Source of the DNA: Flavobacterium sp. TAB 87 | Lineage (GTDB): Bacteria > Bacteroidota > Bacteroidia > Flavobacteriales > Flavobacteriaceae | Length of the DNA stretch: 64,000 nucleotides | Direction: 5' to 3' | Assembly: GCF_001529295.1 (NCBI RefSeq) | Contig: NZ_LLWK01000037.1 | Coordinates: 124,001-188,000, forward strand | Shown: piece by piece, positions 1 to 64,000 of the stretch | Layout: every line of letters starts with the position of its first letter | Position numbering within the stretch: the stretch's first letter is position 1 | Made by a program: the position numbers and the translations under genes | Notes under the pieces: generated by a model | The model's input: only the letters and a program-made list of their open reading frames with translations | Told to the model about the DNA's origin: nothing | Databases searched by the model: none

Positions 1-2134
1 CCAATGTACGCACCCACGAAGCGTAATCGGCAATTTTTCCGCTATCTACATAAATCAATCGTGCTGTTGCCACTGCCTCTAATGCTTCTGGTGTTTTTGG
101 AAAATCGGCAGCTACTTTTTTAAATTTCACTAACGCTTGATCATTACGGTCTGAATTGTAATAAATCAATCCTTCTTTTAAAATTGCTTTTGCTGTAAAT
201 GAACCTCCTTTATATTCTGAAATTAATTGATTGTATGTTTTAATTCCTAACTCTTCTTTTTGAGCTGCAACGTATGTATTTCCTAATTCATATAAAGCAT
301 CGTCACGGTACTGCGATTTTTTGTACGATTGAATGAATGTATTCAATTCCTCTATTTTACGATCATTCTTTGCCACAAATCCGTAGCTGATTGCTTTTTG
401 AAAAAAGGCATAATCAGAATCGACACTTTTTAAATCGATTGCTTTATTATACGCTTCCATCGCTGGCCAGTATTTTGTTAAAACAAACTGACAATCGCCC
501 AAACGCAAATACGAATCTGCTAAACGAACGCTATCGCCTTTTGAAGAATCAATTTGATCTTGAAATGACTTTGCTGCTGAATCGTATTCTTTTAATTTAA
601 AATACGAATATGCAATTTGATAGTTAATGTTTTTAGCTTCTGATACGGTTTTACCACTTGCCATTCCAGCAAACTGTTTGTAACTTAAAAGTGCTTCTTT
701 AAAATTGTTGGTCGTATATTCTGACTCTGCTTTCCAATAGGTTGCACGAGCAGTAAACTCTGGACTTTTATTTTCGCTAATTGATTTCATAAACATGTTC
801 AAGGCTTCCTCATACGTTCCTTCAGCGTACAACTCTAAACCTCTGTAAAACAAAACTTTTTGATACGCCAAACGATTTTCGGGAGATTTATTTCTCTCTA
901 ATAAAGTCAATGCTTCGGTATAATTTTTAGAAGAAATATATGAGTCAATCAGTAATTTTTCTACTTCCGATTTATTCGCATTATTTGGATATTTATTTAG
1001 AAATCCTAATAAAACCGAAGGAACAGGTTGGTAAGAATTTCCAATATCATAACTGATTTTAGCGTAATTTAAACTAGCATCTTCTTGAATTGCGGCGTCA
1101 AAAGACATTTCTGAAGCATTTTTAAACGCATTCAAAGCTTGCGGTTTCTTATCACTGTTCAAATAACTTTGGCCCAAATGGTAATAGGCATTTTGTGCTA
1201 CAAAATCATTTCCGTCAATAATTTTATTGAATTGAGAAATGGCGTTTTCGTAGTCTTTTTGCTGATAATACGCGTAGCCCAATTGGTAATAATCAGTGTT
1301 ATTCCACTTTCCTTTTTTACCTCTATAATTTACTAAATTCGGAATTGCTTTGTCGTATTGTTTTAAGTTGAAATAACTTTCTCCAATAATTTTACTCAAT
1401 TCTGATTTTTCAATCGCATTCGATTTGGCCATCGCCTTAGTTCCTAATTCGATTGCTTTGTCAAAATTACCCAGTTTAAAGTTCATGTCTGCTTGGTAAT
1501 AAGACAACTTCTCTTTATATTTTTCTTCGCCAGAAACCGCATCAAAATATTTGGTTGCTTCTTTATAATCATCGCCTTCATAAGCCATAAATCCTAAATA
1601 ATACTTAGCTTGAGAACCGAATTCTTTAGAGTTAACTACTTTAGTTAAATACGTTGTAGCTTCTTTTTTTCGCTTAGCGTTAAAATAACTGTATCCTTTT
1701 TGGAAATTAAAACGTTCCAAGTCAGATTGGCTCATGTATCCTTCATCTACGCGGTCAAACCATTGCAATGCTTTTGGATAATTTCCTTGATTAAAATAAA
1801 AATGCGCAACTTCAACATACGCTTGATTTTTTTTGGTACTTGTTGGATATTCCGCAACAAAACGCTCCATCAATGCATCTGCATTGGGATCGTTGGCGCG
1901 AATAGCACAATTGGCAATGTAGTAGGCACAATCCGATTTGACTTCTTCACTCACCTCTTTGTCTTGAACTTTTTCAAACATAAGCTGAGCCGACTTGTAC
2001 TGATTGTCGTTATATAAGGAAAGTGCTCGATCAAAATTTTTAAGATCGTAGGTATAAATAGTTGATTTTTGAGCTGAAATTAACCCCGAAAAAACTAGGG
2101 TTGGCAATAAAAAGAATTTCGAAAGTTTATGCAT
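1..2134 (-). CDS. Tetratricopeptide-repeat protein, partial at the window edge
   Basis: The minus strand is open from an ATG at 2134 to the left edge, giving about 711 codons without a stop; the C-terminus lies outside the window. The protein starts MHKLSKFFLLPTLVFSG and has a signal peptide with a probable cut after SAQ, so it is exported. The rest is a run of helical repeats of about 34-38 residues in which G/A, Y and F/L recur at TPR spacing (for example YFNLKQYDKAIPN-like units), which suggests a periplasmic scaffold. The first bases of the window translate to YVDSGKIADYASWVRTL, showing the reading frame is intact to the edge. A -7 box lies 21 bases upstream. Precise partners are unknown. 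The TPR assignment is firm, the function is not. Confidence 0.85.
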   Translation of the reverse strand, partial: MHKLSKFFLLPTLVFSGLISAQKSTIYTYDLKNFDRALSLYNDNQYKSAQLMFEKVQDKEVSEEVKSDCAYYIANCAIRANDPNADALMERFVAEYPTSTKKNQAYVEVAHFYFNQGNYPKALQWFDRVDEGYMSQSDLERFNFQKGYSYFNAKRKKEATTYLTKVVNSKEFGSQAKYYLGFMAYEGDDYKEATKYFDAVSGEEKYKEKLSYYQADMNFKLGNFDKAIELGTKAMAKSNAIEKSELSKIIGESYFNLKQYDKAIPNLVNYRGKKGKWNNTDYYQLGYAYYQQKDYENAISQFNKIIDGNDFVAQNAYYHLGQSYLNSDKKPQALNAFKNASEMSFDAAIQEDASLNYAKISYDIGNSYQPVPSVLLGFLNKYPNNANKSEVEKLLIDSYISSKNYTEALTLLERNKSPENRLAYQKVLFYRGLELYAEGTYEEALNMFMKSISENKSPEFTARATYWKAESEYTTNNFKEALLSYKQFAGMASGKTVSEAKNINYQIAYSYFKLKEYDSAAKSFQDQIDSSKGDSVRLADSYLRLGDCQFVLTKYWPAMEAYNKAIDLKSVDSDYAFFQKAISYGFVAKNDRKIEELNTFIQSYKKSQYRDDALYELGNTYVAAQKEELGIKTYNQLISEYKGGSFTAKAILKEGLIYYNSDRNDQALVKFKKVAADFPKTPEALEAVATARLIYVDSGKIADYASWVRTL

Positions 2135-2154
2135 TTTAATTTTTCTTTAATAGT

Positions 2155-2162
2155 CAAATATA
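2155..2162 (-). promoter_or_regulatory. TAnnTTTG -7 promoter box of the TPR gene
   Basis: On the minus strand this reads TATATTTG, an exact match to the Bacteroidetes -7 consensus, 21 bases before the ATG at 2134. No clear -33 TTG lies at the usual distance. Confidence 0.5.
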
Positions 2163-2379
2163 TCAATTTCTAAGCTCTATAACGGAATGATTTAAGCTTT
2201 TATTATGAATTACAAACGAAAGATTTATTCAGTTTCAATTGATTTTGTTGAAAATCACAGGCTTTAGAAATAGAATGCAACTGCATTTTTTCTAGCTTTA
2301 AATCTTTTCTAAAACGGTTGCATTTTATTTTGAATACAGTCATTAACTTAGTACTTTTACCATTCAAATCAATTTTATT

Positions 2380-3063
2380 ATGTCGGAAACCGTACTGTCT
2401 TTAAAAGATGTAACTATATACCAGGAAGGAAGAGAAGTTTTAGCTCACGTAAATTTGGACGTAAAACATGGTGAGTTTTTATATATCATTGGTAAAACAG
2501 GTTCTGGAAAAAGTAGTTTCATGAAAACACTTTATGGTGATTTACCGCTAACTCAAGGTGAAGGACATATTGTTGAATTTGATTTGGCGACTTTAAAAGA
2601 AAGCGAAATTCCGTATTTGAGACGTAAAATTGGAATCGTGTTTCAAGACTTTAAGCTTCTTCCAGACAGATCGATCAAAGAAAATATGATGTTTGTGCTC
2701 AAAGCAACCGGTTGGACGGTTAAAGTAGATATGGAACATCAAATTGATGAAGTCCTTGATAAAGTAGGAATGAAAGGGTACGCACATAAAATGCCACATC
2801 AAATTTCTGGTGGAGAGCAACAACGTGTAGCCATTGCAAGAGCTTTATTAAATGATCCCGAATTTATTCTTGCCGATGAACCGACTGGAAATTTAGATCC
2901 ACAAACTAGTGCTGAAGTATTAGAATTGCTGAGAAAAATTAATGCCAACGGAAAAACTATTATTATGGCAACGCATGATTATGCTTTGTTGATGAAGTTC
3001 CCCTCTAAAACTTTAAAATGTGAAGATGCACGTATTTTTGAAGTAGTTCAGAAAACCGTGTAA
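2380..3063 (+). CDS. ftsE: Cell-division ABC transporter ATP-binding protein FtsE
   Basis: A 227-residue ABC ATPase. Walker A GKTGSGKSS is at residues 38-46, the Q-loop at VFQDFKLL (87-94), the signature ISGGEQQR at 142-149 and Walker B FILADEPTG at 162-170; a switch histidine follows in MATHDY. The length and the short form without extra domains match FtsE, which pairs with FtsX at the septum to control peptidoglycan hydrolases. FtsX is not in this window; split ftsE and ftsX loci are, to my knowledge, common in Flavobacteria. The stop codon overlaps the next ATG by one base, so the downstream glycosyltransferase is probably translationally coupled. A LolD- or MacB-type ATPase is the main alternative. 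Confidence 0.88.
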   Translation: MSETVLSLKDVTIYQEGREVLAHVNLDVKHGEFLYIIGKTGSGKSSFMKTLYGDLPLTQGEGHIVEFDLATLKESEIPYLRRKIGIVFQDFKLLPDRSIKENMMFVLKATGWTVKVDMEHQIDEVLDKVGMKGYAHKMPHQISGGEQQRVAIARALLNDPEFILADEPTGNLDPQTSAEVLELLRKINANGKTIIMATHDYALLMKFPSKTLKCEDARIFEVVQKTV

Positions 3064-3944
3064 TGCTCTCCATTTTAATTCCAGTTTACAATTACGATGT
3101 TTACCCGCTTGTTCGAGAATTAAAAAAGCAAGCTGACAGTTTAGGAATTGTTTATGAAATAATAGTTCAAGATGATGTAAGTCAGAAATTTATTTCGGAA
3201 AATACAGCAATAAATTTGTTACCAAATTGTACTTTTTCCGTTAATAGCGAGAATTTAGGTCGTGGAAAAAACATTAATTTACTATGTTCATCATCAAAAC
3301 ATGACTATGTACTAATTATGGAAGCGGACGCGCTACCAGAAAGTGAGTTCTACCTTAAAAATTACATTTCTTTATTATCGGAATTTTCTACAATAATCTT
3401 TGGAGGAGTTAAATATTCTAATATTATTCCACCAAAAGAAAAAATACTTCGTTGGAAATATGGAATAAGTCGAGAATCGAAAACTTTGGATTATAGACTT
3501 CAAAATAAGTACGATTTTGTATTCACATGGAATTTACTCCTAAGAAAAGAAATTCTTTTAAAAAATCCTTTTCCTGAATTCATCCGTGAATATGGTTATG
3601 AAGATGCTGTTTTTATGAAAACACTACGTGTAAATTCCATTCCAGTACTTCACATTGAAAATCCTCTAATCCATTATAATGATGAAAACAGTATTGATTT
3701 TATAAAAAAATCGGAAAGCGCAGTGAATACTTTACACCAATTAATTAGCAATAAAAAAACAGAATATAAAGACATTAAATTGAGTTCTATTTATTCCATT
3801 TTAAAAAAGTTTTATCTAATTGGTGTCGTGAAAGTAATTTATACTAAAAACAAACAACGTATTTTAAATAACTTAACGTCTGAAAATCCAAATTTATATT
3901 TGTTTGATTTTTATAAATTGGGATATTACAGTATCTTAAAATAA
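3063..3944 (+). CDS. Glycosyltransferase, GT-A fold (family 2-like)
   Basis: A 293-residue cytoplasmic enzyme with no membrane segment. It begins MLSILIPVYNYDVYPLV, the usual GT2 N-terminal strand and nucleotide-binding loop. NLGRGKNIN lies around residue 64 and MEADALP near 90, at the place of the DxD metal-binding motif. WNLLLRKE and EDAVFM near 160-190 are typical of the acceptor half. It starts on the last base of the ftsE stop codon. It probably adds one sugar to a lipid-linked surface glycan in the same locus; donor and acceptor cannot be read from the sequence. Confidence 0.85.
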   Translation: MLSILIPVYNYDVYPLVRELKKQADSLGIVYEIIVQDDVSQKFISENTAINLLPNCTFSVNSENLGRGKNINLLCSSSKHDYVLIMEADALPESEFYLKNYISLLSEFSTIIFGGVKYSNIIPPKEKILRWKYGISRESKTLDYRLQNKYDFVFTWNLLLRKEILLKNPFPEFIREYGYEDAVFMKTLRVNSIPVLHIENPLIHYNDENSIDFIKKSESAVNTLHQLISNKKTEYKDIKLSSIYSILKKFYLIGVVKVIYTKNKQRILNNLTSENPNLYLFDFYKLGYYSILK

Positions 3945-3954
3945 AATCTAACCT

Positions 3955-4890
3955 ATGACATTTTTTTCGGTAATCGTTCCGCTCTATAACAAAGCAGCGT
4001 ATATTGAAAACACATTAAAAAGTGTTCTAAATCAAACTTTCAAAGATTATGAAATTATTGTAATTAATGATGAATCTACCGATGAAAGTAAAACTAAGGT
4101 ACTCGAGTTCAATGATGAAAAAATTCAACTTTACACTCAAAAAAATCAAGGCGTTTCTGTAGCTAGAAATCTGGGAATTGAGAAATCTCAAGGAAAACTT
4201 ATTGCATTTTTAGACGCCGATGATTTTTGGTTTCCGAATCATTTACAGGAATTAGCTGACTTATACCATAATTTTCCAAATTCTGGAATGTACTGCTCTC
4301 GCTATAAAATTAAAACTACCAAACATCATTTTCAATTTCCTTATTTTAATGGAATTGAAAATTCTTATCGTGGAATTATAGACAATTACTTTTTTTCAAA
4401 CTTTCCATATAGAATTTCGTGGACTTCTTCTTTGGCCATTCCAAAAAAGACTTTAGAAAAAATAGGAGCATTTACACCTGGAGTTACAAATGGTCAAGAT
4501 TTAGAGTTATGGACTAAAATTGGAATTAATTATCCCGTTGCAATTACCAATAAAATAACAGCTATTTACCATTTCGATATTCCAAATAGCTTGGCGAAAA
4601 ACAAGATTGGTTTAATGAAATTAATGGACTTTGAACAATTTGAAATTGCGGAACAACACGATTCTAATTTAAAAAAAAATTTAGATCAATACCGAATCGA
4701 ATATGGACTTCGTTATTACATTTTTGGTTATACCGATAAAACAAACTTCTATATCAAAGATATTGACCTCAAAAAAAGTTATTTTAAAATTTGGGCTTTA
4801 TTCCAAATACCACCATTTTGTTTACGTATTTTATTTAACTTTAAAAATTATATAAAAAAAATAGGTATTGATTTTTCTATTTATGACTAG
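3955..4890 (+). CDS. Glycosyltransferase family 2
   Basis: A 311-residue GT2 enzyme. FSVIVPLYNKAAYIENTL opens the nucleotide-binding domain, IVINDESTDES gives the conserved D of the first Asp motif, and FLDADDFWFPNHL near residues 89-101 holds the metal-binding DxD. GQDLELWTKIG near 185 is the usual catalytic/acceptor region. It follows the upstream transferase after 10 bases and is probably on the same transcript as ftsE. Its 3' end overlaps the convergent fdtA-like gene by 14 bases. The role is inferred as a step in O-antigen or surface-glycan assembly. Confidence 0.88.
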   Translation: MTFFSVIVPLYNKAAYIENTLKSVLNQTFKDYEIIVINDESTDESKTKVLEFNDEKIQLYTQKNQGVSVARNLGIEKSQGKLIAFLDADDFWFPNHLQELADLYHNFPNSGMYCSRYKIKTTKHHFQFPYFNGIENSYRGIIDNYFFSNFPYRISWTSSLAIPKKTLEKIGAFTPGVTNGQDLELWTKIGINYPVAITNKITAIYHFDIPNSLAKNKIGLMKLMDFEQFEIAEQHDSNLKKNLDQYRIEYGLRYYIFGYTDKTNFYIKDIDLKKSYFKIWALFQIPPFCLRILFNFKNYIKKIGIDFSIYD

Positions 4891-5275
4891 CATAGATTTT
4901 AAACTCCTCAAAATCTCTAATATAATCTTCTTCAATATAAACTTCTGAAGCAATTACCAAACAAACAGATCCTGAAGAAAAATTATTTAATTCTCGCCAA
5001 ATTCCGGAATTGATAAGCAAGCCATAATTGGGTTTGTTTAGACAGATTGTTTTTTTTTCTTTTCCATCATTTACAATAACGTCAAAACTTCCGCTTAATG
5101 CAATAAGGAATTGTTTCAAATTTTTATGAGCATGACCACCTCGTTCAGAGCCGCTTGGAACATCGTATAAGTAATAAACACGCTTTATTTCATAAGGAAC
5201 AATATCGTTTTCTATTACAGAAATATTCCCTCTTGGTTCTTCTATTTTTGGAATTTCAATGATTTGAATATTCAT
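4877..5275 (-). CDS. fdtA: FdtA/QdtA-like sugar 3,4-ketoisomerase (WxcM-like cupin)
   Basis: A 132-residue single cupin domain. SERGGHAHK at residues 43-51 carries the two histidines (H48, H50) that match the catalytic pair of FdtA-type dTDP-4-keto-6-deoxyglucose 3,4-ketoisomerases. GNISVIEND and RVYYLYDVP are family-typical strands. The reaction moves the keto group from C4 to C3 so that a DegT-type aminotransferase can install a 3-amino group; such an enzyme is encoded at 8593-9690. The gene overlaps the upstream minus-strand glycosyltransferase by 4 bases (same operon) and the convergent plus-strand transferase by 14 bases. Whether the product is the galacto or gluco isomer (Fdt or Qdt) cannot be told here. 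Confidence 0.82.
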   Translation of the reverse strand: MNIQIIEIPKIEEPRGNISVIENDIVPYEIKRVYYLYDVPSGSERGGHAHKNLKQFLIALSGSFDVIVNDGKEKKTICLNKPNYGLLINSGIWRELNNFSSGSVCLVIASEVYIEEDYIRDFEEFKIYASHK

Positions 5276-6111
5276 AATAAATTATTTTTTTCTTTTTCTA
5301 AAGAATTTAATTTTCGTATTCCATGTTTAGCATTTCGAACAACAGTAACTAGGTTTTTTAATTTAATTTTTTTTTGTTTCAAATCAAATGCAATTTTTAG
5401 AACTAACCAAACAAAATACAAATCAGGAAATATCCTTTTGTAAAAAGCTCCTAAATTATAATATTTCTTGGATAGTATAATTTTGTCTGCTGTAGATTTA
5501 TCACTATGAGTAACAATTGTTTCATTATAAAAAATCAACTTTTTTTCATCTCTCTTCATTTCCATTAAAAAAAGAGGTTCATCTCCTAAATCAAAAAAAG
5601 AATTTAAACCAAACCATTCATTAAACTTTGCTTTTTGAATTGATAAATTGGGGTTTTTCAACGTAATTTCGATAGTTCCACAATTAAGAATTGTAAAAAT
5701 AGAAATAGGATTTTGGATGTTTTTGGGATATTTCTTAAATAAAACAGTATCATTTTTTTGGATTTGGAATAAAATCGCGTCAGCATTATGAAATAAATTG
5801 TATGCTTTAAGAATTGTTTCTTTTGTTGTAGTTAAATAATTTACATCATCATCTGTAAAAACCAACAACTTTTTCTTCGCATTTTCGAGAGCTATATTTC
5901 TACTTTTTGCTACTCCAATTTCAAAAGAATTTACAACTCTTACTCCTTCATCATTAGATATTAAAATATTATCTTTAGTTGTTTGATTAACTATCAATAG
6001 GTTGTTTAGAAGATAACCGTTGGGAAAAATTGACTCCAAAAAGTCAAGAGAATTTCTATTTTGGGTCGAAATTAAAAACTCAATGTCGTTAATAGTATAA
6101 ATCTCTTCCAA
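5272..6111 (-). CDS. Glycosyltransferase, GT2-like; start codon uncertain
   Basis: The catalytic part is clear: IEFLISTQNRNSLDFL starts the domain, GVAKSRNIALENA is the usual helix, and VFTDDDVNYL holds the metal-binding aspartates. A downstream ...GDEPLFLMEMKRD segment resembles the acceptor region. The reading frame opens upstream to an ATG at 6225, but those 38 extra codons are hydrophobic, not family-like, and cover a TACATTTG box at 6137-6130. I therefore prefer a TTG start at 6111, which gives about 279 residues beginning EEIYTINDIEF. The last codon overlaps the fdtA-like gene by 4 bases. It probably acts in the same surface-glycan pathway. Donor and linkage are unknown. Confidence 0.72.
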   Translation of the reverse strand: MEEIYTINDIEFLISTQNRNSLDFLESIFPNGYLLNNLLIVNQTTKDNILISNDEGVRVVNSFEIGVAKSRNIALENAKKKLLVFTDDDVNYLTTTKETILKAYNLFHNADAILFQIQKNDTVLFKKYPKNIQNPISIFTILNCGTIEITLKNPNLSIQKAKFNEWFGLNSFFDLGDEPLFLMEMKRDEKKLIFYNETIVTHSDKSTADKIILSKKYYNLGAFYKRIFPDLYFVWLVLKIAFDLKQKKIKLKNLVTVVRNAKHGIRKLNSLEKEKNNLL

Positions 6112-6129
6112 GTATTTTTTATCTTTGGG

Positions 6130-6137
6130 CAAATGTA
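6130..6137 (-). promoter_or_regulatory. TAnnTTTG box inside the 5' extension of the minus-strand glycosyltransferase
   Basis: On the minus strand this reads TACATTTG, a consensus -7 box. It lies 18 bases before the TTG at 6111 and inside the longer reading frame that starts at 6225, so it helps decide the start. No -33 TTG is visible at normal spacing. Confidence 0.4.
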
Positions 6138-6206
6138 TAAATATTATACAAAATCCATAATTATTTGTTTTATAAAAAATTAATATTAAAACAAATACAC
6201 GTCTAC

Positions 6207-6240
6207 TTGAAATAAATCTATTCAATTATCCCTATTTTTG
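6207..6240 (+). promoter_or_regulatory. Flavobacterial promoter (TTG-N23-TATTTTTG) for the glycosyltransferase at 6289
   Basis: TTG at 6207-6209 and TATTTTTG at 6233-6240 are 23 bases apart, within the 17-23 spacing known for Flavobacterium promoters. The start codon follows 48 bases later. Confidence 0.55.
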
Positions 6241-6288
6241 ATTTTTTTCAAACACTAATTTAATTCCAGAAACAACCTTTTTAATTTT

Positions 6289-7176
6289 ATGCAAAACCAT
6301 CCATTAGTTAGTGTTATTTGTTTGTGTTATAATCATGAGGAATTCGTAGTAGAGTCATTAAATTCAGTTTTAAACCAAACCTATAAAAACATAGAATTAA
6401 TTATTATCGATGATAACAGCAATGATAATTCTAAAGAAACCATCGAAATTTGGCTTAAAAAATATCCTAACGTTGTATTTATTTCAAATGAAACCAACCT
6501 AGGGAACACTAAAACTTTCAATAAAGCATTACAGCTAGCAAAAGGTGATTACATAATAGATTTAGCAGCCGATGATGTTTTACTTCCCATTTGCGTTGAA
6601 AAACAACTAAATACTTTTTTAAATTCTAAATCAAAAAATTTAGGAATTGTTTACGGCAACGCTGAATTAATATCCGATACCAATACTCATCTTAGATACT
6701 ATTATGATGTAAATACTGAAAAAAAAGCAATACAAAAACCTTCTTCAGGAGATATTTATTTAGCCATGTTAAACCAAAGCAGCATGATTTGTTCGGTTTC
6801 TTCAATGATAAAAAGAGAAGTTTTAAATCAACTAAATGGCTATGACGAAAATTTAGCTTATGAAGACTTAGATCTATGGATTAGAACTTCGAGAAGTTTT
6901 AATTTTGATTTTATTGATTCTATATTAATTCAAAAAAGAGAAATCCAAGGCTCGCTTGGTTCACAATTTTACACGAAATTAAATTCAAAAACTCGAAAAT
7001 TAAATTATTCCTCTTACCTCGTTATTAAGAAAGCCATTGCGCTAAACAAAACTAGAGCAGAGAACAAGGCGCTCTTAAAACGGCTTCATTATGAAATGAC
7101 AAAAGCCTACCAATCTCTTGATATTTGGCTTTTTATAAAATACATCCCTTTAGAACTAAAATTAAGGTTTTGCTAA
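6289..7176 (+). CDS. Glycosyltransferase family 2
   Basis: A 295-residue GT2 enzyme. LVSVICLCYNHEEFVVESL begins the GT-A domain, IIDDNSNDNS gives the first Asp motif and IDLAADDVLLP near residue 96 the DxD-like site. YEDLDLWIRTSR near 190 is the conserved ED-W acceptor segment. It has its own promoter and stands alone on the plus strand between minus-strand genes, so it is expressed separately from the FdtA-side operon. It is likely part of the same glycan locus, since the flanks hold glycosyltransferases, sugar-nucleotide enzymes and a flippase. Confidence 0.87.
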   Translation: MQNHPLVSVICLCYNHEEFVVESLNSVLNQTYKNIELIIIDDNSNDNSKETIEIWLKKYPNVVFISNETNLGNTKTFNKALQLAKGDYIIDLAADDVLLPICVEKQLNTFLNSKSKNLGIVYGNAELISDTNTHLRYYYDVNTEKKAIQKPSSGDIYLAMLNQSSMICSVSSMIKREVLNQLNGYDENLAYEDLDLWIRTSRSFNFDFIDSILIQKREIQGSLGSQFYTKLNSKTRKLNYSSYLVIKKAIALNKTRAENKALLKRLHYEMTKAYQSLDIWLFIKYIPLELKLRFC

Positions 7177-7316
7177 AAAATTATCTACTTTCACTCTTCC
7201 CTATCAAAAGTATTTTCCCGTTTTATTGTTTTTATAATTTCTAATCGAAAAGAACTGTAATCTAAGCTTTTCATTTTTTTTATATACTTGTAATATAAAT
7301 ATTCAATTTAAAAAAT

Positions 7317-8591
7317 TTAAAATAAACTTTTCCTAAAATAGATTGCCAACACTAATAAATAAACAAAATTATCAAAAGTTTGAGACATGACAACTCCTTT
7401 TACTCCAAATAAAGGAACTAAATAATTACTCAAAAAATAAAATACCGCAAGTGAGGCAATTTCTGAAATAATAAAAGCCATTGTCATTTTTTTAGCAAAG
7501 AATTGATAACCCAAAATCAAAGCTGCAGCTTTTAAAAAATCACCCATTAATTGCCATAAAAACAAACTTGTAACTGGAAGAAATTGACTAGTGAAAAGTA
7601 ATTTAATAATAAAAAAACGAGCAAAATAAATAACAATTAAAACCACTATAAATAAGGTTAAAATGTTTTTATAAAAACTCCAAAAAACGGTTTTAGTCTC
7701 TTCTCTATTTTTGGCTACAGCTAATTTAGGAAAAAAATAAACCGATAATATTGTGGTAATAAACATCATGTAATAAGTCGAAATCCGAGTTATGGTTTCC
7801 CAAAAACCTGCTTGTTCCAATCCTACAACAACGATCACATTTTTTCGTATCGCTAAAAAAACTAAAGGTCCTAAAACCGAAGAAACCAAAGCCATTAGTG
7901 AATACGACGATAAATTTTTTATAATTCGAAAATCAAAATTGCGAACTCGAATCATTTCAAAAAAACGAAATTCTTTATTGATAAAATAAAAGATTACAAA
8001 AAACAACAAGGCGGGTGAAATCACAATTGAGAGTAAAGCACCCAATGTTTTTAAATGCAAAATCATATAAAGAGAAACTAATAACCCTATCAAATTCCCT
8101 ATTATGTTTACCCAAATAACCTGCTTGAATTTACCCAAACCATTCAATAACGAAAGTAAAAAAACAGAAATAGCATACCAAGGTAAAGCCAATGCAATTG
8201 CTTTAAAAATGATTTGATAGTCAAAATGATTACCGAAAATTTCTTGGTTCCAAAAGTCAGCCAAAAAATATAAAACAAAACTAAAAATGACTGCAACAAC
8301 TACTAAACTGACAAACACGGTGGCAATTATTTTTTGAAGTTTATTCAGATTTTCTTTCTCTTCAGCAACATATTTTACAATTCCATTTTGGAATCCTAAA
8401 CTAGAAATACTTTCTAAAGACGATGAAAAATTTCGAAGATTTCCTACCAAAGCCATTCCGCTTGGGCCAACAAAAACAGCCAATAACTTTGAAGTAATTA
8501 GTCCTATTCCTATTTTTAATAGTACACTCAAACTATTTAAAGAAGTGATTTTAAATAAATTTGTTTGCAGTATCTTTTTAATGAAATCCAA
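7317..8591 (-). CDS. Wzx-type polysaccharide flippase (O-antigen translocase)
   Basis: A 424-residue polytopic membrane protein with about 12 predicted helices and the MOP-superfamily start: KITSLNSLSVLLKIGIGLIT, then VGPSGMALVGNL and GFQNGIVKYVAEE. These N-terminal loops are those of O-antigen/ECA translocases that flip undecaprenyl-PP-linked oligosaccharide units across the inner membrane. It starts one base after the stop of the DegT aminotransferase gene, so the two are translationally coupled. Its presence argues for Wzy-dependent assembly, although no Wzy polymerase is visible in the window. Teichuronic- or exopolysaccharide exporters of the same fold are the alternative. Confidence 0.85.
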   Translation of the reverse strand: MDFIKKILQTNLFKITSLNSLSVLLKIGIGLITSKLLAVFVGPSGMALVGNLRNFSSSLESISSLGFQNGIVKYVAEEKENLNKLQKIIATVFVSLVVVAVIFSFVLYFLADFWNQEIFGNHFDYQIIFKAIALALPWYAISVFLLSLLNGLGKFKQVIWVNIIGNLIGLLVSLYMILHLKTLGALLSIVISPALLFFVIFYFINKEFRFFEMIRVRNFDFRIIKNLSSYSLMALVSSVLGPLVFLAIRKNVIVVVGLEQAGFWETITRISTYYMMFITTILSVYFFPKLAVAKNREETKTVFWSFYKNILTLFIVVLIVIYFARFFIIKLLFTSQFLPVTSLFLWQLMGDFLKAAALILGYQFFAKKMTMAFIISEIASLAVFYFLSNYLVPLFGVKGVVMSQTFDNFVYLLVLAIYFRKSLF

Positions 8592-8592
8592 T

Positions 8593-9690
8593 TTAATAGT
8601 TATTTAAAATTGAAATCACAAAACCTACCTCATCTACTGTCATTACAGGATTAATCGGCAAACTCAAAACTTCCTTATGAATTTTCTCCGTAATAGGGAA
8701 AGATAGATTATTCCAGTCTGAAAATGCTTTTTGTTTGTGAGGCGGAATAGGATAATGAATCATCGCTTGAATTCCATTTTCTAATAAATAGTGTTTTAAT
8801 TCATCTCTTTTTTCGGTTCGAATGACAAACAAATGAAACACGTGATTGTTTGACAAATCCCAAAAAGGCAAACTAATTTTATCATTTTTAATTTCAGACA
8901 AATAGCGTTTTGCAATGGTTCGACGATGTTTGTTATCAGCATCTAAATTGGTTAGTTTTACATTCAAAAAAGCCGCTTGTAATTCGTCTAATCTTGAATT
9001 CATACCAATATATTCATTCTTATATTTGGTTTCAGAACCATAATTCCGAAGGGATTGAATTGTTTTTGCTAATGCAGAATCATTAGTCGTAACCGCTCCG
9101 CCATCACCTAAAGCACCTAAATTTTTCCCAGGGTAAAAACTAAAAGCAGCAGCATCAGATAGATTTCCTGATTTTCCAAAATCGTAAACTGCCCCGTGTG
9201 CTTGAGCTGCATCTTCGATTACTAATAAGTTATTTTGACTCGCAATGGCGTTAATTTGATTCATTTCAGCCAATTGTCCGTACAAATGAACCGCAAGAAT
9301 TGCCCTTGTTTTTGCTGTTATTTTCTCTTGAATTAAATCGGGATTAATGTTGTAAGTTTCTAATTTTGGCTCGACCAGAACTGGAACCAAATCGGCTTGC
9401 AAAATAGCCAAAATACTCGCAATATAAGTATTCGCTGATACAATTACTTCGTCTCCTTTATGCAATTCACCTAATTGAATATATCCTTTGAAAATTAAAA
9501 CCAACGCATCTAAACCATTGCCGACGCCAATGCAATATTTTATTCCGCAATAGTTAGCAAAATTTTTTTCAAAAGCAGCAACTTCATTACCCAAAATGTA
9601 CCAACCATTTTCTAAAACTGATTTCAATTTTTCTTGAAAACCAGTTTCATAAGTCGCATTTACTTTTTTTAAGTCGAGAAATTGTATCAT
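8593..9690 (-). CDS. fdtB: DegT/DnrJ/EryC1/StrS sugar aminotransferase (FdtB/QdtB type)
   Basis: A 365-residue PLP enzyme of the DegT family, full length. [14 protein letters not shown] (56-69) binds the phosphate, [10 protein letters not shown] (158-167) holds the cofactor Asp160 and Gln163, and [15 protein letters not shown] (184-198) contains the PLP lysine K189. [14 protein letters not shown] is the family's conserved interface helix. Paired with the FdtA-like isomerase it would aminate a dTDP-3-keto-6-deoxyhexose at C3, using glutamate as amino donor. It overlaps the upstream GNAT-like gene by 4 bases and precedes the flippase by 1 base. The substrate is inferred from context. Confidence 0.85.
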
Positions 9691-10664
9691 TTCAAAATCG
9701 TATCTAATGCATTAAAATTTGACGTTTCTACTTCGGAAAAATCTTGAACAATCGTACTTGCGCCGAAACTTTCTTTCCAATATGATAACCCTTGATTTAG
9801 TTTTCTGCCTTGATTTTCATTGGAAATTCCAAAATCAAAAAAGTGCTTCTCTTTAAAAACAACTGTAATTAAATGATGAAACAATAGATCCAATCCGCCT
9901 AGTTCATTTTTTCCTTCTTTACCCGAAATATATTGACAATGCGCTACGTTCTCGCTTTCAAAAATTGTAGTTCCCGCAATAATACTTCCATTTTCATAAA
10001 CGTTAAACTGCCTTATTTTATTTGGAAAAAAAGATTTTAATCTAGTAATTTCTTCCAAAGTATGAACTGGCTTAGCTTGGTATTTATCCGCTAAATTTGG
10101 AATTAATATTTCATTCCAATACTCATCAAAATAAGAAACTTCTTTTACTAGTAAACTATTTTTGATACCGTTATCGACGCCTCTTTTTCGAAGTTTGGAA
10201 AACGAATAGGGCTTTGTTAAATCAGTAACAGCCAAAGTATCTCTTCGAATCAACAGCGCATCGGCTAAAAACAAAGCATAATTTAATTCCTCAGCGGGCT
10301 TTTGATGATAAATAGATGGAAGTAATTTGAGTTGTAATTTTTGAATCTTATTGTCATTCAAAAAAGACAAAACGCATTTAAAAACTTCAATGAACGAAGC
10401 TAATTTCAGTTTCTCATTATAAACCAACCCACCATACGTTAATCCTTGATGCGAATACACATCTGAATTTACAATATTTGCAGGTAAAACGGCTACTAAT
10501 TTTTTGTTTTCATAAATTAATAACGAGAAATCTTCAAAGCGATCGCTATGATATTCCATAAAATTACGATTGAATAAAAAAGTAGCATTTGTAGCTTTTG
10601 CTATAAATTCATTCCAAACCGTACGATTTTCTTTCGTATAGCGTTTTACTGTAAAGTCTTTCAT
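9687..10664 (-). CDS. GNAT/FemAB-like acyltransferase, putative sugar N-acyltransferase
   Basis: A 325-residue cytoplasmic protein of the FemAB/BioF2-like acetyltransferase type. It has the two-lobed GNAT arrangement: [15 protein letters not shown] and [17 protein letters not shown] in the first half, and [20 protein letters not shown] followed by HCQYISG in the second. LDLLFHHLI and [19 protein letters not shown] near the end are typical of this family. It is coupled by 4-base overlaps to the TRIC-like gene upstream and the aminotransferase gene downstream. I infer that it acylates the 3-amino group made by FdtA and the aminotransferase, but FemAB relatives also use aminoacyl-tRNA, so this is context-based. 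Confidence 0.7.
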
Positions 10665-11269
10665 TCTGATTTAACTTCTAAAGACGGCAAATACCATTTA
10701 AATTTCACAGCCATTAATCGAAGTACAATAATTACAATGGAAGTAATCAAGTATAAAATATCGTTATTGAGATTAAATTCTTTCAAAGCAAAAAATACAA
10801 TTCCGCCAATAATACAAATAGTTGCATAGATTTCTTTATGAAAAATTACTGGAATATCATTACACAAAATATCGCGAGTAACACCTCCAAAACATGCCGT
10901 CATCGTGCCAATGGCAATGCAAATTACGGGATGCAAACCTACATTTATCCCTTTTTCGAGTCCGATCAATGTAAAAACACCTAATCCGATGGTATCAAAT
11001 AAAAACAAAGAAGTTCTCAGCTTATCAAATTTTTTTCGAAAAAGAATAGATAGAAAAAAAGCTAAAATTATGATGTAAACGTATTCCAAATTGAGCATCC
11101 AACCTACCGGAGTTCTACCAATCAACACGTCACGCAATGTTCCGCCACCAACCGCCGTTACAAATGCAATAATAAAAACTCCAAATGGATCTAGTTTTTT
11201 GTTCATAGCCGTTAAAGCGCCAGACATCGCAAAGGCCATTGTCCCAATAAGATCTAATAATTCGAACAT
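10661..11269 (-). CDS. Trimeric intracellular cation channel family membrane protein (UPF0126, YicG-like)
   Basis: A 202-residue inner-membrane protein with about seven helices in two homologous halves. AVGGGTLRDVLIGRTPV in the first half and ACFGGVTRDILCNDIPV in the second are the paired glycine-rich GG-x-RD signatures of this family. Bacterial members are thought to conduct small cations or, in some cases, take up glycine; the substrate here is unknown. It is the first gene of a four-gene chain with the GNAT-like, aminotransferase and flippase genes, all touching or overlapping. That linkage to a sugar pathway is unusual for the family and may be transcriptional only. Confidence 0.85.
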   Translation of the reverse strand: MFELLDLIGTMAFAMSGALTAMNKKLDPFGVFIIAFVTAVGGGTLRDVLIGRTPVGWMLNLEYVYIIILAFFLSILFRKKFDKLRTSLFLFDTIGLGVFTLIGLEKGINVGLHPVICIAIGTMTACFGGVTRDILCNDIPVIFHKEIYATICIIGGIVFFALKEFNLNNDILYLITSIVIIVLRLMAVKFKWYLPSLEVKSE

Positions 11270-11342
11270 TGATTTTTTTTAAGTAATTCTAAGTTTTATA
11301 GTTCTTCGTGTTTGTAAAGAACGAATTTGCAGCAGTAATTTG

Positions 11343-12086
11343 CTACATGCTTTGAGTGTAAAAATTATAATCTTTTAAAATTACCCGAACAAAATCGGCT
11401 TTAGAATCCGTTTGATTTTTAATTCCAGTAACACTTTCAACTTTTGTCACTAGCTTTTCAACTGTTTCAAAATCATGTTTGAGTTGTGCGCGCTCAAAAG
11501 TTTCCTTAATAATGCGCACATCATTGTCGGATAATTTTATCACTAAAGGATACGTTGGTATATACGCTTCTCCAATTTCCTCCAAAATAGTATGACTAAT
11601 ATTAACGTCATTTTTTAATGAAATTACTGCCGTTCCTGCGACCATATCGCCCAATCTTTGATTGTTTTTACTTGTCACTACGGTAGTAATTGCAATAATT
11701 CCGTTCATTATCGAAATATCAATAATTCTAAAAAACCAACGCATTAGATAATCACCAAAACCTGCTTGATATCCATCGAGTTTTACGACTTTAATTTTAC
11801 TTAATTTTTTTCCAAACGTTTGTCCTTCAAAAATACTTTCTAATGTAATCGTGTAAATTATAACTGGAAAATAAAAAAACAAAATAATGGCAAAAATAGA
11901 CCACTGATCTAATTCGTTAAATAAATCTTTTATTCCGAAATAATAAAAAAACACGGTAAAAACTACGATTCCGTAAGCAATCTTAATAATTAAATCTATA
12001 AAATAGGCCAACATTCGGTCTCCTACTGAAGCCGCTTTGAAATTTATTACTACATTTTGTGTAGTTGTTATAGATAATTCTGACAT
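11343..12086 (-). CDS. RDD family membrane protein
   Basis: A 247-residue protein with an RDD domain: AASVGDRMLAYFIDLII near residues 15-31 gives the R and D of the name, and GQTFGKKLSKIKVVKLDGY is the conserved cytoplasmic loop between helices. About four membrane segments are followed by a C-terminal soluble helical region of some 90 residues. RDD proteins are poorly understood; some are linked to sodium/proton exchange. It is divergent from spoIIM with only 20 bases between the start codons, an arrangement typical of the MoxR-associated cluster in Bacteroidetes, so it probably belongs to that module. Confidence 0.88.
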   Translation of the reverse strand: MSELSITTTQNVVINFKAASVGDRMLAYFIDLIIKIAYGIVVFTVFFYYFGIKDLFNELDQWSIFAIILFFYFPVIIYTITLESIFEGQTFGKKLSKIKVVKLDGYQAGFGDYLMRWFFRIIDISIMNGIIAITTVVTSKNNQRLGDMVAGTAVISLKNDVNISHTILEEIGEAYIPTYPLVIKLSDNDVRIIKETFERAQLKHDFETVEKLVTKVESVTGIKNQTDSKADFVRVILKDYNFYTQSM

Positions 12087-12106
12087 ATTTTATATTTTAG
12101 CCTCTA

Positions 12107-13087
12107 ATGAGAGAAATTGCTTTTATAAAACAAAATAAAGAAAAATGGCTAGACTTTGAATTAGCTATTTTTGGTAAAGCTAAAAAAAATCCTGATGAGT
12201 TAGCTAATTTATACATTCAAATGATGAATGACTTGGCTTACGCACAAACCTATTATCCTAAAAGTAAAACGGTTATCTATCTAAATTATTTAGCGTCACA
12301 GATCTATCAAAAAATTTATAAAACTAAAAGGACAGAAAAAAATAGACTTGTCTACTTTTTCAAGACTGAAGTTCCGCTTTTGCTTTACGAGTATAGACGC
12401 TATTTATTCTATGCTTTTGTACTGTTTTTTGCTACTGTTGCGATGGGCGTAGTTTCGGCAAAATTCGACGCTGATTTTGTTCGACTTATTCTCGGCGATA
12501 GCTATGTAAACATGACGTTAGAGAACATCAAAAAAGGAAATCCTGTTGCCGTCTATAGCTCTGGTAGCAATTGGGGTAGTTTTATTGGTATTACGCTCAA
12601 CAATATTTACGTAGGTGCAAAATGCTATCTCTACGGTGTTTTTGGTGGCATTGGCACGTTTTATATTTTTTTACAAAACTGCATCATGATCGGTTCTTTT
12701 CAGTATTTTTTTTATCAAGAAAATGTGTTTTGGGAAAGTGTTCGTGGGATTTGGATACACGGTTCTATGGAAATTTTTGCGATTGTAATTGAGGCTGCAG
12801 CTGGTTTTATATTAGGTGCTGCTATTTTATTTCCACGAACTTATTCTCGTTTTAATTCGTTAAAAATAGGTTTTAAAACTAGTTTTAAAATCTTTACAAG
12901 CACTTTCCCGTTTACGATTTCAGCTGGATTTTTAGAAGGGTTTATCACACGCTATTCTGCTGACATGCCTAATTGGCTGAGTGTTGGAATCATCCTAATT
13001 ACCCTCGGAATTATTTCATTTTACTATTTGATTTACCCTCATATTATTCACAAAAAAAACAGCCAAATAAATGTTCCAACTTTATAA
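12107..13087 (+). CDS. Stage II sporulation protein M (SpoIIM) family membrane protein
   Basis: A 326-residue membrane protein. A soluble N-terminal part of about 95 residues is followed by about five helices. GNPVAVYSSGSNWGSF, GITLNNIYVGAKCY and WIHGSMEIFAIVIEAAAG are the conserved blocks of the SpoIIM (DUF95) family. In non-sporulating Bacteroidetes this family lies beside RDD, MoxR and DUF58 genes and is thought to act in the cell envelope. Its 3' end overlaps the next gene by 17 bases, so it heads a tightly packed operon. The biochemical role is unknown. Confidence 0.88.
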   Translation: MREIAFIKQNKEKWLDFELAIFGKAKKNPDELANLYIQMMNDLAYAQTYYPKSKTVIYLNYLASQIYQKIYKTKRTEKNRLVYFFKTEVPLLLYEYRRYLFYAFVLFFATVAMGVVSAKFDADFVRLILGDSYVNMTLENIKKGNPVAVYSSGSNWGSFIGITLNNIYVGAKCYLYGVFGGIGTFYIFLQNCIMIGSFQYFFYQENVFWESVRGIWIHGSMEIFAIVIEAAAGFILGAAILFPRTYSRFNSLKIGFKTSFKIFTSTFPFTISAGFLEGFITRYSADMPNWLSVGIILITLGIISFYYLIYPHIIHKKNSQINVPTL

Positions 13088-14018
13088 AAAAAGAAATTTT
13101 AGCGATTTTATTTCCGACACCATTACTTTCTTTAAAATCTACGGAAAACATTTTTTCAAAAACTATCTTTTAATCAATGGCGGTTTTTTACTCGTACTCT
13201 GTTTCCTAATGTACTTTATTTTTAAGGTATATTTTGAAGTAGTGTTTTCTTCTATTGGAACCACTAACTCAGACTATTTTTCGCAATATTTTAATTCGAA
13301 TTCAATTCTTTTTATTGGCACTTTAATCTTGTTCTTTTTGCTCATTATCATTATTTCGATGCTGAATTTTGCGTATCCCGTTTTATATTTACATTTCATA
13401 TCTAAAAATCCTGAAGCTAATTTTACGATTAAAGATATTACTACCGCATTGACCAAAAATACAGGACGATTACTGGTTTTTATTCTTGGTCTAGTTTTTA
13501 TTATCTTTCCTTTGTTAATGCTTCTTTTTACACTTTTATTTTTAATGATCTTTATTATAATCGGTTTGCCGTTACTTTTAATTGCTATGCCAGCTGTTTT
13601 GGCTTGGATTAATTTAAGTTTTTACGATTATCTAACCGAAAAAACAGGCTTTTTTAGAGCGTTTAAAAATGGATTTCTGCTGCTCAAGCAACAGTTTTGG
13701 ACAATTGTAGGAACCACCTTTGTTATGCTAATGTTGATTCAAATTGTGCAAGGTATCATTACGATGGTCCCTTATTTCATCGGAATTATTTACTTTTTTA
13801 GTTCGGGTCAAACGAATATGAGTGATCCCGAAAGTGAAGGACTGGCAACCATGGGCATATTTGCAGCTGTAATTATGATCTTGGCTGTTTTACTGAGCTA
13901 TTTTTTCAATAATTTAGTTTTAATCAACCAAGGTTTAATTTACTACAGCTTACGCGAAGAAAATGAAAGCACTTCATTAATTAGTAATATTGATTTAATA
14001 GGAGCTGATAATGAATAA
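13071..14018 (+). CDS. Multi-pass membrane protein of the MoxR cluster
   Basis: A 315-residue protein with about six membrane segments and short basic loops (MFQLYKKRNFSDFISDTITF at the N-terminus). I do not recognise a named catalytic motif. LIQIVQGIITMVPYFIG and a long Phe/Leu/Ile-rich centre are similar to the hypothetical membrane proteins found between SpoIIM and DUF4129 genes in Flavobacteria. It overlaps spoIIM by 17 bases and the DUF4129 gene by 8, so translation is almost surely coupled. It is probably a partner in the same envelope complex. Function is inferred only from position. Confidence 0.8.
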   Translation: MFQLYKKRNFSDFISDTITFFKIYGKHFFKNYLLINGGFLLVLCFLMYFIFKVYFEVVFSSIGTTNSDYFSQYFNSNSILFIGTLILFFLLIIIISMLNFAYPVLYLHFISKNPEANFTIKDITTALTKNTGRLLVFILGLVFIIFPLLMLLFTLLFLMIFIIIGLPLLLIAMPAVLAWINLSFYDYLTEKTGFFRAFKNGFLLLKQQFWTIVGTTFVMLMLIQIVQGIITMVPYFIGIIYFFSSGQTNMSDPESEGLATMGIFAAVIMILAVLLSYFFNNLVLINQGLIYYSLREENESTSLISNIDLIGADNE

Positions 14019-14784
14019 ATGTTTTATTTTTATAATACTTTTCTTTACTTCTTTTTTGACCCAAGCGCAAGAAAGTTCGCTAATTGAAGAGACGGGAACA
14101 GCATTGCATACTACCGATTCTTCGCGAATAATTCAGTTGGACTCGAGTACTATTTCGAAAAAGTCATTTGTAAAAAACTTTAAAGACAGTTACAAAGAGG
14201 CTGATTTTATGTACGAATTTAAAACGCCCGAAAAAAATGCTTGGGATCGTTTTAAAGATTGGCTGGCACAACTATTTCAAAAATTATTTCAATTTAGCAG
14301 TAACGAAACCTCAGTAAATTTGGTGAAAATTGTTTTGAAAGTCATTGCTGCTGCTGTAGTTATTTTTGTAATTTATTTAATTGTAAAAGCGATAATTAAT
14401 AAAGAAGGGCAGTGGATTTTCGGTAAAGATTCGCACAAAAAAAACATCAATTATTCTGATATTGAAAAAAATATCCATCTGGCTGATTTTGAAAAACTGA
14501 TTCAAGAAAGTTTACAGTCGGGTCACAAGAGAATAAGCATTCGTTATTACTATTTATGGCTGCTTAAAACAATGGCGCAGCACCATCATATTAAATGGGA
14601 CATCGAGAAAACCAATACCGATTATTTGTATGAATTAAAAAATCAAGCGCATAAAGAAGAGTTTGGTTACCTTTCGTATGTCTACAATTATATTTGGTAT
14701 GGCGAATTTGAAATCGACGAAAATACTTTTGTAAAAGCAGAACAACGCTTTAAAAAAGCCCTAAAAACTTTCAGCAATGTCTAA
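14011..14784 (+). CDS. DUF4129 domain protein
   Basis: A 257-residue exported membrane protein. MNKCFIFIILFFTSFLTQAQ is a signal peptide, followed by a short extracytoplasmic region, one membrane helix near residues 106-128 (LVKIVLKVIAAAVVIFVIYL) and a C-terminal soluble helical domain. RISIRYYYLWLLKTMAQHH and YLYELKNQAHKEEFGYLSYVYNYIWYGEF are characteristic of DUF4129. Such proteins sit with MoxR ATPases and DUF58 proteins and are often fused to transglutaminase domains in other phyla. It overlaps its neighbours by 8 bases on each side. Confidence 0.85.
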   Translation: MNKCFIFIILFFTSFLTQAQESSLIEETGTALHTTDSSRIIQLDSSTISKKSFVKNFKDSYKEADFMYEFKTPEKNAWDRFKDWLAQLFQKLFQFSSNETSVNLVKIVLKVIAAAVVIFVIYLIVKAIINKEGQWIFGKDSHKKNINYSDIEKNIHLADFEKLIQESLQSGHKRISIRYYYLWLLKTMAQHHHIKWDIEKTNTDYLYELKNQAHKEEFGYLSYVYNYIWYGEFEIDENTFVKAEQRFKKALKTFSNV

Positions 14785-15976
14785 AACTATAAAAATATAT
14801 ATTGCCATTTTAGTACTGTTGTTAGTTCTTATTTTGGTGATCGATTACAACCGCCCTAAACCAATTGACTGGCGCCCAACTTATGGTATAAATGATAAAA
14901 TTCCGTTCGGAATGTACGTTTTCAATAAGGAATCTCAAAAACTTTTAAAGAATGATTCTATCGAAAAAATTAACGAAACTCCGTATGAATTTCTAGACAG
15001 CAATTACGTTCCTGATAGCATTGTAGGAACTTACCAATTACAAGGAACACTACTTTCTATTGCTAAAAACGCACCAATTGATGACGAATCTTGGAAAGAA
15101 ATTTTTTACTTTGTAAGTCACGGTAATACGGCATTTATAAGTACTACCTCAGTGCCTAAAATTTTTAAAGACAGTCTTAAAATAGAACTAGATGTCGATT
15201 ACAGTTATCAGTCTAGCAGTTACAACTGGATTCAAAATCCACAATTAGGATCTCAAAAATACAAGTTAATAGAAGAAGGCAGTGCAAGCTATTTTAAATC
15301 TTTTGACACCATAAACACAACTATTTTAGGCTATCAAGAAACCGACTCGATTCGTGCGAATTTTATAAAAACTAAATTTAAAAACGGCCAATTTATTGTG
15401 CATTTACAACCTGCTGCTTTTACTAATTTTCATTTATTAAAAAGCAATACATATCAATATACAGAAAAAGTAGTCTCGTATATTCCTGCCGGAAAGGTGT
15501 TTTGGTTTTTAAAGTCGAATGCGAATGACTCTATATCGAACTCACCTTTGCGTTACATTTTTAGTCAGCCCGCACTAAAATGGGCTTGGTATCTGTTCTT
15601 AATCGGAATGGTAATTTTTATGCTTTTTAATGCCAAACGGAAGCAACGTATAGTTCCTATAATTGAGCCGCTGCCCAATTTGACAGTCGATTTTACCAAA
15701 ACCATCGGTAATTTGTATTACCAAGAAGGTGATCACGACAATATTATTGAGAAAAAAATTATTTACTTTTTAGAAAAAATCAGAAATGAATATTTACTGG
15801 ACACTCAAAAACTAGACGAATCTTTTATTCTGAAATTGCATCAAAAATCAGGAAAAGAAGAAAGCACTATTCGAGAAGTTGTGCTGCTAATTACTGATTA
15901 TAGACAAAACAAACATCAAAGTGTGGAGGAAGATTTGATCAAAATCAACAATGCCATCGAAAAAATTTTAAATTAA
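14777..15976 (+). CDS. DUF4350 domain protein
   Basis: A 399-residue membrane protein. One helix at residues 4-22 anchors it, an extracytoplasmic domain of about 240 residues follows with FGMYVFNKESQKLL and FYFVSHGNTAFIST, the DUF4350 (GATase-like) blocks, and a second helix lies near 263-282 (LKWAWYLFLIGMVIFMLFN). The last 115 residues are cytoplasmic. The gene overlaps the DUF4129 gene by 8 bases and stands 20 bases before moxR. In this family the domain has a glutamine-amidotransferase-like fold without a known activity. The role is inferred from its constant link to MoxR. Confidence 0.85.
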   Translation: MSKTIKIYIAILVLLLVLILVIDYNRPKPIDWRPTYGINDKIPFGMYVFNKESQKLLKNDSIEKINETPYEFLDSNYVPDSIVGTYQLQGTLLSIAKNAPIDDESWKEIFYFVSHGNTAFISTTSVPKIFKDSLKIELDVDYSYQSSSYNWIQNPQLGSQKYKLIEEGSASYFKSFDTINTTILGYQETDSIRANFIKTKFKNGQFIVHLQPAAFTNFHLLKSNTYQYTEKVVSYIPAGKVFWFLKSNANDSISNSPLRYIFSQPALKWAWYLFLIGMVIFMLFNAKRKQRIVPIIEPLPNLTVDFTKTIGNLYYQEGDHDNIIEKKIIYFLEKIRNEYLLDTQKLDESFILKLHQKSGKEESTIREVVLLITDYRQNKHQSVEEDLIKINNAIEKILN

Positions 15977-15996
15977 ATAAAAAATAACCCAAATAT

Positions 15997-17004
15997 ATGG
16001 ACGATAATACACCACAAGAAATAACCAATCAGAATCTGAATTTCGAAAATCGCTTGGATCTTGCGCCACTTTTAGCGCACATCAACGCCATCAAAAAAGA
16101 ACTAGGCACGGTAATAGTCGGACAATCTAAAATGATCGACCAGCTATTAGTTGCTATTTTGGCTAACGGTCACGTTTTACTAGAAGGAGTTCCAGGTGTT
16201 GCAAAAACCATTACTGCCAAATTATTGGCAAAAACGTTAAATATTGGTTTTAGTCGCATTCAGTTCACGCCCGATTTAATGCCTTCGGATATTTTAGGAA
16301 CGTCTGTTTTTAGCATTAAAAACTCTGAATTTGAATTTAAAAAAGGCCCAATTTTCTCTAACTTAATTTTAATTGATGAAATCAATCGTGCGCCAGCCAA
16401 AACGCAAGCCGCTTTGTTTGAAGTGATGGAGGAACGACAAATTACAATTGATGGTTCTCAATATATTTTAGAAACTCCGTTTTTGGTAATTGCCACTCAA
16501 AACCCAATTGAACAAGAAGGAACGTACCGTTTGCCAGAAGCACAACTAGATAGATTTTTATTTAAAATCACGATTGACTATCCAAAATTAGACGAAGAAA
16601 TTGCCATCATTCAGCGCGAGCATACGTTACAAAATCACGGCAAACTCGAAGCCATACAAACTGTTCTTTCGGGCATTGAAATAAAGAACTATCAAGATCT
16701 TGTAAAATCGATTGTGGTGGAGCAAAATTTATTAGAATACATTGCTCGCATTGTAGTGAACACACGTGAAAATGCTTTTTTATATTTAGGTGCATCGCCG
16801 AGAGCGTCTATTGCAATCTTGAATGCAGCCAAAGGCTTTGCTGCCATAAACGGTCGTGATTTTGTAACTCCAGAAGACATTAAAGAAGCAGCAATTCCGG
16901 TATTGCAACATCGTGTAATTGTGACTCCAGAACGCGAAATGGAAGGAATAAGCAGTCACGAAATCATCAAACAAATACTAGAAAGCGTAGAAATTCCGAG
17001 ATAG
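15997..17004 (+). CDS. MoxR family AAA+ ATPase
   Basis: A 335-residue AAA+ ATPase. GVPGVAKT (64-71) is the variant Walker A of MoxR proteins, LILIDEINRAP (123-133) is Walker B, VIATQNPIEQEGTYRLPEAQ (155-174) is the sensor 1 and arginine-finger region, and GASPRAS near 268 is sensor 2. MoxR ATPases are chaperones that remodel or activate partner proteins, often with von Willebrand or DUF58 proteins. Here the DUF58 gene follows after an intervening unknown gene. Start at the ATG of MDDNTPQEITNQ, 20 bases after the DUF4350 stop. Confidence 0.92.
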   Translation: MDDNTPQEITNQNLNFENRLDLAPLLAHINAIKKELGTVIVGQSKMIDQLLVAILANGHVLLEGVPGVAKTITAKLLAKTLNIGFSRIQFTPDLMPSDILGTSVFSIKNSEFEFKKGPIFSNLILIDEINRAPAKTQAALFEVMEERQITIDGSQYILETPFLVIATQNPIEQEGTYRLPEAQLDRFLFKITIDYPKLDEEIAIIQREHTLQNHGKLEAIQTVLSGIEIKNYQDLVKSIVVEQNLLEYIARIVVNTRENAFLYLGASPRASIAILNAAKGFAAINGRDFVTPEDIKEAAIPVLQHRVIVTPEREMEGISSHEIIKQILESVEIPR

Positions 17005-17041
17005 ACTAAAGAAATGAATTAGCAAATTTAATAAAAATATT

Positions 17042-17632
17042 ATGGCAAATTGGTTCGAAAACAATGCTACTAAAAGTATTATCACTTATTCTGTCCTATT
17101 GATTGCTGCAACTTGGGCATTTTACAAATTTACTTTTGAAGAAAGTAAAATAGATAATTATAAAAGTCAAATTGAAACTAAACAAGCAACGATAAGTCAA
17201 TATCAATCAAGAATTGAATATCTTGAGGAAGAAAATCTAAAGTTTAAATCTGAGCTTAAAGACTTTGAAGATTGGAATTCTAAGTCCGAGAACCCAACAC
17301 TATTTTATAAATCACAATATGAAAAAACAATTTTAAGTAGAAAAGATTCTACATATAACTTAAAGAAAATTTCAAGCTTGAAAAATATATTAATAAATAA
17401 GAATGAAAGTTATATTAATAAAGAATTAGATTTAATTATCGGTCTTACAGATGTTTCTGTAAATTATGGTTCCGTTCTTAATATTAGTTACGGGAACAAT
17501 ATTAACAATAATTATGAGAACAAAAAAGTTGGAGAAACTTTATTAATTAAATCTGAAAAAGGTCAATTAAAAATAACTATTAATAAAGTTAATTATATCA
17601 ATTCAATTATAGAAATATCTATTCACAAATAA
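17042..17632 (+). CDS. Hypothetical membrane-anchored coiled-coil protein
   Basis: A 196-residue protein I do not recognise. ITYSVLLIAATWAFYKF (about 14-30) is a single membrane helix, residues 36-78 form a coiled coil rich in K, E, Q and S, and the last 70 residues are a beta-rich Asn/Ile segment (VNYGSVLNISYGNN). It sits between moxR and duf58, which are normally adjacent, with gaps of 37 and 94 bases where the rest of the cluster overlaps. Its base composition is visibly more AT-rich and its codons more A/T-ending than its neighbours. It could be a late insertion, or an envelope accessory factor. Function cannot be assigned. Confidence 0.7.
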   Translation: MANWFENNATKSIITYSVLLIAATWAFYKFTFEESKIDNYKSQIETKQATISQYQSRIEYLEEENLKFKSELKDFEDWNSKSENPTLFYKSQYEKTILSRKDSTYNLKKISSLKNILINKNESYINKELDLIIGLTDVSVNYGSVLNISYGNNINNNYENKKVGETLLIKSEKGQLKITINKVNYINSIIEISIHK

Positions 17633-17726
17633 AAACTTATACATTTACTATAATCTCTTCTTTGATTATATATTTATCATAAATATTATTAAGTACAAGA
17701 TTAGAAGATAAAACTCGATAAAAAAT

Positions 17727-19058
17727 TTGAAACTACTTAAAAACTTATACATCAACAACCTATTTTTCTATGTGCTTTTAGGCATGATTGGTTTGTTTAT
17801 TTGTGCTTTTATATTTCCGAATTTATACAATGCCGTTTGGTATTTGGTGCTCGTATTAGTTAGTTTTTTACTGTTGGATTTGGTACTGCTGTTTTTGAGT
17901 AAAAATGGTATTGAAGCACACCGAATTACACCCGAAAAACTATCCAATGGAGATAATAACCCAATTCGGGTGACGATCAAAAATCACTACACTTTTCCTA
18001 TTGATATCAGCATTATTGATGAAATTCCGTTTCAGTTTCAAATTCGAAACTTCAAAATTAACCGCAACATAAAAGCTTCCGCGAAAGACGAACTGCAATA
18101 CGAATTGCGTCCAACGGAAAGAGGCGAGTATTTTTTCGGAAACTTGAATGTATATGTTTCATCGCCATTGAAACTCGTTTCCAGACGTTTTACTTTTGAT
18201 AAAAACGCAATGGTTCCAACTTATCCTTCGTACATTCAGTTGCGTAAATACGATTTAATTGCTTTTTCTAATACACTATTTCAATACGGAATAAAGAAGA
18301 TTCGTCGACTTGGACATACAATGGAATTTGAACAAATTAAAGAATATGTTGCTGGCAATGACGTTCGAACCATAAACTGGAAAGCAACGGCCAAGAAAAA
18401 CGGACTGATGATTAACCAGTTTCAAGACGAAAGATCACAATCGGTTTATATGATTATTGACAAAGGACGTGTCATGAAAATGCCTTTTAACGGTTTGAGT
18501 TTACTTGATTATGCCATTAATGCAACCTTAGTTTTATCGAATGTAATTTTAAAAAAACAAGATAAAGCGGGTTTATTTGCTTTTTCTAAAAAAGTAGAGA
18601 ATCGTGTTTTTGCCGAAAAAAGAGGTTCACAAATGCAGAAGATTCTCGAAACTTTATACAATATTAAAACTGACTTTTTTGAAAGTGATTACAGTAGATT
18701 GTATGTTGATATTAAGAAAAATATCAACCAACGCAGTTTGCTAATTTTATATACCAATTTTGAAACTTTGGATGGTTTGCACAGACAATTACCGTATTTA
18801 AAAGCCATTGCTAAAAGTCATTTGTTAGTAGTAGTCTTTTTTAGCAACACCGAATTAAATGTGATTATCAATAAAAAAAGCGAAACCATTCAGGAAGTCT
18901 ATGATAAAGTGATTGCGGAAAAATTTGTTTTCGAAAAGCGTTTAATTGTTGTGGAACTTAAAAAATACGGAATTCATTCCGTTCTCACCCAACCCGAAAA
19001 TCTTACACTAGACACCATCAATAAATATTTAGAGATTAAGGCCCGAGGAATTTTATAA
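17727..19058 (+). CDS. DUF58 domain protein
   Basis: A 443-residue protein with a TTG start. Two N-terminal helices (about 12-30 and 34-53) anchor it, followed by an Ig-like region. YVAGNDVRTINWKATAKKNG near residues 205-224 is the DUF58 signature, and a von Willebrand A-like domain follows (SVYMIIDKGR). DUF58 proteins are the usual partners of MoxR ATPases. The preceding gap of 94 bases has no obvious terminator, so co-transcription with moxR is possible, but the TTG start and gap suggest weak or separate translation. It ends the cluster. Confidence 0.88.
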   Translation: MKLLKNLYINNLFFYVLLGMIGLFICAFIFPNLYNAVWYLVLVLVSFLLLDLVLLFLSKNGIEAHRITPEKLSNGDNNPIRVTIKNHYTFPIDISIIDEIPFQFQIRNFKINRNIKASAKDELQYELRPTERGEYFFGNLNVYVSSPLKLVSRRFTFDKNAMVPTYPSYIQLRKYDLIAFSNTLFQYGIKKIRRLGHTMEFEQIKEYVAGNDVRTINWKATAKKNGLMINQFQDERSQSVYMIIDKGRVMKMPFNGLSLLDYAINATLVLSNVILKKQDKAGLFAFSKKVENRVFAEKRGSQMQKILETLYNIKTDFFESDYSRLYVDIKKNINQRSLLILYTNFETLDGLHRQLPYLKAIAKSHLLVVVFFSNTELNVIINKKSETIQEVYDKVIAEKFVFEKRLIVVELKKYGIHSVLTQPENLTLDTINKYLEIKARGIL

Positions 19059-19176
19059 TGGTTTATTTCAAATCATTACTTTTTTAAAAATGCTGTTAGA
19101 ATTAACAATTGATATTTAATCATTTCTTAAAATCCTCAGTACCTTTGAAACTTAGCACCTCAGAACCTCTAAAAAA

Positions 19177-19962
19177 ATGAAACAAATTACTTCTGTACAA
19201 AATCCTTTTATAAAATCATTAGTATTACTTCAAGAAAAAGCAAAAGCCCGCAAAGAGTCAGGCACTTTTTTGATTGAAGGATTACGCGAAATATCGATTG
19301 CCATAAAAGGTGGTTACGCCATAGAAACCGTACTTTTTGTACCCGAAATATGCAGCGAACAAGAAGTAAAGCAAGTCGTTGTGTATGCTGAATTAATTGA
19401 AATTTCGAAAGAAGTCTATCACAAATTAGCGTACCGCGATACTACTGAAGGAATTTTGGCGATTGCAAAGACTAAATCACTGCAATTAAAAAATTTACAA
19501 TTATCTGACAATCCACTTATATTGGTTGCTGAAGCACCTGAAAAGCCCGGAAACATTGGTGCTTTGTTGCGTACGGCCGATGCTGCCAATTTGGATGCTG
19601 TGATTATTGCTAACCCAAAAAGTGACTTATACAGTCCGAATATTGTACGTTCTAGTGTGGGATGCTTATTTACGCGCCAAATTGCTACAGGAACTACTAC
19701 CGAAATTATTGCCTTTTTAAAAGAAAAGAACATTAATTTTTATTGTGCGACATTACAAAATTCAACTTCATACGATACTCAAAACTTTACCAAACCAACT
19801 GCCTTAGTGGTAGGAACAGAAGCTACAGGATTGACGCAAGAGTGGCGCGATGCCGCAACTCAAAATATTATTATTCCGATGCAAGGAGAAATAGACAGTA
19901 TGAATGTCTCCGTAGCTGCAGCCATTTTAATTTTTGAAGCCAAACGCCAACGTGTTTTTTAG
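19177..19962 (+). CDS. TrmH/SpoU-family RNA 2'-O-methyltransferase
   Basis: A 261-residue SPOUT methyltransferase. The N-terminal part (ITSVQNPFIKSLVLLQEKAK, FLIEGLREI) is the RNA-binding L30e-like substrate domain. The C-terminal knot shows the three SpoU motifs: NIGALLRTADAANLD (about 127-141), VVGTEATGL (about 210) and IPMQGEIDSMNVSVAAAIL (about 230-248). The enzyme uses S-adenosylmethionine to methylate a ribose in tRNA or 23S rRNA; the exact nucleotide (as in RlmB, TrmH or TsnR) cannot be deduced. It is a single gene, with decayed genes following. Confidence 0.88.
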   Translation: MKQITSVQNPFIKSLVLLQEKAKARKESGTFLIEGLREISIAIKGGYAIETVLFVPEICSEQEVKQVVVYAELIEISKEVYHKLAYRDTTEGILAIAKTKSLQLKNLQLSDNPLILVAEAPEKPGNIGALLRTADAANLDAVIIANPKSDLYSPNIVRSSVGCLFTRQIATGTTTEIIAFLKEKNINFYCATLQNSTSYDTQNFTKPTALVVGTEATGLTQEWRDAATQNIIIPMQGEIDSMNVSVAAAILIFEAKRQRVF

Positions 19963-19989
19963 ACGAACTCCATTTAAAATTCTATACTT

Positions 19990-20522
19990 ATGAAAATAAT
20001 ATATTTTTATATTGTTGCTAATGGCTACAACTAATGTAGTTTGTGCCCAACATATTATAGCTAAAGAATATATTGTACTCAATCAAGTAATGCCTGACAT
20101 ACTTCGTGATAAAAACAATATAAAAGAAGATTCTCTCGCTTTGTATGTAGAAAGTTTACTTTTTATTAATCAACAACTTTTTTTTCTGAGAAAGCTTTTG
20201 ATTCTTTATAATTAGAGCCCTATAAGTAATTCGGACAAAAAAGATAAATAGATTAGCTAAAAAAATAGATTTTAAATATTTGGTTGGTCAAAAAAGAGAT
20301 GTTTTAGTTTGGGATTTTAATAGGTTAAATTATTCGTTCAAAAAATACAATCACAAAGAACAATCACCGAGCCAATTTAGAGTAGTTATTGCTTTACCTA
20401 TTTGTAGTAAAGATAAAAAAACTGTTTTTATCTTCCACATCAAACCTTGTGACTATATGAATTGTGGAGCTACGGCTGTGACAGTATATAAAAAAGGCTG
20501 CAATGGTCTTTGGAAAAGATAG
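19990..20522 (+). pseudogene. Frameshifted remnant of a small secreted protein
   Basis: ATG at 19990 starts MKIIYF, then the frame breaks in a run of five T. Deleting one T restores a convincing signal peptide ending VVCAQ, which continues as HIIAKEYIVLNQVMPDIL and ESLLFINQQL. A second break lies in a run of T near 20178-20185. A third segment in another frame runs from about 20226 to the stop at 20522 (KINRLAKKIDFKYLVGQKRD and ending GCNGLWKR). Together they give one protein of about 165-175 residues interrupted by at least two indels and stop codons. I do not recognise the family. An assembly error in the T runs could explain one break but hardly all. Confidence 0.6.
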
Positions 20523-20802
20523 GTCGATTTTCAAGTCGGTTTTGATTAGTATGCTTAATTACAAATAATGGCAAAACAATAATATTGTTATTTTATCGAT
20601 CTCTTAATTTGTGTATACCTACCTATAATGTAATACTGTAAATATTTTGCAATATTTTGTAAATTCTAAACTAGCCTTACACTATACCTTTACCAAATAG
20701 ATTTCTAAATCATAGCAATGCGTTTTTATTGAAAAAGCCATTGTATTATAAAATGATTTTGTGAATGAAGTTAGCCATTGCGGCTTACATACACCAACTT
20801 GT

Positions 20803-20853
20803 ACCGGCCGCTTGATTGAAATTAATTTCAATCAAGCGGCCGGTTATTTTTTT
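20803..20853 (+). terminator. 42-bp perfect palindrome followed by a T run
   Basis: Positions 20803-20844 are a perfect palindrome starting ACCGGCCGCTTGATTG and reading the same on the other strand; as RNA it would form a 19-bp stem with a 4-base loop. Seven T (20847-20853) follow one A later, which fits an intrinsic terminator on the plus strand. The GC-rich ends contrast with the AT-rich surroundings. A recombination or protein-binding site is the alternative. Confidence 0.6.
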
Positions 20854-21108
20854 ATAGAATGTAAATCCCGTTAAAGATCATCTGAACTGAGATCCGTTTA
20901 AGATATAGAATTTCTCTTTTTTCTTCGGATTTATCATTTTGTTCAACAGCAAAAAATTAATAATTCCCACGACCGTAATTTTCAATGAGTGTTTTAAAAG
21001 GCTTTACATCGAGGAAATGTTAAAGAATACGATTTAAATTAACGCCTTAATTCATTTTTATTAGCCAATTTGCTCAATAAAATTCTGAATATTTTCGGCA
21101 GTAATCAT
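20852..21108 (-). pseudogene. Probable decayed minus-strand gene
   Basis: On the minus strand, ATG at 21108 reads MITAENIQNFIEQIG and stops at 21061. After a frame change, 21013-20852 reads LDVKPFKTLIENYGRGNY, a stop codon, then FFAVEQNDKSEEKREILYLK and on to a final stop. Both pieces have the composition of real coding sequence over about 65 codons, with charged and aromatic residues evenly spread. I cannot name the family. It may be chance, so confidence is modest, but it fits the nearby decay on the plus strand. Confidence 0.35.
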
Positions 21109-21369
21109 AATCGATTTTTATTGAACAGCTAAAATTAAGAAAAATATATAAGTAGACAATTCTGCACAATGTACTCCCTATCTAAATAGATCTCGCAGTA
21201 AAATAATTTCGCAAGTTATGGCGCGAACAATCTACTTAATTACTAAATTTTCATAAAAATACAGCTCTCTTTTAACACAAATCAACCTAATTTTCATACT
21301 TTAAAACAGTTCAAAAATATTGCATACTTGCTTTCAAATACTTATTTTTAGTGATTCAACCCCGCTGTT

Positions 21370-23589
21370 ATGACTGAGATAGATATTGAGAAAGAAAATA
21401 AAGCAATTGCACAAGAGTACAAGGAGTTACTTCGAATAAGTTATCAAACCTTAACGGATGATGATAAAAAATTAATTCGAAAAGCTTTTGATGTTTCTGT
21501 TGAGGCACACAAAGATCAGCGCAGAAAATCGGGCGAAGCATACATCTTCCATCCTATTGCTGTGGCCAAAATTGTAGCTTCAGAAATTGGATTAGGAGCA
21601 ACATCTATTGCAGCAGCTTTACTGCACGATGTAGTTGAAGATACTCCAATTACAGTAGAAGATATCGAACGATTGTTTAATCCGAAAGTAGCGCAGCTAG
21701 TTGATGGATTGACGAAGATAGCACAAGTTCAAAAGGATTTAAACGCGTCGTTGCAAGCAGAAAATTTCAGAAAAATGATTCTGACTTTAAACGATGATGT
21801 GCGTGTAATTTTAATCAAATTAGCCGATCGTTTGCACAACATGCAAACAATGGACTCGATGGTAGAATACAAACAGACCAAAATTGCATCCGAAACCCTT
21901 TATATTTACGCACCTCTCGCCCACCGTTTAGGATTGTACAACATTAAAACTAAACTGGAAGACTTAGGGTTAAAATATACGGAGCCTGACGTTTACAAAG
22001 ATATTGTTAGCAAAATAAGAGAAACGGAAGAAGAGCAAGATGCCTACATTAAAAATATTACTGATGTCTTAAAAAAATCTTTAGACGCAGAAAGTGTTGA
22101 TTACTCTATAAAGGGACGTCCAAAATCAATTTATTCTATCCGTCGAAAAATGCGCGCTCAAAATGTAACTTTTGACGAAGTGTACGATAAATTCGCTCTC
22201 CGAATTGTTTATAAATCCAATCCACATGATGAGAAATTCTTGGCTTGGAAGATCTACTCCATTGTAACGGATCACTACAGACCGAGTCCGAGTCGTTTGC
22301 GTGACTGGATTTCTTCGCCAAAATCTACAGGATATGAAGCGTTGCACATTACCGTTATGGGACCAAAAGGACGCTGGGTAGAAATACAAGTCCGAAGTGA
22401 ACGAATGGACGAAATTGCCGAAAAAGGATATGCTGCACATTACAAATACAAAAACGGTGCAACCGAAGAAAGCGGCTTGGATTTATGGTTAAATTTACTG
22501 CGTGAAGCATTGGAAAATGCAGAAGCAAATGCGGTTGATTTTGTAGAAGATTTTAAAATGAATCTCTATTCACAAGAAATCTTTGTCTTCACGCCAAAAG
22601 GAGAAATAAAATCATTGCCAAAAGGGGCTACATCACTGGATTTTGCATTTAGCATTCACTCTGAAATTGGAATAAAAACATTAGGAACTCGTGTCAACGG
22701 TAAATTAGTGCCGTTGAATTATATTTTAAAAAGTGGTGATCAAGTCGAAGTAATTACCTCGCAACACCAAAAACCAACGGCAAACTGGTTGGACTATGTA
22801 ACTACTTCTCGTGCCAAAACTAAAATTAAAAATGTCTTAAACGAAAATACCAAGCGCATTGCTGAAGAGGGTAAAGAATTGTTAAGACGTAAATTAAAAC
22901 ATCTTAAAATAACCGTTAACGAGCAAGTAATCAACGAGCTGGTTAATTTTTTTAAACTTAAAACGAGTTTGGATTTATTTTACCGTGTTGGAATGGGCTC
23001 GATTGACAATCAGAAATTAAAAGATTATGCTGCTCAAAAAAGCAATAGTTTTATTAATTTCTTTAAAAATAAAATTAAAAGATCACCAAGTACTGCAGAT
23101 GTTGATATACATAAACCTGTTATTAACAGTAATTACGACATGTTGGTTTTTGGTAGCGACCATGATAAATTAGATTATAAATTATCGCCGTGTTGCAACC
23201 CAATTCCGGGTGATGAAGTTTTTGGTTTTGTAACCATCAATGAAGGAATTAAAGTTCATAAAAAAGATTGTCCTAATGCTATTACGATGCAATCAAATTA
23301 CGCGTACCGCATAATGTCTGCTAAGTGGATCGATTCATCGCAAGAAGAATTTAAAGCCATTATTAACATTACTGGTATGGATGTTTTAGGTTTAACAAAT
23401 CAGCTCACAAAAGTGATTTCTAATAACATGAGTGTAAACATACAGAGTATCTCATTGACTACAGATGCGGGAATTTTTCATGGACAAATAGCTGTTATTG
23501 TTCGAAATAACAGTATTTTGAAGAAAATGATTCAGAATATTATAAAAATTGATGGAGTAGAAAAAGTTACCCGCGAATACAGCAATTAA
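21370..23589 (+). CDS. Bifunctional (p)ppGpp synthetase/hydrolase, RelA/SpoT family
   Basis: A 739-residue Rel protein. The N-terminal HD hydrolase domain is complete: RRKSGEAYIFHP (H61), LLHDVVEDTP (HD 86-87, ED 90-91). The synthetase domain follows with SIYSIRRKMRAQN, RLRDW at 309-313 (the RxKD-type loop, here R-L-R-D) and STGYEALHITV. TGS covers about 402-462 (IFVFTPKGEIKSLPKGATSL), a Zn/helical region contains SPCCNPIPGDEV, and an ACT domain covers about 665-735. With an intact HD site it can both make and destroy (p)ppGpp. It is probably the housekeeping Rel, since no second copy lies nearby. Confidence 0.93.
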   Translation: MTEIDIEKENKAIAQEYKELLRISYQTLTDDDKKLIRKAFDVSVEAHKDQRRKSGEAYIFHPIAVAKIVASEIGLGATSIAAALLHDVVEDTPITVEDIERLFNPKVAQLVDGLTKIAQVQKDLNASLQAENFRKMILTLNDDVRVILIKLADRLHNMQTMDSMVEYKQTKIASETLYIYAPLAHRLGLYNIKTKLEDLGLKYTEPDVYKDIVSKIRETEEEQDAYIKNITDVLKKSLDAESVDYSIKGRPKSIYSIRRKMRAQNVTFDEVYDKFALRIVYKSNPHDEKFLAWKIYSIVTDHYRPSPSRLRDWISSPKSTGYEALHITVMGPKGRWVEIQVRSERMDEIAEKGYAAHYKYKNGATEESGLDLWLNLLREALENAEANAVDFVEDFKMNLYSQEIFVFTPKGEIKSLPKGATSLDFAFSIHSEIGIKTLGTRVNGKLVPLNYILKSGDQVEVITSQHQKPTANWLDYVTTSRAKTKIKNVLNENTKRIAEEGKELLRRKLKHLKITVNEQVINELVNFFKLKTSLDLFYRVGMGSIDNQKLKDYAAQKSNSFINFFKNKIKRSPSTADVDIHKPVINSNYDMLVFGSDHDKLDYKLSPCCNPIPGDEVFGFVTINEGIKVHKKDCPNAITMQSNYAYRIMSAKWIDSSQEEFKAIINITGMDVLGLTNQLTKVISNNMSVNIQSISLTTDAGIFHGQIAVIVRNNSILKKMIQNIIKIDGVEKVTREYSN

Positions 23590-23662
23590 TATTTAGATAT
23601 TCATTTCCAAATTGGAGCGTAAAAGTTTAAACGGGAAACTTTTATTCATTGAAATAATAAAT

Positions 23663-23670
23663 TATCTTTG
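23663..23670 (+). promoter_or_regulatory. TAnnTTTG -7 box before fur
   Basis: TATCTTTG is an exact -7 consensus only 6 bases before the ATG at 23677. It overlaps a possible TTG start at 23668, which argues for the ATG and for a leaderless or very short 5' end. Confidence 0.45.
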
Positions 23671-23676
23671 CCAGAT

Positions 23677-24138
23677 ATGACACTCATCTCAACTGACAAT
23701 TCGAAAAATCAAGAAATTGTAAAAAATGTTTTTACATTGTATCTTGAGAACAAAGGACATCGTAAAACGCCTGAGCGTTATGCAATACTTCAGGAAATAT
23801 ACGATAGTGAAGAGCATTTTGATATCGAAAATTTATACATCAAAATGAAAAACAAAAACTATCGTGTCAGTAGAGCTACGCTTTACAATACGATTGAACT
23901 TTTATTGGATTGCGCATTAGTTCGAAAACATCAATTTGGCCAAAATCAGGCTTATTATGAAAAATCATATTTCGACAAGCAGCACGATCACATAATTATG
24001 ACTGACTCTGGTGAAGTAATTGAATTTTGTGATCCACGAATTCAGATCATCAAGCAAACAATCGAAGAGATATTCAACATTCAAATCAACAGTCACTCGT
24101 TGTATTTTTATGGTACAAAGAAAGTAGAAGAACAATAA
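23677..24138 (+). CDS. fur: Fur family transcriptional regulator
   Basis: A 153-residue Fur protein. The winged helix runs from about residues 15 to 85 ([30 protein letters not shown] with the recognition helix). The dimer domain has [15 protein letters not shown]. The first CxxC of the structural zinc site is absent: the usual C-x-x-C is MTDS here, leaving one Cys in EFCDP. Regulatory-site ligands HD-H are kept. It likely senses iron, but Zur- or PerR-type roles cannot be excluded. The gene lies 79 bases after relA/spoT and 61 before purA. I chose ATG 23677 over TTG 23668 because the latter is inside the -7 box. Confidence 0.85.
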
Positions 24139-24199
24139 AACACAACTTAACTAAAAGTACAGACATTTAAACCTGTCTCGAAAATAAATTATAAAGAGA

Positions 24200-25471
24200 A
24201 TGACCGTAGATTTATTATTAGGCTTACAGTGGGGAGATGAAGGAAAAGGGAAAATTGTTGATGTTTTAACATCCAATTACGACATTATTGCTCGTTTTCA
24301 AGGTGGTCCCAATGCTGGGCATACTTTAGAATTTGATGGAATAAAACACGTTTTACGAACAATTCCTTCTGGAATTTTTCATAAAAATTCTATTAATATC
24401 ATCGGGAACGGAGTTGTAATTGACCCGGTTGTTTTTCAAAAAGAAATTGAAGGTTTAGAAAAATTTAATTTAGACATTAAAAGCAAATTAATTATTTCTA
24501 GAAAAGCACATTTAATTTTACCAACGCACCGCTTGTTAGATGCTGCATCTGAAGCATCTAAAGGAAAGGCTAAAATTGGTTCTACTTTAAAAGGTATTGG
24601 TCCAACTTATATGGACAAAACTGGTAGAAACGGTTTACGTGTTGGTGACATCGAATTAGTAGATTTTAAAGAAAGATACAGAGCATTGGCAGACAAACAC
24701 CAAGCAATGATCGCTTTTTATGATGTGGCTATCCAATACAACTTAGAAGAACTTGAAAAAGAATTCTTTGAAGCGATTGAAGAATTAAAGAAATTAGATT
24801 TTATTGATAGTGAAGAATACATTCACCAAGCGCAAAAAGCAGGTAAAACTATTTTATGTGAAGGTGCTCAAGGTTCTTTATTAGATGTTGATTTCGGAAC
24901 CTATCCGTTTGTAACCTCATCAAACACTACTGCTGCTGGAGCTTGCACTGGATTAGGAATTGCGCCGAACAAAATTAAAGAAGTATACGGAATTTTTAAA
25001 GCATACGTTACTCGTGTAGGTAGCGGTCCTTTTCCAACTGAACTTTTTGACGAAGTTGGAAGTACGATGGCAAAAGTAGGAAACGAATTTGGTTCGGTAA
25101 CCGGAAGACAAAGACGTTGCGGATGGTTGGATTTAGTTGCATTAAAGTACGCTGTTCAAGTGAATGGTGTAACGCAATTAATGATGATGAAAGGCGATGT
25201 ATTGTCTGGCTTTGAAACTCTGAAAATTTGTACAGAGTACAACTATAAAGGACAAAATATTTCACACTTCCCTTACAACATCGAACCAGAAAATGTAACT
25301 CCAATTTACAAAGAATTTAAAGGTTGGAAACAAGATCTAACAGGAATGACTACTTACGAGCAGTTGCCTGTTGAATTAAAAGAGTATATCGATTTTATCG
25401 AAAAAGAATTAGAAATTCCGATCAAAATTGTTTCTGTTGGTCCAGACCGAAAGCAAACAATTCTTAAATAA
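24200..25471 (+). CDS. purA: Adenylosuccinate synthetase PurA
   Basis: A 423-residue enzyme of full length. GLQWGDEGKGKIVDVL at residues 8-23 is the GTP-binding signature with catalytic Asp. GGPNAGHTLEF and the STLKGIGPTYMDKTGRNGLR loop bind IMP, and TSSNTTAAGACTGLGI and GSVTGRQRRCGWLDL follow in order. It joins IMP and aspartate using GTP, the first committed step to AMP. The frame ends with six TAA codons in a row and one TAG before a strong terminator. It lies directly after fur in the same orientation; GTP dependence links it to the relA/spoT gene upstream and guaB nearby. Confidence 0.96.
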   Translation: MTVDLLLGLQWGDEGKGKIVDVLTSNYDIIARFQGGPNAGHTLEFDGIKHVLRTIPSGIFHKNSINIIGNGVVIDPVVFQKEIEGLEKFNLDIKSKLIISRKAHLILPTHRLLDAASEASKGKAKIGSTLKGIGPTYMDKTGRNGLRVGDIELVDFKERYRALADKHQAMIAFYDVAIQYNLEELEKEFFEAIEELKKLDFIDSEEYIHQAQKAGKTILCEGAQGSLLDVDFGTYPFVTSSNTTAAGACTGLGIAPNKIKEVYGIFKAYVTRVGSGPFPTELFDEVGSTMAKVGNEFGSVTGRQRRCGWLDLVALKYAVQVNGVTQLMMMKGDVLSGFETLKICTEYNYKGQNISHFPYNIEPENVTPIYKEFKGWKQDLTGMTTYEQLPVELKEYIDFIEKELEIPIKIVSVGPDRKQTILK

Positions 25472-25489
25472 TAATAATAATAATAATAG

Positions 25490-25517
25490 AAAACGCTCTT
25501 TAAAAGAGCGTTTTTTT
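25490..25517 (+). terminator. Intrinsic terminator after purA
   Basis: AAAACGCTCTT pairs with AAGAGCGTTTT around a short loop, followed by a T run. It closes the relA-fur-purA stretch. Confidence 0.85.
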
Positions 25518-25540
25518 ATGTTAAAATTCAAAATTAGACC

Positions 25541-26119
25541 ATGAAAAATCCTGATATAGAGATAAAAAATATTCAATTACTTTCGGATAATTATTACATT
25601 TTAAACAAAGTCACTTTCGGATACAAAACAGAAACTGTTAATGAAACGCACAACCGTGAAGTGTACGACAGAGGGAATGGTGCTGCTATCTTGCTATACA
25701 ATTTGGCTAAAAAGACGGTGATTTTAACGCGTCAATTTCGTTTACCAACGTATTTAAACGGCAATACAAGCGGAATGATGATTGAAGTATGCGCGGGACT
25801 TTTAGACCAAGATAATCCAGAGGGTTGTGTAATTAGAGAAGCCGAAGAAGAGACGGGGTATCGGGTAACAAAAGTCGATAAGGTAATGCAAACGTACATG
25901 TCTCCAGGAGCCGTTACTGAAATTCTACATCTATTTGTTGGAGAATACAATGAGCAAATGAAAATAAGCGAAGGCGGCGGTTTAGAAGAAGAGCAAGAAC
26001 ACATAGAGGTATTAGAATTGTCTTTTGATGAAGCCTTTGCGATGATTGAATCTGGTGAAATTGTGGATGCAAAATCGATCTTATTGTTGCAACATGCTAA
26101 AATAAAAGGATTGGTTTAA
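25541..26119 (+). CDS. nudK: NUDIX hydrolase, NudK/GDP-mannose pyrophosphatase type
   Basis: A 192-residue NUDIX enzyme. The box is visible as CAGLLDQDNPEGCVIREAEEETGY, split here as AGLLDQDN and REAEEETGY around residues 92-110. Upstream, TVILTRQFRLPTYLNGN is the family's substrate loop, and YMSPGAVTEILHLFVGEY matches the GDP-mannose/ADP-ribose pyrophosphatase subgroup. It would hydrolyse GDP-mannose or a related sugar nucleotide to a sugar phosphate and GMP. It has its own terminator-bounded unit of about 600 bases. ADP-ribose pyrophosphatase is the main alternative. Confidence 0.85.
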   Translation: MKNPDIEIKNIQLLSDNYYILNKVTFGYKTETVNETHNREVYDRGNGAAILLYNLAKKTVILTRQFRLPTYLNGNTSGMMIEVCAGLLDQDNPEGCVIREAEEETGYRVTKVDKVMQTYMSPGAVTEILHLFVGEYNEQMKISEGGGLEEEQEHIEVLELSFDEAFAMIESGEIVDAKSILLLQHAKIKGLV

Positions 26120-26145
26120 GATTTAACTAAAACGACAGGTATAAA

Positions 26146-26177
26146 AAAAGGCATCAGATGTAATTCTGATGCCTTTT
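26146..26177. terminator. Bidirectional terminator between nudK and guaB
   Basis: AAAAGGCATCAGA pairs perfectly with TCTGATGCCTTTT around TGTAAT, with T runs on either strand, so it serves both convergent genes. Confidence 0.85.
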
Positions 26178-26197
26178 GTCTTTATATAAAATTCGGA

Positions 26198-27670
26198 TTA
26201 TCTTGAATAATTCGGAGCTTCTTTGGTAATTGTCACATTGTGCGGATGACTTTCGTTGATTCCGCTTGCGGTGATGCGTACAAAACGACCAGTTTCTTGC
26301 AAAGTTGCAATGTCTTTTGAACCACAATATCCCATTCCAGCACGAAGACCTCCAATAAACTGAAGCATACTTTCGTACAATTCGCCTTTGTAAGGAACAC
26401 GCCCAACAATTCCTTCTGGAACTAATTTTTTTACATCGTCTTCAACATCTTGAAAATAACGGTCTTTTGAGCCACCTTCCATCGCTTCAACAGAACCCAT
26501 TCCTCTGTACGATTTGAATTTTCTTCCTTCAAAAATAATAGTTTCTCCAGGTGATTCCATCGTTCCTGCTAATAAAGAACCTAACATTACACAATCCGCT
26601 CCTGCAGCAATTGCCTTAGGAATGTCTCCTGTATACCGAATTCCACCATCAGCAATAACGGGAATACCAGAACCTTTTAATGCCGCAGCTACCTCTAAAA
26701 CAGCCGAAAACTGTGGAAAACCTACCCCTGCAACTATACGAGTAGTACAAATAGAACCAGGACCGATACCTACTTTTACACCATCAGCGCCATTTGCTAC
26801 TAAAAACTTAGCCGCTTCGGGAGTTGCAATATTACCTACAATAACATCAATAGATGGAAATCTTGCTTTTACTTCTTTCAATACTTTTACAACACCTTCT
26901 GTATGACCGTGAGCCGTATCAATAATAACTGCATCTACTCCGGCATTTACCAAAGCTTCTGCTCTTTGTACCGCATCGCCCGTTACTCCAATTGCCGCAG
27001 CTACGCGCAAACGTCCGTACACATCTTTATTTGCAATTGGTTTTTGAGTCAATTTGGTAATATCTCTAAATGTAATTAAACCTACCAATTCGTTAGCAGC
27101 ATTAATTACAGGAAGTTTTTCTATCTTGTGTCCTTGCAATACAATCTCAGCTTCTGCTAGAGAAGTTCCTTCGGCCACAGTAACTAAATTTTCGGTTGTC
27201 ATTACTTCCGTAATTGCTCTTGATCCGTTTTTCTCGAAACGCAAATCACGATTAGTCACAATTCCTTTCAAAATTCTATTTTCATCTACAATCGGAATTC
27301 CACCAATACCATATTCTTTCATGGCATTTTTTGCATCGGCAACTGTAGAAGTTAACGGTAATGTTACTGGATCGATGATCATCCCTGATTCGGCACGTTT
27401 TACTCTGCGAACTTTAGCAGCTTGCTGCTCGATCGACATATTTTTATGTAAAACACCAATTCCTCCTTCTTGCGCCATAGCAATTGCCATAGAACTTTCG
27501 GTAACGGTATCCATAGCAGCAGATACTATAGGAACGTTTAAAGTGATGTTTTTAGAAAATCTTGATTGTATACTTACTTCGCGAGGAAGCACATTGGAAT
27601 AGTTTGGTACTAATAATACATCGTCGTAAGTAAGTCCTTCTCCGATAATTTTTGTGGTGTGTGCTATCAT
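26198..27670 (-). CDS. guaB: Inosine-5'-monophosphate dehydrogenase GuaB
   Basis: A 490-residue IMPDH of normal length. [20 protein letters not shown] opens the barrel, two CBS domains occupy about residues 95-210 ([31 protein letters not shown]), and [20 protein letters not shown] holds the catalytic Cys. [15 protein letters not shown] and [19 protein letters not shown] (flap) follow. It oxidises IMP to XMP with NAD+, the committed step to GMP. Long reading frames on the opposite strand are shadows. A -7 box lies 27 bases upstream of the ATG. Confidence 0.96.
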
Positions 27671-27696
27671 GGTGCAATTTCTAGTTGAATTGCGAG

Positions 27697-27704
27697 CAAA
27701 TATA
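27697..27704 (-). promoter_or_regulatory. TAnnTTTG -7 box of guaB
   Basis: Reads TATATTTG on the minus strand, 27 bases before the guaB ATG. No clear -33 TTG at the usual distance. Confidence 0.55.
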
Positions 27705-27813
27705 CAGAATAAATTAAAAACTTATGTCTTTTTGACCTTATAATTTCAGATTTCGAAATAGCAGCTGGCCCAGAATTACATTTAAAAAAGATTTAAAAAA
27801 CACATAATCCTTA

Positions 27814-27877
27814 GGCCGGATAGTAGCGGCATCCTGTTGTGCCGTGGTTCGGCACAACAGATACAGCGGAGAGCCGG
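27814..27877. repeat. Structured intergenic element with an 11-bp perfect hairpin
   Basis: A GC-rich 64-bp island in AT-rich DNA between the DUF5723 gene end and guaB. CTGTTGTGCCG (27834-27844) pairs perfectly with CGGCACAACAG (27850-27860) around a 5-base loop. Flanks contain CCGG and AGCGG on both sides. It resembles the REP-like elements I know from Flavobacterium intergenic regions, which start near CCGGATAG and end near AGCGGAGAGCCGG, but that similarity is from memory. Confidence 0.55.
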
Positions 27878-27885
27878 AAAAGCTT

Positions 27886-29283
27886 CTAATCGTGAAAATT
27901 ATTCTTCTGAGGAATAACATAATTGAGGCCGAATTGAAAAGAAAGACTGTTGGCCTTGGATACATCTCGGTATTCCAGAATATTATCGACTAAGGTATAG
28001 ATATTCATTCTTCCCAAATTTGCAGAAACACCCAAACCAATATTTGTATACGAAAAACTATCGACGGTGTAGGCTGTTTTAAAGTATAATTGATTAAAAA
28101 ACACCCGTTGGTAAAAAGCTGTTAGGGCGACAAATGGCGTTTTAGGCATACTCATAGCAAAGAATTGCAAACCAAATGCATTTTGATATGCGGCGGTTGC
28201 TACATCGCAATTACAACTTTCAGACCTTGGTTTACCGAAAGAATATTGCGCCGATGCATTGAATTTTACGGGTCTCCACGTGGTAAATTTATTATAAACT
28301 GTATCTCTTGGAATAGCAGTTTCGAAAGAATCAAAAACGTCTTCGGGTTCCTCTGGATTACTAAAATCAGGGTTTACTCCGTCGTATTTATAATAACCTT
28401 TGTATGTATAAGTAGCGATGTCTTTGCTGTGTCTTACAAAACCTAGATCGAGTACGCTTGCGGTAAGTTGCCACTCTTTTTTAGGATAATAGGTCAATCC
28501 TAAATCAAAACCTAAACCTAAATTTCCGTTAAAGAAGGTATTTCTCGCAATATCATTCCCAATATTTCCTTCGTATTCGTCTTCTAGATATTTAGAAACA
28601 CCTGAAGTTTGCACTTGCAAATTAGAAGAAATAATTTGATTGTAAATAGCATTTTTATTTTGATCTGTTGTACTAATATAACCTGAATTGTCGGTAGAAT
28701 TTACGGTAAAACCACTGGAGTACAATTTGGCTCGAGCCCCGAGAACTACCTTATCGTTAAAATTTTTACGATAGCCTATATGCCAAACAGAAAGCATCTC
28801 TGATTTGAAATTGATATCGTCTAAATTGAATGATTTACCAATGTAATTTTGATTGCCTTCTAAGGCCAATACCGCGGGATCTTTAGGCACGTAACTTAGA
28901 GCATTAAACTCTTGATACAATCCAAAGGACAAGTAGCTGTTACTTTCCCAATCGCCCAGTTTGATTCCACCACTAAATATTTCAATTTGTTCTTGAATCA
29001 TGATTTTATCTTTGGCCGACGCCGAGGCAATTACTAGTCGAAGTTTATCGTTAAAATCGACATTGTTTTTAGCAAACAAATCGTAGGCCGAAATACCATT
29101 AGACCCAAATTGTACCGACAGGCCAGAAAGCAGCGGAACGCCAACATACCACTCGTACTGCACGTCGGAACCTGGGTTTGCAAGTAAATTTTGCGGAATT
29201 CCTGCAAAGTTATACAACAACTGTTTGTTTTGCGCTTGACTGCAAAACACGCTAAAAATTAATAATAGGAATATCTTTTTCAT
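27886..29283 (-). CDS. DUF5723 outer-membrane beta-barrel protein
   Basis: A 465-residue exported protein. MKKIFLLLIFSVFCSQAQ is a signal peptide. The rest is a series of amphipathic strands with aromatic ends typical of a FadL/PorP-like outer-membrane barrel, for example SYLSFGLYQEFNALSYVP, VWHIGYRKNFNDKVVLG and ANLGRMNIYTLVDNIL. A Cys-containing loop SESCNCDVA lies near residue 357. The layout fits DUF5723 proteins of Bacteroidetes, of unknown function. The gene overlaps the upstream lipoprotein gene by 4 bases, and the two are probably co-expressed and may interact. Confidence 0.82.
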   Translation of the reverse strand: MKKIFLLLIFSVFCSQAQNKQLLYNFAGIPQNLLANPGSDVQYEWYVGVPLLSGLSVQFGSNGISAYDLFAKNNVDFNDKLRLVIASASAKDKIMIQEQIEIFSGGIKLGDWESNSYLSFGLYQEFNALSYVPKDPAVLALEGNQNYIGKSFNLDDINFKSEMLSVWHIGYRKNFNDKVVLGARAKLYSSGFTVNSTDNSGYISTTDQNKNAIYNQIISSNLQVQTSGVSKYLEDEYEGNIGNDIARNTFFNGNLGLGFDLGLTYYPKKEWQLTASVLDLGFVRHSKDIATYTYKGYYKYDGVNPDFSNPEEPEDVFDSFETAIPRDTVYNKFTTWRPVKFNASAQYSFGKPRSESCNCDVATAAYQNAFGLQFFAMSMPKTPFVALTAFYQRVFFNQLYFKTAYTVDSFSYTNIGLGVSANLGRMNIYTLVDNILEYRDVSKANSLSFQFGLNYVIPQKNNFHD

Positions 29284-29831
29284 TTGATTTCCATGTATAA
29301 AGTTGCACTAGAACGTAATTTTAAAGCACCAAAACTAGTGGCGTTTAATGGTGTGCCTGGTTGCATTTGCACTACAAAGGCAACTTGCATCATTTGTTGA
29401 ACGGACTCTAATTTTTGTCCTTCAAAAAAATCGTTCACTGTAACTTTTACTGTGGTTCCGTTGGAGGCAGGAACAAGTATTGGAATTTCGTAGACAGGCA
29501 TTTTATTGTTGTCTAAAAGCACCATATTTATCGAAAAAGCACGTGGAATTGTATTCTCGATTTCAAAATGTAAATCGATTCTACGAAGGTTGTCTCGAAG
29601 AAAAGCATCTTTAAATGGGGTGAAATTTTGCACATCGACCAGCAGTTGCCCCGAACCAGTATCCACAAAATCGGTTACTTTTACTTCAAAATAAGTAAGA
29701 TTACCGACTAAAACAGGTTCTAATTTTAGTTGGTCGGTCTGATCAAAATCGAGTTCGCTTGAACAAGAAAGGCAGGATAACATTACAAGTAAAAAGCCCA
29801 GAAAACGTCTTACACAAAGATTTTTTTGCAT
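29280..29831 (-). CDS. Small lipoprotein upstream of the DUF5723 gene
   Basis: A 183-residue lipoprotein. The signal FLGFLLVMLSCLSC ends in a lipobox with the modified Cys near residue 23-24, followed by SSELDFDQ, a negative start typical of surface export signals. The mature part looks like a beta-sandwich (VLVGNLTYFEVKVTDF, INMVLLDNNKMPVYEIPI). I know no function. Its stop overlaps the start of the barrel gene by 4 bases, so they form a two-gene unit. Periplasmic or surface-exposed partner is possible. Confidence 0.75.
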   Translation of the reverse strand: MQKNLCVRRFLGFLLVMLSCLSCSSELDFDQTDQLKLEPVLVGNLTYFEVKVTDFVDTGSGQLLVDVQNFTPFKDAFLRDNLRRIDLHFEIENTIPRAFSINMVLLDNNKMPVYEIPILVPASNGTTVKVTVNDFFEGQKLESVQQMMQVAFVVQMQPGTPLNATSFGALKLRSSATLYMEIK

Positions 29832-29872
29832 ACCGATACCTTTTAAAAATTAAAAATTCTTTTAATTGTATA

Positions 29873-30739
29873 CTAATGAAATGCGCCGAATAGTTTTGAT
29901 GCTTGGTTGTACGCACTCTCGAAACTTAATACATTGCAATTGGTAACTGCTTTGTTTGCTGTAAAGTACGAAATTAATTTTTCTGTAGGCATATTTCCTG
30001 TCAATTTATCGGTGGCCATTGGGCAACCACCAAAACCTTGTATCGCACCATCAAATCGATAACAACCTGCATTGTACGCGGCATTGACTTTTTCAAACCA
30101 TGACGTTGGAGTGGTATGCAAGTGTGCGCCAAACTCAATTTGGGAGTAATGCGGAATTAAATTCGAAAATAAATAATCAATAACTTCTGGAGTCGAACTA
30201 CCAACGGTATCGGACAAAGAGAGAATTTTTACACCCATTTTTGAAAGTTTCTCGGTCCACTCTCCTACAATTTCCACGTTCCAAGGATCTCCGTACGGAT
30301 TACCGAAGCCCATTGATAAATAAGTCACTACTTCTTTATTGGTAGTATTCGCTATTTCTAGAATTTCTTGCAGCGTCACTAATGATTCTGCAATTGTTTT
30401 GTGTGTATTTCGCATCTGAAAATTTTCAGAAATAGAAAATGGAAAGCCTAAATATTGTATTGCTTGATGTGCTGAAGCTAGTTCTGCACCTTTGGTATTG
30501 GCGATGATAGCGAGTAATTTACTGGTCGTTTGAGACAAATCTAATTGTTCTAAAACGGCAGCGGTATCTTGCATTTGTGGTATCGCTTTAGGCGAAACAA
30601 AACTACCAAAATCAATTGTATCAAAACCAACTCGTAACAATGATTGAATATAAGAAACCTTATTCTTAGTCGGAATTAAGGTTTTGATGCCTTGCATAGC
30701 ATCTCGTGGACATTCTATAATTTTGACTTGTTTACTCAA
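29873..30739 (-). CDS. Hydroxymethylglutaryl-CoA lyase
   Basis: A 288-residue TIM-barrel protein of the HMGL-like family. ECPRDAMQGIKTLIPTKNKV at the N-terminus holds the R and D of the active site, FDTIDFGSFVSPKAIPQM follows, and IQGFGGCPMATDKLTGNM near 230-247 contains the catalytic Cys of the G-x-GGCP loop. HLHTTPTSW gives a metal-ligand His. The enzyme splits HMG-CoA to acetyl-CoA and acetoacetate in leucine catabolism. It uses a TTG start (MSKQVKIIECP). Unlike many Bacteria, no leucine-degradation neighbours are adjacent, though acyl-CoA carboxylase genes lie 11 kb away. Confidence 0.85.
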   Translation of the reverse strand: MSKQVKIIECPRDAMQGIKTLIPTKNKVSYIQSLLRVGFDTIDFGSFVSPKAIPQMQDTAAVLEQLDLSQTTSKLLAIIANTKGAELASAHQAIQYLGFPFSISENFQMRNTHKTIAESLVTLQEILEIANTTNKEVVTYLSMGFGNPYGDPWNVEIVGEWTEKLSKMGVKILSLSDTVGSSTPEVIDYLFSNLIPHYSQIEFGAHLHTTPTSWFEKVNAAYNAGCYRFDGAIQGFGGCPMATDKLTGNMPTEKLISYFTANKAVTNCNVLSFESAYNQASKLFGAFH

Positions 30740-30817
30740 AGCAATGGGTTTGTACGGGCTAAGTTAGTCTGTTTTTTTCGGAATAAAAAAAAATAATAGA
30801 ACACGTTTAAAATTACG

Positions 30818-30886
30818 TATTACCGTAATAGTCTCAAAAATTACATAAAAAGGTAATAGTTCATACTATTACCTATTATTGTAATA
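30818..30886 (+). promoter_or_regulatory. Inverted-repeat operator cluster upstream of satD
   Basis: AGGTAATAGT at 30851-30860 and ACTATTACCT at 30865-30874 form a perfect 10-bp inverted repeat with a 4-base centre. TATTAC-C-GTAATA at 30818-30830 is a second, perfect 6-bp one, and a degenerate copy spans 30875-30886. The half-site TATTACC thus occurs at least three times just before a TATATTTG box at 30888. The downstream SatD protein has a helix-turn-helix, so autoregulation is likely. Confidence 0.6.
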
Positions 30887-30938
30887 TATTTGATACAAAG
30901 TAAGGCCAATACTATTTTATTTTTAATTATATTTGAAT

Positions 30939-31550
30939 ATGACAAGTGTATTAACAGGAGATATTATTAATTCAAGAAATTCTGAGTCAGCGATTTGGAC
31001 AAAAGATTTGAAACAATTACTGAATCAATTTGGTCAAAGTCCAGAAAACTGGGAGTTGTATCGTGGTGATGAATTTCAACTTGAAATTCAAAATCCCGAA
31101 GATGCTTTTATCACCGCCATTTTAATAAAAGCACATCTTAAAACAATAAAACTCGACGCAAGAATCGGAATTGGGTTGGGCGCAAAAACCTATCCTGCCA
31201 AAAAAATAACCGAAAGTAACGGCAGTGCTTTCATCCATTCGGGAGCTATTTTTGAAACCTTAAAAAAAGAAAAAACAACACTAGCACTTAAAAGTGACGC
31301 GCTTGATTTTGATGTAAATCTAAATTTAAAAATACGATTGGCGCTAACTTTCGTGGACAGTTGGTTGGTGCAAGCTGCTGAATTTATAGTTCTTGCCATT
31401 CAAAATCCAACCCTTTCACAAGAAGAAATTGGTCAAAAATTAGGCATCAATCAAGCGGCTGTAAGTAGAAGACGAAAACGAGCGAATTACGATTTAATTC
31501 TAGAGTTAGATTCTTATTTTCGAAACCAACTCAAACAACTTTCAAGATGA
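30939..31550 (+). CDS. SatD family protein with C-terminal HTH
   Basis: A 203-residue protein. The N-terminal TSVLTGDIINSRNSE and DRGDEFQLEI-like block (YRGDEFQLEI, near 46-55) are the SatD family signatures. A helix-turn-helix lies near the C-terminus: QEEIGQKLGINQAAVSRRRK (about 157-176). SatD is linked to acid tolerance in streptococci, but its function in Bacteroidetes is not settled. It overlaps the DUF3307 gene by 4 bases. I chose ATG 30939 over TTG 30933, since the TTG lies in a second TATATTTG box at 30928-30935. It likely regulates its own operon through the upstream repeats. Confidence 0.78.
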   Translation: MTSVLTGDIINSRNSESAIWTKDLKQLLNQFGQSPENWELYRGDEFQLEIQNPEDAFITAILIKAHLKTIKLDARIGIGLGAKTYPAKKITESNGSAFIHSGAIFETLKKEKTTLALKSDALDFDVNLNLKIRLALTFVDSWLVQAAEFIVLAIQNPTLSQEEIGQKLGINQAAVSRRRKRANYDLILELDSYFRNQLKQLSR

Positions 31551-32248
31551 TCATCCTTATAAAATTACTACTAGCGCATTTATTAGGCGATTTTATGCTA
31601 CAGCCTAATTCTTGGGTAGCCCATAAAGAACTTAAAAAAGAGAAAAGTATTTATCTCTACTTTCATGTGGCTATTCATGGTGTTTTGGCTTGGATCCTTA
31701 TAGGAAATGCCAATTTTGCAGGATTTGCACTTTTACTAATGATTGTTCACGGTTTTATAGATTACGTAAAGTTGTATTTTCAGCAAACAAAAACTCGACG
31801 CATTTGGTTTATCACGGATCAATTGGCTCATGTTCTTTCTATAATGGGTATTGCATTACTTTACGAAAAGAAACCTTTCGCATTCAACGGTTTTACCGAT
31901 GAATTTTGGATTATAATTACTGCTATCCTGCTATTGACGAAACCCACTTCGATTTGCATTAAAAATATAATTTCGATTTGGACACCCGAAAACAAAAACA
32001 ACAAAGATCATTCTTTGGCCAATGCCGGAAACTCAATCGGAATTTTAGAACGTTTGTTTGTACTTTGTTTTATTCTCACCGGACATTTTGAAGCCATCGG
32101 ATTTTTACTAGCCGCGAAATCAATATTTAGATTTGGAGATTTGAAAGAAGCAAAAGACCGAAAATTAACTGAATACGTTTTGATTGGTACCTTGTTAAGT
32201 TTCGGTATTGCTTTAGTAGTAGGTTTGGCCGCACAGCATTTAATTTAA
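31547..32248 (+). CDS. DUF3307 membrane protein
   Basis: A 233-residue inner-membrane protein with about six helices. [20 protein letters not shown] at residues 7-26 is the DUF3307 signature; [15 protein letters not shown] and [13 protein letters not shown] carry conserved His and Asp near the membrane that could bind a metal. [17 protein letters not shown] is another family block. It is translationally coupled to satD, a pairing seen in many genomes, which suggests a stress- or ligand-regulated membrane function. Its 3' end overlaps the convergent pyrD by 9 bases. The substrate is unknown. Confidence 0.82.
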
Positions 32249-33262
32249 ACGCTCTAAAATTTTCTTGTTTATTTTTTTAATTAAAGAAGGACCTTCGTAA
32301 ATAAATCCGGTATACAATTGTATTAAAGATGCACCAGCATCCAGTTTTTCAAGTGCATCTTCGGCAGAATGAATCCCTCCTACTCCAATAATAGGAAATG
32401 CTTTGTTACTTTTTTCAGAAAGAAAACGAATTACTTCAGTCGAACGTTTGCCCAAAGGCAACCCCGACATTCCTCCTACTTCTATTTTATTGTCGGATTG
32501 CAGTCCTTCGCGAGAAATCGTAGTGTTGGTGGCAATAACGCCGGCAATTTGCGTTGTTTTTATAATATCGATAATATCTAACAATTGATCGTCTGTTAAA
32601 TCTGGCGCTATTTTTAATAAAATAGGTTTCGGTTTAATGTGTGTTAAATTTCTATTTTGCAAAGTTTGCAACAACTCTGTCAACGGTTCTTTATCTTGTA
32701 AAGCTCTTAAGTTTGGTGTATTGGGAGAACTTACATTTACTACAAAATAATCAACGTGATCAAACAAGGCATCAAAGCAAATAATATAATCGTCTGCCGC
32801 ATTCTCATTTGGCGTTATTTTATTTTTACCAATGTTTCCGCCAATTAAAGTTCCTTTGTTTTTCTTTAAACGCTCGATTGCTTCAATCACTCCGCCATTA
32901 TTAAATCCCATTCGGTTAATAATCGCTTCATCTTCTTTTAAACGAAACAATCTTTTCTTCGGATTTCCTTCTTGTCCAACTGGAGTAACGGTTCCGATTT
33001 CGATGAAGCCAAAACCAAAATCTGCTAATTCTTTGTACAACTTCGCATCTTTGTCAAAACCTGCCGCCAATCCAACTGGATTTTCAAATTTAATTCCGAA
33101 CACTTCTCTTTCTAAACGCTGGTCTTTTACCTTAAAATTAGATCTCATAATAGCTGAAAATCCAGGAATTTTAGAAAAGAATTTCACCATCGAAAAAGTA
33201 AAATAATGCACTTCCTCAGGGTCAAAACGAAAAAGAATAGGGCGAATAAGTAATTTGTACAT
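32240..33262 (-). CDS. pyrD: Dihydroorotate dehydrogenase (quinone), class 2
   Basis: A 340-residue class 2 enzyme. The amphipathic N-terminal helix ([20 protein letters not shown]) tethers it to the inner membrane, where it passes electrons to quinone. [20 protein letters not shown] binds [23 protein letters not shown] contains the catalytic Ser, and [20 protein letters not shown] is the C-terminal phosphate loop. It forms orotate in UMP synthesis. It is convergent with the DUF3307 gene. Confidence 0.95.
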
Positions 33263-33593
33263 GAAGTAATTTTTTTATGACCGCAAATTTAAGAATTCTC
33301 CCCATAATTTACTCACATAAAAATAGAATTAAAAAAAGCACACAAATTAGGTTTAATTTGAGATAAAAAAATAATTAATTTAAAGGTAAATTACCGAAAT
33401 CGAGTGCTATCAAACAAAATGTCATTCCTTTTTTACAACACAATAAGTCTTCAAATAAATTAATTCTACGTAAAATATCAATTAAATGATTTTACAATGT
33501 AAACAGAAGTAGCTTTTTTAAAGATTTTACAAATGAGCCTCTCTTGTATTTTTATTATATTTGGGAACTACTTAATGACAACAAATCACTTTC
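33263..33593. other. 331-bp divergent intergenic region between pyrD and the FGE gene
   Basis: No gene is seen. It carries a minus-strand TAAATTTG -7 box at 33285-33292 for pyrD (23 bases before its ATG) and a plus-strand TATATTTG box at 33556-33563 for the FGE gene, with AT-rich DNA between them. Confidence 0.55.
33556..33563 (+). promoter_or_regulatory. TAnnTTTG -7 box of the FGE gene
   Basis: TATATTTG, exact consensus, 30 bases before the ATG at 33594. Confidence 0.55.
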
Positions 33594-34733
33594 ATGAATA
33601 AAAATAAACCAAAAACATTTTGGATCGCTGCAATTACGACCGTGGTAATTATTGGCGCAGCCTTTGGTTACACTAAAATCAACGAAAAAAACAGAATTAA
33701 TGCTACCGAAGCTTGTCTTGAAGTTCCAAATGCGAATGCCGTTTCTCCGTTTGAAGCAACGCTTGAAAACAAAGACAATAAGCCATTAAAACCTACAAAA
33801 GGAATGGTTTGGATTCCGGGTGGCGAATTTTCGATGGGTAGCGATGTTGCCGACGAAAGTTTATGCAGCATAAAAGGAGTAACTAGTGATGCCACACCGA
33901 TTCATCGCGTTAATGTCGATGGCTATTGGATGGATGACAAAGAGGTGACTAACAAGGAATTTGCTGCTTTCGTAAAAGCTACTGGATACGTAACCTATGC
34001 TGAAAAAAAACCAACAGTCGAGGAATTCCCTGGAGTTCCTCTGGAAAATTTATTAACAGGATCTGTTGTATTTGCACCCACTAAAACACCAGTAGAACTT
34101 AATAACTTCTTGCAGTGGTGGAGTTTTGTTGCGAAGGCCGATTGGAGACATCCGACGGGTCCAGAAAGTTCTATTACGGGAAAAGACGATTATCCTGTAG
34201 TTCAAATTGCCTACGATGATGCTGCTGCTTATGCAAAATGGGCAGGCAAACGCTTACCTACAGAAGCAGAATGGGAATTTGCAGCACGTGGCGGGAAAAC
34301 GGGTAATTTGTATGCATGGGGAAATACGCTGAAAGTAAATGGAAAATTTCAGGCCAATATTTACGAAGGAACTTTTCCTGTTGAGGGCGGTGATACTGGC
34401 GAAGATGGCTTTGCAGGTATCGCACCAACAGCACAGTATAAACCGAATGGCTACGGCTTATACGACATGAGTGGGAATGTTTGGGAATGGGTTGCCGATT
34501 GGTACGATCGCGACTATTATCACAAATTAGCTGCGGAAAATAAAGTAACACGCAATCCGCAAGGACCGATACAATATAGTGATCCTACTGACCCACTGGT
34601 GCCAAAGAGAGTGCATCGTGGTGGTTCATTTTTGTGTACCGATCAATATTGTACCCGCTATATGGTAGGAACAAGAGGAAAGGGAGAAGCAAATTCGCCT
34701 ACGAATCATGTTGGCTTTAGATGCGTAAAATAA
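33594..34733 (+). CDS. Exported formylglycine-generating enzyme (SUMF1 family)
   Basis: A 379-residue FGE-sulfatase-domain protein. A hydrophobic segment at residues 9-26 acts as signal anchor, putting the domain in the periplasm. The domain begins MVWIPGGEFSMGS (71-83), continues YWMDDKEVTNKEFAAFVKA and LPTEAEWEFAARGG, and ends RGGSFLCTDQYCTRYMVGTR. C348 and C353 have the spacing of the copper-binding active-site pair of true aerobic FGEs, which many Bacteroidetes SUMF1 paralogues lack. It would convert a sulfatase Cys to formylglycine. No sulfatase lies in the window. A chaperone- or lyase-like SUMF1 role is possible, but the Cys pair supports catalysis. Confidence 0.85.
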   Translation: MNKNKPKTFWIAAITTVVIIGAAFGYTKINEKNRINATEACLEVPNANAVSPFEATLENKDNKPLKPTKGMVWIPGGEFSMGSDVADESLCSIKGVTSDATPIHRVNVDGYWMDDKEVTNKEFAAFVKATGYVTYAEKKPTVEEFPGVPLENLLTGSVVFAPTKTPVELNNFLQWWSFVAKADWRHPTGPESSITGKDDYPVVQIAYDDAAAYAKWAGKRLPTEAEWEFAARGGKTGNLYAWGNTLKVNGKFQANIYEGTFPVEGGDTGEDGFAGIAPTAQYKPNGYGLYDMSGNVWEWVADWYDRDYYHKLAAENKVTRNPQGPIQYSDPTDPLVPKRVHRGGSFLCTDQYCTRYMVGTRGKGEANSPTNHVGFRCVK

Positions 34734-34740
34734 TACCGAA

Positions 34741-34769
34741 AGTCTCAGTAACAACTGAGGCTTTTTTTT
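34741..34769 (+). terminator. Intrinsic terminator after the FGE gene
   Basis: AGTCTCAGT pairs with ACTGAGGCT (one G-U pair), then eight T. Confidence 0.75.
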
Positions 34770-34828
34770 GCAGCTAAGTCTTCCTGCTCATCTGAAGTTT
34801 TTGCTTTTCTAGCCCTGCAAAAAATACC

Positions 34829-34836
34829 TATATTTG
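34829..34836 (+). promoter_or_regulatory. TAnnTTTG -7 box of pepT
   Basis: TATATTTG, exact consensus, 16 bases before the pepT ATG. Confidence 0.55.
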
Positions 34837-34852
34837 TATAAAACATAAAATT

Positions 34853-36121
34853 ATGCAACATATAATAGATCGATTTATCAGTTACGTAAAAATTGATACC
34901 GAATCTGATCCAAATTCACAAACTACACCAAGTACAGAGAAACAATGGAATCTAGCTAACAAATTAGTCGAAGAGCTAAAAGCAATAGGTTTAGACGAGG
35001 TTACTATCGATGATAAAGCATACATCATGGCAACTTTACCTAGTAATGTGACGCATGATGTACCTACAATTGGCTTTGTCTCTCACTTTGATACTTCCCC
35101 TGATTTTTCGGGTGCAAATGTAAATCCGCAAATTATTAGCAATTACGACGGAAAAGATATTGTACTGAATAAAGAGAAAAACATCATCTTATCACCAAGT
35201 TATTTTAAAGATCTTTTGCAATACAAAGGACAAACTTTAATTACAACCGATGGAACGACGCTATTGGGAGCTGATGACAAAGCAGGAATTACAGAGATTG
35301 TTTCTGCAATGGAATATTTAATACAAAACCCAGAGATCAAGCACGGAAAAATTAGAATTGGGTTTACTCCTGATGAAGAAATTGGTCGTGGCGCGCATCA
35401 TTTTGATGTGGCTAAATTTGGAGCAGAATGGGCTTACACTATGGATGGAAGTCAGATTGGGGAGTTAGAATATGAAAACTTTAATGCTGCTGGAGCAAAA
35501 ATCACATTTAAAGGAAAAAGCGTTCATCCTGGTTATGCCAAAGGAAAAATGATCAATTCAATGTTGATTGCTACAGAATTTATTAATGAATTGCCTAAAG
35601 GAGAAACACCCGAAGGAACCAAAGGGTACGAAGGGTTTTTTCACGTGCATCACATTACCGGAACTTTAGAGGAAACCGTTGTGGAACTAATTATTAGAGA
35701 TCACCACAAGAAAAAATTCGAAAAGCGCAAAAAATTAGTTGAGAAAATTGTCAAAAAAATTAATAAAAAGTTTGCAAAGAAATTTGGAGAAGATATCGTA
35801 ATTGCAGAAATCAAAGACCAATATTACAATATGAAGGAAAAGGTAACGCCTGTAAAACATATTGTAGATATTGCCGAAAATGCAATGAAAGCTTTAAATA
35901 TCAAACCACTAATTAAACCAATTCGTGGCGGTACTGATGGTTCGCAATTGTCTTATATGGGTTTACCTTGCCCGAATATCTTTGCTGGCGGACATAATTT
36001 TCATGGGAAATACGAGTACGTTCCTGCAGAGAGTATGGTAAAAGCAATGGAAGTTATTGTTAAAATTGCAGAATTAACGGCCTTACCAAACTTCGGTTTA
36101 GAAGAAAAATCTAAAAAATAA
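34853..36121 (+). CDS. pepT: Peptidase T (tripeptidase)
   Basis: A 422-residue zinc aminotripeptidase of the M20 family. [14 protein letters not shown] near residues 74-87 gives the first metal His and Asp, [15 protein letters not shown] near 140 the bridging Asp, and [13 protein letters not shown] near 176 the catalytic Glu and another ligand. The lid domain and [20 protein letters not shown] near the C-terminus complete the site. It removes the N-terminal residue from tripeptides in the cytoplasm. It is a single-gene unit with its own promoter and terminator. Confidence 0.94.
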
Positions 36122-36137
36122 AAACATGTATTGATGT

Positions 36138-36176
36138 AAAAAGTCCTATTTAAAACAATTAAATAGGACTTTTTTT
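36138..36176. terminator. Bidirectional terminator between pepT and the aldo/keto reductase gene
   Basis: AAAAAGTCCTATTTA pairs perfectly with TAAATAGGACTTTTT around a 7-base loop, with T on both strands' 3' sides. Confidence 0.85.
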
Positions 36177-36197
36177 ATATATCAATACTGGTAATTA

Positions 36198-37154
36198 TTA
36201 CTTTAATATGCTCGCTATCAACTGCAATTCTTCTGTAGAAAAAGCAGTATTTTTTAAACTATCAATATTATCGTTTAATTGGCCCACAGAACTTGCTCCA
36301 ATTAAAACCGAAGTCACTCGCTTGTCTTTAAGCAACCACGCCAACGCCATTTGTGCTAACGATTGATTTCTGCTTTTTGCAATTTCATTAAGTTGAACAA
36401 TTTTCTGAATTCGCTCGGGAGTCAGCTCATTTTCTTGTAAATGTCCGTTTGGATTGTGTGCTCGCGAATCTTCTGGAATTCCGTTTAAGTATTTATTCGT
36501 TAACAGTCCCTGTGCCAAAGGTGAAAAGGCAATACAGCCAACTCCATTTTCTCCTAAAACATCCAACAAACCTTCTTCGGGTTCTCGAACAAACATCGAA
36601 TACTTGACTTGATGAATCAAGCAAGGCGTTCCTAGTTCTTTTAAAATCGCCACTGCTTTTTGCGTTTGTTCTGGATCGTAATTAGAAATTCCTGCATACA
36701 ATGCTTTTCCGCTTCGAACAGCAGAATCTAAAGCGCCCATTGTTTCTTCTAGCGGTGTTTCGGGATCAAAACGATGCGAGTAAAAAACATCCACATAATC
36801 AAGCTGCATACGCTTTAAACTCTGATCTAAACTAGACAATAAATATTTACGCGAACCCCAATCTCCATAAGGTCCGTCCCACATGGTATAGCCCGCTTTG
36901 GTCGAAATAACAATTTGATCGCGACGGTCTCCTTGAAAATTATTCTTCAGTATTTTTCCAAAATTAGTCTCTGCAGAACCTGGAACCGGTCCATAATTAT
37001 TGGCTAAGTCGAAATGTGTAATTCCTTTGTCGAAAGCTTCGTTTACAATTCGTTCGCCATTTTCAAAAACATCTACAGAACCGAAATTATGCCACAATCC
37101 TAACGAAATTTCAGGCAATAGCAAACCGCTTTTTCCACATCTATTGTATTTCAT
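36198..37154 (-). CDS. Aldo/keto reductase, YghZ/GAP-reductase-like
   Basis: A 318-residue NADPH-dependent TIM barrel. The catalytic tetrad is visible: D49 and Y54 in HFDLANNYGPVPGSAETNFG, K in VISTKAGY (near 86) and H in FYSHRFDPETPLEE (near 125). IGASSVGQLNDNI near the C-terminus binds the adenosine phosphate. The WDGPYGDWGSRKYLLSSLDQ segment is that of the YghZ/GpR subgroup, which reduces L-glyceraldehyde 3-phosphate or methylglyoxal and resembles Kv-beta subunits. It stands alone on the minus strand with no obvious operon partner. Confidence 0.88.
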   Translation of the reverse strand: MKYNRCGKSGLLLPEISLGLWHNFGSVDVFENGERIVNEAFDKGITHFDLANNYGPVPGSAETNFGKILKNNFQGDRRDQIVISTKAGYTMWDGPYGDWGSRKYLLSSLDQSLKRMQLDYVDVFYSHRFDPETPLEETMGALDSAVRSGKALYAGISNYDPEQTQKAVAILKELGTPCLIHQVKYSMFVREPEEGLLDVLGENGVGCIAFSPLAQGLLTNKYLNGIPEDSRAHNPNGHLQENELTPERIQKIVQLNEIAKSRNQSLAQMALAWLLKDKRVTSVLIGASSVGQLNDNIDSLKNTAFSTEELQLIASILK

Positions 37155-37185
37155 TGTATAAATTTAAAGTATAAAAAATAGGAAA

Positions 37186-37203
37186 CACGAATTTCACGAA
37201 TTT
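37186..37203. repeat. Tandem 9-bp repeat CACGAATTT x2
   Basis: Two exact adjacent copies of CACGAATTT in the gap before the NUDIX gene. CACGAATT runs are common in Flavobacterium intergenic DNA, so this may be a remnant of a larger repeat family. Confidence 0.4.
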
Positions 37204-37393
37204 ATGCGGATTAATTGGTACCGATCATAAAAAATTAATTTCTTTTTAATATCTAATTATTCAGTTTTTTGATATTTTTTACTTTACTATATATCTAACC
37301 ACACTAGCATATGTTATTCTTAATACAATAATTTACATTTCAGAAATAATATTATTTCAACAAATAAAACTCTAAGTTTATAAAAAATAAAAA

Positions 37394-37780
37394 ATGATTA
37401 ATGTTACTTGTGCCATAATTTTTTTTAATTCCAAAGTCCTAGTAACTCAAAGAAGTGAAAAAATGAAATTACCTCTCAAATGGGAATTTCCAGGCGGAAA
37501 ATTGGAAGATAATGAGAGTGAAGAAGAATGTATCAGAAGAGAAATTAAAGAGGAAATTAATATCGAAATTGAAGTTATAAAAAAGCTTACTTCTAGTGTC
37601 TACGATCACGGAACATTTAAAATTAATTTGATCCCATTTATCGCTAATTATATTTCTGGCACTATTAAATTAGAAGAGCACACAGATTTTAAATTACTAG
37701 AACTATCTGAGTTAAGACCGTTAGATTGGGCTGCAGCTGATTTGCCAATTGTTGAAGAACTTATAAAAATACAACTATGA
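37394..37780 (+). CDS. MutT-like NUDIX pyrophosphohydrolase
   Basis: A 128-residue MutT-type enzyme consisting only of the NUDIX fold. GGKLEDNESEEECIRREIKE, with the box at residues 35-57, matches G-x5-E-x7-RE-U-x-EE; its second glycine is Asn (EEINI). VTQRSEKMKLPLKWEFPGG is the substrate strand and LDWAAADLPIVEELI the MutT C-terminus. It would hydrolyse a (deoxy)nucleoside triphosphate to monophosphate and pyrophosphate, as in 8-oxo-dGTP or CTP pyrophosphohydrolases. Its last four bases overlap the start of the giant helicase gene, so the two are coupled. That link suggests a role in the helicase pathway rather than general housekeeping. Confidence 0.88.
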   Translation: MINVTCAIIFFNSKVLVTQRSEKMKLPLKWEFPGGKLEDNESEEECIRREIKEEINIEIEVIKKLTSSVYDHGTFKINLIPFIANYISGTIKLEEHTDFKLLELSELRPLDWAAADLPIVEELIKIQL

Positions 37781-40700
37781 ATCAAGGTTTATATGAAGAG
37801 TTGATAACTAAACTCGTAAATTTAAAGTTAAGCGAATTAGATAAAGATACTTTTCAGATTAAAACAACTTCGATTGATAAAGCGGAAGCAGCAAAAATAC
37901 TGTCGGATCATTTAAGTAAAATAATCCGTCATGCCTTTAATTTAGTGAAGGGAGATAATATTTTAGAAAATCAGATTGAAATTGCTAACAAAATCATTTT
38001 ATTTTTAAAAGTTGAACTAAGCAATGAGAATTTTGAGAATGATTTAATTGATACTGAAGGTAAAATTCTTAAAGCAGTTTTTACTAAAGTAGACGCTCAT
38101 TTTATAGATTTAGATCTACATCTTAAAGAAATAACACCTTACACAAGACTAATTCATAGCGAGCTTTTTACTGGAGGAAATTCTGGAACCACTCTTGAAA
38201 GTGAATTAAGAAAAGAAATTTTATCTTCAGATAGAATTGATTTATTAGTGTCTTTTATAAAATGGAAAGGCATCAGAATATTAGAAAAAGAACTTAGAGA
38301 GTTTACCAGTAGAGGTGGAAAATTAAGAGTTATAACAACAACTTATATTGGAGCGACTGATGCAAAAGCAGTTGAAATTTTAGCTACTTTAGAAAATACC
38401 GAAGTTAAAATTTCTTATAATACCGGAAATGAAAGACTTCATGCAAAAGCGTACTTATTTGAAAGAAATACAGGTTTTCATACTGGATATATTGGTTCAT
38501 CCAATTTTTCTCGTTCTGCATTAACTGATGGTTTAGAATGGAATATGAAAGTTACGACCAAGGAGGTTGGGCATGTGATTGATAAATTCAAAAAAACCTT
38601 TGAAGCTTACTGGCAGAATTCAGATTTCGAATTATACGATATAGAGAAGCACCGCGACAAGTTGATAACATCGTTAAAAGAGGGGAGATTTTCAAAAGAG
38701 TACATACCAAATACAAATTATTTCGATTTAAAGCCTTTTCATTACCAACAAGAAATTTTAGAAAAGCTTGAAGTAGAACGAACAATTCACAATAGCTACA
38801 AAAATCTGATTGTAGCTGCTACTGGAACAGGAAAGACGGTTATTTCGGCATTTGATTATAAAAATTTTAGAACAAAAAACAAATCATCGCGACTGCTTTT
38901 TGTAGCGCATAGGAAAGAGATACTTCAACAGGCATTAGCTACATTTCAAGGCGTTTTAAAAGATAATAATTTTGGTGAATTGTGGGTTGATGGAATTGAA
39001 CCAAAAAGTAATGAGTATTTATTTGCATCCGTTCAAACATTAAATAACAGATTAAAAAGCATTCAATTATCGCCTGATTATTTCGATTTTATAATAATCG
39101 ACGAAGTACATCACATCGAAGCTAAAACATATCGACCAATTTTAGAATTCTTTACTCCAAAAGTATTAGTTGGCTTGACAGCTACCCCCGAACGCATGGA
39201 CGGCGCAGATATTTTGAAGGACTTTAGTAATAGAATTGCTGCTGAAATTAGATTACCAGAAGCTTTGAATAAAAAAATATTAAGCCCATTTCAATATTTT
39301 GGAATTACAGATAGTATCGATTTAACGAATGTAAAATGGCAAAATGGTAAATATGCTCCAAGTGAGTTAACCAATTTGTATACACAAAGTGATAGACGTG
39401 TTAGAGAGATAATTTCAAATCTTCAAAAATATTTAACCGATATTAATGAAGTTCGGGCCATCGGTTTTTGTGTGTCCATTGAGCATGCAAAATTTATGGC
39501 TGATAAATTTTCTTTAGCAGGTTTTAGAGCATCATATTTAACAAATGAAAATAGCAAGGAAAGAGAAACTATTAGAAAGCAGTTAAAAAACCAAGAAATC
39601 AACTACTTATTTGTTGTGGACATTTTTAATGAAGGTGTTGATATTCCAGAAATTGACACTGTTTTATTTCTTAGACCCACAGAGAGCTTGACTGTATTTC
39701 TACAACAATTAGGTCGTGGACTAAGATTATCCGAAGGAAAAGATTGTTTAACTGTTTTAGATTTTGTTGGGAATGCACGACCAGAATATGATTTTGAAAA
39801 TAAGTTTCGATCTTTAATTGGAAAAACAACTACTTCCGTTTACAAAGAGACTGAAAATGATTTTCCTCATTTACCACTAGGTTGTTCTATTATTTTAGAG
39901 AAAAAAACTAAGGAAACTATTCTCGAAAACATTAAGAGAGCAGTGTCTCTAAATGTTAATCAATTGATTGCAAAAATTACTAATTATAAACATCAAACAA
40001 CATTACCGTTAACTCTAAATAATTTCATGAAATTAAATCTAATTTCGTTAGAATCTATTTACAAGAAAGACAATTGGTCACGTCTATGTCAGCGAGCAGG
40101 AGTTATTGATGATTTTGATATTTTAAATGAAAAGCAAATTTATTCCGCAATAAAGAATAAATGGTTCTCCACTACTTCTCTAAGCTATTTTGAATTTATT
40201 CTAAAGATTGCAAAGAATGACTTCAAAATCAACGTAAAAGATTTTTCAGAAAATGAATTGTCAATGCTTTTAATGCTGCATTATGATGTTTGGCAAAATG
40301 CTGGTGGATTCAATTCTTTGCAAGAAAGCATTATGCAAATTGGTGGAAATAAAATTTTGGTAAACGAAATTATTGAAGTTCTAGAAATTTTGATAGACAG
40401 AATTGATTTTAAAGAAGTTGAGATAAATCTACCGTTTAATCAACCATTAAAAGTGCATGCTCGCTACACAAGAGATCAAATTTTGGCAGCATTTCAGTTA
40501 AGTACATTTGCGAAAAAGTCTTCAAATAGAGAAGGTGCTGCGGAAAATAAAAAGCTAAATACAGAAATTCTTTTTATTAATTTAATAAAATCGGAAGAAG
40601 ACTTTTCTCCAACAACAATGTATGATGATTACGCAATAAGCGAAACTCTTTTCCATTGGCAATCTCATAATGCATACGGGCCAGACACGGCTAAAGGGTT

Positions 40701-40917
40701 ATCTTATGTGAATCATTTGAAAAACAATAAAAATATATTACTTTTCATTAGAGAAAAAGCAAGTGATGAAAATGGAAATACTTTTGGTTATGTTTTCATC
40801 GGTGAAGCTTACTTCATAGAATCTGAAGGTTCGAAACCGATGAACATTAAATGGGAATTAAATGAACCTATACCAAATTATCTCTGGAAAGAATCAGCAA
40901 AAATGTCAGTAGGTTAA
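37777..40917 (+). CDS. PLD-like nuclease / SF2 helicase / DUF3427 protein
   Basis: A 1046-residue three-part protein. The N-terminal region ends in a phospholipase D-type nuclease: LHAKAYLFERNTGFHTGYIG, with H222 and K224, then SSNFSRSAL. The SF2 helicase core has Walker A ATGTGKT at 348-354, DEVHH at 442-446, LTATPERMD at 467-475 and motif VI QQLGRGLRL near 645. DUF3427 fills the last 330 residues, with FSPTTMYDDYAISETLFHWQ near 950. The arrangement is full length and intact. Proteins of this type have the look of nucleic-acid-targeting defence or repair enzymes. Coupling to the NUDIX gene is by a 4-base overlap. The substrate is unknown. Confidence 0.9.
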   Translation: MNQGLYEELITKLVNLKLSELDKDTFQIKTTSIDKAEAAKILSDHLSKIIRHAFNLVKGDNILENQIEIANKIILFLKVELSNENFENDLIDTEGKILKAVFTKVDAHFIDLDLHLKEITPYTRLIHSELFTGGNSGTTLESELRKEILSSDRIDLLVSFIKWKGIRILEKELREFTSRGGKLRVITTTYIGATDAKAVEILATLENTEVKISYNTGNERLHAKAYLFERNTGFHTGYIGSSNFSRSALTDGLEWNMKVTTKEVGHVIDKFKKTFEAYWQNSDFELYDIEKHRDKLITSLKEGRFSKEYIPNTNYFDLKPFHYQQEILEKLEVERTIHNSYKNLIVAATGTGKTVISAFDYKNFRTKNKSSRLLFVAHRKEILQQALATFQGVLKDNNFGELWVDGIEPKSNEYLFASVQTLNNRLKSIQLSPDYFDFIIIDEVHHIEAKTYRPILEFFTPKVLVGLTATPERMDGADILKDFSNRIAAEIRLPEALNKKILSPFQYFGITDSIDLTNVKWQNGKYAPSELTNLYTQSDRRVREIISNLQKYLTDINEVRAIGFCVSIEHAKFMADKFSLAGFRASYLTNENSKERETIRKQLKNQEINYLFVVDIFNEGVDIPEIDTVLFLRPTESLTVFLQQLGRGLRLSEGKDCLTVLDFVGNARPEYDFENKFRSLIGKTTTSVYKETENDFPHLPLGCSIILEKKTKETILENIKRAVSLNVNQLIAKITNYKHQTTLPLTLNNFMKLNLISLESIYKKDNWSRLCQRAGVIDDFDILNEKQIYSAIKNKWFSTTSLSYFEFILKIAKNDFKINVKDFSENELSMLLMLHYDVWQNAGGFNSLQESIMQIGGNKILVNEIIEVLEILIDRIDFKEVEINLPFNQPLKVHARYTRDQILAAFQLSTFAKKSSNREGAAENKKLNTEILFINLIKSEEDFSPTTMYDDYAISETLFHWQSHNAYGPDTAKGLSYVNHLKNNKNILLFIREKASDENGNTFGYVFIGEAYFIESEGSKPMNIKWELNEPIPNYLWKESAKMSVG

Positions 40918-41093
40918 CTGTAGTGTAATCTGCTACAGAAAAGCATACTATTTGGACTCTAATTCCGTTGACACAATTTAAACTACTGCAATAGACACGG
41001 GTTCTTACTTTTATATTTACCAGATTTCTCACAATTTAACAGCAAAAAATAGCAGCAAAAAATAAAGTGTCTTGAAAACTTTACAACATAAAA

Positions 41094-41114
41094 AAACCAC
41101 CAAAAAGGTGGTTT
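41094..41114. terminator. Terminator hairpin between the helicase and carboxylase genes
   Basis: AAACCACC pairs with GGTGGTTT around five A, with A and T runs outside. It lies just past the convergent minus-strand carboxylase gene. Confidence 0.7.
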
Positions 41115-41119
41115 AATTT

Positions 41120-42661
41120 TTATAAGGGAATATTGCCGTGTTTTCGTTTTGGTAAAACGCTTTCTTTATTTTCGAGCATCGCAAAGCCTTTAAGTAATTT
41201 TCGTCTAGTATCTTGCGGTAAAATAACCTCATCGACAAAACCACGTTGCGCTGCAGTATACGGATTGGCAAACAAATTGGCGTATTCTGTTTCTTTTTCT
41301 GCTAATTTTTCAGCTGGATTTTCTGCTTCTTGAATTTCTTTTTTAAAGATAATTTCGCTTGCGCCTTTGGCTCCCATAACGGCAATTTCGGCACTTGGCC
41401 ATGCAAAATTCATGTCGGCTCCAATGTGCTTAGAATTCATCACATCGTACGCACCACCATAGGCCTTTCTTGTAATAACTGTAATTCTAGGTACTGTCGC
41501 CTCGCTTAAAGCGTACAATAATTTGGCTCCATGCACGATAATTCCGTTCCATTCTTGATCTGTTCCAGGTAAAAATCCGGGTACATCGACCAAAACCAAA
41601 AGCGGAATATTAAAGCAATCGCAAAAGCGTGTAAAGCGTGCTGCTTTTTTAGAGCTGTTTACATCCAAAACTCCCGCTAAATACAACGGTTGGTTTGCAA
41701 TAATTCCGATACTTCTTCCACCTAAACGAGCAAAACCAACAATAATGTTTTCGGCATAATTTTTATGAATTTCAAAAAAGGAATCCTCGTCGATAATTCC
41801 TGTAATTACCGCATGCATATCATACGGTTTATTGGGACTATCTGGAATAATGGTATCTAACGCTTCTCGAATTTCATCGTGTAAAGTGTACGAAAGCTTT
41901 TGTGCCGTTTCGCGATTGTTTTGTGGCAAATAGCTCAAGAGTTTCTTTAAATCTTCCAAACATTCAACATCGTTGGCCGAGGTGCAATGCGCCACTCCCG
42001 ATTTGGTTGAATGTGTGCTTGCTCCTCCTAACTCCTCAGAAGTTACGGTTTCGTTAGTCACTGTTTTAACCACATTCGGTCCGGTAACAAACATATAACT
42101 TGTTCCTTCGACCATCATGGTAAAATCGGTCATGGCTGGCGAATACACCGCACCACCGGCACAAGGCCCCATAATGGCCGAAATTTGAGGAATTACTCCG
42201 CTCGACTGTACATTTCGGAAAAAGATGTCAGCGTAACCACCAAGAGAGCGAACTCCTTCTTGAATTCGAGCACCTCCAGAATCGTTTAAACCAATCATTG
42301 GTGCTCCCATTTTGACCGCCATATCCATTACTTTGCAAATTTTCTCTGCATGAGTTTCCGACAATGCTCCTCCAAAAACCGTGAAATCTTGGGCAAAAAG
42401 ATATACCAATCTTCCATTAATGGTTCCGTAACCTGTAATTACACCATCTCCATAATAGAGCTCCTTTTCCATTCCGAAATCAGTGGTTCGGTGCGTAACC
42501 AGCATTCCGATTTCTTCAAAAGAACCTTCATCCAATAAATAATGCACTCTTTCGCGAGCCGTTAATTTTTTCTTTTCGTGCTGTTTTTCGATTCTTTTTA
42601 AACTGCCGCCAAGTTGCGCTAGTTCAATTTTATCGTTTAATATTTTTATTTTCGATTTCAT
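41120..42661 (-). CDS. Acyl-CoA carboxylase beta (carboxyltransferase) subunit, propionyl-CoA type
   Basis: A 513-residue carboxyltransferase of the PCCB/MmdA family. [20 protein letters not shown] near residues 124-143 and [20 protein letters not shown] near 165 form the first acyl-CoA site, and [20 protein letters not shown] near 361 and [20 protein letters not shown] near 395 the carboxybiotin site. Length is normal for decarboxylase/PCC beta. With the two genes upstream it makes a three-subunit carboxylase that adds CO2 to propionyl-CoA (perhaps acetyl-CoA) via biotin. Acting as methylmalonyl-CoA decarboxylase is less likely, since a biotin carboxylase is encoded next to it. Confidence 0.9.
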
Positions 42662-42720
42662 TAGATTTCATTTAGATGTAGCAAAAATTATTCTCTGGTC
42701 CGTACGAATTGCCAGCAATT

Positions 42721-44163
42721 TTAAATTTTAGGCAAGCGAAGTGTTTTTTGATCTTTTAAATACTCTCGCAATGCAATTAGTGCGGCAACTTCAGCTTCTT
42801 GCTTTTGTTGCGCATGAATAATTTTGGCACTAAAATATTTCTTTACAAAATGCGTGTCAAAATTTCCCGACTGAAAAGCTTGGTGTTGCATTACAAAAGC
42901 ACCAAAAGGTAAAGTGGTCTGAATTCCTTTGACCTCGTACTTAGCGATTGCTTCGATCATTAACTGAATCGCTTCTTCCCTATTTTTTCCGTACGTTATT
43001 AATTTTGCTAACATCGGATCGTAATAAATCGGAATATCCATTCCTTCTTCATAGCCATTATCTACCCGAATTCCTTCGCCAACAGGCAATTGATATTTTT
43101 CTAAATTTCCCACACTTGGTAAAAAATCATTCAAAGGATCTTCGGCATAAATTCGCAGCTCCACGGCATGTCCTTTTATGTGTAAATCTTCTTGTTTTAC
43201 TGCTAAAACTTCTCCTCGAGCAATTCGTATTTGCATCTCGACCAAGTCTAAGCTCGTAATTAATTCGGTTACTGGATGCTCGACTTGCAAACGGGTATTC
43301 ATTTCTAAGAAATAAAAATTTAAATTTTCATCCAATAAAAATTCGACTGTTCCAGCTCCTAAATAAGCACAAGATTTGGCCACTAATACCGCAGCTTCTC
43401 CCATTTTTTCTCGAAGTTCTGGAGTTAAAACAGACGAAGGAGCTTCTTCCACTACTTTTTGATGGCGTCTTTGAATGCTGCATTCTCGTTCAAAAAGATG
43501 AATAATATTTCCATGAGCATCGGCCATAACTTGAATTTCGATATGGCGAGGCGAGCTCACATATTTTTCTATAAAAACCGATCCGTCACCAAATGCAGAA
43601 GTTGCTTCGCCTATCGCGCGATTCATCTGAAACTCAAAATCAGCTTCGCTCTCGACTACTCGCATTCCTTTTCCACCACCACCTGCAGCTGCTTTTATCA
43701 AAATTGGAAATCCTATTTCTGCTGCTATTTTCTTTGCTTTCTCGATATCTGTAATCGCTTCATCTACTCCGGGAACCATTGGAATATCGTATTCTTTTAC
43801 AGCATCTTTGGCTGCTAATTTATTCCCCATCATTCTGATGGCTTTGGATTTTGGTCCGATAAAAATAATATTATTTGCTTCGCATTTTTCGGCAAAATCA
43901 GCGTTTTCACTTAAAAATCCATATCCGGGATGAATCGCATCAACTTGTAAATTTTTGGCAACCTCAATAATTTTGTCTCCCAATAAATACGATTGATTAG
44001 AAGGCGCTTCACCCACGCAAACAGCTTCATCTGCCATTTTTACGTGCGGTGCATTTCTATCTGCTTTAGAAAAAATAGCAACCGTTTTGATTCCCATTTT
44101 TTTTGCAGTCTTCATTACTCGAATCGCAATTTCTCCTCGATTAGCAACTAATATTTTTTTCAT
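42721..44163 (-). CDS. accC: Biotin carboxylase subunit of acyl-CoA carboxylase
   Basis: A 480-residue ATP-grasp protein. KILVANRGEIAIRVMKTAKK opens the biotin-carboxylase fold, IKAAAGGGGKGMRVVESEAD near 157-177 is the glycine-rich ATP loop, and EMNTRLQVEHPVTELITSLD near 289-308 holds the catalytic Glu and Arg. The short C-terminal extension after about 450 has no biotin domain, so it uses the separate carrier. It carboxylates biotin on the BCCP from 44192-44677. It is followed by the beta subunit after 59 bases. The symbol accC fits the subunit class, though the complex is more likely propionyl-CoA-specific. Confidence 0.93.
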   Translation of the reverse strand: MKKILVANRGEIAIRVMKTAKKMGIKTVAIFSKADRNAPHVKMADEAVCVGEAPSNQSYLLGDKIIEVAKNLQVDAIHPGYGFLSENADFAEKCEANNIIFIGPKSKAIRMMGNKLAAKDAVKEYDIPMVPGVDEAITDIEKAKKIAAEIGFPILIKAAAGGGGKGMRVVESEADFEFQMNRAIGEATSAFGDGSVFIEKYVSSPRHIEIQVMADAHGNIIHLFERECSIQRRHQKVVEEAPSSVLTPELREKMGEAAVLVAKSCAYLGAGTVEFLLDENLNFYFLEMNTRLQVEHPVTELITSLDLVEMQIRIARGEVLAVKQEDLHIKGHAVELRIYAEDPLNDFLPSVGNLEKYQLPVGEGIRVDNGYEEGMDIPIYYDPMLAKLITYGKNREEAIQLMIEAIAKYEVKGIQTTLPFGAFVMQHQAFQSGNFDTHFVKKYFSAKIIHAQQKQEAEVAALIALREYLKDQKTLRLPKI

Positions 44164-44191
44164 ATTTTATAAATGCTTCAAAAACTTATTT

Positions 44192-44677
44192 TTATTCAAA
44201 CTCCACCAACAACTGACCTTTATCGACCGTATCTCCCTTGTTTACCGAAATACTTTTGATGATTCCATCTCGTGGAGATAAAAAATTATTCTCCATTTTC
44301 ATGGCTTCCAAAATCAATAAACTGTCATTTTCCTTAACCGTCTGACCAACAGACACACTAATTTCTAAAATTAATCCTGGCATAGGCGCTTTGATAGCGT
44401 TTACTTGTTTGGTCGCTCCTACTTCAAAACCCATGGCTTTTATCAAGGCATCTAACGCATCGGTCAATACTACATCGTACACGGTCCCGTTTACTTGAAC
44501 CGAATATTTTTTTTGATTGAAATTTGAACTTAAAATTTCGGTATGATAAGAAGCATTTTGATGTAGAACATGGGATGTAATGCTATTAACAGCGACAACA
44601 TCAAAATCTTTAATGGCCTTTGAATCAATACGAAAATCGAAAGAACCATTAACAGTAGCGTGGTAATTTGTACTCAT
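44192..44677 (-). CDS. Biotin carboxyl carrier subunit of acyl-CoA carboxylase
   Basis: A 161-residue protein. The C-terminal biotinyl domain starts at about residue 92 with NAIKAPMPGLILEISVSVGQ and contains EAMKMEN (124-130), whose lysine K127 carries biotin. The first 85 residues are a linker/docking domain typical of PCC-alpha C-termini. It lies upstream of the biotin carboxylase gene in the same direction with a 28-base gap, so the order BCCP, carboxylase, transferase follows the reaction cycle. It serves the same three-subunit complex and may need BirA-type ligation encoded elsewhere. Confidence 0.9.
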   Translation of the reverse strand: MSTNYHATVNGSFDFRIDSKAIKDFDVVAVNSITSHVLHQNASYHTEILSSNFNQKKYSVQVNGTVYDVVLTDALDALIKAMGFEVGATKQVNAIKAPMPGLILEISVSVGQTVKENDSLLILEAMKMENNFLSPRDGIIKSISVNKGDTVDKGQLLVEFE

Positions 44678-44837
44678 TTTTACGGTTTTAGACGGGTAAA
44701 AATAAGGAAAAAGAAATCGTTTTCGTAAAATATATTAAAAACTTCGTCGCTCTTATTAGAGTTTAAACCGTAAAAATAAAAAATGTTATCTTTAAAAAAT
44801 TAATTCAACCAAGCACCTTTACTTTAGCTTACCATAT

Positions 44838-45350
44838 ATGAAAACAACTCTTTATTCGTCTTTATTACTAGTCTTTATTATTACCGCTTGTTCCTTCAAA
44901 AAAAAGGAAATCGCTAAAAGCAGTGTTGCTTTTGAAAATATTGAATCGTTAAGTAAGCGAGACTCCATTATTAATTACGCCAAAAATTACTTGAACGCGC
45001 CCTATTTGTATGCCGGTAATTCGCCCAAAACTGGCTTTGATTGTTCTGGTTTTGTGAGTTTTGTTTTCAATCATTTCGAAGTTAATTTACCCCGAAGTTC
45101 TAGCGGCTACAAGAATTTAGGAAAACCATTGAACGAAAAGGATTTTAAAGTTGGAGATGTCTTGGTTTTTTACGGATATCAAGACCGAAACATTGTCGGG
45201 CATTTGGGTATTATTTGTAAAGCAGATGGCATGCAATCGGAGTTTATACACGCGTCGTCAGGAAAAGCACAATCCGTTACGATAAGCTCGTTAGGATCTG
45301 ACCATTACACGAAACGATTTTATAAATGTATTGATGTGTTAGAATTGTAA
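44838..45350 (+). CDS. NlpC/P60 (C40) peptidase lipoprotein
   Basis: A 170-residue lipoprotein with lipobox FIITAC (Cys18). The NlpC/P60 domain contains GFDCSGFVSFVFNHF with catalytic C69, VGHLGIICKA with H122, and SEFIHASSGKAQ with the third residue, H138. Short single-domain members of this family cleave D-gamma-glutamyl-diaminopimelate bonds in peptidoglycan stems. Its likely place is the periplasmic face of the outer membrane. It stands opposite the L,D-transpeptidase gene and shares a terminator with it, but no operon is seen. Confidence 0.9.
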   Translation: MKTTLYSSLLLVFIITACSFKKKEIAKSSVAFENIESLSKRDSIINYAKNYLNAPYLYAGNSPKTGFDCSGFVSFVFNHFEVNLPRSSSGYKNLGKPLNEKDFKVGDVLVFYGYQDRNIVGHLGIICKADGMQSEFIHASSGKAQSVTISSLGSDHYTKRFYKCIDVLEL

Positions 45351-45415
45351 TTAAATTAAAAGTAATGTCAAGCTGATTCAGCATCTGTTTTACTAAAAAC
45401 TAACAACTCATATTA

Positions 45416-45445
45416 AAAAAGCCTTGGGTCACTCCAAGGCTTTTT
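45416..45445. terminator. Bidirectional terminator between the NlpC/P60 and L,D-transpeptidase genes
   Basis: AAAAAGCCTTGG pairs perfectly with CCAAGGCTTTTT around GTCACT; both convergent genes end here. Confidence 0.85.
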
Positions 45446-45469
45446 AGTTTAACTAATTAAGAGTATTAT

Positions 45470-47056
45470 TTACTTTTCTTCATTGTACAACAATTTAGCC
45501 AAGCGATCGTCTCTATCGTAGACATCTTTGTAGAAATTCATTTGTCCCTCTTTGTCAACCCACGCCGTAAAATAACCAATATAAACTGGAATTTTCTTTT
45601 GGAGTGTGTACCATTTTTCTTTGCCAGCATGCATGGCGCTATCAATTTTTTCTGGTGTCCATTTTGAATCGTTTCTCATTAATTCAATTGCGAGTTCTCT
45701 CGGTTTTTGAACACGAACACAACCGTGACTGAACGCTCTTTTTTCTCTATCGAACAAACTTTTTGAAGGTGTGTCGTGTAAATAAATATTGTTTGAATTT
45801 GGAAATAAAAACTTCACTAGACCCAACGAATTATTGCGACCTGGCAATTGGCGAACTTGTCCATTATTCCACTCTAAATTTTTCTTAGCTAAATAATTTT
45901 TATCGCGCTCCATTCCTGGTTTGATCTCACTTTTCACAATGCTTTGAGGAATATTCCAATATGGACTAAAAACAATATACTGCATCATTCCGCTAAAAAT
46001 AACGGTTTGGGTCATTGCCTTTCCGACCACCACAGACGATGAAAAAGCAATTTTTCCGTCACGTATCAAGTAGAGTTTAAATTCAGGAATGTTAACTTCT
46101 AGGTATTCTTTGTCTTTTTCTAAATTCGGGTCGATCCATCGACAGCGTTCCATATTTACAATAATTGTCTTAATTCTGTCCGCAACAGGAACATTCATTT
46201 CGGCAATATGTTGCGGTAAAATAGTGTTTTTAGCTGCATTACCGTGGTGAATTTGATAGTCTTTTACTGCGGCAATTAATACTGAATCGCAAACAGCGCT
46301 TTGCGTATTTTCTTTTAATTCTCCCGTAGTAAACAATCGTTCTCTAATTTGTGCAATTGCTTCGGAGGAATCGCCTACTTTAAAACTTTTAAAACCCTCG
46401 TTTACTTCGATACTTTTCCAACCGCCGCTTGCTTCAATTTTCTTGTATTTATGCAATACATCTCGCAATTTATAATATTGGCTAAACATTTTGTTCTTAT
46501 CGTCAAATTGTACCGTTTTTTGTTTAAAAATGGAATCTGAAAAACTCGTATAATTTAATTTTTTTCGAGGCAATAGCCATTCCAACGAAGTGGTGGTTTT
46601 ACTATCAACACCGCTGTACACTTTTTGTCCATAGTAAAAATATAAATTGCTTATTAACAAATCGGTACTTGCTTTGGTTAGTCTGTCTTTGCTTGCCCGT
46701 TCAAAAATAGCCGTCAACGAATCGTTATACGGAAAATCTTTGGGCAAGCCTTCACTCTCAATATCTCGGTATTTATTAAATAAAGTATTCCCGAATTCGA
46801 CAATTCCTTTATTATCCAACCACAATTGTTTCGAACCTTGCGTTTTGTATAAATGCTGTACCTCTTTTTGAAAAGTACTTAATTTGGGGTAGGCTTGATA
46901 AAATCTAGAAACCGTGCTGCTGTCAACAATAATTTGCAACTCCGCAACTTCGGCCTTAGCGGGCTTTGTTAAAATTATTTTATCTTTTTTTGAGTTGCCA
47001 CATGAAAGTGTACAAGCAATAAAAGACAAAAGTATAAATTTGTAATGTAGTTTCAT
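45470..47056 (-). CDS. L,D-transpeptidase (YkuD/YcbB-like) lipoprotein
   Basis: A 528-residue protein from the ATG at 47056, starting MKLHYKFILLSFIACTLSCG, a lipoprotein signal with lipobox. The frame also opens upstream, but the extra residues (MFRVFLCAVFNLDS) are not signal-like. A helical N-terminal scaffold of about 250 residues and a peptidoglycan-binding motif precede the YkuD domain. The active site is FSHGCVRVQKPREL, with C446 as nucleophile and H444. It probably makes 3-3 crosslinks in peptidoglycan or attaches lipoproteins to it. It resembles YcbB/LdtD in layout. Confidence 0.9.
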   Translation of the reverse strand: MKLHYKFILLSFIACTLSCGNSKKDKIILTKPAKAEVAELQIIVDSSTVSRFYQAYPKLSTFQKEVQHLYKTQGSKQLWLDNKGIVEFGNTLFNKYRDIESEGLPKDFPYNDSLTAIFERASKDRLTKASTDLLISNLYFYYGQKVYSGVDSKTTTSLEWLLPRKKLNYTSFSDSIFKQKTVQFDDKNKMFSQYYKLRDVLHKYKKIEASGGWKSIEVNEGFKSFKVGDSSEAIAQIRERLFTTGELKENTQSAVCDSVLIAAVKDYQIHHGNAAKNTILPQHIAEMNVPVADRIKTIIVNMERCRWIDPNLEKDKEYLEVNIPEFKLYLIRDGKIAFSSSVVVGKAMTQTVIFSGMMQYIVFSPYWNIPQSIVKSEIKPGMERDKNYLAKKNLEWNNGQVRQLPGRNNSLGLVKFLFPNSNNIYLHDTPSKSLFDREKRAFSHGCVRVQKPRELAIELMRNDSKWTPEKIDSAMHAGKEKWYTLQKKIPVYIGYFTAWVDKEGQMNFYKDVYDRDDRLAKLLYNEEK

Positions 47057-47153
47057 GAAATGATTTTTAATAAAAATAGCGCGTTTTCTTGACAATTGGT
47101 CTTTTACTGCAAGAAATTGTAGTTGCATTGAATCTAAATTAAATACGGCGCAT

Positions 47154-47192
47154 AAAAAAACTCTAAACACATTACATGTTTAGAGTTTTTTT
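47154..47192 (-). terminator. Intrinsic terminator after the DUF1573 gene
   Basis: A 16-bp perfect stem AAAAAAACTCTAAACA with TGTTTAGAGTTTTTTT and a 7-base loop lies 18 bases past the DUF1573 stop. Confidence 0.85.
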
Positions 47193-47210
47193 TATAGCGT
47201 AAAATTCATG

Positions 47211-47624
47211 TTAGATTACTATTCCTTTTAAAGTTAGCACTTTAGGTGTAGCTTCTGCACTTGTAGTTACCGTAACTGTTTTTGTGAAACCACCTTTACT
47301 TGCAGCATTATAAATTGCCGTAATTTTGGCTGATTTACCTGGTAAAATAGGCTCTTTTGTATAATCTGTAGCGGTACAACCACAAGATCCTTTTACATTT
47401 GTAATTACCACTGCTTTAGTGCCTGTATTTTTAAACTCATAAACAATTGCTTTTGGCGTTCCTTGCGGAATTTGACCTACGTCTACTGTTTCAGCTTTCC
47501 ATACAATAGTATTGTTTACAGCTTCTTTTTTTGTTTCAGAAACTAAGGACTGTACTGGCTCGATTGCCGAAAAAGACATTAATCCTAAGGCCAAAGCCAA
47601 CATTGAAATTTTAATTATTTTCAT
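47211..47624 (-). CDS. DUF1573 domain protein, exported
   Basis: A 137-residue exported protein. The signal peptide IIKISMLALALGLMSFSA is followed by a single Ig-like DUF1573 domain: YEFKNTGTKAVVITNVKGSC at about 66-85, then GSCGCTATDYTKEPILPGKS with the conserved CGC, and VLTLKGIVI at the end. Such domains occur in periplasmic or surface proteins of Bacteroidetes with unknown role, often assumed to be adhesion or scaffold. A CAAAAATA (TATTTTTG on the coding strand) box lies 40 bases upstream. It is a single-gene unit. Confidence 0.88.
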   Translation of the reverse strand: MKIIKISMLALALGLMSFSAIEPVQSLVSETKKEAVNNTIVWKAETVDVGQIPQGTPKAIVYEFKNTGTKAVVITNVKGSCGCTATDYTKEPILPGKSAKITAIYNAASKGGFTKTVTVTTSAEATPKVLTLKGIVI

Positions 47625-47664
47625 AGTAAGTTATATTAAGGTTGATTGTTCGTTCATAATACTC

Positions 47665-47672
47665 CAAAAATA
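47665..47672 (-). promoter_or_regulatory. TAnnTTTG -7 box of the DUF1573 gene
   Basis: Reads TATTTTTG on the minus strand, 40 bases before the ATG at 47624. Confidence 0.45.
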
Positions 47673-47786
47673 ATTCAATACCTTTTGGTTCTATGTTAAG
47701 CGGTTTCAAATGTTTGTTAACGACTTGTTAACGGCTATTTCTAATTTAAATTTTACCTATATTTCAATCCATAAATCGAAATTCTC

Positions 47787-49058
47787 TTGAAAGTAAATAA
47801 ACTCAATAGCATCATTTTATTAGGCCTTATAGCTATTATTGGCATATTGGCCGCACAATTGCTGTGGACAAAAGAGGCTTTTACATTGGAACAAAAAAAA
47901 CTGAGTCAAAAAACGCATATTGCTTTGCTTGAAGTTGCCAAAAAATTATACCAAGGCTCCAGTAATGAACTTCCAGTGCAAAATCCAGTGCAAAAAATTG
48001 CCAACGATTATTATGTGGTGAATGTAGAAAATGATTTTGAACCTGATGTTTTAGAATACTATTTGAAAACGGAGTTTAAGAAAATAAACATTACAACAGA
48101 TTTTGAATTTGCCATGTACAATTGCCAAAGTGATGAAATGGTTTATGGAAAACAAATTGCGTTATCTGATAAAGAAAATTCAAAACAAGCAGCGTACTTT
48201 CCTAAACAGAAAAATTTGGTATATTATTTTGCCGTTCGTTTTCCTAATGAGACAAGTTATTTAGTGAGTTCCATGCGTTTCTGGCTCGTGCTTTCTCTAG
48301 CCTTAATTCTAATTTTACTTATTTATGTCTACTCTATTTTTACACTTTTACAGCAAAAAAAATACTCTGAATTACAGCGGGATTTCGTCAATAATATGAC
48401 CCATGAATTTAAAACGCCATTGTCTTCTATTTTAATTGCGTCCAAATATTTAATCGATCAAAAACTAATTAAAGACAACAAAAAATTACATACATACACA
48501 GACATCATAATTCAGCAAAGCACTAAATTGAACAGTCATGTCGAAAAATTTTTAAGCATTGCCAAAAACGATCATACGCCTTTAGCGTTGCAATTAGAAC
48601 ACATTTTTGTAGTTGCAGTTATAGAAGAAACAATTGCAAATATTCGTTTAAAATATCCAGAAACTACCCTCACTATCGAGAGTGATTCATCAAGGTATGA
48701 GATAGAAACTGATGCGTTTCACTTTACCAATTTAGTCTATAATTTACTCGATAATGCGGTTAAATATTGTGTCGACAAACCTGAAATTATAATTCGTATT
48801 GCCGCTGTCAATAAATTTTTAAAAATAGAATTCATTGATAACGGAATCGGTATTTCACCCCAATATATTTCTTATATATTTGATAAATTTTATCAAGTCA
48901 AAAATGAAAAAAGTAACGAAGTCAATGGTTTTGGACTCGGTTTATACTATGTAAAGGAAATTTGTACGATTCAAAATTGGAAAATTTCTGCCCGTAATAA
49001 TGCTACAAAAGGCATCACAATCACACTATCCATTCCTTATAAAAATGAAAAAAAGTAA
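47787..49058 (+). CDS. Sensor histidine kinase
   Basis: A 423-residue kinase with a TTG start. Helix 1 is at about residues 9-27 and helix 2 at 165-187, enclosing a periplasmic sensor of about 135 residues with no recognised domain. HisKA has VNNMTHEFKTPLSSI with H206. The HATPase domain holds LLDNAVKYC (N box), FIDNGIGISPQYISYIFDKF (G1/F box) and NGFGLGLYYVKEI (G2). It phosphorylates the response regulator in the next gene, which it overlaps by 14 bases. The signal is unknown; neighbours suggest an envelope cue. Confidence 0.92.
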   Translation: MKVNKLNSIILLGLIAIIGILAAQLLWTKEAFTLEQKKLSQKTHIALLEVAKKLYQGSSNELPVQNPVQKIANDYYVVNVENDFEPDVLEYYLKTEFKKINITTDFEFAMYNCQSDEMVYGKQIALSDKENSKQAAYFPKQKNLVYYFAVRFPNETSYLVSSMRFWLVLSLALILILLIYVYSIFTLLQQKKYSELQRDFVNNMTHEFKTPLSSILIASKYLIDQKLIKDNKKLHTYTDIIIQQSTKLNSHVEKFLSIAKNDHTPLALQLEHIFVVAVIEETIANIRLKYPETTLTIESDSSRYEIETDAFHFTNLVYNLLDNAVKYCVDKPEIIIRIAAVNKFLKIEFIDNGIGISPQYISYIFDKFYQVKNEKSNEVNGFGLGLYYVKEICTIQNWKISARNNATKGITITLSIPYKNEKK

Positions 49059-49728
49059 AATTTTATATACCGAAGATGACGAAACGTTAGCCTTCTTGAC
49101 TAAAGATAATTTAGAACAGAGCGGTTATCAGGTAACGCATTGTCCCAACGGAATAATAGGTTTAGAAGCCTTTCATAAAGAAGATTTTGACATTTGCATC
49201 TTTGACATTATGATGCCAAAAATGGATGGATTTGAGTTGGCTACCGCAATTAGAAAGAACAACTCCGACATTCCAATAATTTTTCTTTCGGCAAAAACTT
49301 TAAAAGAAGATCGCATCAAAGGTTTGCGCTTGGGTGCTGATGATTACCTCGTAAAACCGTTTAGCATAGAAGAACTATTACTTAAAATTGAAATATTTTT
49401 AAAGCGTTCAACTAAAAATCACATCGTTGAACCGTCTCTTTATGAAATAGGACGCTACTGCTTTGACACCAAAAACTTAATTCTTTTTAATAAAACTGAA
49501 AAAGTGAGCTTGACTCAGCGTGAAGCTGAACTGCTGCAATTTTTTCTAAACAATAAGAATAGTGTTTTAAAAAGAGAACAAATTCTAACTTCAATTTGGG
49601 GCGACGACGATTATTTTATGGGTCGAAGTTTGGATGTTTTTATTTCGCGACTGCGTAAAATTTTAAGCAGCGAGAAAGAAATTTCGATCGAAAACCTACA
49701 CGGAATTGGATTTCGTTTTAATATTTAA
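49045..49728 (+). CDS. OmpR/PhoB family response regulator
   Basis: A 227-residue regulator from the ATG at 49045 (MKKSKILYTEDDE). The receiver domain shows acidic residues at 10-12, the phospho-acceptor D54 in CIFDIMMPKMDG, and K in LVKPFSIEELL. The C-terminal winged helix has VSLTQREAELLQFFL and SLDVFISRLRKILSSEKEIS. An upstream ATG at 49000 would add 15 residues but has no receiver-like sequence. It overlaps the kinase gene by 14 bases, so translation is coupled. Targets are unknown. Confidence 0.93.
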   Translation: MKKSKILYTEDDETLAFLTKDNLEQSGYQVTHCPNGIIGLEAFHKEDFDICIFDIMMPKMDGFELATAIRKNNSDIPIIFLSAKTLKEDRIKGLRLGADDYLVKPFSIEELLLKIEIFLKRSTKNHIVEPSLYEIGRYCFDTKNLILFNKTEKVSLTQREAELLQFFLNNKNSVLKREQILTSIWGDDDYFMGRSLDVFISRLRKILSSEKEISIENLHGIGFRFNI

Positions 49729-49731
49729 AAA

Positions 49732-51924
49732 TTACAATTGCAGTAATCCGTATTCTTTCAGAGTTAGAATTGGTTTTGAAAACCAGAACAATTCAAAATC
49801 TTCTAAGTCCAATTCAAATTCGGTTTTGATTTGCTGAAAAGTCAATTGCTTGTCATTGTATACCGAAATTTTATGCAATAACGCAACTAACCATTCGCCT
49901 TCATTTTTATTGGTTTGAATCGTAAAGGCTTCCTTTTTATCGTGAAAAGTCAAGCTCATCATTTCCCATGAATTTCCTTTTTTTGATTTTGTAAACGATG
50001 AAATCTCAGGCTTTCCGCCCAACCAAACTATTTTTGCATTGGGTTTTGTATTAAAGTTATTGTCTTCGTTTAAGGCATTCTCTATAAAGTCATGCGGAAT
50101 TTTGGTATTCGGAATTTTAAAATCAAACCAATCTTGCAATTCATAATCAAAACAAATTCCGTGCATGAAATTAAATAGTGATTTCTTCAATCCGAAGCTG
50201 AATTTATCATGATCAATTCCGGTTTTATCAATAAAGTTGACATCATTATTAGCAAACGTTCCTATAATTTCTGTTTCTTTTTCCACTCCAAATTTTTCTG
50301 GATGCATCCCAATCGGACTGTGTGCAGTCATGGCAAACTGATGCCAAAAGCCCGATTGTAAAATTCCTGCTTCAAATAGTTGGCGCACCATTTCGAGGCT
50401 ATCCACGGTTTCTTGCACGGTCTGCGTTGGATATCCGTACATTAAATAGGTGTGAACCATAATGCCCGCTTCAGTAAAATTGCTGGTTACGCGTGCCACT
50501 TGTTCTACTGTTACTCCTTTATCAATCAATTTCAGTAAACGATCTGAAGCCACTTCTAAACCACCAGAAACTGCGATGCAGCCAGAGGCTTTAAGCAACA
50601 CACACAAATCTTTACTAAAGCTTTTCTCAAAACGAATGTTTGTCCACCAGGTCACCGAGAGTTTTCTTCGAATAATTTCTAAAGCTAAAGCACGCATCAA
50701 CGCTGGTGGCGCCGCTTCATCGACATAATGAAAACCATTTTGACCTGTCTTTTCCATCATTTCTTCCATGCGATCGCACAGCAAATTGGCAGCAATCGGT
50801 TCGTAAATCTTTACATAATCTAACGAAATATCACAAAAAGTACATTTTCCCCAATAGCATCCATGCGCCATAGTTAACTTATTCCAACGGCCGTCGCTCC
50901 ACATGCGGTGCATTGGATTGACAATTTCGATAACCGAAATGTATTTATCTAGAAATAAATCGGTGTAATCTGGCGTACCGACTTGAGATTGTCGGTAATC
51001 AGATCGTGCCGAATTATTTTTGTAAACTACTTTACCCTCTTCTAAAACAAAAGTTCGTTTTAACGGCATATCAGCTTCTCCCGATGCCACCGCTTCAATC
51101 AGTAATTCGACTGGCAATTCTCCATCATCCAAAGTAATAAAATCAAAGAATTCGAAAACTCGAGCGTCTGATAACGAGCGTAATTCGGTATTTGGAAAAC
51201 CACCGCCCATCGTAATTTTAATTTCAGGATGATTTTGTTTTACCCATTGTGCCGATCGAAAAGCACTGTACAAATTTCCCGGAAAGGGAACTGAAATTAA
51301 AAATAAAGTCGGTTCAATGGTCTCGATTCGCTCTTTTAAAATAGCAATTAAAATTTCATCAACGTAAGTTAACGACTGCTGCAGACTTTCGTACAATTCA
51401 TCAAATGAGTTGGCGCTTCTTCCCAAACGTTCGGCATAACGACTAAAACCAAAGTTCTCATCAATACATTCTACAATAAAATCAGAGATATCTTCAAGAT
51501 ATAAAGTGGCTAAATGTTTGGCTTTATCTTGCGTTCCCATGCTTCCAAAGGCCCAATCTAATTCTTCTAATTGTGCAAATCGTGACGCTTCTGGCAAATA
51601 ATCTTCTTGACAAATTTGCAAGGCTAAAGTTGGATTTTTACCTTGTAAAAACTGAATCACAGCATCGATCGTTTTAATGTACTCGTCTTGCAGTGCAAAA
51701 ATACGTTTGGAATTGTCTGAAACCGCACTATCGATAATCGCATTCTCAAATAAATCGCTCATTCCTTTCTTTGAAAATAACGCCAAAATAACCTCAATAC
51801 CCAAATCGGCTTGCACTGATCCAATACGTAGCGTATTTAAAAAACCTTTAATGTAAGCGGTCGCTGGATAGGGCGTGTTCAATTGCGTAAAAGGCGGCGT
51901 GATGATAAATATGTTGCTTTTCAA
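49732..51924 (-). CDS. B12-binding domain radical SAM protein
   Basis: A 730-residue protein. The first half has a cobalamin-binding-like fold (MKSNIFIITPPFTQLNTPYP, LFLISVPFPGNLYSAFRSAQ, ITMGGGFPNTELRSL). The radical SAM core has HGCYWGKCTFCDI: C356, C361 and C364 in a C-x4-C-x2-C spacing, not the common C-x3-C-x2-C. SGGLEVASDRLLKLIDKG and HTYLMYGYPTQT follow. A 200-residue C-terminal part is unassigned. Such proteins do methylation or sulfur transfer on unknown substrates. The gene ends 4 bases from the convergent response-regulator gene. A -7 box lies 17 bases upstream. Confidence 0.88.
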   Translation of the reverse strand: MKSNIFIITPPFTQLNTPYPATAYIKGFLNTLRIGSVQADLGIEVILALFSKKGMSDLFENAIIDSAVSDNSKRIFALQDEYIKTIDAVIQFLQGKNPTLALQICQEDYLPEASRFAQLEELDWAFGSMGTQDKAKHLATLYLEDISDFIVECIDENFGFSRYAERLGRSANSFDELYESLQQSLTYVDEILIAILKERIETIEPTLFLISVPFPGNLYSAFRSAQWVKQNHPEIKITMGGGFPNTELRSLSDARVFEFFDFITLDDGELPVELLIEAVASGEADMPLKRTFVLEEGKVVYKNNSARSDYRQSQVGTPDYTDLFLDKYISVIEIVNPMHRMWSDGRWNKLTMAHGCYWGKCTFCDISLDYVKIYEPIAANLLCDRMEEMMEKTGQNGFHYVDEAAPPALMRALALEIIRRKLSVTWWTNIRFEKSFSKDLCVLLKASGCIAVSGGLEVASDRLLKLIDKGVTVEQVARVTSNFTEAGIMVHTYLMYGYPTQTVQETVDSLEMVRQLFEAGILQSGFWHQFAMTAHSPIGMHPEKFGVEKETEIIGTFANNDVNFIDKTGIDHDKFSFGLKKSLFNFMHGICFDYELQDWFDFKIPNTKIPHDFIENALNEDNNFNTKPNAKIVWLGGKPEISSFTKSKKGNSWEMMSLTFHDKKEAFTIQTNKNEGEWLVALLHKISVYNDKQLTFQQIKTEFELDLEDFELFWFSKPILTLKEYGLLQL

Positions 51925-52235
51925 GAGGAATAATTTTGAGCAAAAATACGGGTTATTTGGAACGTTTTATCACATTTAACGAATAAAAACAAATCTTAAC
52001 AATGCAACTTATTTATTTTAAAACTTATTTATTTTAAGAAAGTAAAAAAGCATGCGAAGTTCAATTTTTGCAACAGTTGCAACGTTTTTTTATCAAAATC
52101 AATTTGCTAATTCGGTAATAGTAGGGCTTGTAACTTTAAATACTTGTGCCTATTATTTTTAATTTGATTTAAATAAATCAAAAAATTATAATATATTTAA
52201 CAATAATTAAATGTTAAAAAATAAAGCAATCTAAT
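51925..52235. other. 311-bp divergent intergenic region before the ECF sigma gene
   Basis: No gene is seen. A minus-strand TATTTTTG box (51941-51948) serves the radical SAM gene. Two copies of AACTTATTTATTTTA at 52006-52020 and 52022-52036 form a 16-bp-period tandem repeat, and TTGCAAC occurs twice at 52068-52074 and 52077-52083, the latter within the palindrome GTTGCAAC. These are candidate regulatory sites. Confidence 0.45.
51941..51948 (-). promoter_or_regulatory. TAnnTTTG -7 box of the radical SAM gene
   Basis: Reads TATTTTTG on the minus strand, 16 bases before the ATG at 51924. Confidence 0.5.
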
Positions 52236-52844
52236 TTGAAAAGCACAGCAAAAAACACATTAACCGTTGACGATCTAACTATCTGGAGCAATATGAAGGA
52301 AGGTGATGAAAATGCTTTTTCGTTACTTTTTAAAAAATATTATGCGGAATTGGTGCGTTATGGAAACTCATTGTGTGCTTTTGATGATAAAGTGCAAGAT
52401 TGTGTTCAAGATGTTTTTACTGACGTTTGGATTTACAGAAAATCAGTCTCAGAAGATATTGTTGTAAAGGCCTATCTATTATCATGTGTACGCAAAAGAA
52501 TCGCAAAATTGTATCAAAAAGATAAAATTTTTAGACATGTAAGCACTATCGATACACTAAAGTTTTTATTTGATTTTTCTATTGAACACCAGTTAATTTC
52601 AGATGAAACTACCGCTACAAAAGTTTTACACCTTAACACTTTACTTAATAATCTACCTTCGAGACAAAGAGAAGCATTGTACTTACGGTATCATCAAGGG
52701 CTTTCTGTAGATCAAATTGCCGAAATGTTAGATGTAAATTATCAGTCTGCAAATAATTTAATTTTTAGGGCAATTCAAAAACTTCGAAAGGACTGGAAAA
52801 AGAATTTGTCAATTCTTTTGCTTTTATCTTCGCAATTTACCTAG
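52236..52844 (+). CDS. ECF RNA polymerase sigma factor
   Basis: A 202-residue sigma-70 ECF factor, with a TTG start. Region 2 runs from about residue 24 (FSLLFKKYYAELVRYGNSLC, VQDCVQDVFTDVWIYR) and region 4 from about 130 (LNNLPSRQREALYLRYHQGL, LSVDQIAEMLDVNYQS). No region 3 or extra domain exists. It precedes a FecR anti-sigma gene by 101 bases, then SusC and SusD, the standard Bacteroidetes cell-surface signalling set. It should activate the transporter genes downstream and perhaps itself. A later ATG (Met near residue 20) is possible but would cut into the start of region 2. Confidence 0.9.
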   Translation: MKSTAKNTLTVDDLTIWSNMKEGDENAFSLLFKKYYAELVRYGNSLCAFDDKVQDCVQDVFTDVWIYRKSVSEDIVVKAYLLSCVRKRIAKLYQKDKIFRHVSTIDTLKFLFDFSIEHQLISDETTATKVLHLNTLLNNLPSRQREALYLRYHQGLSVDQIAEMLDVNYQSANNLIFRAIQKLRKDWKKNLSILLLLSSQFT

Positions 52845-52945
52845 CATTACTACTACTTTTTATTTCGAAGTAAAAAAATATTCCTAATTAAGTGAGTATA
52901 TAATAATAAAACTGTTCTTATTGTTTTCGTAACCCGTACTGTGAG

Positions 52946-54055
52946 ATGCAAAAACGTAATAATTATACCAAAATAGAAGATTTTTTAGGAGATGAGTCCT
53001 TTCATTCTTGGATCCTTCATAATACGAATGCTCAAAATTGGGAAGCATGGACATTTGAAAATAGTAGTCGAGCACATTTAGTAAAAGAAGCGCGTTTGTT
53101 TCTTTTGGCACTCAAAGTGGACGAAACAAAAATGTTAGCAATAACGGTAGAGGCAGCTTTAGAAAATACCTGGAGAAAAATTACCCTAAAAAAAAGAAGT
53201 AAAAATAAAAATATAAAGATCTCGATCTGGAAGAACGACTGGTTCAAATGGATAGCTGCTATTTTGGTTCTTGCATTATTTTTTTCTTGGTCGTATACTA
53301 ACTCCTCGTTTACTGAAGATGCTAACACTGTTTATAAAAAACTTATTTCTGAAACCAAAGAGGGATTAGTCGAGCAAACAAATAATTCTGATTTTTCTCA
53401 AATTATAACTCTGTCAGATGGCAGCTCGGTTTTATTGCAGCCGCAAAGTAAATTAAGTTATCCTAAAACTTTTGTAGGAAACGAAAGAAAGGTTTATTTA
53501 TCGGGTGAGGCATTTTTTGAAATCAGTAAAAATCCGAAGAAGCCGTTTTACGTGTATGCAAACGAAATTGTAACTAAAGTGGTTGGTACCAGTTTTCGTA
53601 TTTCTGCATTTGAAAATCAACCCAATGTAGAAGTAATTGTACGAACAGGAAAAGTAAAAGTACACTCCAACCAACAAGCGACTAAACAATCCAAAGAAGA
53701 AATTGTTTTGTTGCCGAATGAAGCATTACGTTTTGAAAGAGAGACCTCAAAGTTTGACAAAATTACAGATATCACTGCGGACATTACCGTGAAGCAAAAT
53801 ATAAAAAGCATTGAACAATTAAGTTTTGAATTTACAGATATTCCGGTAAGCCAAATATTTAAAACCATAGAACAAGCGTACCACGTAGCAGTCGATTTTC
53901 CAAAAGAAAAATTAAAAAATTGTCATTTAACCACTTCTCTAAGTGACCAACCGTTGCCGGAGAAATTAAAAATTATTTGTAAAAGTCTTGGAAACAATAC
54001 CAGTTATGAAATGAACGGAAATAATATCACCATTATTTCTACTGGATGTAATTAA
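52946..54055 (+). CDS. FecR family anti-sigma factor
   Basis: A 369-residue inner-membrane protein. A cytoplasmic N-terminal part of about 100 residues would hold the sigma factor, one helix lies at 101-118 (KWIAAILVLALFFSWSYT), and the periplasmic FecR domain starts with ITLSDGSSVLLQPQSKLSYP and LSGEAFFEISKNPKKPFYVY. The last 75 residues are a DUF4974 domain (FEFTDIPVSQIFKTIEQAYH). It senses SusC through its STN domain and releases the ECF factor. It lies 101 bases after the sigma gene and 164 before susC. Confidence 0.93.
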   Translation: MQKRNNYTKIEDFLGDESFHSWILHNTNAQNWEAWTFENSSRAHLVKEARLFLLALKVDETKMLAITVEAALENTWRKITLKKRSKNKNIKISIWKNDWFKWIAAILVLALFFSWSYTNSSFTEDANTVYKKLISETKEGLVEQTNNSDFSQIITLSDGSSVLLQPQSKLSYPKTFVGNERKVYLSGEAFFEISKNPKKPFYVYANEIVTKVVGTSFRISAFENQPNVEVIVRTGKVKVHSNQQATKQSKEEIVLLPNEALRFERETSKFDKITDITADITVKQNIKSIEQLSFEFTDIPVSQIFKTIEQAYHVAVDFPKEKLKNCHLTTSLSDQPLPEKLKIICKSLGNNTSYEMNGNNITIISTGCN

Positions 54056-54095
54056 AAAAAATGCCTATGTAAATTTAAAAGTACTCAAAAAAAAA

Positions 54096-54125
54096 GCGCC
54101 TAATGTGCTGTAACACTTTAGACGC
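54096..54125 (+). promoter_or_regulatory. Imperfect hairpin 1 in the susC leader
   Basis: GCGCCTAATGTG at 54096-54107 pairs with CACTTTAGACGC at 54114-54125 with two mismatches around CTGTAA. It lies 95 bases before the SusC ATG and is preceded by a run of A. It may be an mRNA attenuator or a stabiliser after the FecR gene. Confidence 0.5.
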
Positions 54126-54136
54126 CAATGAAATAT

Positions 54137-54164
54137 CAAAACACTTTCTGTAAAAAGTATTTTG
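54137..54164 (+). promoter_or_regulatory. Imperfect hairpin 2 in the susC leader
   Basis: CAAAACACTTT at 54137-54147 pairs with AAAGTATTTTG at 54154-54164 with one mismatch. Its loop, CTGTAA, is identical to that of hairpin 1, and both lie in the 164-bp gap between FecR and susC. Confidence 0.45.
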
Positions 54165-54219
54165 GTGCGTTTATCCAAACACCCTGTTAAAAAGTATTAA
54201 TCAAAACAAACTCAAAATT

Positions 54220-57200
54220 ATGAAAAAACCTGTTGTTAAACAACGTTTACTCTATCGAATCATGAAAATAACGCTCTTTCAAATGGTGTTGGCTTTTGTT
54301 TTCTCGACCGTCATGACGGCTAATAGCGTCAAGGGTCAAAAAAAACTGGATACAAAAGTTACCATTTCAATAACTAATATGAGTTTATCAAATGCATTAG
54401 CAAAACTTGAAAAGTCAGCTGATGTTAAATTTTCATATAATTCGAGAATCAGTCAACTCAACCAAAAAGTAACTATAAATGCGAGCGAAGAAACACTTTA
54501 CAATGTTTTATCGGAAGTTTTTAAGCCACTCAATATTGATTTTGCAGAAGTAAGCGATCAGATTGTTTTGCAAAACAAAATCGAAAATGAAACCTCCATT
54601 TATAGCATTAAAAACCTATTTAACAGCACCGTCTATGCTGGCATTATCGTTAATGGAAAAATTACTGATGAAAATGGAAATCCCTTACCGGGTGCAACCG
54701 TAATGGCCAAAGGAACTAAAGTTGCCGTTTTAACCGATTTCGACGGGAATTTTACCATCGAAATGCCAGAAAATGTTTCAAAAATTGTAATCAGCTACAT
54801 TGGCATGAAAACCAAAGAAATTGATGCAACAAGCAAATTTGTTACAGTGGTACTGTCTGAATTAGGAGAAAATCTTAATGAAGTTGTGATTACGACTGGA
54901 TATGAAAAAACATCTAAAAGAACTTTTACAGGAGCGATTAGTAAGATCAATAGTACCGAGTTAAAGGTAGATGGTGTGGTTGATGTAAGCCGCATGATCG
55001 AAGGAAAAGCTGCTGGTGTAACGGTACAGAACGTTACGGGTACTTTTGGAACTGCTCCAAAAATTACTGTTCGTGGATCATCTTCTATTTTTGGAGATAC
55101 TAAACCATTATGGGTTATTGACGGTGTTGTTCAAGAAGATATAATCAATCTTACCTTTGCTGACTTAGCTTCAGGAAATTCAGAAACCTTGTTAAGTTCG
55201 TCTATTGCTGGTTTAAACGCAAACGACATTCAAAGCATTGAAATATTAAAAGATGCCTCTGCAACTTCTATTTACGGATCGAGATCATTAAACGGAGTTG
55301 TTGTTGTTACTACCAAACAAGGCCGAAGAGATGCGCCATTGAGTGTAACCTATTCGTTAGAACAAAGTTTAAGAACGGTACCAAATTACAATCAGTTTGA
55401 TATCTTAAACTCTCAAGAATCCATGAGTATTTTTAAAGAAATGGAATCGAAAGGATATTTAGATTTGCCGTCGACCGTAAATGGACGATATGGTGGAGTT
55501 TATAATATTTTAGGTAGAGCCATTAACACCTATGTTCCTGGAACGGATAGCTATTTAGTACAAAACGATCCCGTTAGTCGCAATCAATTCTTAAAAAAAT
55601 ATGAGTTAGCAAATACGGATTGGTTTAATGTATTATTTAGACCTTCGATTACTCAAAATCACTCGCTAAGTTTTAGTGGTGGTGGTAAAAACAATACTTT
55701 TTATGCTTCTTTAGGATACTACAGTGATCCAGGATGGACTATTGCTGATGATGTAAAACAAATTTCATCAAACATCAAAGGAACATTTTATTTAAACGAT
55801 AAGCTTAACGTCACCTTATCTACTTTGGCTTCGGTTCGTGATCAAGGCGCACCAGGTAGTTACGAGAGTGAAAAAGATGTGGTTTTTGGAAAGGTGACTA
55901 GAGATTTTGACATCAATCCGTTTAACTATGTATTAAATACAAGTAGAACGTTACGTCCATATGATGAAAACAGAAATTTAGAATATTACAGAAACAATTG
56001 GGCTTCAATGAACATTATAAATGAATTGAAAAACAATTATATGGAAATCGAAGTAAAAGACATTCGTTTTCAATTGGATCTGGACTATAAAATCAGCCCT
56101 AATTTAACTTACAATTTAACAGGATCTGCTCGCTATGCCAACACAAATCGTGAGCATAAGATACTTGAAAATTCAAATGTTGTAGGTGCTTACAAAGCTG
56201 GAACTCCAATAGGAGAAGACGGTGTTAACACTTTGGTGAGAGATGATAATATCTTTTTATATCAAGATCCAAATGACCTAACCGCTCCAAAAATTTCGGT
56301 TTTACCAAATGGTGGGTTTTTAAGAAAATTCACTAATGACTTAACTTCTTACAATGTAAGAAACAGCGTTAATTATAGAAATACATTCAGTGATCAACAT
56401 GAGGTAGAAGGTTTCTTTGGTACAGAATTAAGAGTAGTCAACAGAAGTAGTGATAATTTTACTGCTGCTGGACTTCAGTACGACAGAGGACTTACTGCAT
56501 TTACGGATCCTAGACTTATCGAAAAAATTATTAATGGTGGAGATTCTTATTTTGCCTTTAATGAAGAAAGAGAAAGAACTGTTGGATTTTTTGGTAAAGT
56601 TGGATATACCTACGACCGAAGATATACTGCTTCGGTAACTGGTCGTTACGATGGATCAAACAGACAAGGAGACAGCGGTTCTTCAAGATGGTTACCTACC
56701 TATACTTTTAGTGGAAAATGGAATGTTGCTGAAGAAGACTTTATGAAAGATGTTTCTTCTGTAAATACATTAGCACTTCGAGCTTCTTATGGTCTAACAG
56801 CAACCGCAGGACCTGCAACAAACTCGTTAGCCATTTACAAAAGCTTTGTAACCGACCGTTTAGGTCTTTCTGACAGAGAAACAGGGGTACGAATTGATGC
56901 GTTACAAAATGGAGAATTAACTTGGGAAAAGCAATTTGAAACTAACATAGGTTTAGACATCGGAATGTTTAACAACAGAGTGCAACTAACAACAGATATT
57001 TACAGCCGAAAAGCTTTTGATTTAGTTGATTATGTAATTACTTCTGGAATTGGAGGACAAAGAATCAAGCAAGGAAATAATGCCGATATGGAAACTAAGG
57101 GAGTTGAAGTTGGTTTTACCACTAGAAATATCAACACTAGTGATTTTAAATGGTCAACAACTTTAAATTTTTCGGTATACGATCAAAAAATTACAAAGTT

Positions 57201-57945
57201 AGAGAACAAACCTACGGTATTTGATTTAATTGATGGTAATGGTGGGAACGCAGTGGGGCATCCTAGAAACTCTATTTATTCTTACGCATTTACTGGATTA
57301 AATGATCAAGGTCTGCCAACATTCGTAATGCCAGAAGGCGAAAATGATAAAATTACAGGTGCTAATTTTCAAGACAATGATAATGTAACGAACTATTTAA
57401 AATACGAAGGATCTATCGAACCGAACAAATCGGTTGGTTTAGCAAATACGTTTACGTACAAAAATTGGTCATTATATGTTTTTGTAGTTGGATCTGGAGG
57501 AAACAAAGTACGTTTAAACCCTGTGTATGACAGTACTTATGATGATTTGACTGTATTTACAAAAGATTTCACCAATCGTTGGCTAAATCCTGGGGACGAG
57601 AATACTACTAACGTTCCAGTTATTGCAGATCAACGTCTAAATACTAATTACGGAGGAGAAAGAACACTTGCGAGAGCATACAACACTTACAACTACTCTG
57701 ATGTACGTATTGCAGATGGCGACTTCGTTCGATTAAAAAATATATCTCTAAGTTTTGAATTCCCAAAAGACTTTAAGCGAAAATTAGGACTGAACACTTT
57801 TACCTTAAGAGGTTCTGCGGTAAACCCGTGGTTAATCTATTCTGACAAAAGATTGAATGGTCAAGATCCTGAGTTTCGCAATACAGGTGGGGTAGCTTTA
57901 CCAGTTACAAGTCAATATACTTTAGCTTTAAACATTTCGTTATAA
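54220..57945 (+). CDS. SusC/RagA TonB-dependent outer-membrane transporter with STN domain
   Basis: A 1241-residue outer-membrane receptor. A long signal region ends near VKGQ (about residue 40). The STN (secretin/TonB N-terminal) domain is at about 45-118, a CarboxypepD_reg-like domain at 144-212 (GKITDENGNPLPGATVMAKG), a TonB-box-like EVVITTGYEK at 221-230, a plug with RMIEGKAAGVTVQNVTGTFG (about 258-277), then the SusC barrel to the C-terminal strand ending YTLALNISL. The STN domain marks it as a signalling receptor for the FecR/sigma pair. The ligand cannot be read; no glycoside hydrolase lies beside it. Confidence 0.95.
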   Translation: MKKPVVKQRLLYRIMKITLFQMVLAFVFSTVMTANSVKGQKKLDTKVTISITNMSLSNALAKLEKSADVKFSYNSRISQLNQKVTINASEETLYNVLSEVFKPLNIDFAEVSDQIVLQNKIENETSIYSIKNLFNSTVYAGIIVNGKITDENGNPLPGATVMAKGTKVAVLTDFDGNFTIEMPENVSKIVISYIGMKTKEIDATSKFVTVVLSELGENLNEVVITTGYEKTSKRTFTGAISKINSTELKVDGVVDVSRMIEGKAAGVTVQNVTGTFGTAPKITVRGSSSIFGDTKPLWVIDGVVQEDIINLTFADLASGNSETLLSSSIAGLNANDIQSIEILKDASATSIYGSRSLNGVVVVTTKQGRRDAPLSVTYSLEQSLRTVPNYNQFDILNSQESMSIFKEMESKGYLDLPSTVNGRYGGVYNILGRAINTYVPGTDSYLVQNDPVSRNQFLKKYELANTDWFNVLFRPSITQNHSLSFSGGGKNNTFYASLGYYSDPGWTIADDVKQISSNIKGTFYLNDKLNVTLSTLASVRDQGAPGSYESEKDVVFGKVTRDFDINPFNYVLNTSRTLRPYDENRNLEYYRNNWASMNIINELKNNYMEIEVKDIRFQLDLDYKISPNLTYNLTGSARYANTNREHKILENSNVVGAYKAGTPIGEDGVNTLVRDDNIFLYQDPNDLTAPKISVLPNGGFLRKFTNDLTSYNVRNSVNYRNTFSDQHEVEGFFGTELRVVNRSSDNFTAAGLQYDRGLTAFTDPRLIEKIINGGDSYFAFNEERERTVGFFGKVGYTYDRRYTASVTGRYDGSNRQGDSGSSRWLPTYTFSGKWNVAEEDFMKDVSSVNTLALRASYGLTATAGPATNSLAIYKSFVTDRLGLSDRETGVRIDALQNGELTWEKQFETNIGLDIGMFNNRVQLTTDIYSRKAFDLVDYVITSGIGGQRIKQGNNADMETKGVEVGFTTRNINTSDFKWSTTLNFSVYDQKITKLENKPTVFDLIDGNGGNAVGHPRNSIYSYAFTGLNDQGLPTFVMPEGENDKITGANFQDNDNVTNYLKYEGSIEPNKSVGLANTFTYKNWSLYVFVVGSGGNKVRLNPVYDSTYDDLTVFTKDFTNRWLNPGDENTTNVPVIADQRLNTNYGGERTLARAYNTYNYSDVRIADGDFVRLKNISLSFEFPKDFKRKLGLNTFTLRGSAVNPWLIYSDKRLNGQDPEFRNTGGVALPVTSQYTLALNISL

Positions 57946-57957
57946 TAAGAGAAAATT

Positions 57958-59436
57958 ATGAGAAAATTAAAAATAACATTAGCACTATTAATACTTATTG
58001 GTAGTAGTAGCTGCGATGATTTCCTTTCGGAAAAACCAGACAATCGAACCGAAATTGATACTGCAGATAAAATAGCAGAAGTACTTGTAAATGCTTATCC
58101 ACAGATGAGCTACTTTGACATTGCCGAAACAATGTCTGATAACGTATTTGACAGTGGAATGGCATCAACATTGCCAAAAAATGAGCAAAATTACAATTGG
58201 TTAATACAAACAGAAGCCAATGACATTGACACGCAGGCCTATTATTGGGATGCTTGTTACAATGCGATTGCTCATGCAAATACAGCGCTAAAAGCAATTG
58301 AAGATCTTGGCAATACGGCTGACTTACAAGGACAAAAAGGTGAAGCTTTACTAGCGAGAGCGTATTCGCACTTTATGCTAGTTTCATTGTGGTCGCAAAG
58401 ATATAATCCTGCAACTGCAGCTACTGACCTAGGAATTCCTTATGTAACAGAACCTGAAACAAAATTAGTTGCCAACTACAAGCGCAATACGGTCGCTGAA
58501 GTTTTTGATTTTATTCAAAAAGACATCGAAGAAGGATTGCCAATTGTAACCAATTCGTACAGCCAACCTAAATTTCATTTTAATAAAGATGCAGCCAAAG
58601 CATTTGCAAGCCGTTTTTACTTGATAAGAGGAAATTGGGATCGTGTATTAGAACTTACAGCAGACTTAGGGTCTAAACCAGTGGGTAAATTAAGAAATTA
58701 CCTTAAGTATGAATCTATTGCAGTAAATGAACAACGGGTAGCTTACGCGAGCAGCGATGAACCAACTAACCTATTAATTGGTTCTCCAAATTCAATCATT
58801 CAAAGATCTTCGAACCAAAGTAGATTTTATCTTTCTGGAGATCGATATCAAGAAATTTTTAGCCCAAATGAGAGTTTATTTGGAAAACAATGGTACTATA
58901 ATTTTTATTCTAGCAATAGTAGTATAACTGTTTTTTTACCAAAGTTCTACGAATATTTTAAATACACCAATGTCTCAGCAGGAATTGGAGAACCCTATAC
59001 TGCCGAAGTTTTATTGAGTAACGATGAATTTTTCTTGAATCGAATTGAAGCACACGTAATGAAAAATCAGTTTGCCGAAGCTACTGCTGAACTGCAATAC
59101 TTTTTATCTACAAGAACACTAAATTATAATCCAGCTACTGATATTTTAACAGAAGAAGATATTTTAGATTTCTATCCTGTTGTTGCAGATCAGTTCACAC
59201 CGTTTTACACCATAACTGCAGAACAAACATCATTTATTAACGCACTTACAGAAACGAGACGTCGTGATTTTGTACATGAGGGAATGCGCTGGTTTGATGT
59301 CAAACGATTTAATATCGTAGTCAATCATCAAACGTATAACAAACCAGATAACATTTTGGTAAAAGATGACAAACGCAGAGCTTTGCAAATACCGCTACAT
59401 GCTTCAACGACTGGCGTAGAACTAAATCCAAGATAA
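57958..59436 (+). CDS. RagB/SusD family nutrient-binding lipoprotein
   Basis: A 492-residue outer-membrane lipoprotein; lipobox ILIGSSSC, then DDFLSEKPDNRTEID, the common SusD start. TPR-like helical repeats are visible (NAIAHANTALKAIEDL, GEALLARAYSHFMLVSLW), as is the C-terminal RRRDFVHEGMRWFDVKRFN signature of SusD proteins. It caps the SusC barrel and binds the substrate at the cell surface. It follows susC by 12 bases. The substrate is unknown and may not be a carbohydrate, given the metallohydrolase encoded next. Confidence 0.95.
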   Translation: MRKLKITLALLILIGSSSCDDFLSEKPDNRTEIDTADKIAEVLVNAYPQMSYFDIAETMSDNVFDSGMASTLPKNEQNYNWLIQTEANDIDTQAYYWDACYNAIAHANTALKAIEDLGNTADLQGQKGEALLARAYSHFMLVSLWSQRYNPATAATDLGIPYVTEPETKLVANYKRNTVAEVFDFIQKDIEEGLPIVTNSYSQPKFHFNKDAAKAFASRFYLIRGNWDRVLELTADLGSKPVGKLRNYLKYESIAVNEQRVAYASSDEPTNLLIGSPNSIIQRSSNQSRFYLSGDRYQEIFSPNESLFGKQWYYNFYSSNSSITVFLPKFYEYFKYTNVSAGIGEPYTAEVLLSNDEFFLNRIEAHVMKNQFAEATAELQYFLSTRTLNYNPATDILTEEDILDFYPVVADQFTPFYTITAEQTSFINALTETRRRDFVHEGMRWFDVKRFNIVVNHQTYNKPDNILVKDDKRRALQIPLHASTTGVELNPR

Positions 59437-59443
59437 ACAAAAC

Positions 59444-60316
59444 ATGAAACTCATGAAAAAAGTAAAATATTATAAAATAGCAGTCTTTGCTTCTGTTTTG
59501 GTAGCCTTGAATGCCTGTTCGCATGAAGAGCAACCCACAGCAAGCCAACTGGACTACACTCAGCCTGAAAAAACACCTCTTGACAACTGGATTGGTGCTA
59601 GTTATCTTGATTCTTACAATATCAATGTGCAATACAAATGGAACCAAAATACGGTAGACAATAATCGCTTCTTATTTCCACCTGCTGTAGAAAAGGTAAA
59701 GCCTGCATTAGAAATTGTTCAAAAGATTTGGCTTGATAGTTATTCTACAATTGGAGGTGCTGATTTTGTGAAAAAAATTGCTCCGAGAGAAATCGTTTTA
59801 ATAGGAGGAGTTAATTTAAACAGTGTTGGAACAAGAACCTTAGGTATTGCTGAAGGAGGTCAACGTGTAACTCTTTTTGAAACAGATTATATTGATAAAA
59901 ATGACCGTGCGAATGTTTCTGAATTTATACATACAATTCAACACGAGTACATTCACATCTTAAATCAAAACAAACCTTTTGATGAAAAATCGTGGGCGGT
60001 GCTTACTCCAGGCGGTTATACCGCAGATTGGTACAACTTTGATGTTCCAGAGTCAAATGAAATTGGTTTTATAACCAGTTATGCCAGATCAAATATCAAC
60101 GAAGATTTTGCTGAAACTGCAGCTATGATACTGATAAGTTCAAAAGTAGAGTACGCAGAATTTCTGGATGGAATTGAAAGCCCGACAGCATATGCCGCTC
60201 TTAAAGCAAAAGAAGCACTTGTTGTTAAGTATTTCAAAGATGCTTTTAATATGGATTTTTATGCTTTGCGAGACGAAGCAGAAAAAAACACAAACTTTGT
60301 TATAAACAATAAATAA
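59444..60316 (+). CDS. Substrate-import-associated zinc metallohydrolase lipoprotein
   Basis: A 290-residue lipoprotein; lipobox LVALNAC near residue 25. The zinc motif HEYIH is at 167-171 in IHTIQHEYIHILNQ, an HExxH gluzincin-type site, and NEDFAETAAMILISS further on offers the third ligand Glu. The family is known for lying next to SusC/SusD pairs (putative zinc-binding metallopeptidase). It is probably anchored to the outer membrane and cuts a peptide or glycopeptide before import. It lies 8 bases after susD and 7 before the DUF4302 gene. Confidence 0.9.
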   Translation: MKLMKKVKYYKIAVFASVLVALNACSHEEQPTASQLDYTQPEKTPLDNWIGASYLDSYNINVQYKWNQNTVDNNRFLFPPAVEKVKPALEIVQKIWLDSYSTIGGADFVKKIAPREIVLIGGVNLNSVGTRTLGIAEGGQRVTLFETDYIDKNDRANVSEFIHTIQHEYIHILNQNKPFDEKSWAVLTPGGYTADWYNFDVPESNEIGFITSYARSNINEDFAETAAMILISSKVEYAEFLDGIESPTAYAALKAKEALVVKYFKDAFNMDFYALRDEAEKNTNFVINNK

Positions 60317-60322
60317 AAAGAC

Positions 60323-61660
60323 ATGAAAGCAAAAAATATATTAAAATATTTAATTGTAAGCTTTTTGATCTTACAATTAACTTCCTGCACCAACAATGAT
60401 GCAGAACAAAAGTTTGATCAAAGTCCGACCGAACGATTGAATGCACAGCAAAAAGAGTTAAAAGATTTATTACTCTCTTCTGAATTTGGATGGAAGGCCG
60501 TTTATTTTACAGATGACTCGCAATTGGGAGGTTATACTCATTTATTTAAGTTTGCCGCAGATGGAACAGTGCAAATGGCATCTGATTTCGACGAAGACAC
60601 TAGCGTTTTAAAAAGTCAGTACGAAATTCAGCTTGGTAGTACTGTAAGTTTAGTATTTACAACTAAAAGTAGAATTCATCTCTTATCTGATTCGAATAGC
60701 TATCCAACTGCTGCGCTACGAAGCAAAGGGTATCTTGGTGACTTTCAGTTTTTGTACTACGGACAAGAGACCAACACAATACTATTTAAAACCAACAGAG
60801 AAAATAAAGAGTTGCGTTTTGTAAAAGCTACAGCAGACGATTGGACTAATTTGTCAAAAAACATTGACATGATTGATAATGTTGTTGGAAGTGATTCTAG
60901 ACCTCTTTTTAGATTACTCGAAACAAACGATGGAAAAACAGTACACCAATTTGATTTTGCATTTGATAAAAATACTAGATATGCCGAAGCAAATTCGATT
61001 GAAGAAGGATATCCTGTAACCTACGATATGGGTATCGGCTACACCGCAGACGGCATAATCGTTAGCCCACCAGTAGTCGTTGCCGATCAAAAATTAACAA
61101 ATTTCATCTATAATGAAGCAGAAGGTAGTTTTACGGCAACTGGAACGGGGGGCGTAAGCGCAACCATCAGATACTCTAGTAAACCTCTTGTTTTAACAGA
61201 CGATTACAAAGCTTTACTAGAAGGTAACAAACAAGCAGTCTATGGTTACATTGCAGCTAATTTGTATAACGCTTCAACGACCTCTTCGTTGTTTAAGCAA
61301 CTAATAAATAAAGTGAATGCGACTTTACCAGCGAATCAATCTGTTAGTAGAGTGCAATTGGTATTTAATAACGCTGTAAATGGAAGTTACATTCAATATC
61401 AATTTAATGGTGGAAAGCCTTCTATAGTTCATTTTGTGACTACTACAGAGGATGCAGCTAATAAAACTTTAATTTTAACTGATGACGGTTGGACTCAGTC
61501 AGCAGCAAATAGAGCTTTCCTAAAAGATTTGGATGCTGAGTTGACAAATCCAAAAGGATTATATGTTAAAAAGGAGAATTTCAAGGTTACTTACAGTAAC
61601 GTTATTTACACCTTTACGAGTGCATCCAGCAGTTTTAGAATGACAACATATACATTATAA
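60323..61660 (+). CDS. DUF4302 domain lipoprotein
   Basis: A 445-residue lipoprotein with lipobox LQLTSC near residue 22. DAEQKFDQSPTERLNAQQKE and LLSSEFGWKAVYFTDDSQLG are the DUF4302 N-terminal signatures. The rest is beta-rich and contains no catalytic motif I can see. DUF4302 proteins follow SusD and the zinc metallohydrolase in many Bacteroidetes and probably act as surface binding partners. It is the last gene before a strong terminator and closes the import operon. Confidence 0.88.
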   Translation: MKAKNILKYLIVSFLILQLTSCTNNDAEQKFDQSPTERLNAQQKELKDLLLSSEFGWKAVYFTDDSQLGGYTHLFKFAADGTVQMASDFDEDTSVLKSQYEIQLGSTVSLVFTTKSRIHLLSDSNSYPTAALRSKGYLGDFQFLYYGQETNTILFKTNRENKELRFVKATADDWTNLSKNIDMIDNVVGSDSRPLFRLLETNDGKTVHQFDFAFDKNTRYAEANSIEEGYPVTYDMGIGYTADGIIVSPPVVVADQKLTNFIYNEAEGSFTATGTGGVSATIRYSSKPLVLTDDYKALLEGNKQAVYGYIAANLYNASTTSSLFKQLINKVNATLPANQSVSRVQLVFNNAVNGSYIQYQFNGGKPSIVHFVTTTEDAANKTLILTDDGWTQSAANRAFLKDLDAELTNPKGLYVKKENFKVTYSNVIYTFTSASSSFRMTTYTL

Positions 61661-61680
61661 GTACTTTTGAATTTAGCGAG

Positions 61681-61714
61681 AAAGGTTGCCCTTTAAAAGG
61701 CAACCTTTTTTTTT
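61681..61714 (+). terminator. Intrinsic terminator after the SusC/D import operon
   Basis: AAAGGTTGCC pairs perfectly with GGCAACCTTT, followed by a long T run. Nearly the same hairpin occurs again at 62234. Confidence 0.9.
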
Positions 61715-61850
61715 AACAGCATTTGTAAATTTTCATATAACAACCAGTACTGCCCGAAACCTAATACATAAAAAATCCAATCTCGCTTAAATAAATAGTA
61801 AAAAACAAGTATCAGCTATTTTTAAATTCTTAATTAAAACAAATCATAAT

Positions 61851-62123
61851 ATGAAAAAACATAAAACACCGATAAATATAGTTTTGTTATTATGGTTTTT
61901 GATTTACATTCTTATATCAAACACCTATCCAGATTACACGATGTATTATTTTTACCTGTCACTTCCAATCATCATTTTATTACTACTATTCGATCTTGTA
62001 AAACAAAAAAAAGAAGACAAGTTAAATGATACAAAAACATTTCAATCAGCCATTTATAGAATGTTGATCATGTCAGTTGTATTAATCGTTTTCTTTTTCT
62101 TAACAAAAGAAAACTATTACTAA
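61851..62123 (+). CDS. Small two- or three-helix membrane protein, hypothetical
   Basis: A 90-residue protein with hydrophobic segments at about 8-24, 28-48 and 70-87, and lysine-rich ends (MKKHKTPINIVLLLWFLIYI; KQKKEDKLNDTK). I do not recognise it. It lies alone between two almost identical terminators at 61681 and 62234. Its frame uses normal codons for this genome, and it is the only plausible gene in the gap. Confidence 0.6.
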   Translation: MKKHKTPINIVLLLWFLIYILISNTYPDYTMYYFYLSLPIIILLLLFDLVKQKKEDKLNDTKTFQSAIYRMLIMSVVLIVFFFLTKENYY

Positions 62124-62233
62124 AAAACAGTATAAGTGATTTCTTTAATGAAAGTTTTTAAAATTTTTTAAACGTCATTTACTTATATACTACTGAATTA
62201 GATGTCAAACTAAAATTTTCGATTTCTCGTAAG

Positions 62234-62268
62234 AAAGGTTGTCCATCAAAAGACAACCTTTTTTTTAA
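62234..62268 (+). terminator. Intrinsic terminator before bshC
   Basis: AAAGGTTGTC pairs perfectly with GACAACCTTT, followed by a T run. It ends the small membrane-protein gene and is a near copy of the terminator at 61681. Confidence 0.88.
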
Positions 62269-62283
62269 CAACTGTCCTCGGAT

Positions 62284-62291
62284 TATTTTTG
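62284..62291 (+). promoter_or_regulatory. TAnnTTTG -7 box of bshC
   Basis: TATTTTTG, exact consensus, 26 bases before the bshC ATG. Confidence 0.5.
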
Positions 62292-62317
62292 TTATTTTAG
62301 CATTAAAATAAAAATCT

Positions 62318-63907
62318 ATGCCAACCGACTGTATCAGCTATCAAAATTCAGGTTATTTTTCTCCTTTGATGAATGATTATTTAGATCAAACTAAAAATTT
62401 ACACGATATATACAATCGGTTTCCTCTACTTGAAAATTTCGAAGAACAAATAATCGAGAAACAAGCAAACTTTGATAATACAAACCGCTTGACACTGACC
62501 AAAGTTTTGCATAAGCAATACAGCAAACTTGAAATTTCGCAACTGACGCAACAAAATATTGAGTCTTTAAAAGTCAACAATACCTTTACGGTTACTACGG
62601 GTCATCAACTCAATTTGTTTTCTGGTCCTTTGTATTTTTTATATAAAATCATTTCGACAATTAATTTAACGGCAGAATTAAAAGCAAGATATCCTGCTTA
62701 TAATTTTGTGCCAATTTATTGGATGGCAACAGAAGATCACGATTTTGAGGAAATTAATTATTTTAATTTTAAGGGCAAAAAGTTTCGCTGGAATACAAAA
62801 AGTACTGGTCCTGTTGGAAGATTGTCTACTAACGGCTTAGATCAATTTCTCGAGATTTATTCGAAAGAATTAGGCGCCAGTACAAATGCTTCGTATTTAA
62901 AATCATTATTTGAAAAATCGTATATCGAGCATAAAAATTTAGCCGATGCTACAAGATATTTAGCCAATATATTATTTGGCGCATACGGATTAGTTATCTT
63001 AGATGCAGACGACACTCAACTAAAGCAAACCTTCATTCCTTTCATAAAAGAAGATTTAGAGAAGCAAACTGCTTATAAAAACGTAATTGAAACAGGAAAG
63101 AAACTTGCCGATTACAAAATTCAGGTTACTCCGCGCGAAATCAATTTATTTTATATTGAAGACGATTTGCGTGAGCGAATTATTTTTGAAGATAATAAGT
63201 ACTTTATAAACAATACTAAAATTCAGTTTTCTAAAGAAGAACTTTTTAATTTAGTCGATCAACATCCCGAAAAATTTAGTCCAAACGTAATCATGCGTCC
63301 GCTTTACCAAGAAGTTATTTTGCCCAATTTATGCTACATTGGCGGCGGCGGTGAAATAGCGTATTGGTTAGAATTAAAATCCTTTTTTGATGCAGTAAAA
63401 ATTACTTTTCCTATTTTGCTAGTTCGTAATTCTGTACTTTTAGCAACCGAAAAACAAAGCAACAAAGCCGAGAAATTAGAGCTGAGCTGGAGTGATTTAT
63501 TTTTAAAACAACAAGAGTTAGAAAATAAAATCACGCATCGTATTTCTGGTTTTCCTATTGATTTGACTGCTCAAAAAAACGCATTACAAAAACAATTTGC
63601 AGACTTATTTGCAATCGCAGCGCAAACGGACCTATCTTTTACTGGAGCTGTAAAAGCGCAGGAAGCAAAACAAACAAAAGGATTAGCCAATTTAGAAAAA
63701 CGATTACTAAAAGCGCAGAAACGCAAATTGGGCGACCAAATAGAGCGTGTAACCGAACTTCAGAACGAATTATTTCCAAATCAAAGTTTGCAAGAACGGC
63801 AAGCTAACTTCTCTGAATTTTATTTAGAAAAAGGAACAGAATTAATTCCGAATATATTTCAAAAATTACAACCTTTAAAAAATGAATTTTCGATAATTAC
63901 GATTTAA
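62318..63907 (+). CDS. bshC: Bacillithiol biosynthesis cysteine-adding enzyme BshC
   Basis: A 529-residue BshC. TTGHQLNLFSGPLYFLYKII near residues 87-106 and PIYWMATEDHDFEEINYFNF near 133-152 are the HIGH-like and neighbouring blocks of the Rossmann core; MRPLYQEVILPNLCYIGGGG near 327-346 follows, and LANLEKRLLKAQKRKLGDQI starts the coiled-coil stalk. The enzyme ligates cysteine to glucosaminyl-malate to finish bacillithiol. Length is typical for the family. bshA and bshB are not in this window. The last 93 bases of the window hold no gene I can support. Confidence 0.95.
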   Translation: MPTDCISYQNSGYFSPLMNDYLDQTKNLHDIYNRFPLLENFEEQIIEKQANFDNTNRLTLTKVLHKQYSKLEISQLTQQNIESLKVNNTFTVTTGHQLNLFSGPLYFLYKIISTINLTAELKARYPAYNFVPIYWMATEDHDFEEINYFNFKGKKFRWNTKSTGPVGRLSTNGLDQFLEIYSKELGASTNASYLKSLFEKSYIEHKNLADATRYLANILFGAYGLVILDADDTQLKQTFIPFIKEDLEKQTAYKNVIETGKKLADYKIQVTPREINLFYIEDDLRERIIFEDNKYFINNTKIQFSKEELFNLVDQHPEKFSPNVIMRPLYQEVILPNLCYIGGGGEIAYWLELKSFFDAVKITFPILLVRNSVLLATEKQSNKAEKLELSWSDLFLKQQELENKITHRISGFPIDLTAQKNALQKQFADLFAIAAQTDLSFTGAVKAQEAKQTKGLANLEKRLLKAQKRKLGDQIERVTELQNELFPNQSLQERQANFSEFYLEKGTELIPNIFQKLQPLKNEFSIITI

Positions 63908-64000
63908 AAAAATACAGCATAATTTTAAGGATACAAATAACCACTCTCTTCCTAAAAAAAATGTTTCTCAAACCAAATAGCGACTTTTAAAATGAATGAA

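What the first reader, a model, noticed from the sequence alone, without database searches (positions are those of the whole stretch)
37394..40917. Two-gene NUDIX + PLD-nuclease/SF2-helicase/DUF3427 module, candidate defence system
A MutT-like hydrolase overlaps by 4 bases with a 1046-residue protein that joins a PLD-type nuclease (H222, K224), an SF2 helicase (Walker A 348-354, DEVHH 442-446) and DUF3427. The module is AT-rich, preceded by a 239-bp non-coding gap with a tandem CACGAATTT repeat, and interrupts otherwise ordinary housekeeping genes. Nuclease-helicase fusions of this type occur in bacterial immunity and DNA-processing loci; the coupled nucleotide hydrolase hints at a combined nucleic-acid cleavage and nucleotide-pool function. 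I infer an antiphage role; it is not shown by the sequence.
Basis: partly seen in the sequence, partly recalled or inferred. Interest (0 to 1): 0.78.

Follow-up and report, generated by a model that had tools for sequence, protein, structure and literature searches.

The report
Modified-DNA restriction enzyme with nucleotide-cleaning partner
This gene pair encodes a relative of an enzyme that cuts foreign DNA carrying modified cytosine, together with a small enzyme whose relatives destroy the free building blocks of those same modified bases, which may be how such cells avoid cutting their own DNA.

Summary
The two genes are real and as described. The large protein is a relative of SauUSI, the 5-methylcytosine/5-hydroxymethylcytosine-dependent Type IV restriction enzyme (best match by sequence and fold, PDB 7clg). 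'Defence' is therefore likely, but the nuclease-helicase is a known kind. The pair is accessory: two relatives have the flanking genes side by side with nothing between.

The stronger result is the partner. A NUDIX gene lies directly beside 66 of 80 sampled SauUSI-type genes of bacteria and archaea, in three gene orders, and beside SauUSI itself in Staphylococcus. Trees suggest two partner exchanges. The NUDIX's best structural match, B. fragilis 3GWY, groups with linked NUDIX proteins; [quoted passage not shown]

Best explanation (inferred): the NUDIX keeps these precursors out of host DNA, so the nuclease spares self. Rival: it starves phages of 5-hydroxymethyl-dCTP. One figure legend (Streptococcus) notes the adjacency; I found no interpretation.

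Against: two Flavobacterium genomes have the large gene without such a NUDIX; 18 of 43 relatives in the window's own subfamily lack it; the methyl-contacting Tyr is Ala921 here.

The parts
37394..37780 (+). NUDIX hydrolase gene (128 aa); probable hydrolase of 5-substituted dCTP
   Evidence: Pfam NUDIX; PADLOC PDC-S07 2.5e-47; fold match 3gwy; Asp116 as in NudG and 3GWY
37777..40917 (+). SauUSI-type Type IV restriction enzyme gene (1046 aa): N-terminal extension, PLD nuclease, SF2 ATPase, coupler, SRA-like/DUF3427 end
   Evidence: PADLOC mREase_IV 4.3e-243; PDB 7clg 2.3e-81; fold match 7clg
37777..37780 (+). ATGA overlap: start of the large gene within the stop of the NUDIX gene
37155..37393 (.). 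239-bp AT-rich gap upstream, presumably holding the promoter (inferred), with tandem CACGAATTT at 37186-37203
37160..41119 (.). extra stretch relative to the empty site in relatives (approximate limits)
   Evidence: BLAST of window 36901-41400 against G070 and G010

Best explanation
A two-gene Type IV restriction module. The 1046-residue protein is a SauUSI-type enzyme: its C-terminal SRA-like domain flips out a modified cytosine, the SF2 ATPase moves along DNA, and the PLD nuclease cuts. [quoted passage not shown] Shown by computation: family, linkage, conserved residues, mobility. Inferred: the activity of these two proteins, and self-protection as the purpose.
For: Large protein: mREase_IV 4.3e-243; 7clg SauUSI 2.3e-81, the only match over most of its length; top by fold, TM 0.77-0.78 on the target, E 2.2e-49 and 1.8e-46, next RadD 5.1e-18. 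Linkage: NUDIX adjacent in 66 of 80 genome loci (40 upstream tandem, 19 downstream tandem, 7 convergent); 78 of 93 rows of the classical SauUSI clade, and at least 20 changes of arrangement or presence on the whole 139-row tree; 0 of 12 other-helicase control loci. S. aureus: one base lies between the NUDIX stop and the SauUSI start; that NUDIX is PDB 5x1x, 100%. Partner exchange: G100's large protein is 88.6% identical to G007's, but its NUDIX is 75% identical to the partner of a classical SauUSI-type gene (L147) and 40% to the window's. Substrate: 3GWY is the best fold match and falls in a clade of linked NUDIX; kcat/Km 4.8e6 for 5-Me-dCTP and 4.4e6 for 5-MeOH-dCTP (PMC5158307, passages). 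Asp116 in 95 of 98 linked rows. Own genome: no PF00145 m5C methylase; in the genus 2 of 18 carriers have one against 69 of 103 others, p=1.0e-5, or 3 of 18, p=1.1e-4, if a sub-threshold match in G038 is counted.
Against: G062 and G089 carry the large gene with no NUDIX beside it and no NUDIX of this type elsewhere at E 1e-8. In the N-extended clade, to which the window belongs, 18 of 43 rows have no adjacent NUDIX and 5 could not be judged. Across the phylum carriers do not avoid m5C methylases: 16 of 41 against 159 of 354, p=0.51, so the genus signal may be lineage. The methyl-contacting Tyr of SauUSI is Ala921. The window NUDIX lies in a clade with nine stand-alone NUDIX genes, separate from the clade of 3GWY, and is below the NudG equivalog cut-off (74.7 against 156 bits). 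10 of the 30 closest NUDIX homologues in 395 Bacteroidota genomes are not next to a SauUSI-type gene.
Confidence: 0.5

Rival explanations
1. The NUDIX is an offensive arm: it destroys the 5-hydroxymethyl-dCTP pool that hmC phages need, so that phage DNA is either modified (cut by the SauUSI-type enzyme) or unmodified (open to other restriction or to the phage's own nucleases).
For: 3GWY, the nearest assayed relative by fold, is as active on 5-hydroxymethyl-dCTP as on 5-methyl-dCTP; the linkage data fit equally.
Against: Removing the modification would hide the phage from the partner enzyme (inference). SauUSI is reported to act mainly as a barrier to m5C DNA in S. aureus (PMC7913695, title and abstract start), where no phage dCTP pool is involved.
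Confidence: 0.2
2. The NUDIX is a general housekeeping nucleotide hydrolase that hitch-hikes with the mobile restriction gene and has no joint function with it.
For: Stand-alone relatives exist: 10 of 30 closest homologues in the phylum are not linked. Many N-extended relatives and two Flavobacterium genomes manage without it.
Against: Linkage in three gene orders with at least 20 changes on the tree and partner exchange are not expected of passive linkage; in 10 Flavobacterium genomes searched, each of the 6 with strong matches (141 bits or more) has them only at the SauUSI-type locus, and the two carriers of the empty site (G010, G070) have none.
Confidence: 0.18
3. The NUDIX regulates or senses: it binds or hydrolyses a nucleotide (for instance dATP or a modified dNTP made by a phage) that controls the restriction enzyme, or acts in an abortive response.
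For: SauUSI needs ATP or dATP (PMC3874153, passages); a 2025 review suggests nucleotide-pool monitoring of 5hmdCTP as a possible phage signal (PMC12707154, passages); overlapping or touching genes could give a fixed ratio of products.
Against: The Nudix catalytic residues are invariant in 98 linked rows, pointing to catalysis; reviews say SauUSI works as a single polypeptide in vitro and in E. coli.
Confidence: 0.08

Closest known systems
SauUSI (S. aureus Type IV restriction enzyme, PDB 7clg)
   Same: PLD - SF2 ATPase - coupler - recognition-domain order, catalytic and ATPase residues, pocket Asp and Trp; a NUDIX gene directly upstream
   Different: about 100 extra N-terminal residues; Tyr831 replaced by Ala921; about 26% identity over the alignment
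B. fragilis Q5LBB1 / 3GWY, hydrolase of 5-methyl- and 5-hydroxymethyl-dCTP (PMC5158307)
   Same: top fold match, 36% identity, same catalytic residues and Asp
   Different: falls in a neighbouring clade of linked NUDIX, not in the window's own; whether its gene lies beside a SauUSI-type gene is unknown
E. coli NudG (5-methyl-dCTP hydrolase)
   Same: Nudix box, Asp at the specificity position
   Different: no restriction gene beside it in MG1655; window protein below the NudG cut-off
PADLOC PDC-S07 (candidate defence family)
   Same: window NUDIX matches at 2.5e-47
   Different: listed as a candidate on its own (meaning of the PDC-S name recalled); here it is one half of a pair

Membership tests
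SauUSI-type Type IV restriction enzyme | PLD nuclease with its His, Lys, Asn and Glu | tested here: met
   SauUSI H119, K121, N139, E150 columns identical in 139 of 139 aligned rows, window included; the last residue of the HxKx4E motif, E126, is E229 here but varies among relatives
SauUSI-type Type IV restriction enzyme | SF2 ATPase with Walker A and DExH | tested here: met
SauUSI-type Type IV restriction enzyme | C-terminal SRA-fold recognition domain with 5mC pocket | tested here: inconclusive
   whole-chain fold match to 7clg, but mean pLDDT only 65.8; Phe933, Ile934, Asp951, Trp961 kept, methyl-contact Tyr is Ala921
SauUSI-type Type IV restriction enzyme | no partner m5C methyltransferase | tested here: met
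   none among the neighbouring ORFs (by eye); no PF00145 match in the genome
SauUSI-type Type IV restriction enzyme | ATP-dependent cleavage of m5C/hm5C DNA | not testable with these tools
   needs purified protein
NudG / 5-methyl-dCTP NUDIX | intact Nudix box | tested here: met
   G35, E41, R49, E50, E53, E54 identical in 98 of 98 linked rows; the box's usual last Gly is not kept in the window protein
NudG / 5-methyl-dCTP NUDIX | Asp rather than MutT Asn at the base-contact position (role recalled) | tested here: met
   Asp116; NudG D, 3GWY D, MutT N
NudG / 5-methyl-dCTP NUDIX | NCBIfam NudG equivalog cut-off | tested here: not met
   74.7 against 156 bits: may work like NudG but is not filed as NudG
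NudG / 5-methyl-dCTP NUDIX | hydrolysis of 5-Me-dCTP / 5-hm-dCTP | not testable with these tools
   inferred from 3GWY
MutT 8-oxo-dGTPase | MutT equivalog cut-off | tested here: not met
   67.9 against 97.9 bits
MutT 8-oxo-dGTPase | Asn at the base-contact position | tested here: not met
   Asp116

The most novel reading that the evidence does not exclude
SauUSI-type Type IV restriction is commonly a two-gene system: a modification-dependent nuclease plus a dedicated hydrolase of the matching modified dNTPs. This would be a form of self-immunity that works on the nucleotide pool rather than by methylating DNA, found in bacteria and archaea and present in the prototype SauUSI locus itself.
Probability: 0.45. 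Interest if true: 0.8.

Novelty: new variant of a known kind. Interest (0 to 1): 0.6.

Why it matters
Type IV enzymes are described as needing no partner because self DNA is simply unmodified. If a partner must keep modified dNTPs out of self DNA, that is an unrecognised vulnerability and an unrecognised component: a phage that makes 5-hydroxymethyl-dCTP could turn the enzyme against its host. It would give PADLOC's candidate PDC-S07 a function, and the prediction can be tested with available nucleotides in laboratory E. coli. It also bears on expression of SauUSI-type enzymes in other hosts, which may behave differently without the partner.

Tried and rejected
New nuclease-helicase immunity protein: rejected, it is SauUSI-like. 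RadD-type DNA-repair helicase: RadD matches only the ATPase core, residues 317-671. Viral spread: no viral contig matched the six peptide patterns of the large protein; the two S. aureus 'phage' records with a NUDIX served only as sequence sources. A common alternative partner in loci without NUDIX: none seen by eye among the neighbours of 12 such loci. Avoidance of m5C methylases as proof of specificity: strong in the genus (p=1.0e-5) but absent across the phylum (p=0.51), so used only as weak support. A link between the Tyr831 column and NUDIX presence: in the N-extended clade V occurs both with (12 rows) and without NUDIX (15), A (6) and T (2) only with; Tyr is in 90 of 93 classical rows; no clean rule. 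In the 139-row alignment columns 858 and 868 look partly shifted (Asp in 122, Trp in 109 of 139), so for those I rely on the 22-row alignment. Terminal repeats of a mobile element: nothing convincing among the short repeats. Whether 3GWY's own gene neighbours a SauUSI-type gene: not reached; among the 86 genomes the only match (52%) was the NUDIX of G178, which lies directly upstream of a SauUSI-type gene. RNA and tRNA scans of the window gave one Flavo-1 RNA and no tRNA.

Rows dropped before counts: the tree left out large-protein ORFs under 800 aa, weak matches and identical copies. The padloc test used 101 of the 119 neighbour proteins (those of L042 and L043 left out); the control 101 of 102. 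The NUDIX profile was built from neighbours already found and then run on all ORFs of the loci; in the 80 genome loci one further, non-adjacent hit appeared (L211, 24 bits, 1.9 kb away). In L152 the listed 841-bp distance comes from a late start of the ORF called for the large gene; the similarity match itself starts 1 base after the NUDIX. In the phylum test I classed 41 genomes as carriers by hand and left partial or weaker matches in the rest.
Full report
What is there. Two overlapping genes, NUDIX (37394-37780) and a 1046-residue PLD-SF2-DUF3427 protein (37777-40917), share ATGA.

What the large protein is. PADLOC's mREase_IV model matches residues 119-1043 at 4.3e-243. Of 19 distinct PDB sequences found at E 1e-3, only 7clg, SauUSI, matches over most of the length (2.3e-81, residues 142-1017); the rest match the ATPase core or parts of it. 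An AlphaFold model of modest confidence (mean pLDDT 65.8) also finds 7clg first, TM 0.77-0.78 on the target; the next match is RadD at 5.1e-18. The SauUSI paper describes a PLD nuclease, SF2 ATPase, coupler and an SRA-fold recognition domain with pocket residues Tyr831, Phe841, Ile842, Asp858 and Trp868 (PMC7913695, section 25). The window keeps Phe933, Ile934, Asp951 and Trp961 but has Ala921 for Tyr831. Tyr is found in 90 of 93 classical rows; 42 of 43 N-extended rows have V, A, T, I or L, one a gap. So the window enzyme probably reads a modified cytosine, perhaps with another preference than SauUSI. Residues 1 to about 118 are an extension without a family match, modelled with low confidence as helices.

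It is accessory. Ten of the 17 other carriers have a full carboxylase match, each on another contig than the pair (for G100 the 4.9-kb contig leaves it open). In G010 and G070 the aldo/keto reductase and carboxylase genes are neighbours with about 160 bp between; window 36901-37159 and 41120-41400 align to G070 with 155 bp between them, and similarly to G010. G113 has two other ORFs there. Among 17 loci compared, some pairs share a site, but the window shares with others only one protein of 46-51% identity. Proteins within 5.5 kb of these genes hit 64 PADLOC families at 1e-15 (CBASS, Dnd, Fic and others in the 25 shown) against 2 in an equal-sized control; counted by proteins the excess is smaller, since each listed family is matched by only 1 or 2 of 101.

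The NUDIX link. In the genus, 15 of 17 SauUSI-type loci outside the window have a NUDIX directly upstream; G062 and G089 do not, and no NUDIX of this type was found elsewhere in them at E 1e-8. A scan of GTDB genomes kept the best 80 of 590 candidates: NUDIX upstream in tandem 40, downstream in tandem 19, downstream convergent 7, none 14; of the 14, L139, L159 and L174 are cut off by a contig end within 2, 216 and 341 bp. The best 80 were ranked by likeness to SauUSI, so they favour the classical type. Upstream pairs overlap or nearly touch: 26 of 40 at 5 bp or less. Linked hosts include Firmicutes, Bacteroidota, Actinobacteria, Vibrio, a spirochaete and archaea. The prototype belongs too: in S. 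aureus one base separates the NUDIX stop from the SauUSI start codon, and the NUDIX is PDB 5x1x, 100% identical. The main text of the 2021 SauUSI paper contains neither 'MutT' nor 'operon'. Twelve control loci of other helicases had no NUDIX within 1.5 kb of the match, a stretch partly taken up by the helicase gene itself. Plasmid records add cases with an annotated NUDIX (Hymenobacter canadensis, L. plantarum) and without one (Neotabrizicola, Rhodobacter, Paracoccus, Pseudoalteromonas, Hymenobacter swuensis, Peptoclostridium). Conversely, of 30 NUDIX matches of at least 133 bits in 395 Bacteroidota genomes, 20 lie next to a SauUSI-type match; nine of the other ten were read and have no SauUSI-type gene in their 1.5-kb flanks.

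On a 139-row tree (FastTree, no bootstrap) the classical clade of 93 rows has NUDIX upstream in 52, downstream in 19, convergent in 7, none in 12, unknown in 3. The N-extended clade of 43 rows, which holds the window, has 20 upstream, 18 none, 5 unknown; three far rows have none or are unknown. Arrangement or presence changed at least 20 times, presence alone at least 14. G100's large protein is 88.6% identical to that of G007, whose NUDIX is of the window type, yet G100's NUDIX is 75% identical to the partner of a classical SauUSI-type gene (L147); G017 looks like a second exchange, at 65%. Repeated re-pairing argues for function.

What the NUDIX does. A profile of 64 NUDIX sequences finds 5x1x, 3gwy and NudG (2rrk) first among PDB sequences. 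A confident model (pLDDT 96.2) finds 3gwy first; MutT2 bound to 5mdCTP (rank 6) and NudG (rank 10) follow, but also, at rank 2, an RNA pyrophosphohydrolase, BdRppH. The tree puts 3GWY in a clade with 29 SauUSI-linked NUDIX (SH-aLRT 99); the window's lies in another clade with 17 linked and nine stand-alone rows (97); the tree has few columns and only 18 of 107 inner branches starred. 3GWY (Q5LBB1) hydrolyses 5-Me-dCTP and 5-MeOH-dCTP with kcat/Km of 4.8 and 4.4 x 10^6 per M per s, 5-OH-dCTP about 50-fold less well (PMC5158307, passages). SauUSI cuts DNA with m5C and hm5C (PMC3874153, passages). The Asp shared with NudG and 3GWY is present in 95 of 98 linked rows.

Mechanism. Shown by computation: family, linkage, residues, mobility. 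Inferred: the NUDIX clears 5-substituted dCTPs so that host DNA does not acquire the mark the nuclease attacks. The own genome lacks PF00145, and carriers in the genus rarely have it (2 of 18 against 69 of 103, p=1.0e-5; 1 of 16 against 36 of 55 at 2.4-4.0 Mb), as expected of an m5C-dependent enzyme. Across the phylum there is no such avoidance (16 of 41 against 159 of 354, p=0.51), so the genus result may reflect lineage. The starvation rival uses the same chemistry for offence.

Prior art. The adjacency is not wholly new: one figure legend on Streptococcus says the small genes adjacent to SauUSI homologues are MutT homologues, without interpretation there (PMC7641849, section 11 and passages). 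PADLOC lists the NUDIX as PDC-S07, named in six papers of which I read passages of one. Searches for SauUSI with Nudix, SauUSI alone, DUF3427 with phospholipase D, type IV restriction with Nudix, 5-methyl-dCTP with Nudix or McrBC, MutT with type IV restriction, and Nudix with restriction, 5-hydroxymethyl and defence showed no functional proposal in what I read; most hits were seen as listings only, and subscription papers and the 2011 SauUSI paper were not available.

Noticed in passing
L129:2493-6128 (L. plantarum plasmid NZ_CP028230): NUDIX and SauUSI-type gene are followed by a gene annotated 'nucleotide pyrophosphohydrolase', a second possible nucleotide-pool enzyme in the same row.
   Followed up: no
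L202:1730-3118: A SauUSI-type gene without NUDIX has a protein that looks by eye like a C5-cytosine methylase, and a resolvase-like one, next to it; its specificity may differ.
   Followed up: no
L032, L036, L046 (Flavobacterium-like loci): N-extended and classical SauUSI-type genes lie between some of the same flanking genes, suggesting an integration hotspot.
   Followed up: partly
L099:4436-11437 (NZ_CP077890): This S. aureus plasmid record holds two inverted copies of the NUDIX-SauUSI region; the first SauUSI copy reads as interrupted. Possibly an assembly artefact.
   Followed up: no
window 27809-27884: Flavo-1 RNA (Rfam RF01705), 59 bits, between the ORFs 26198-27670 and 27886-29283.
   Followed up: no
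window 37777-38130: N-terminal extension (about 118 residues) shared by the N-extended SauUSI subfamily, without a family match.
   Followed up: partly
L052:372-1453: In G113 the interval between carboxylase and aldo/keto reductase holds two other ORFs, so the site takes different cargo.
   Followed up: no
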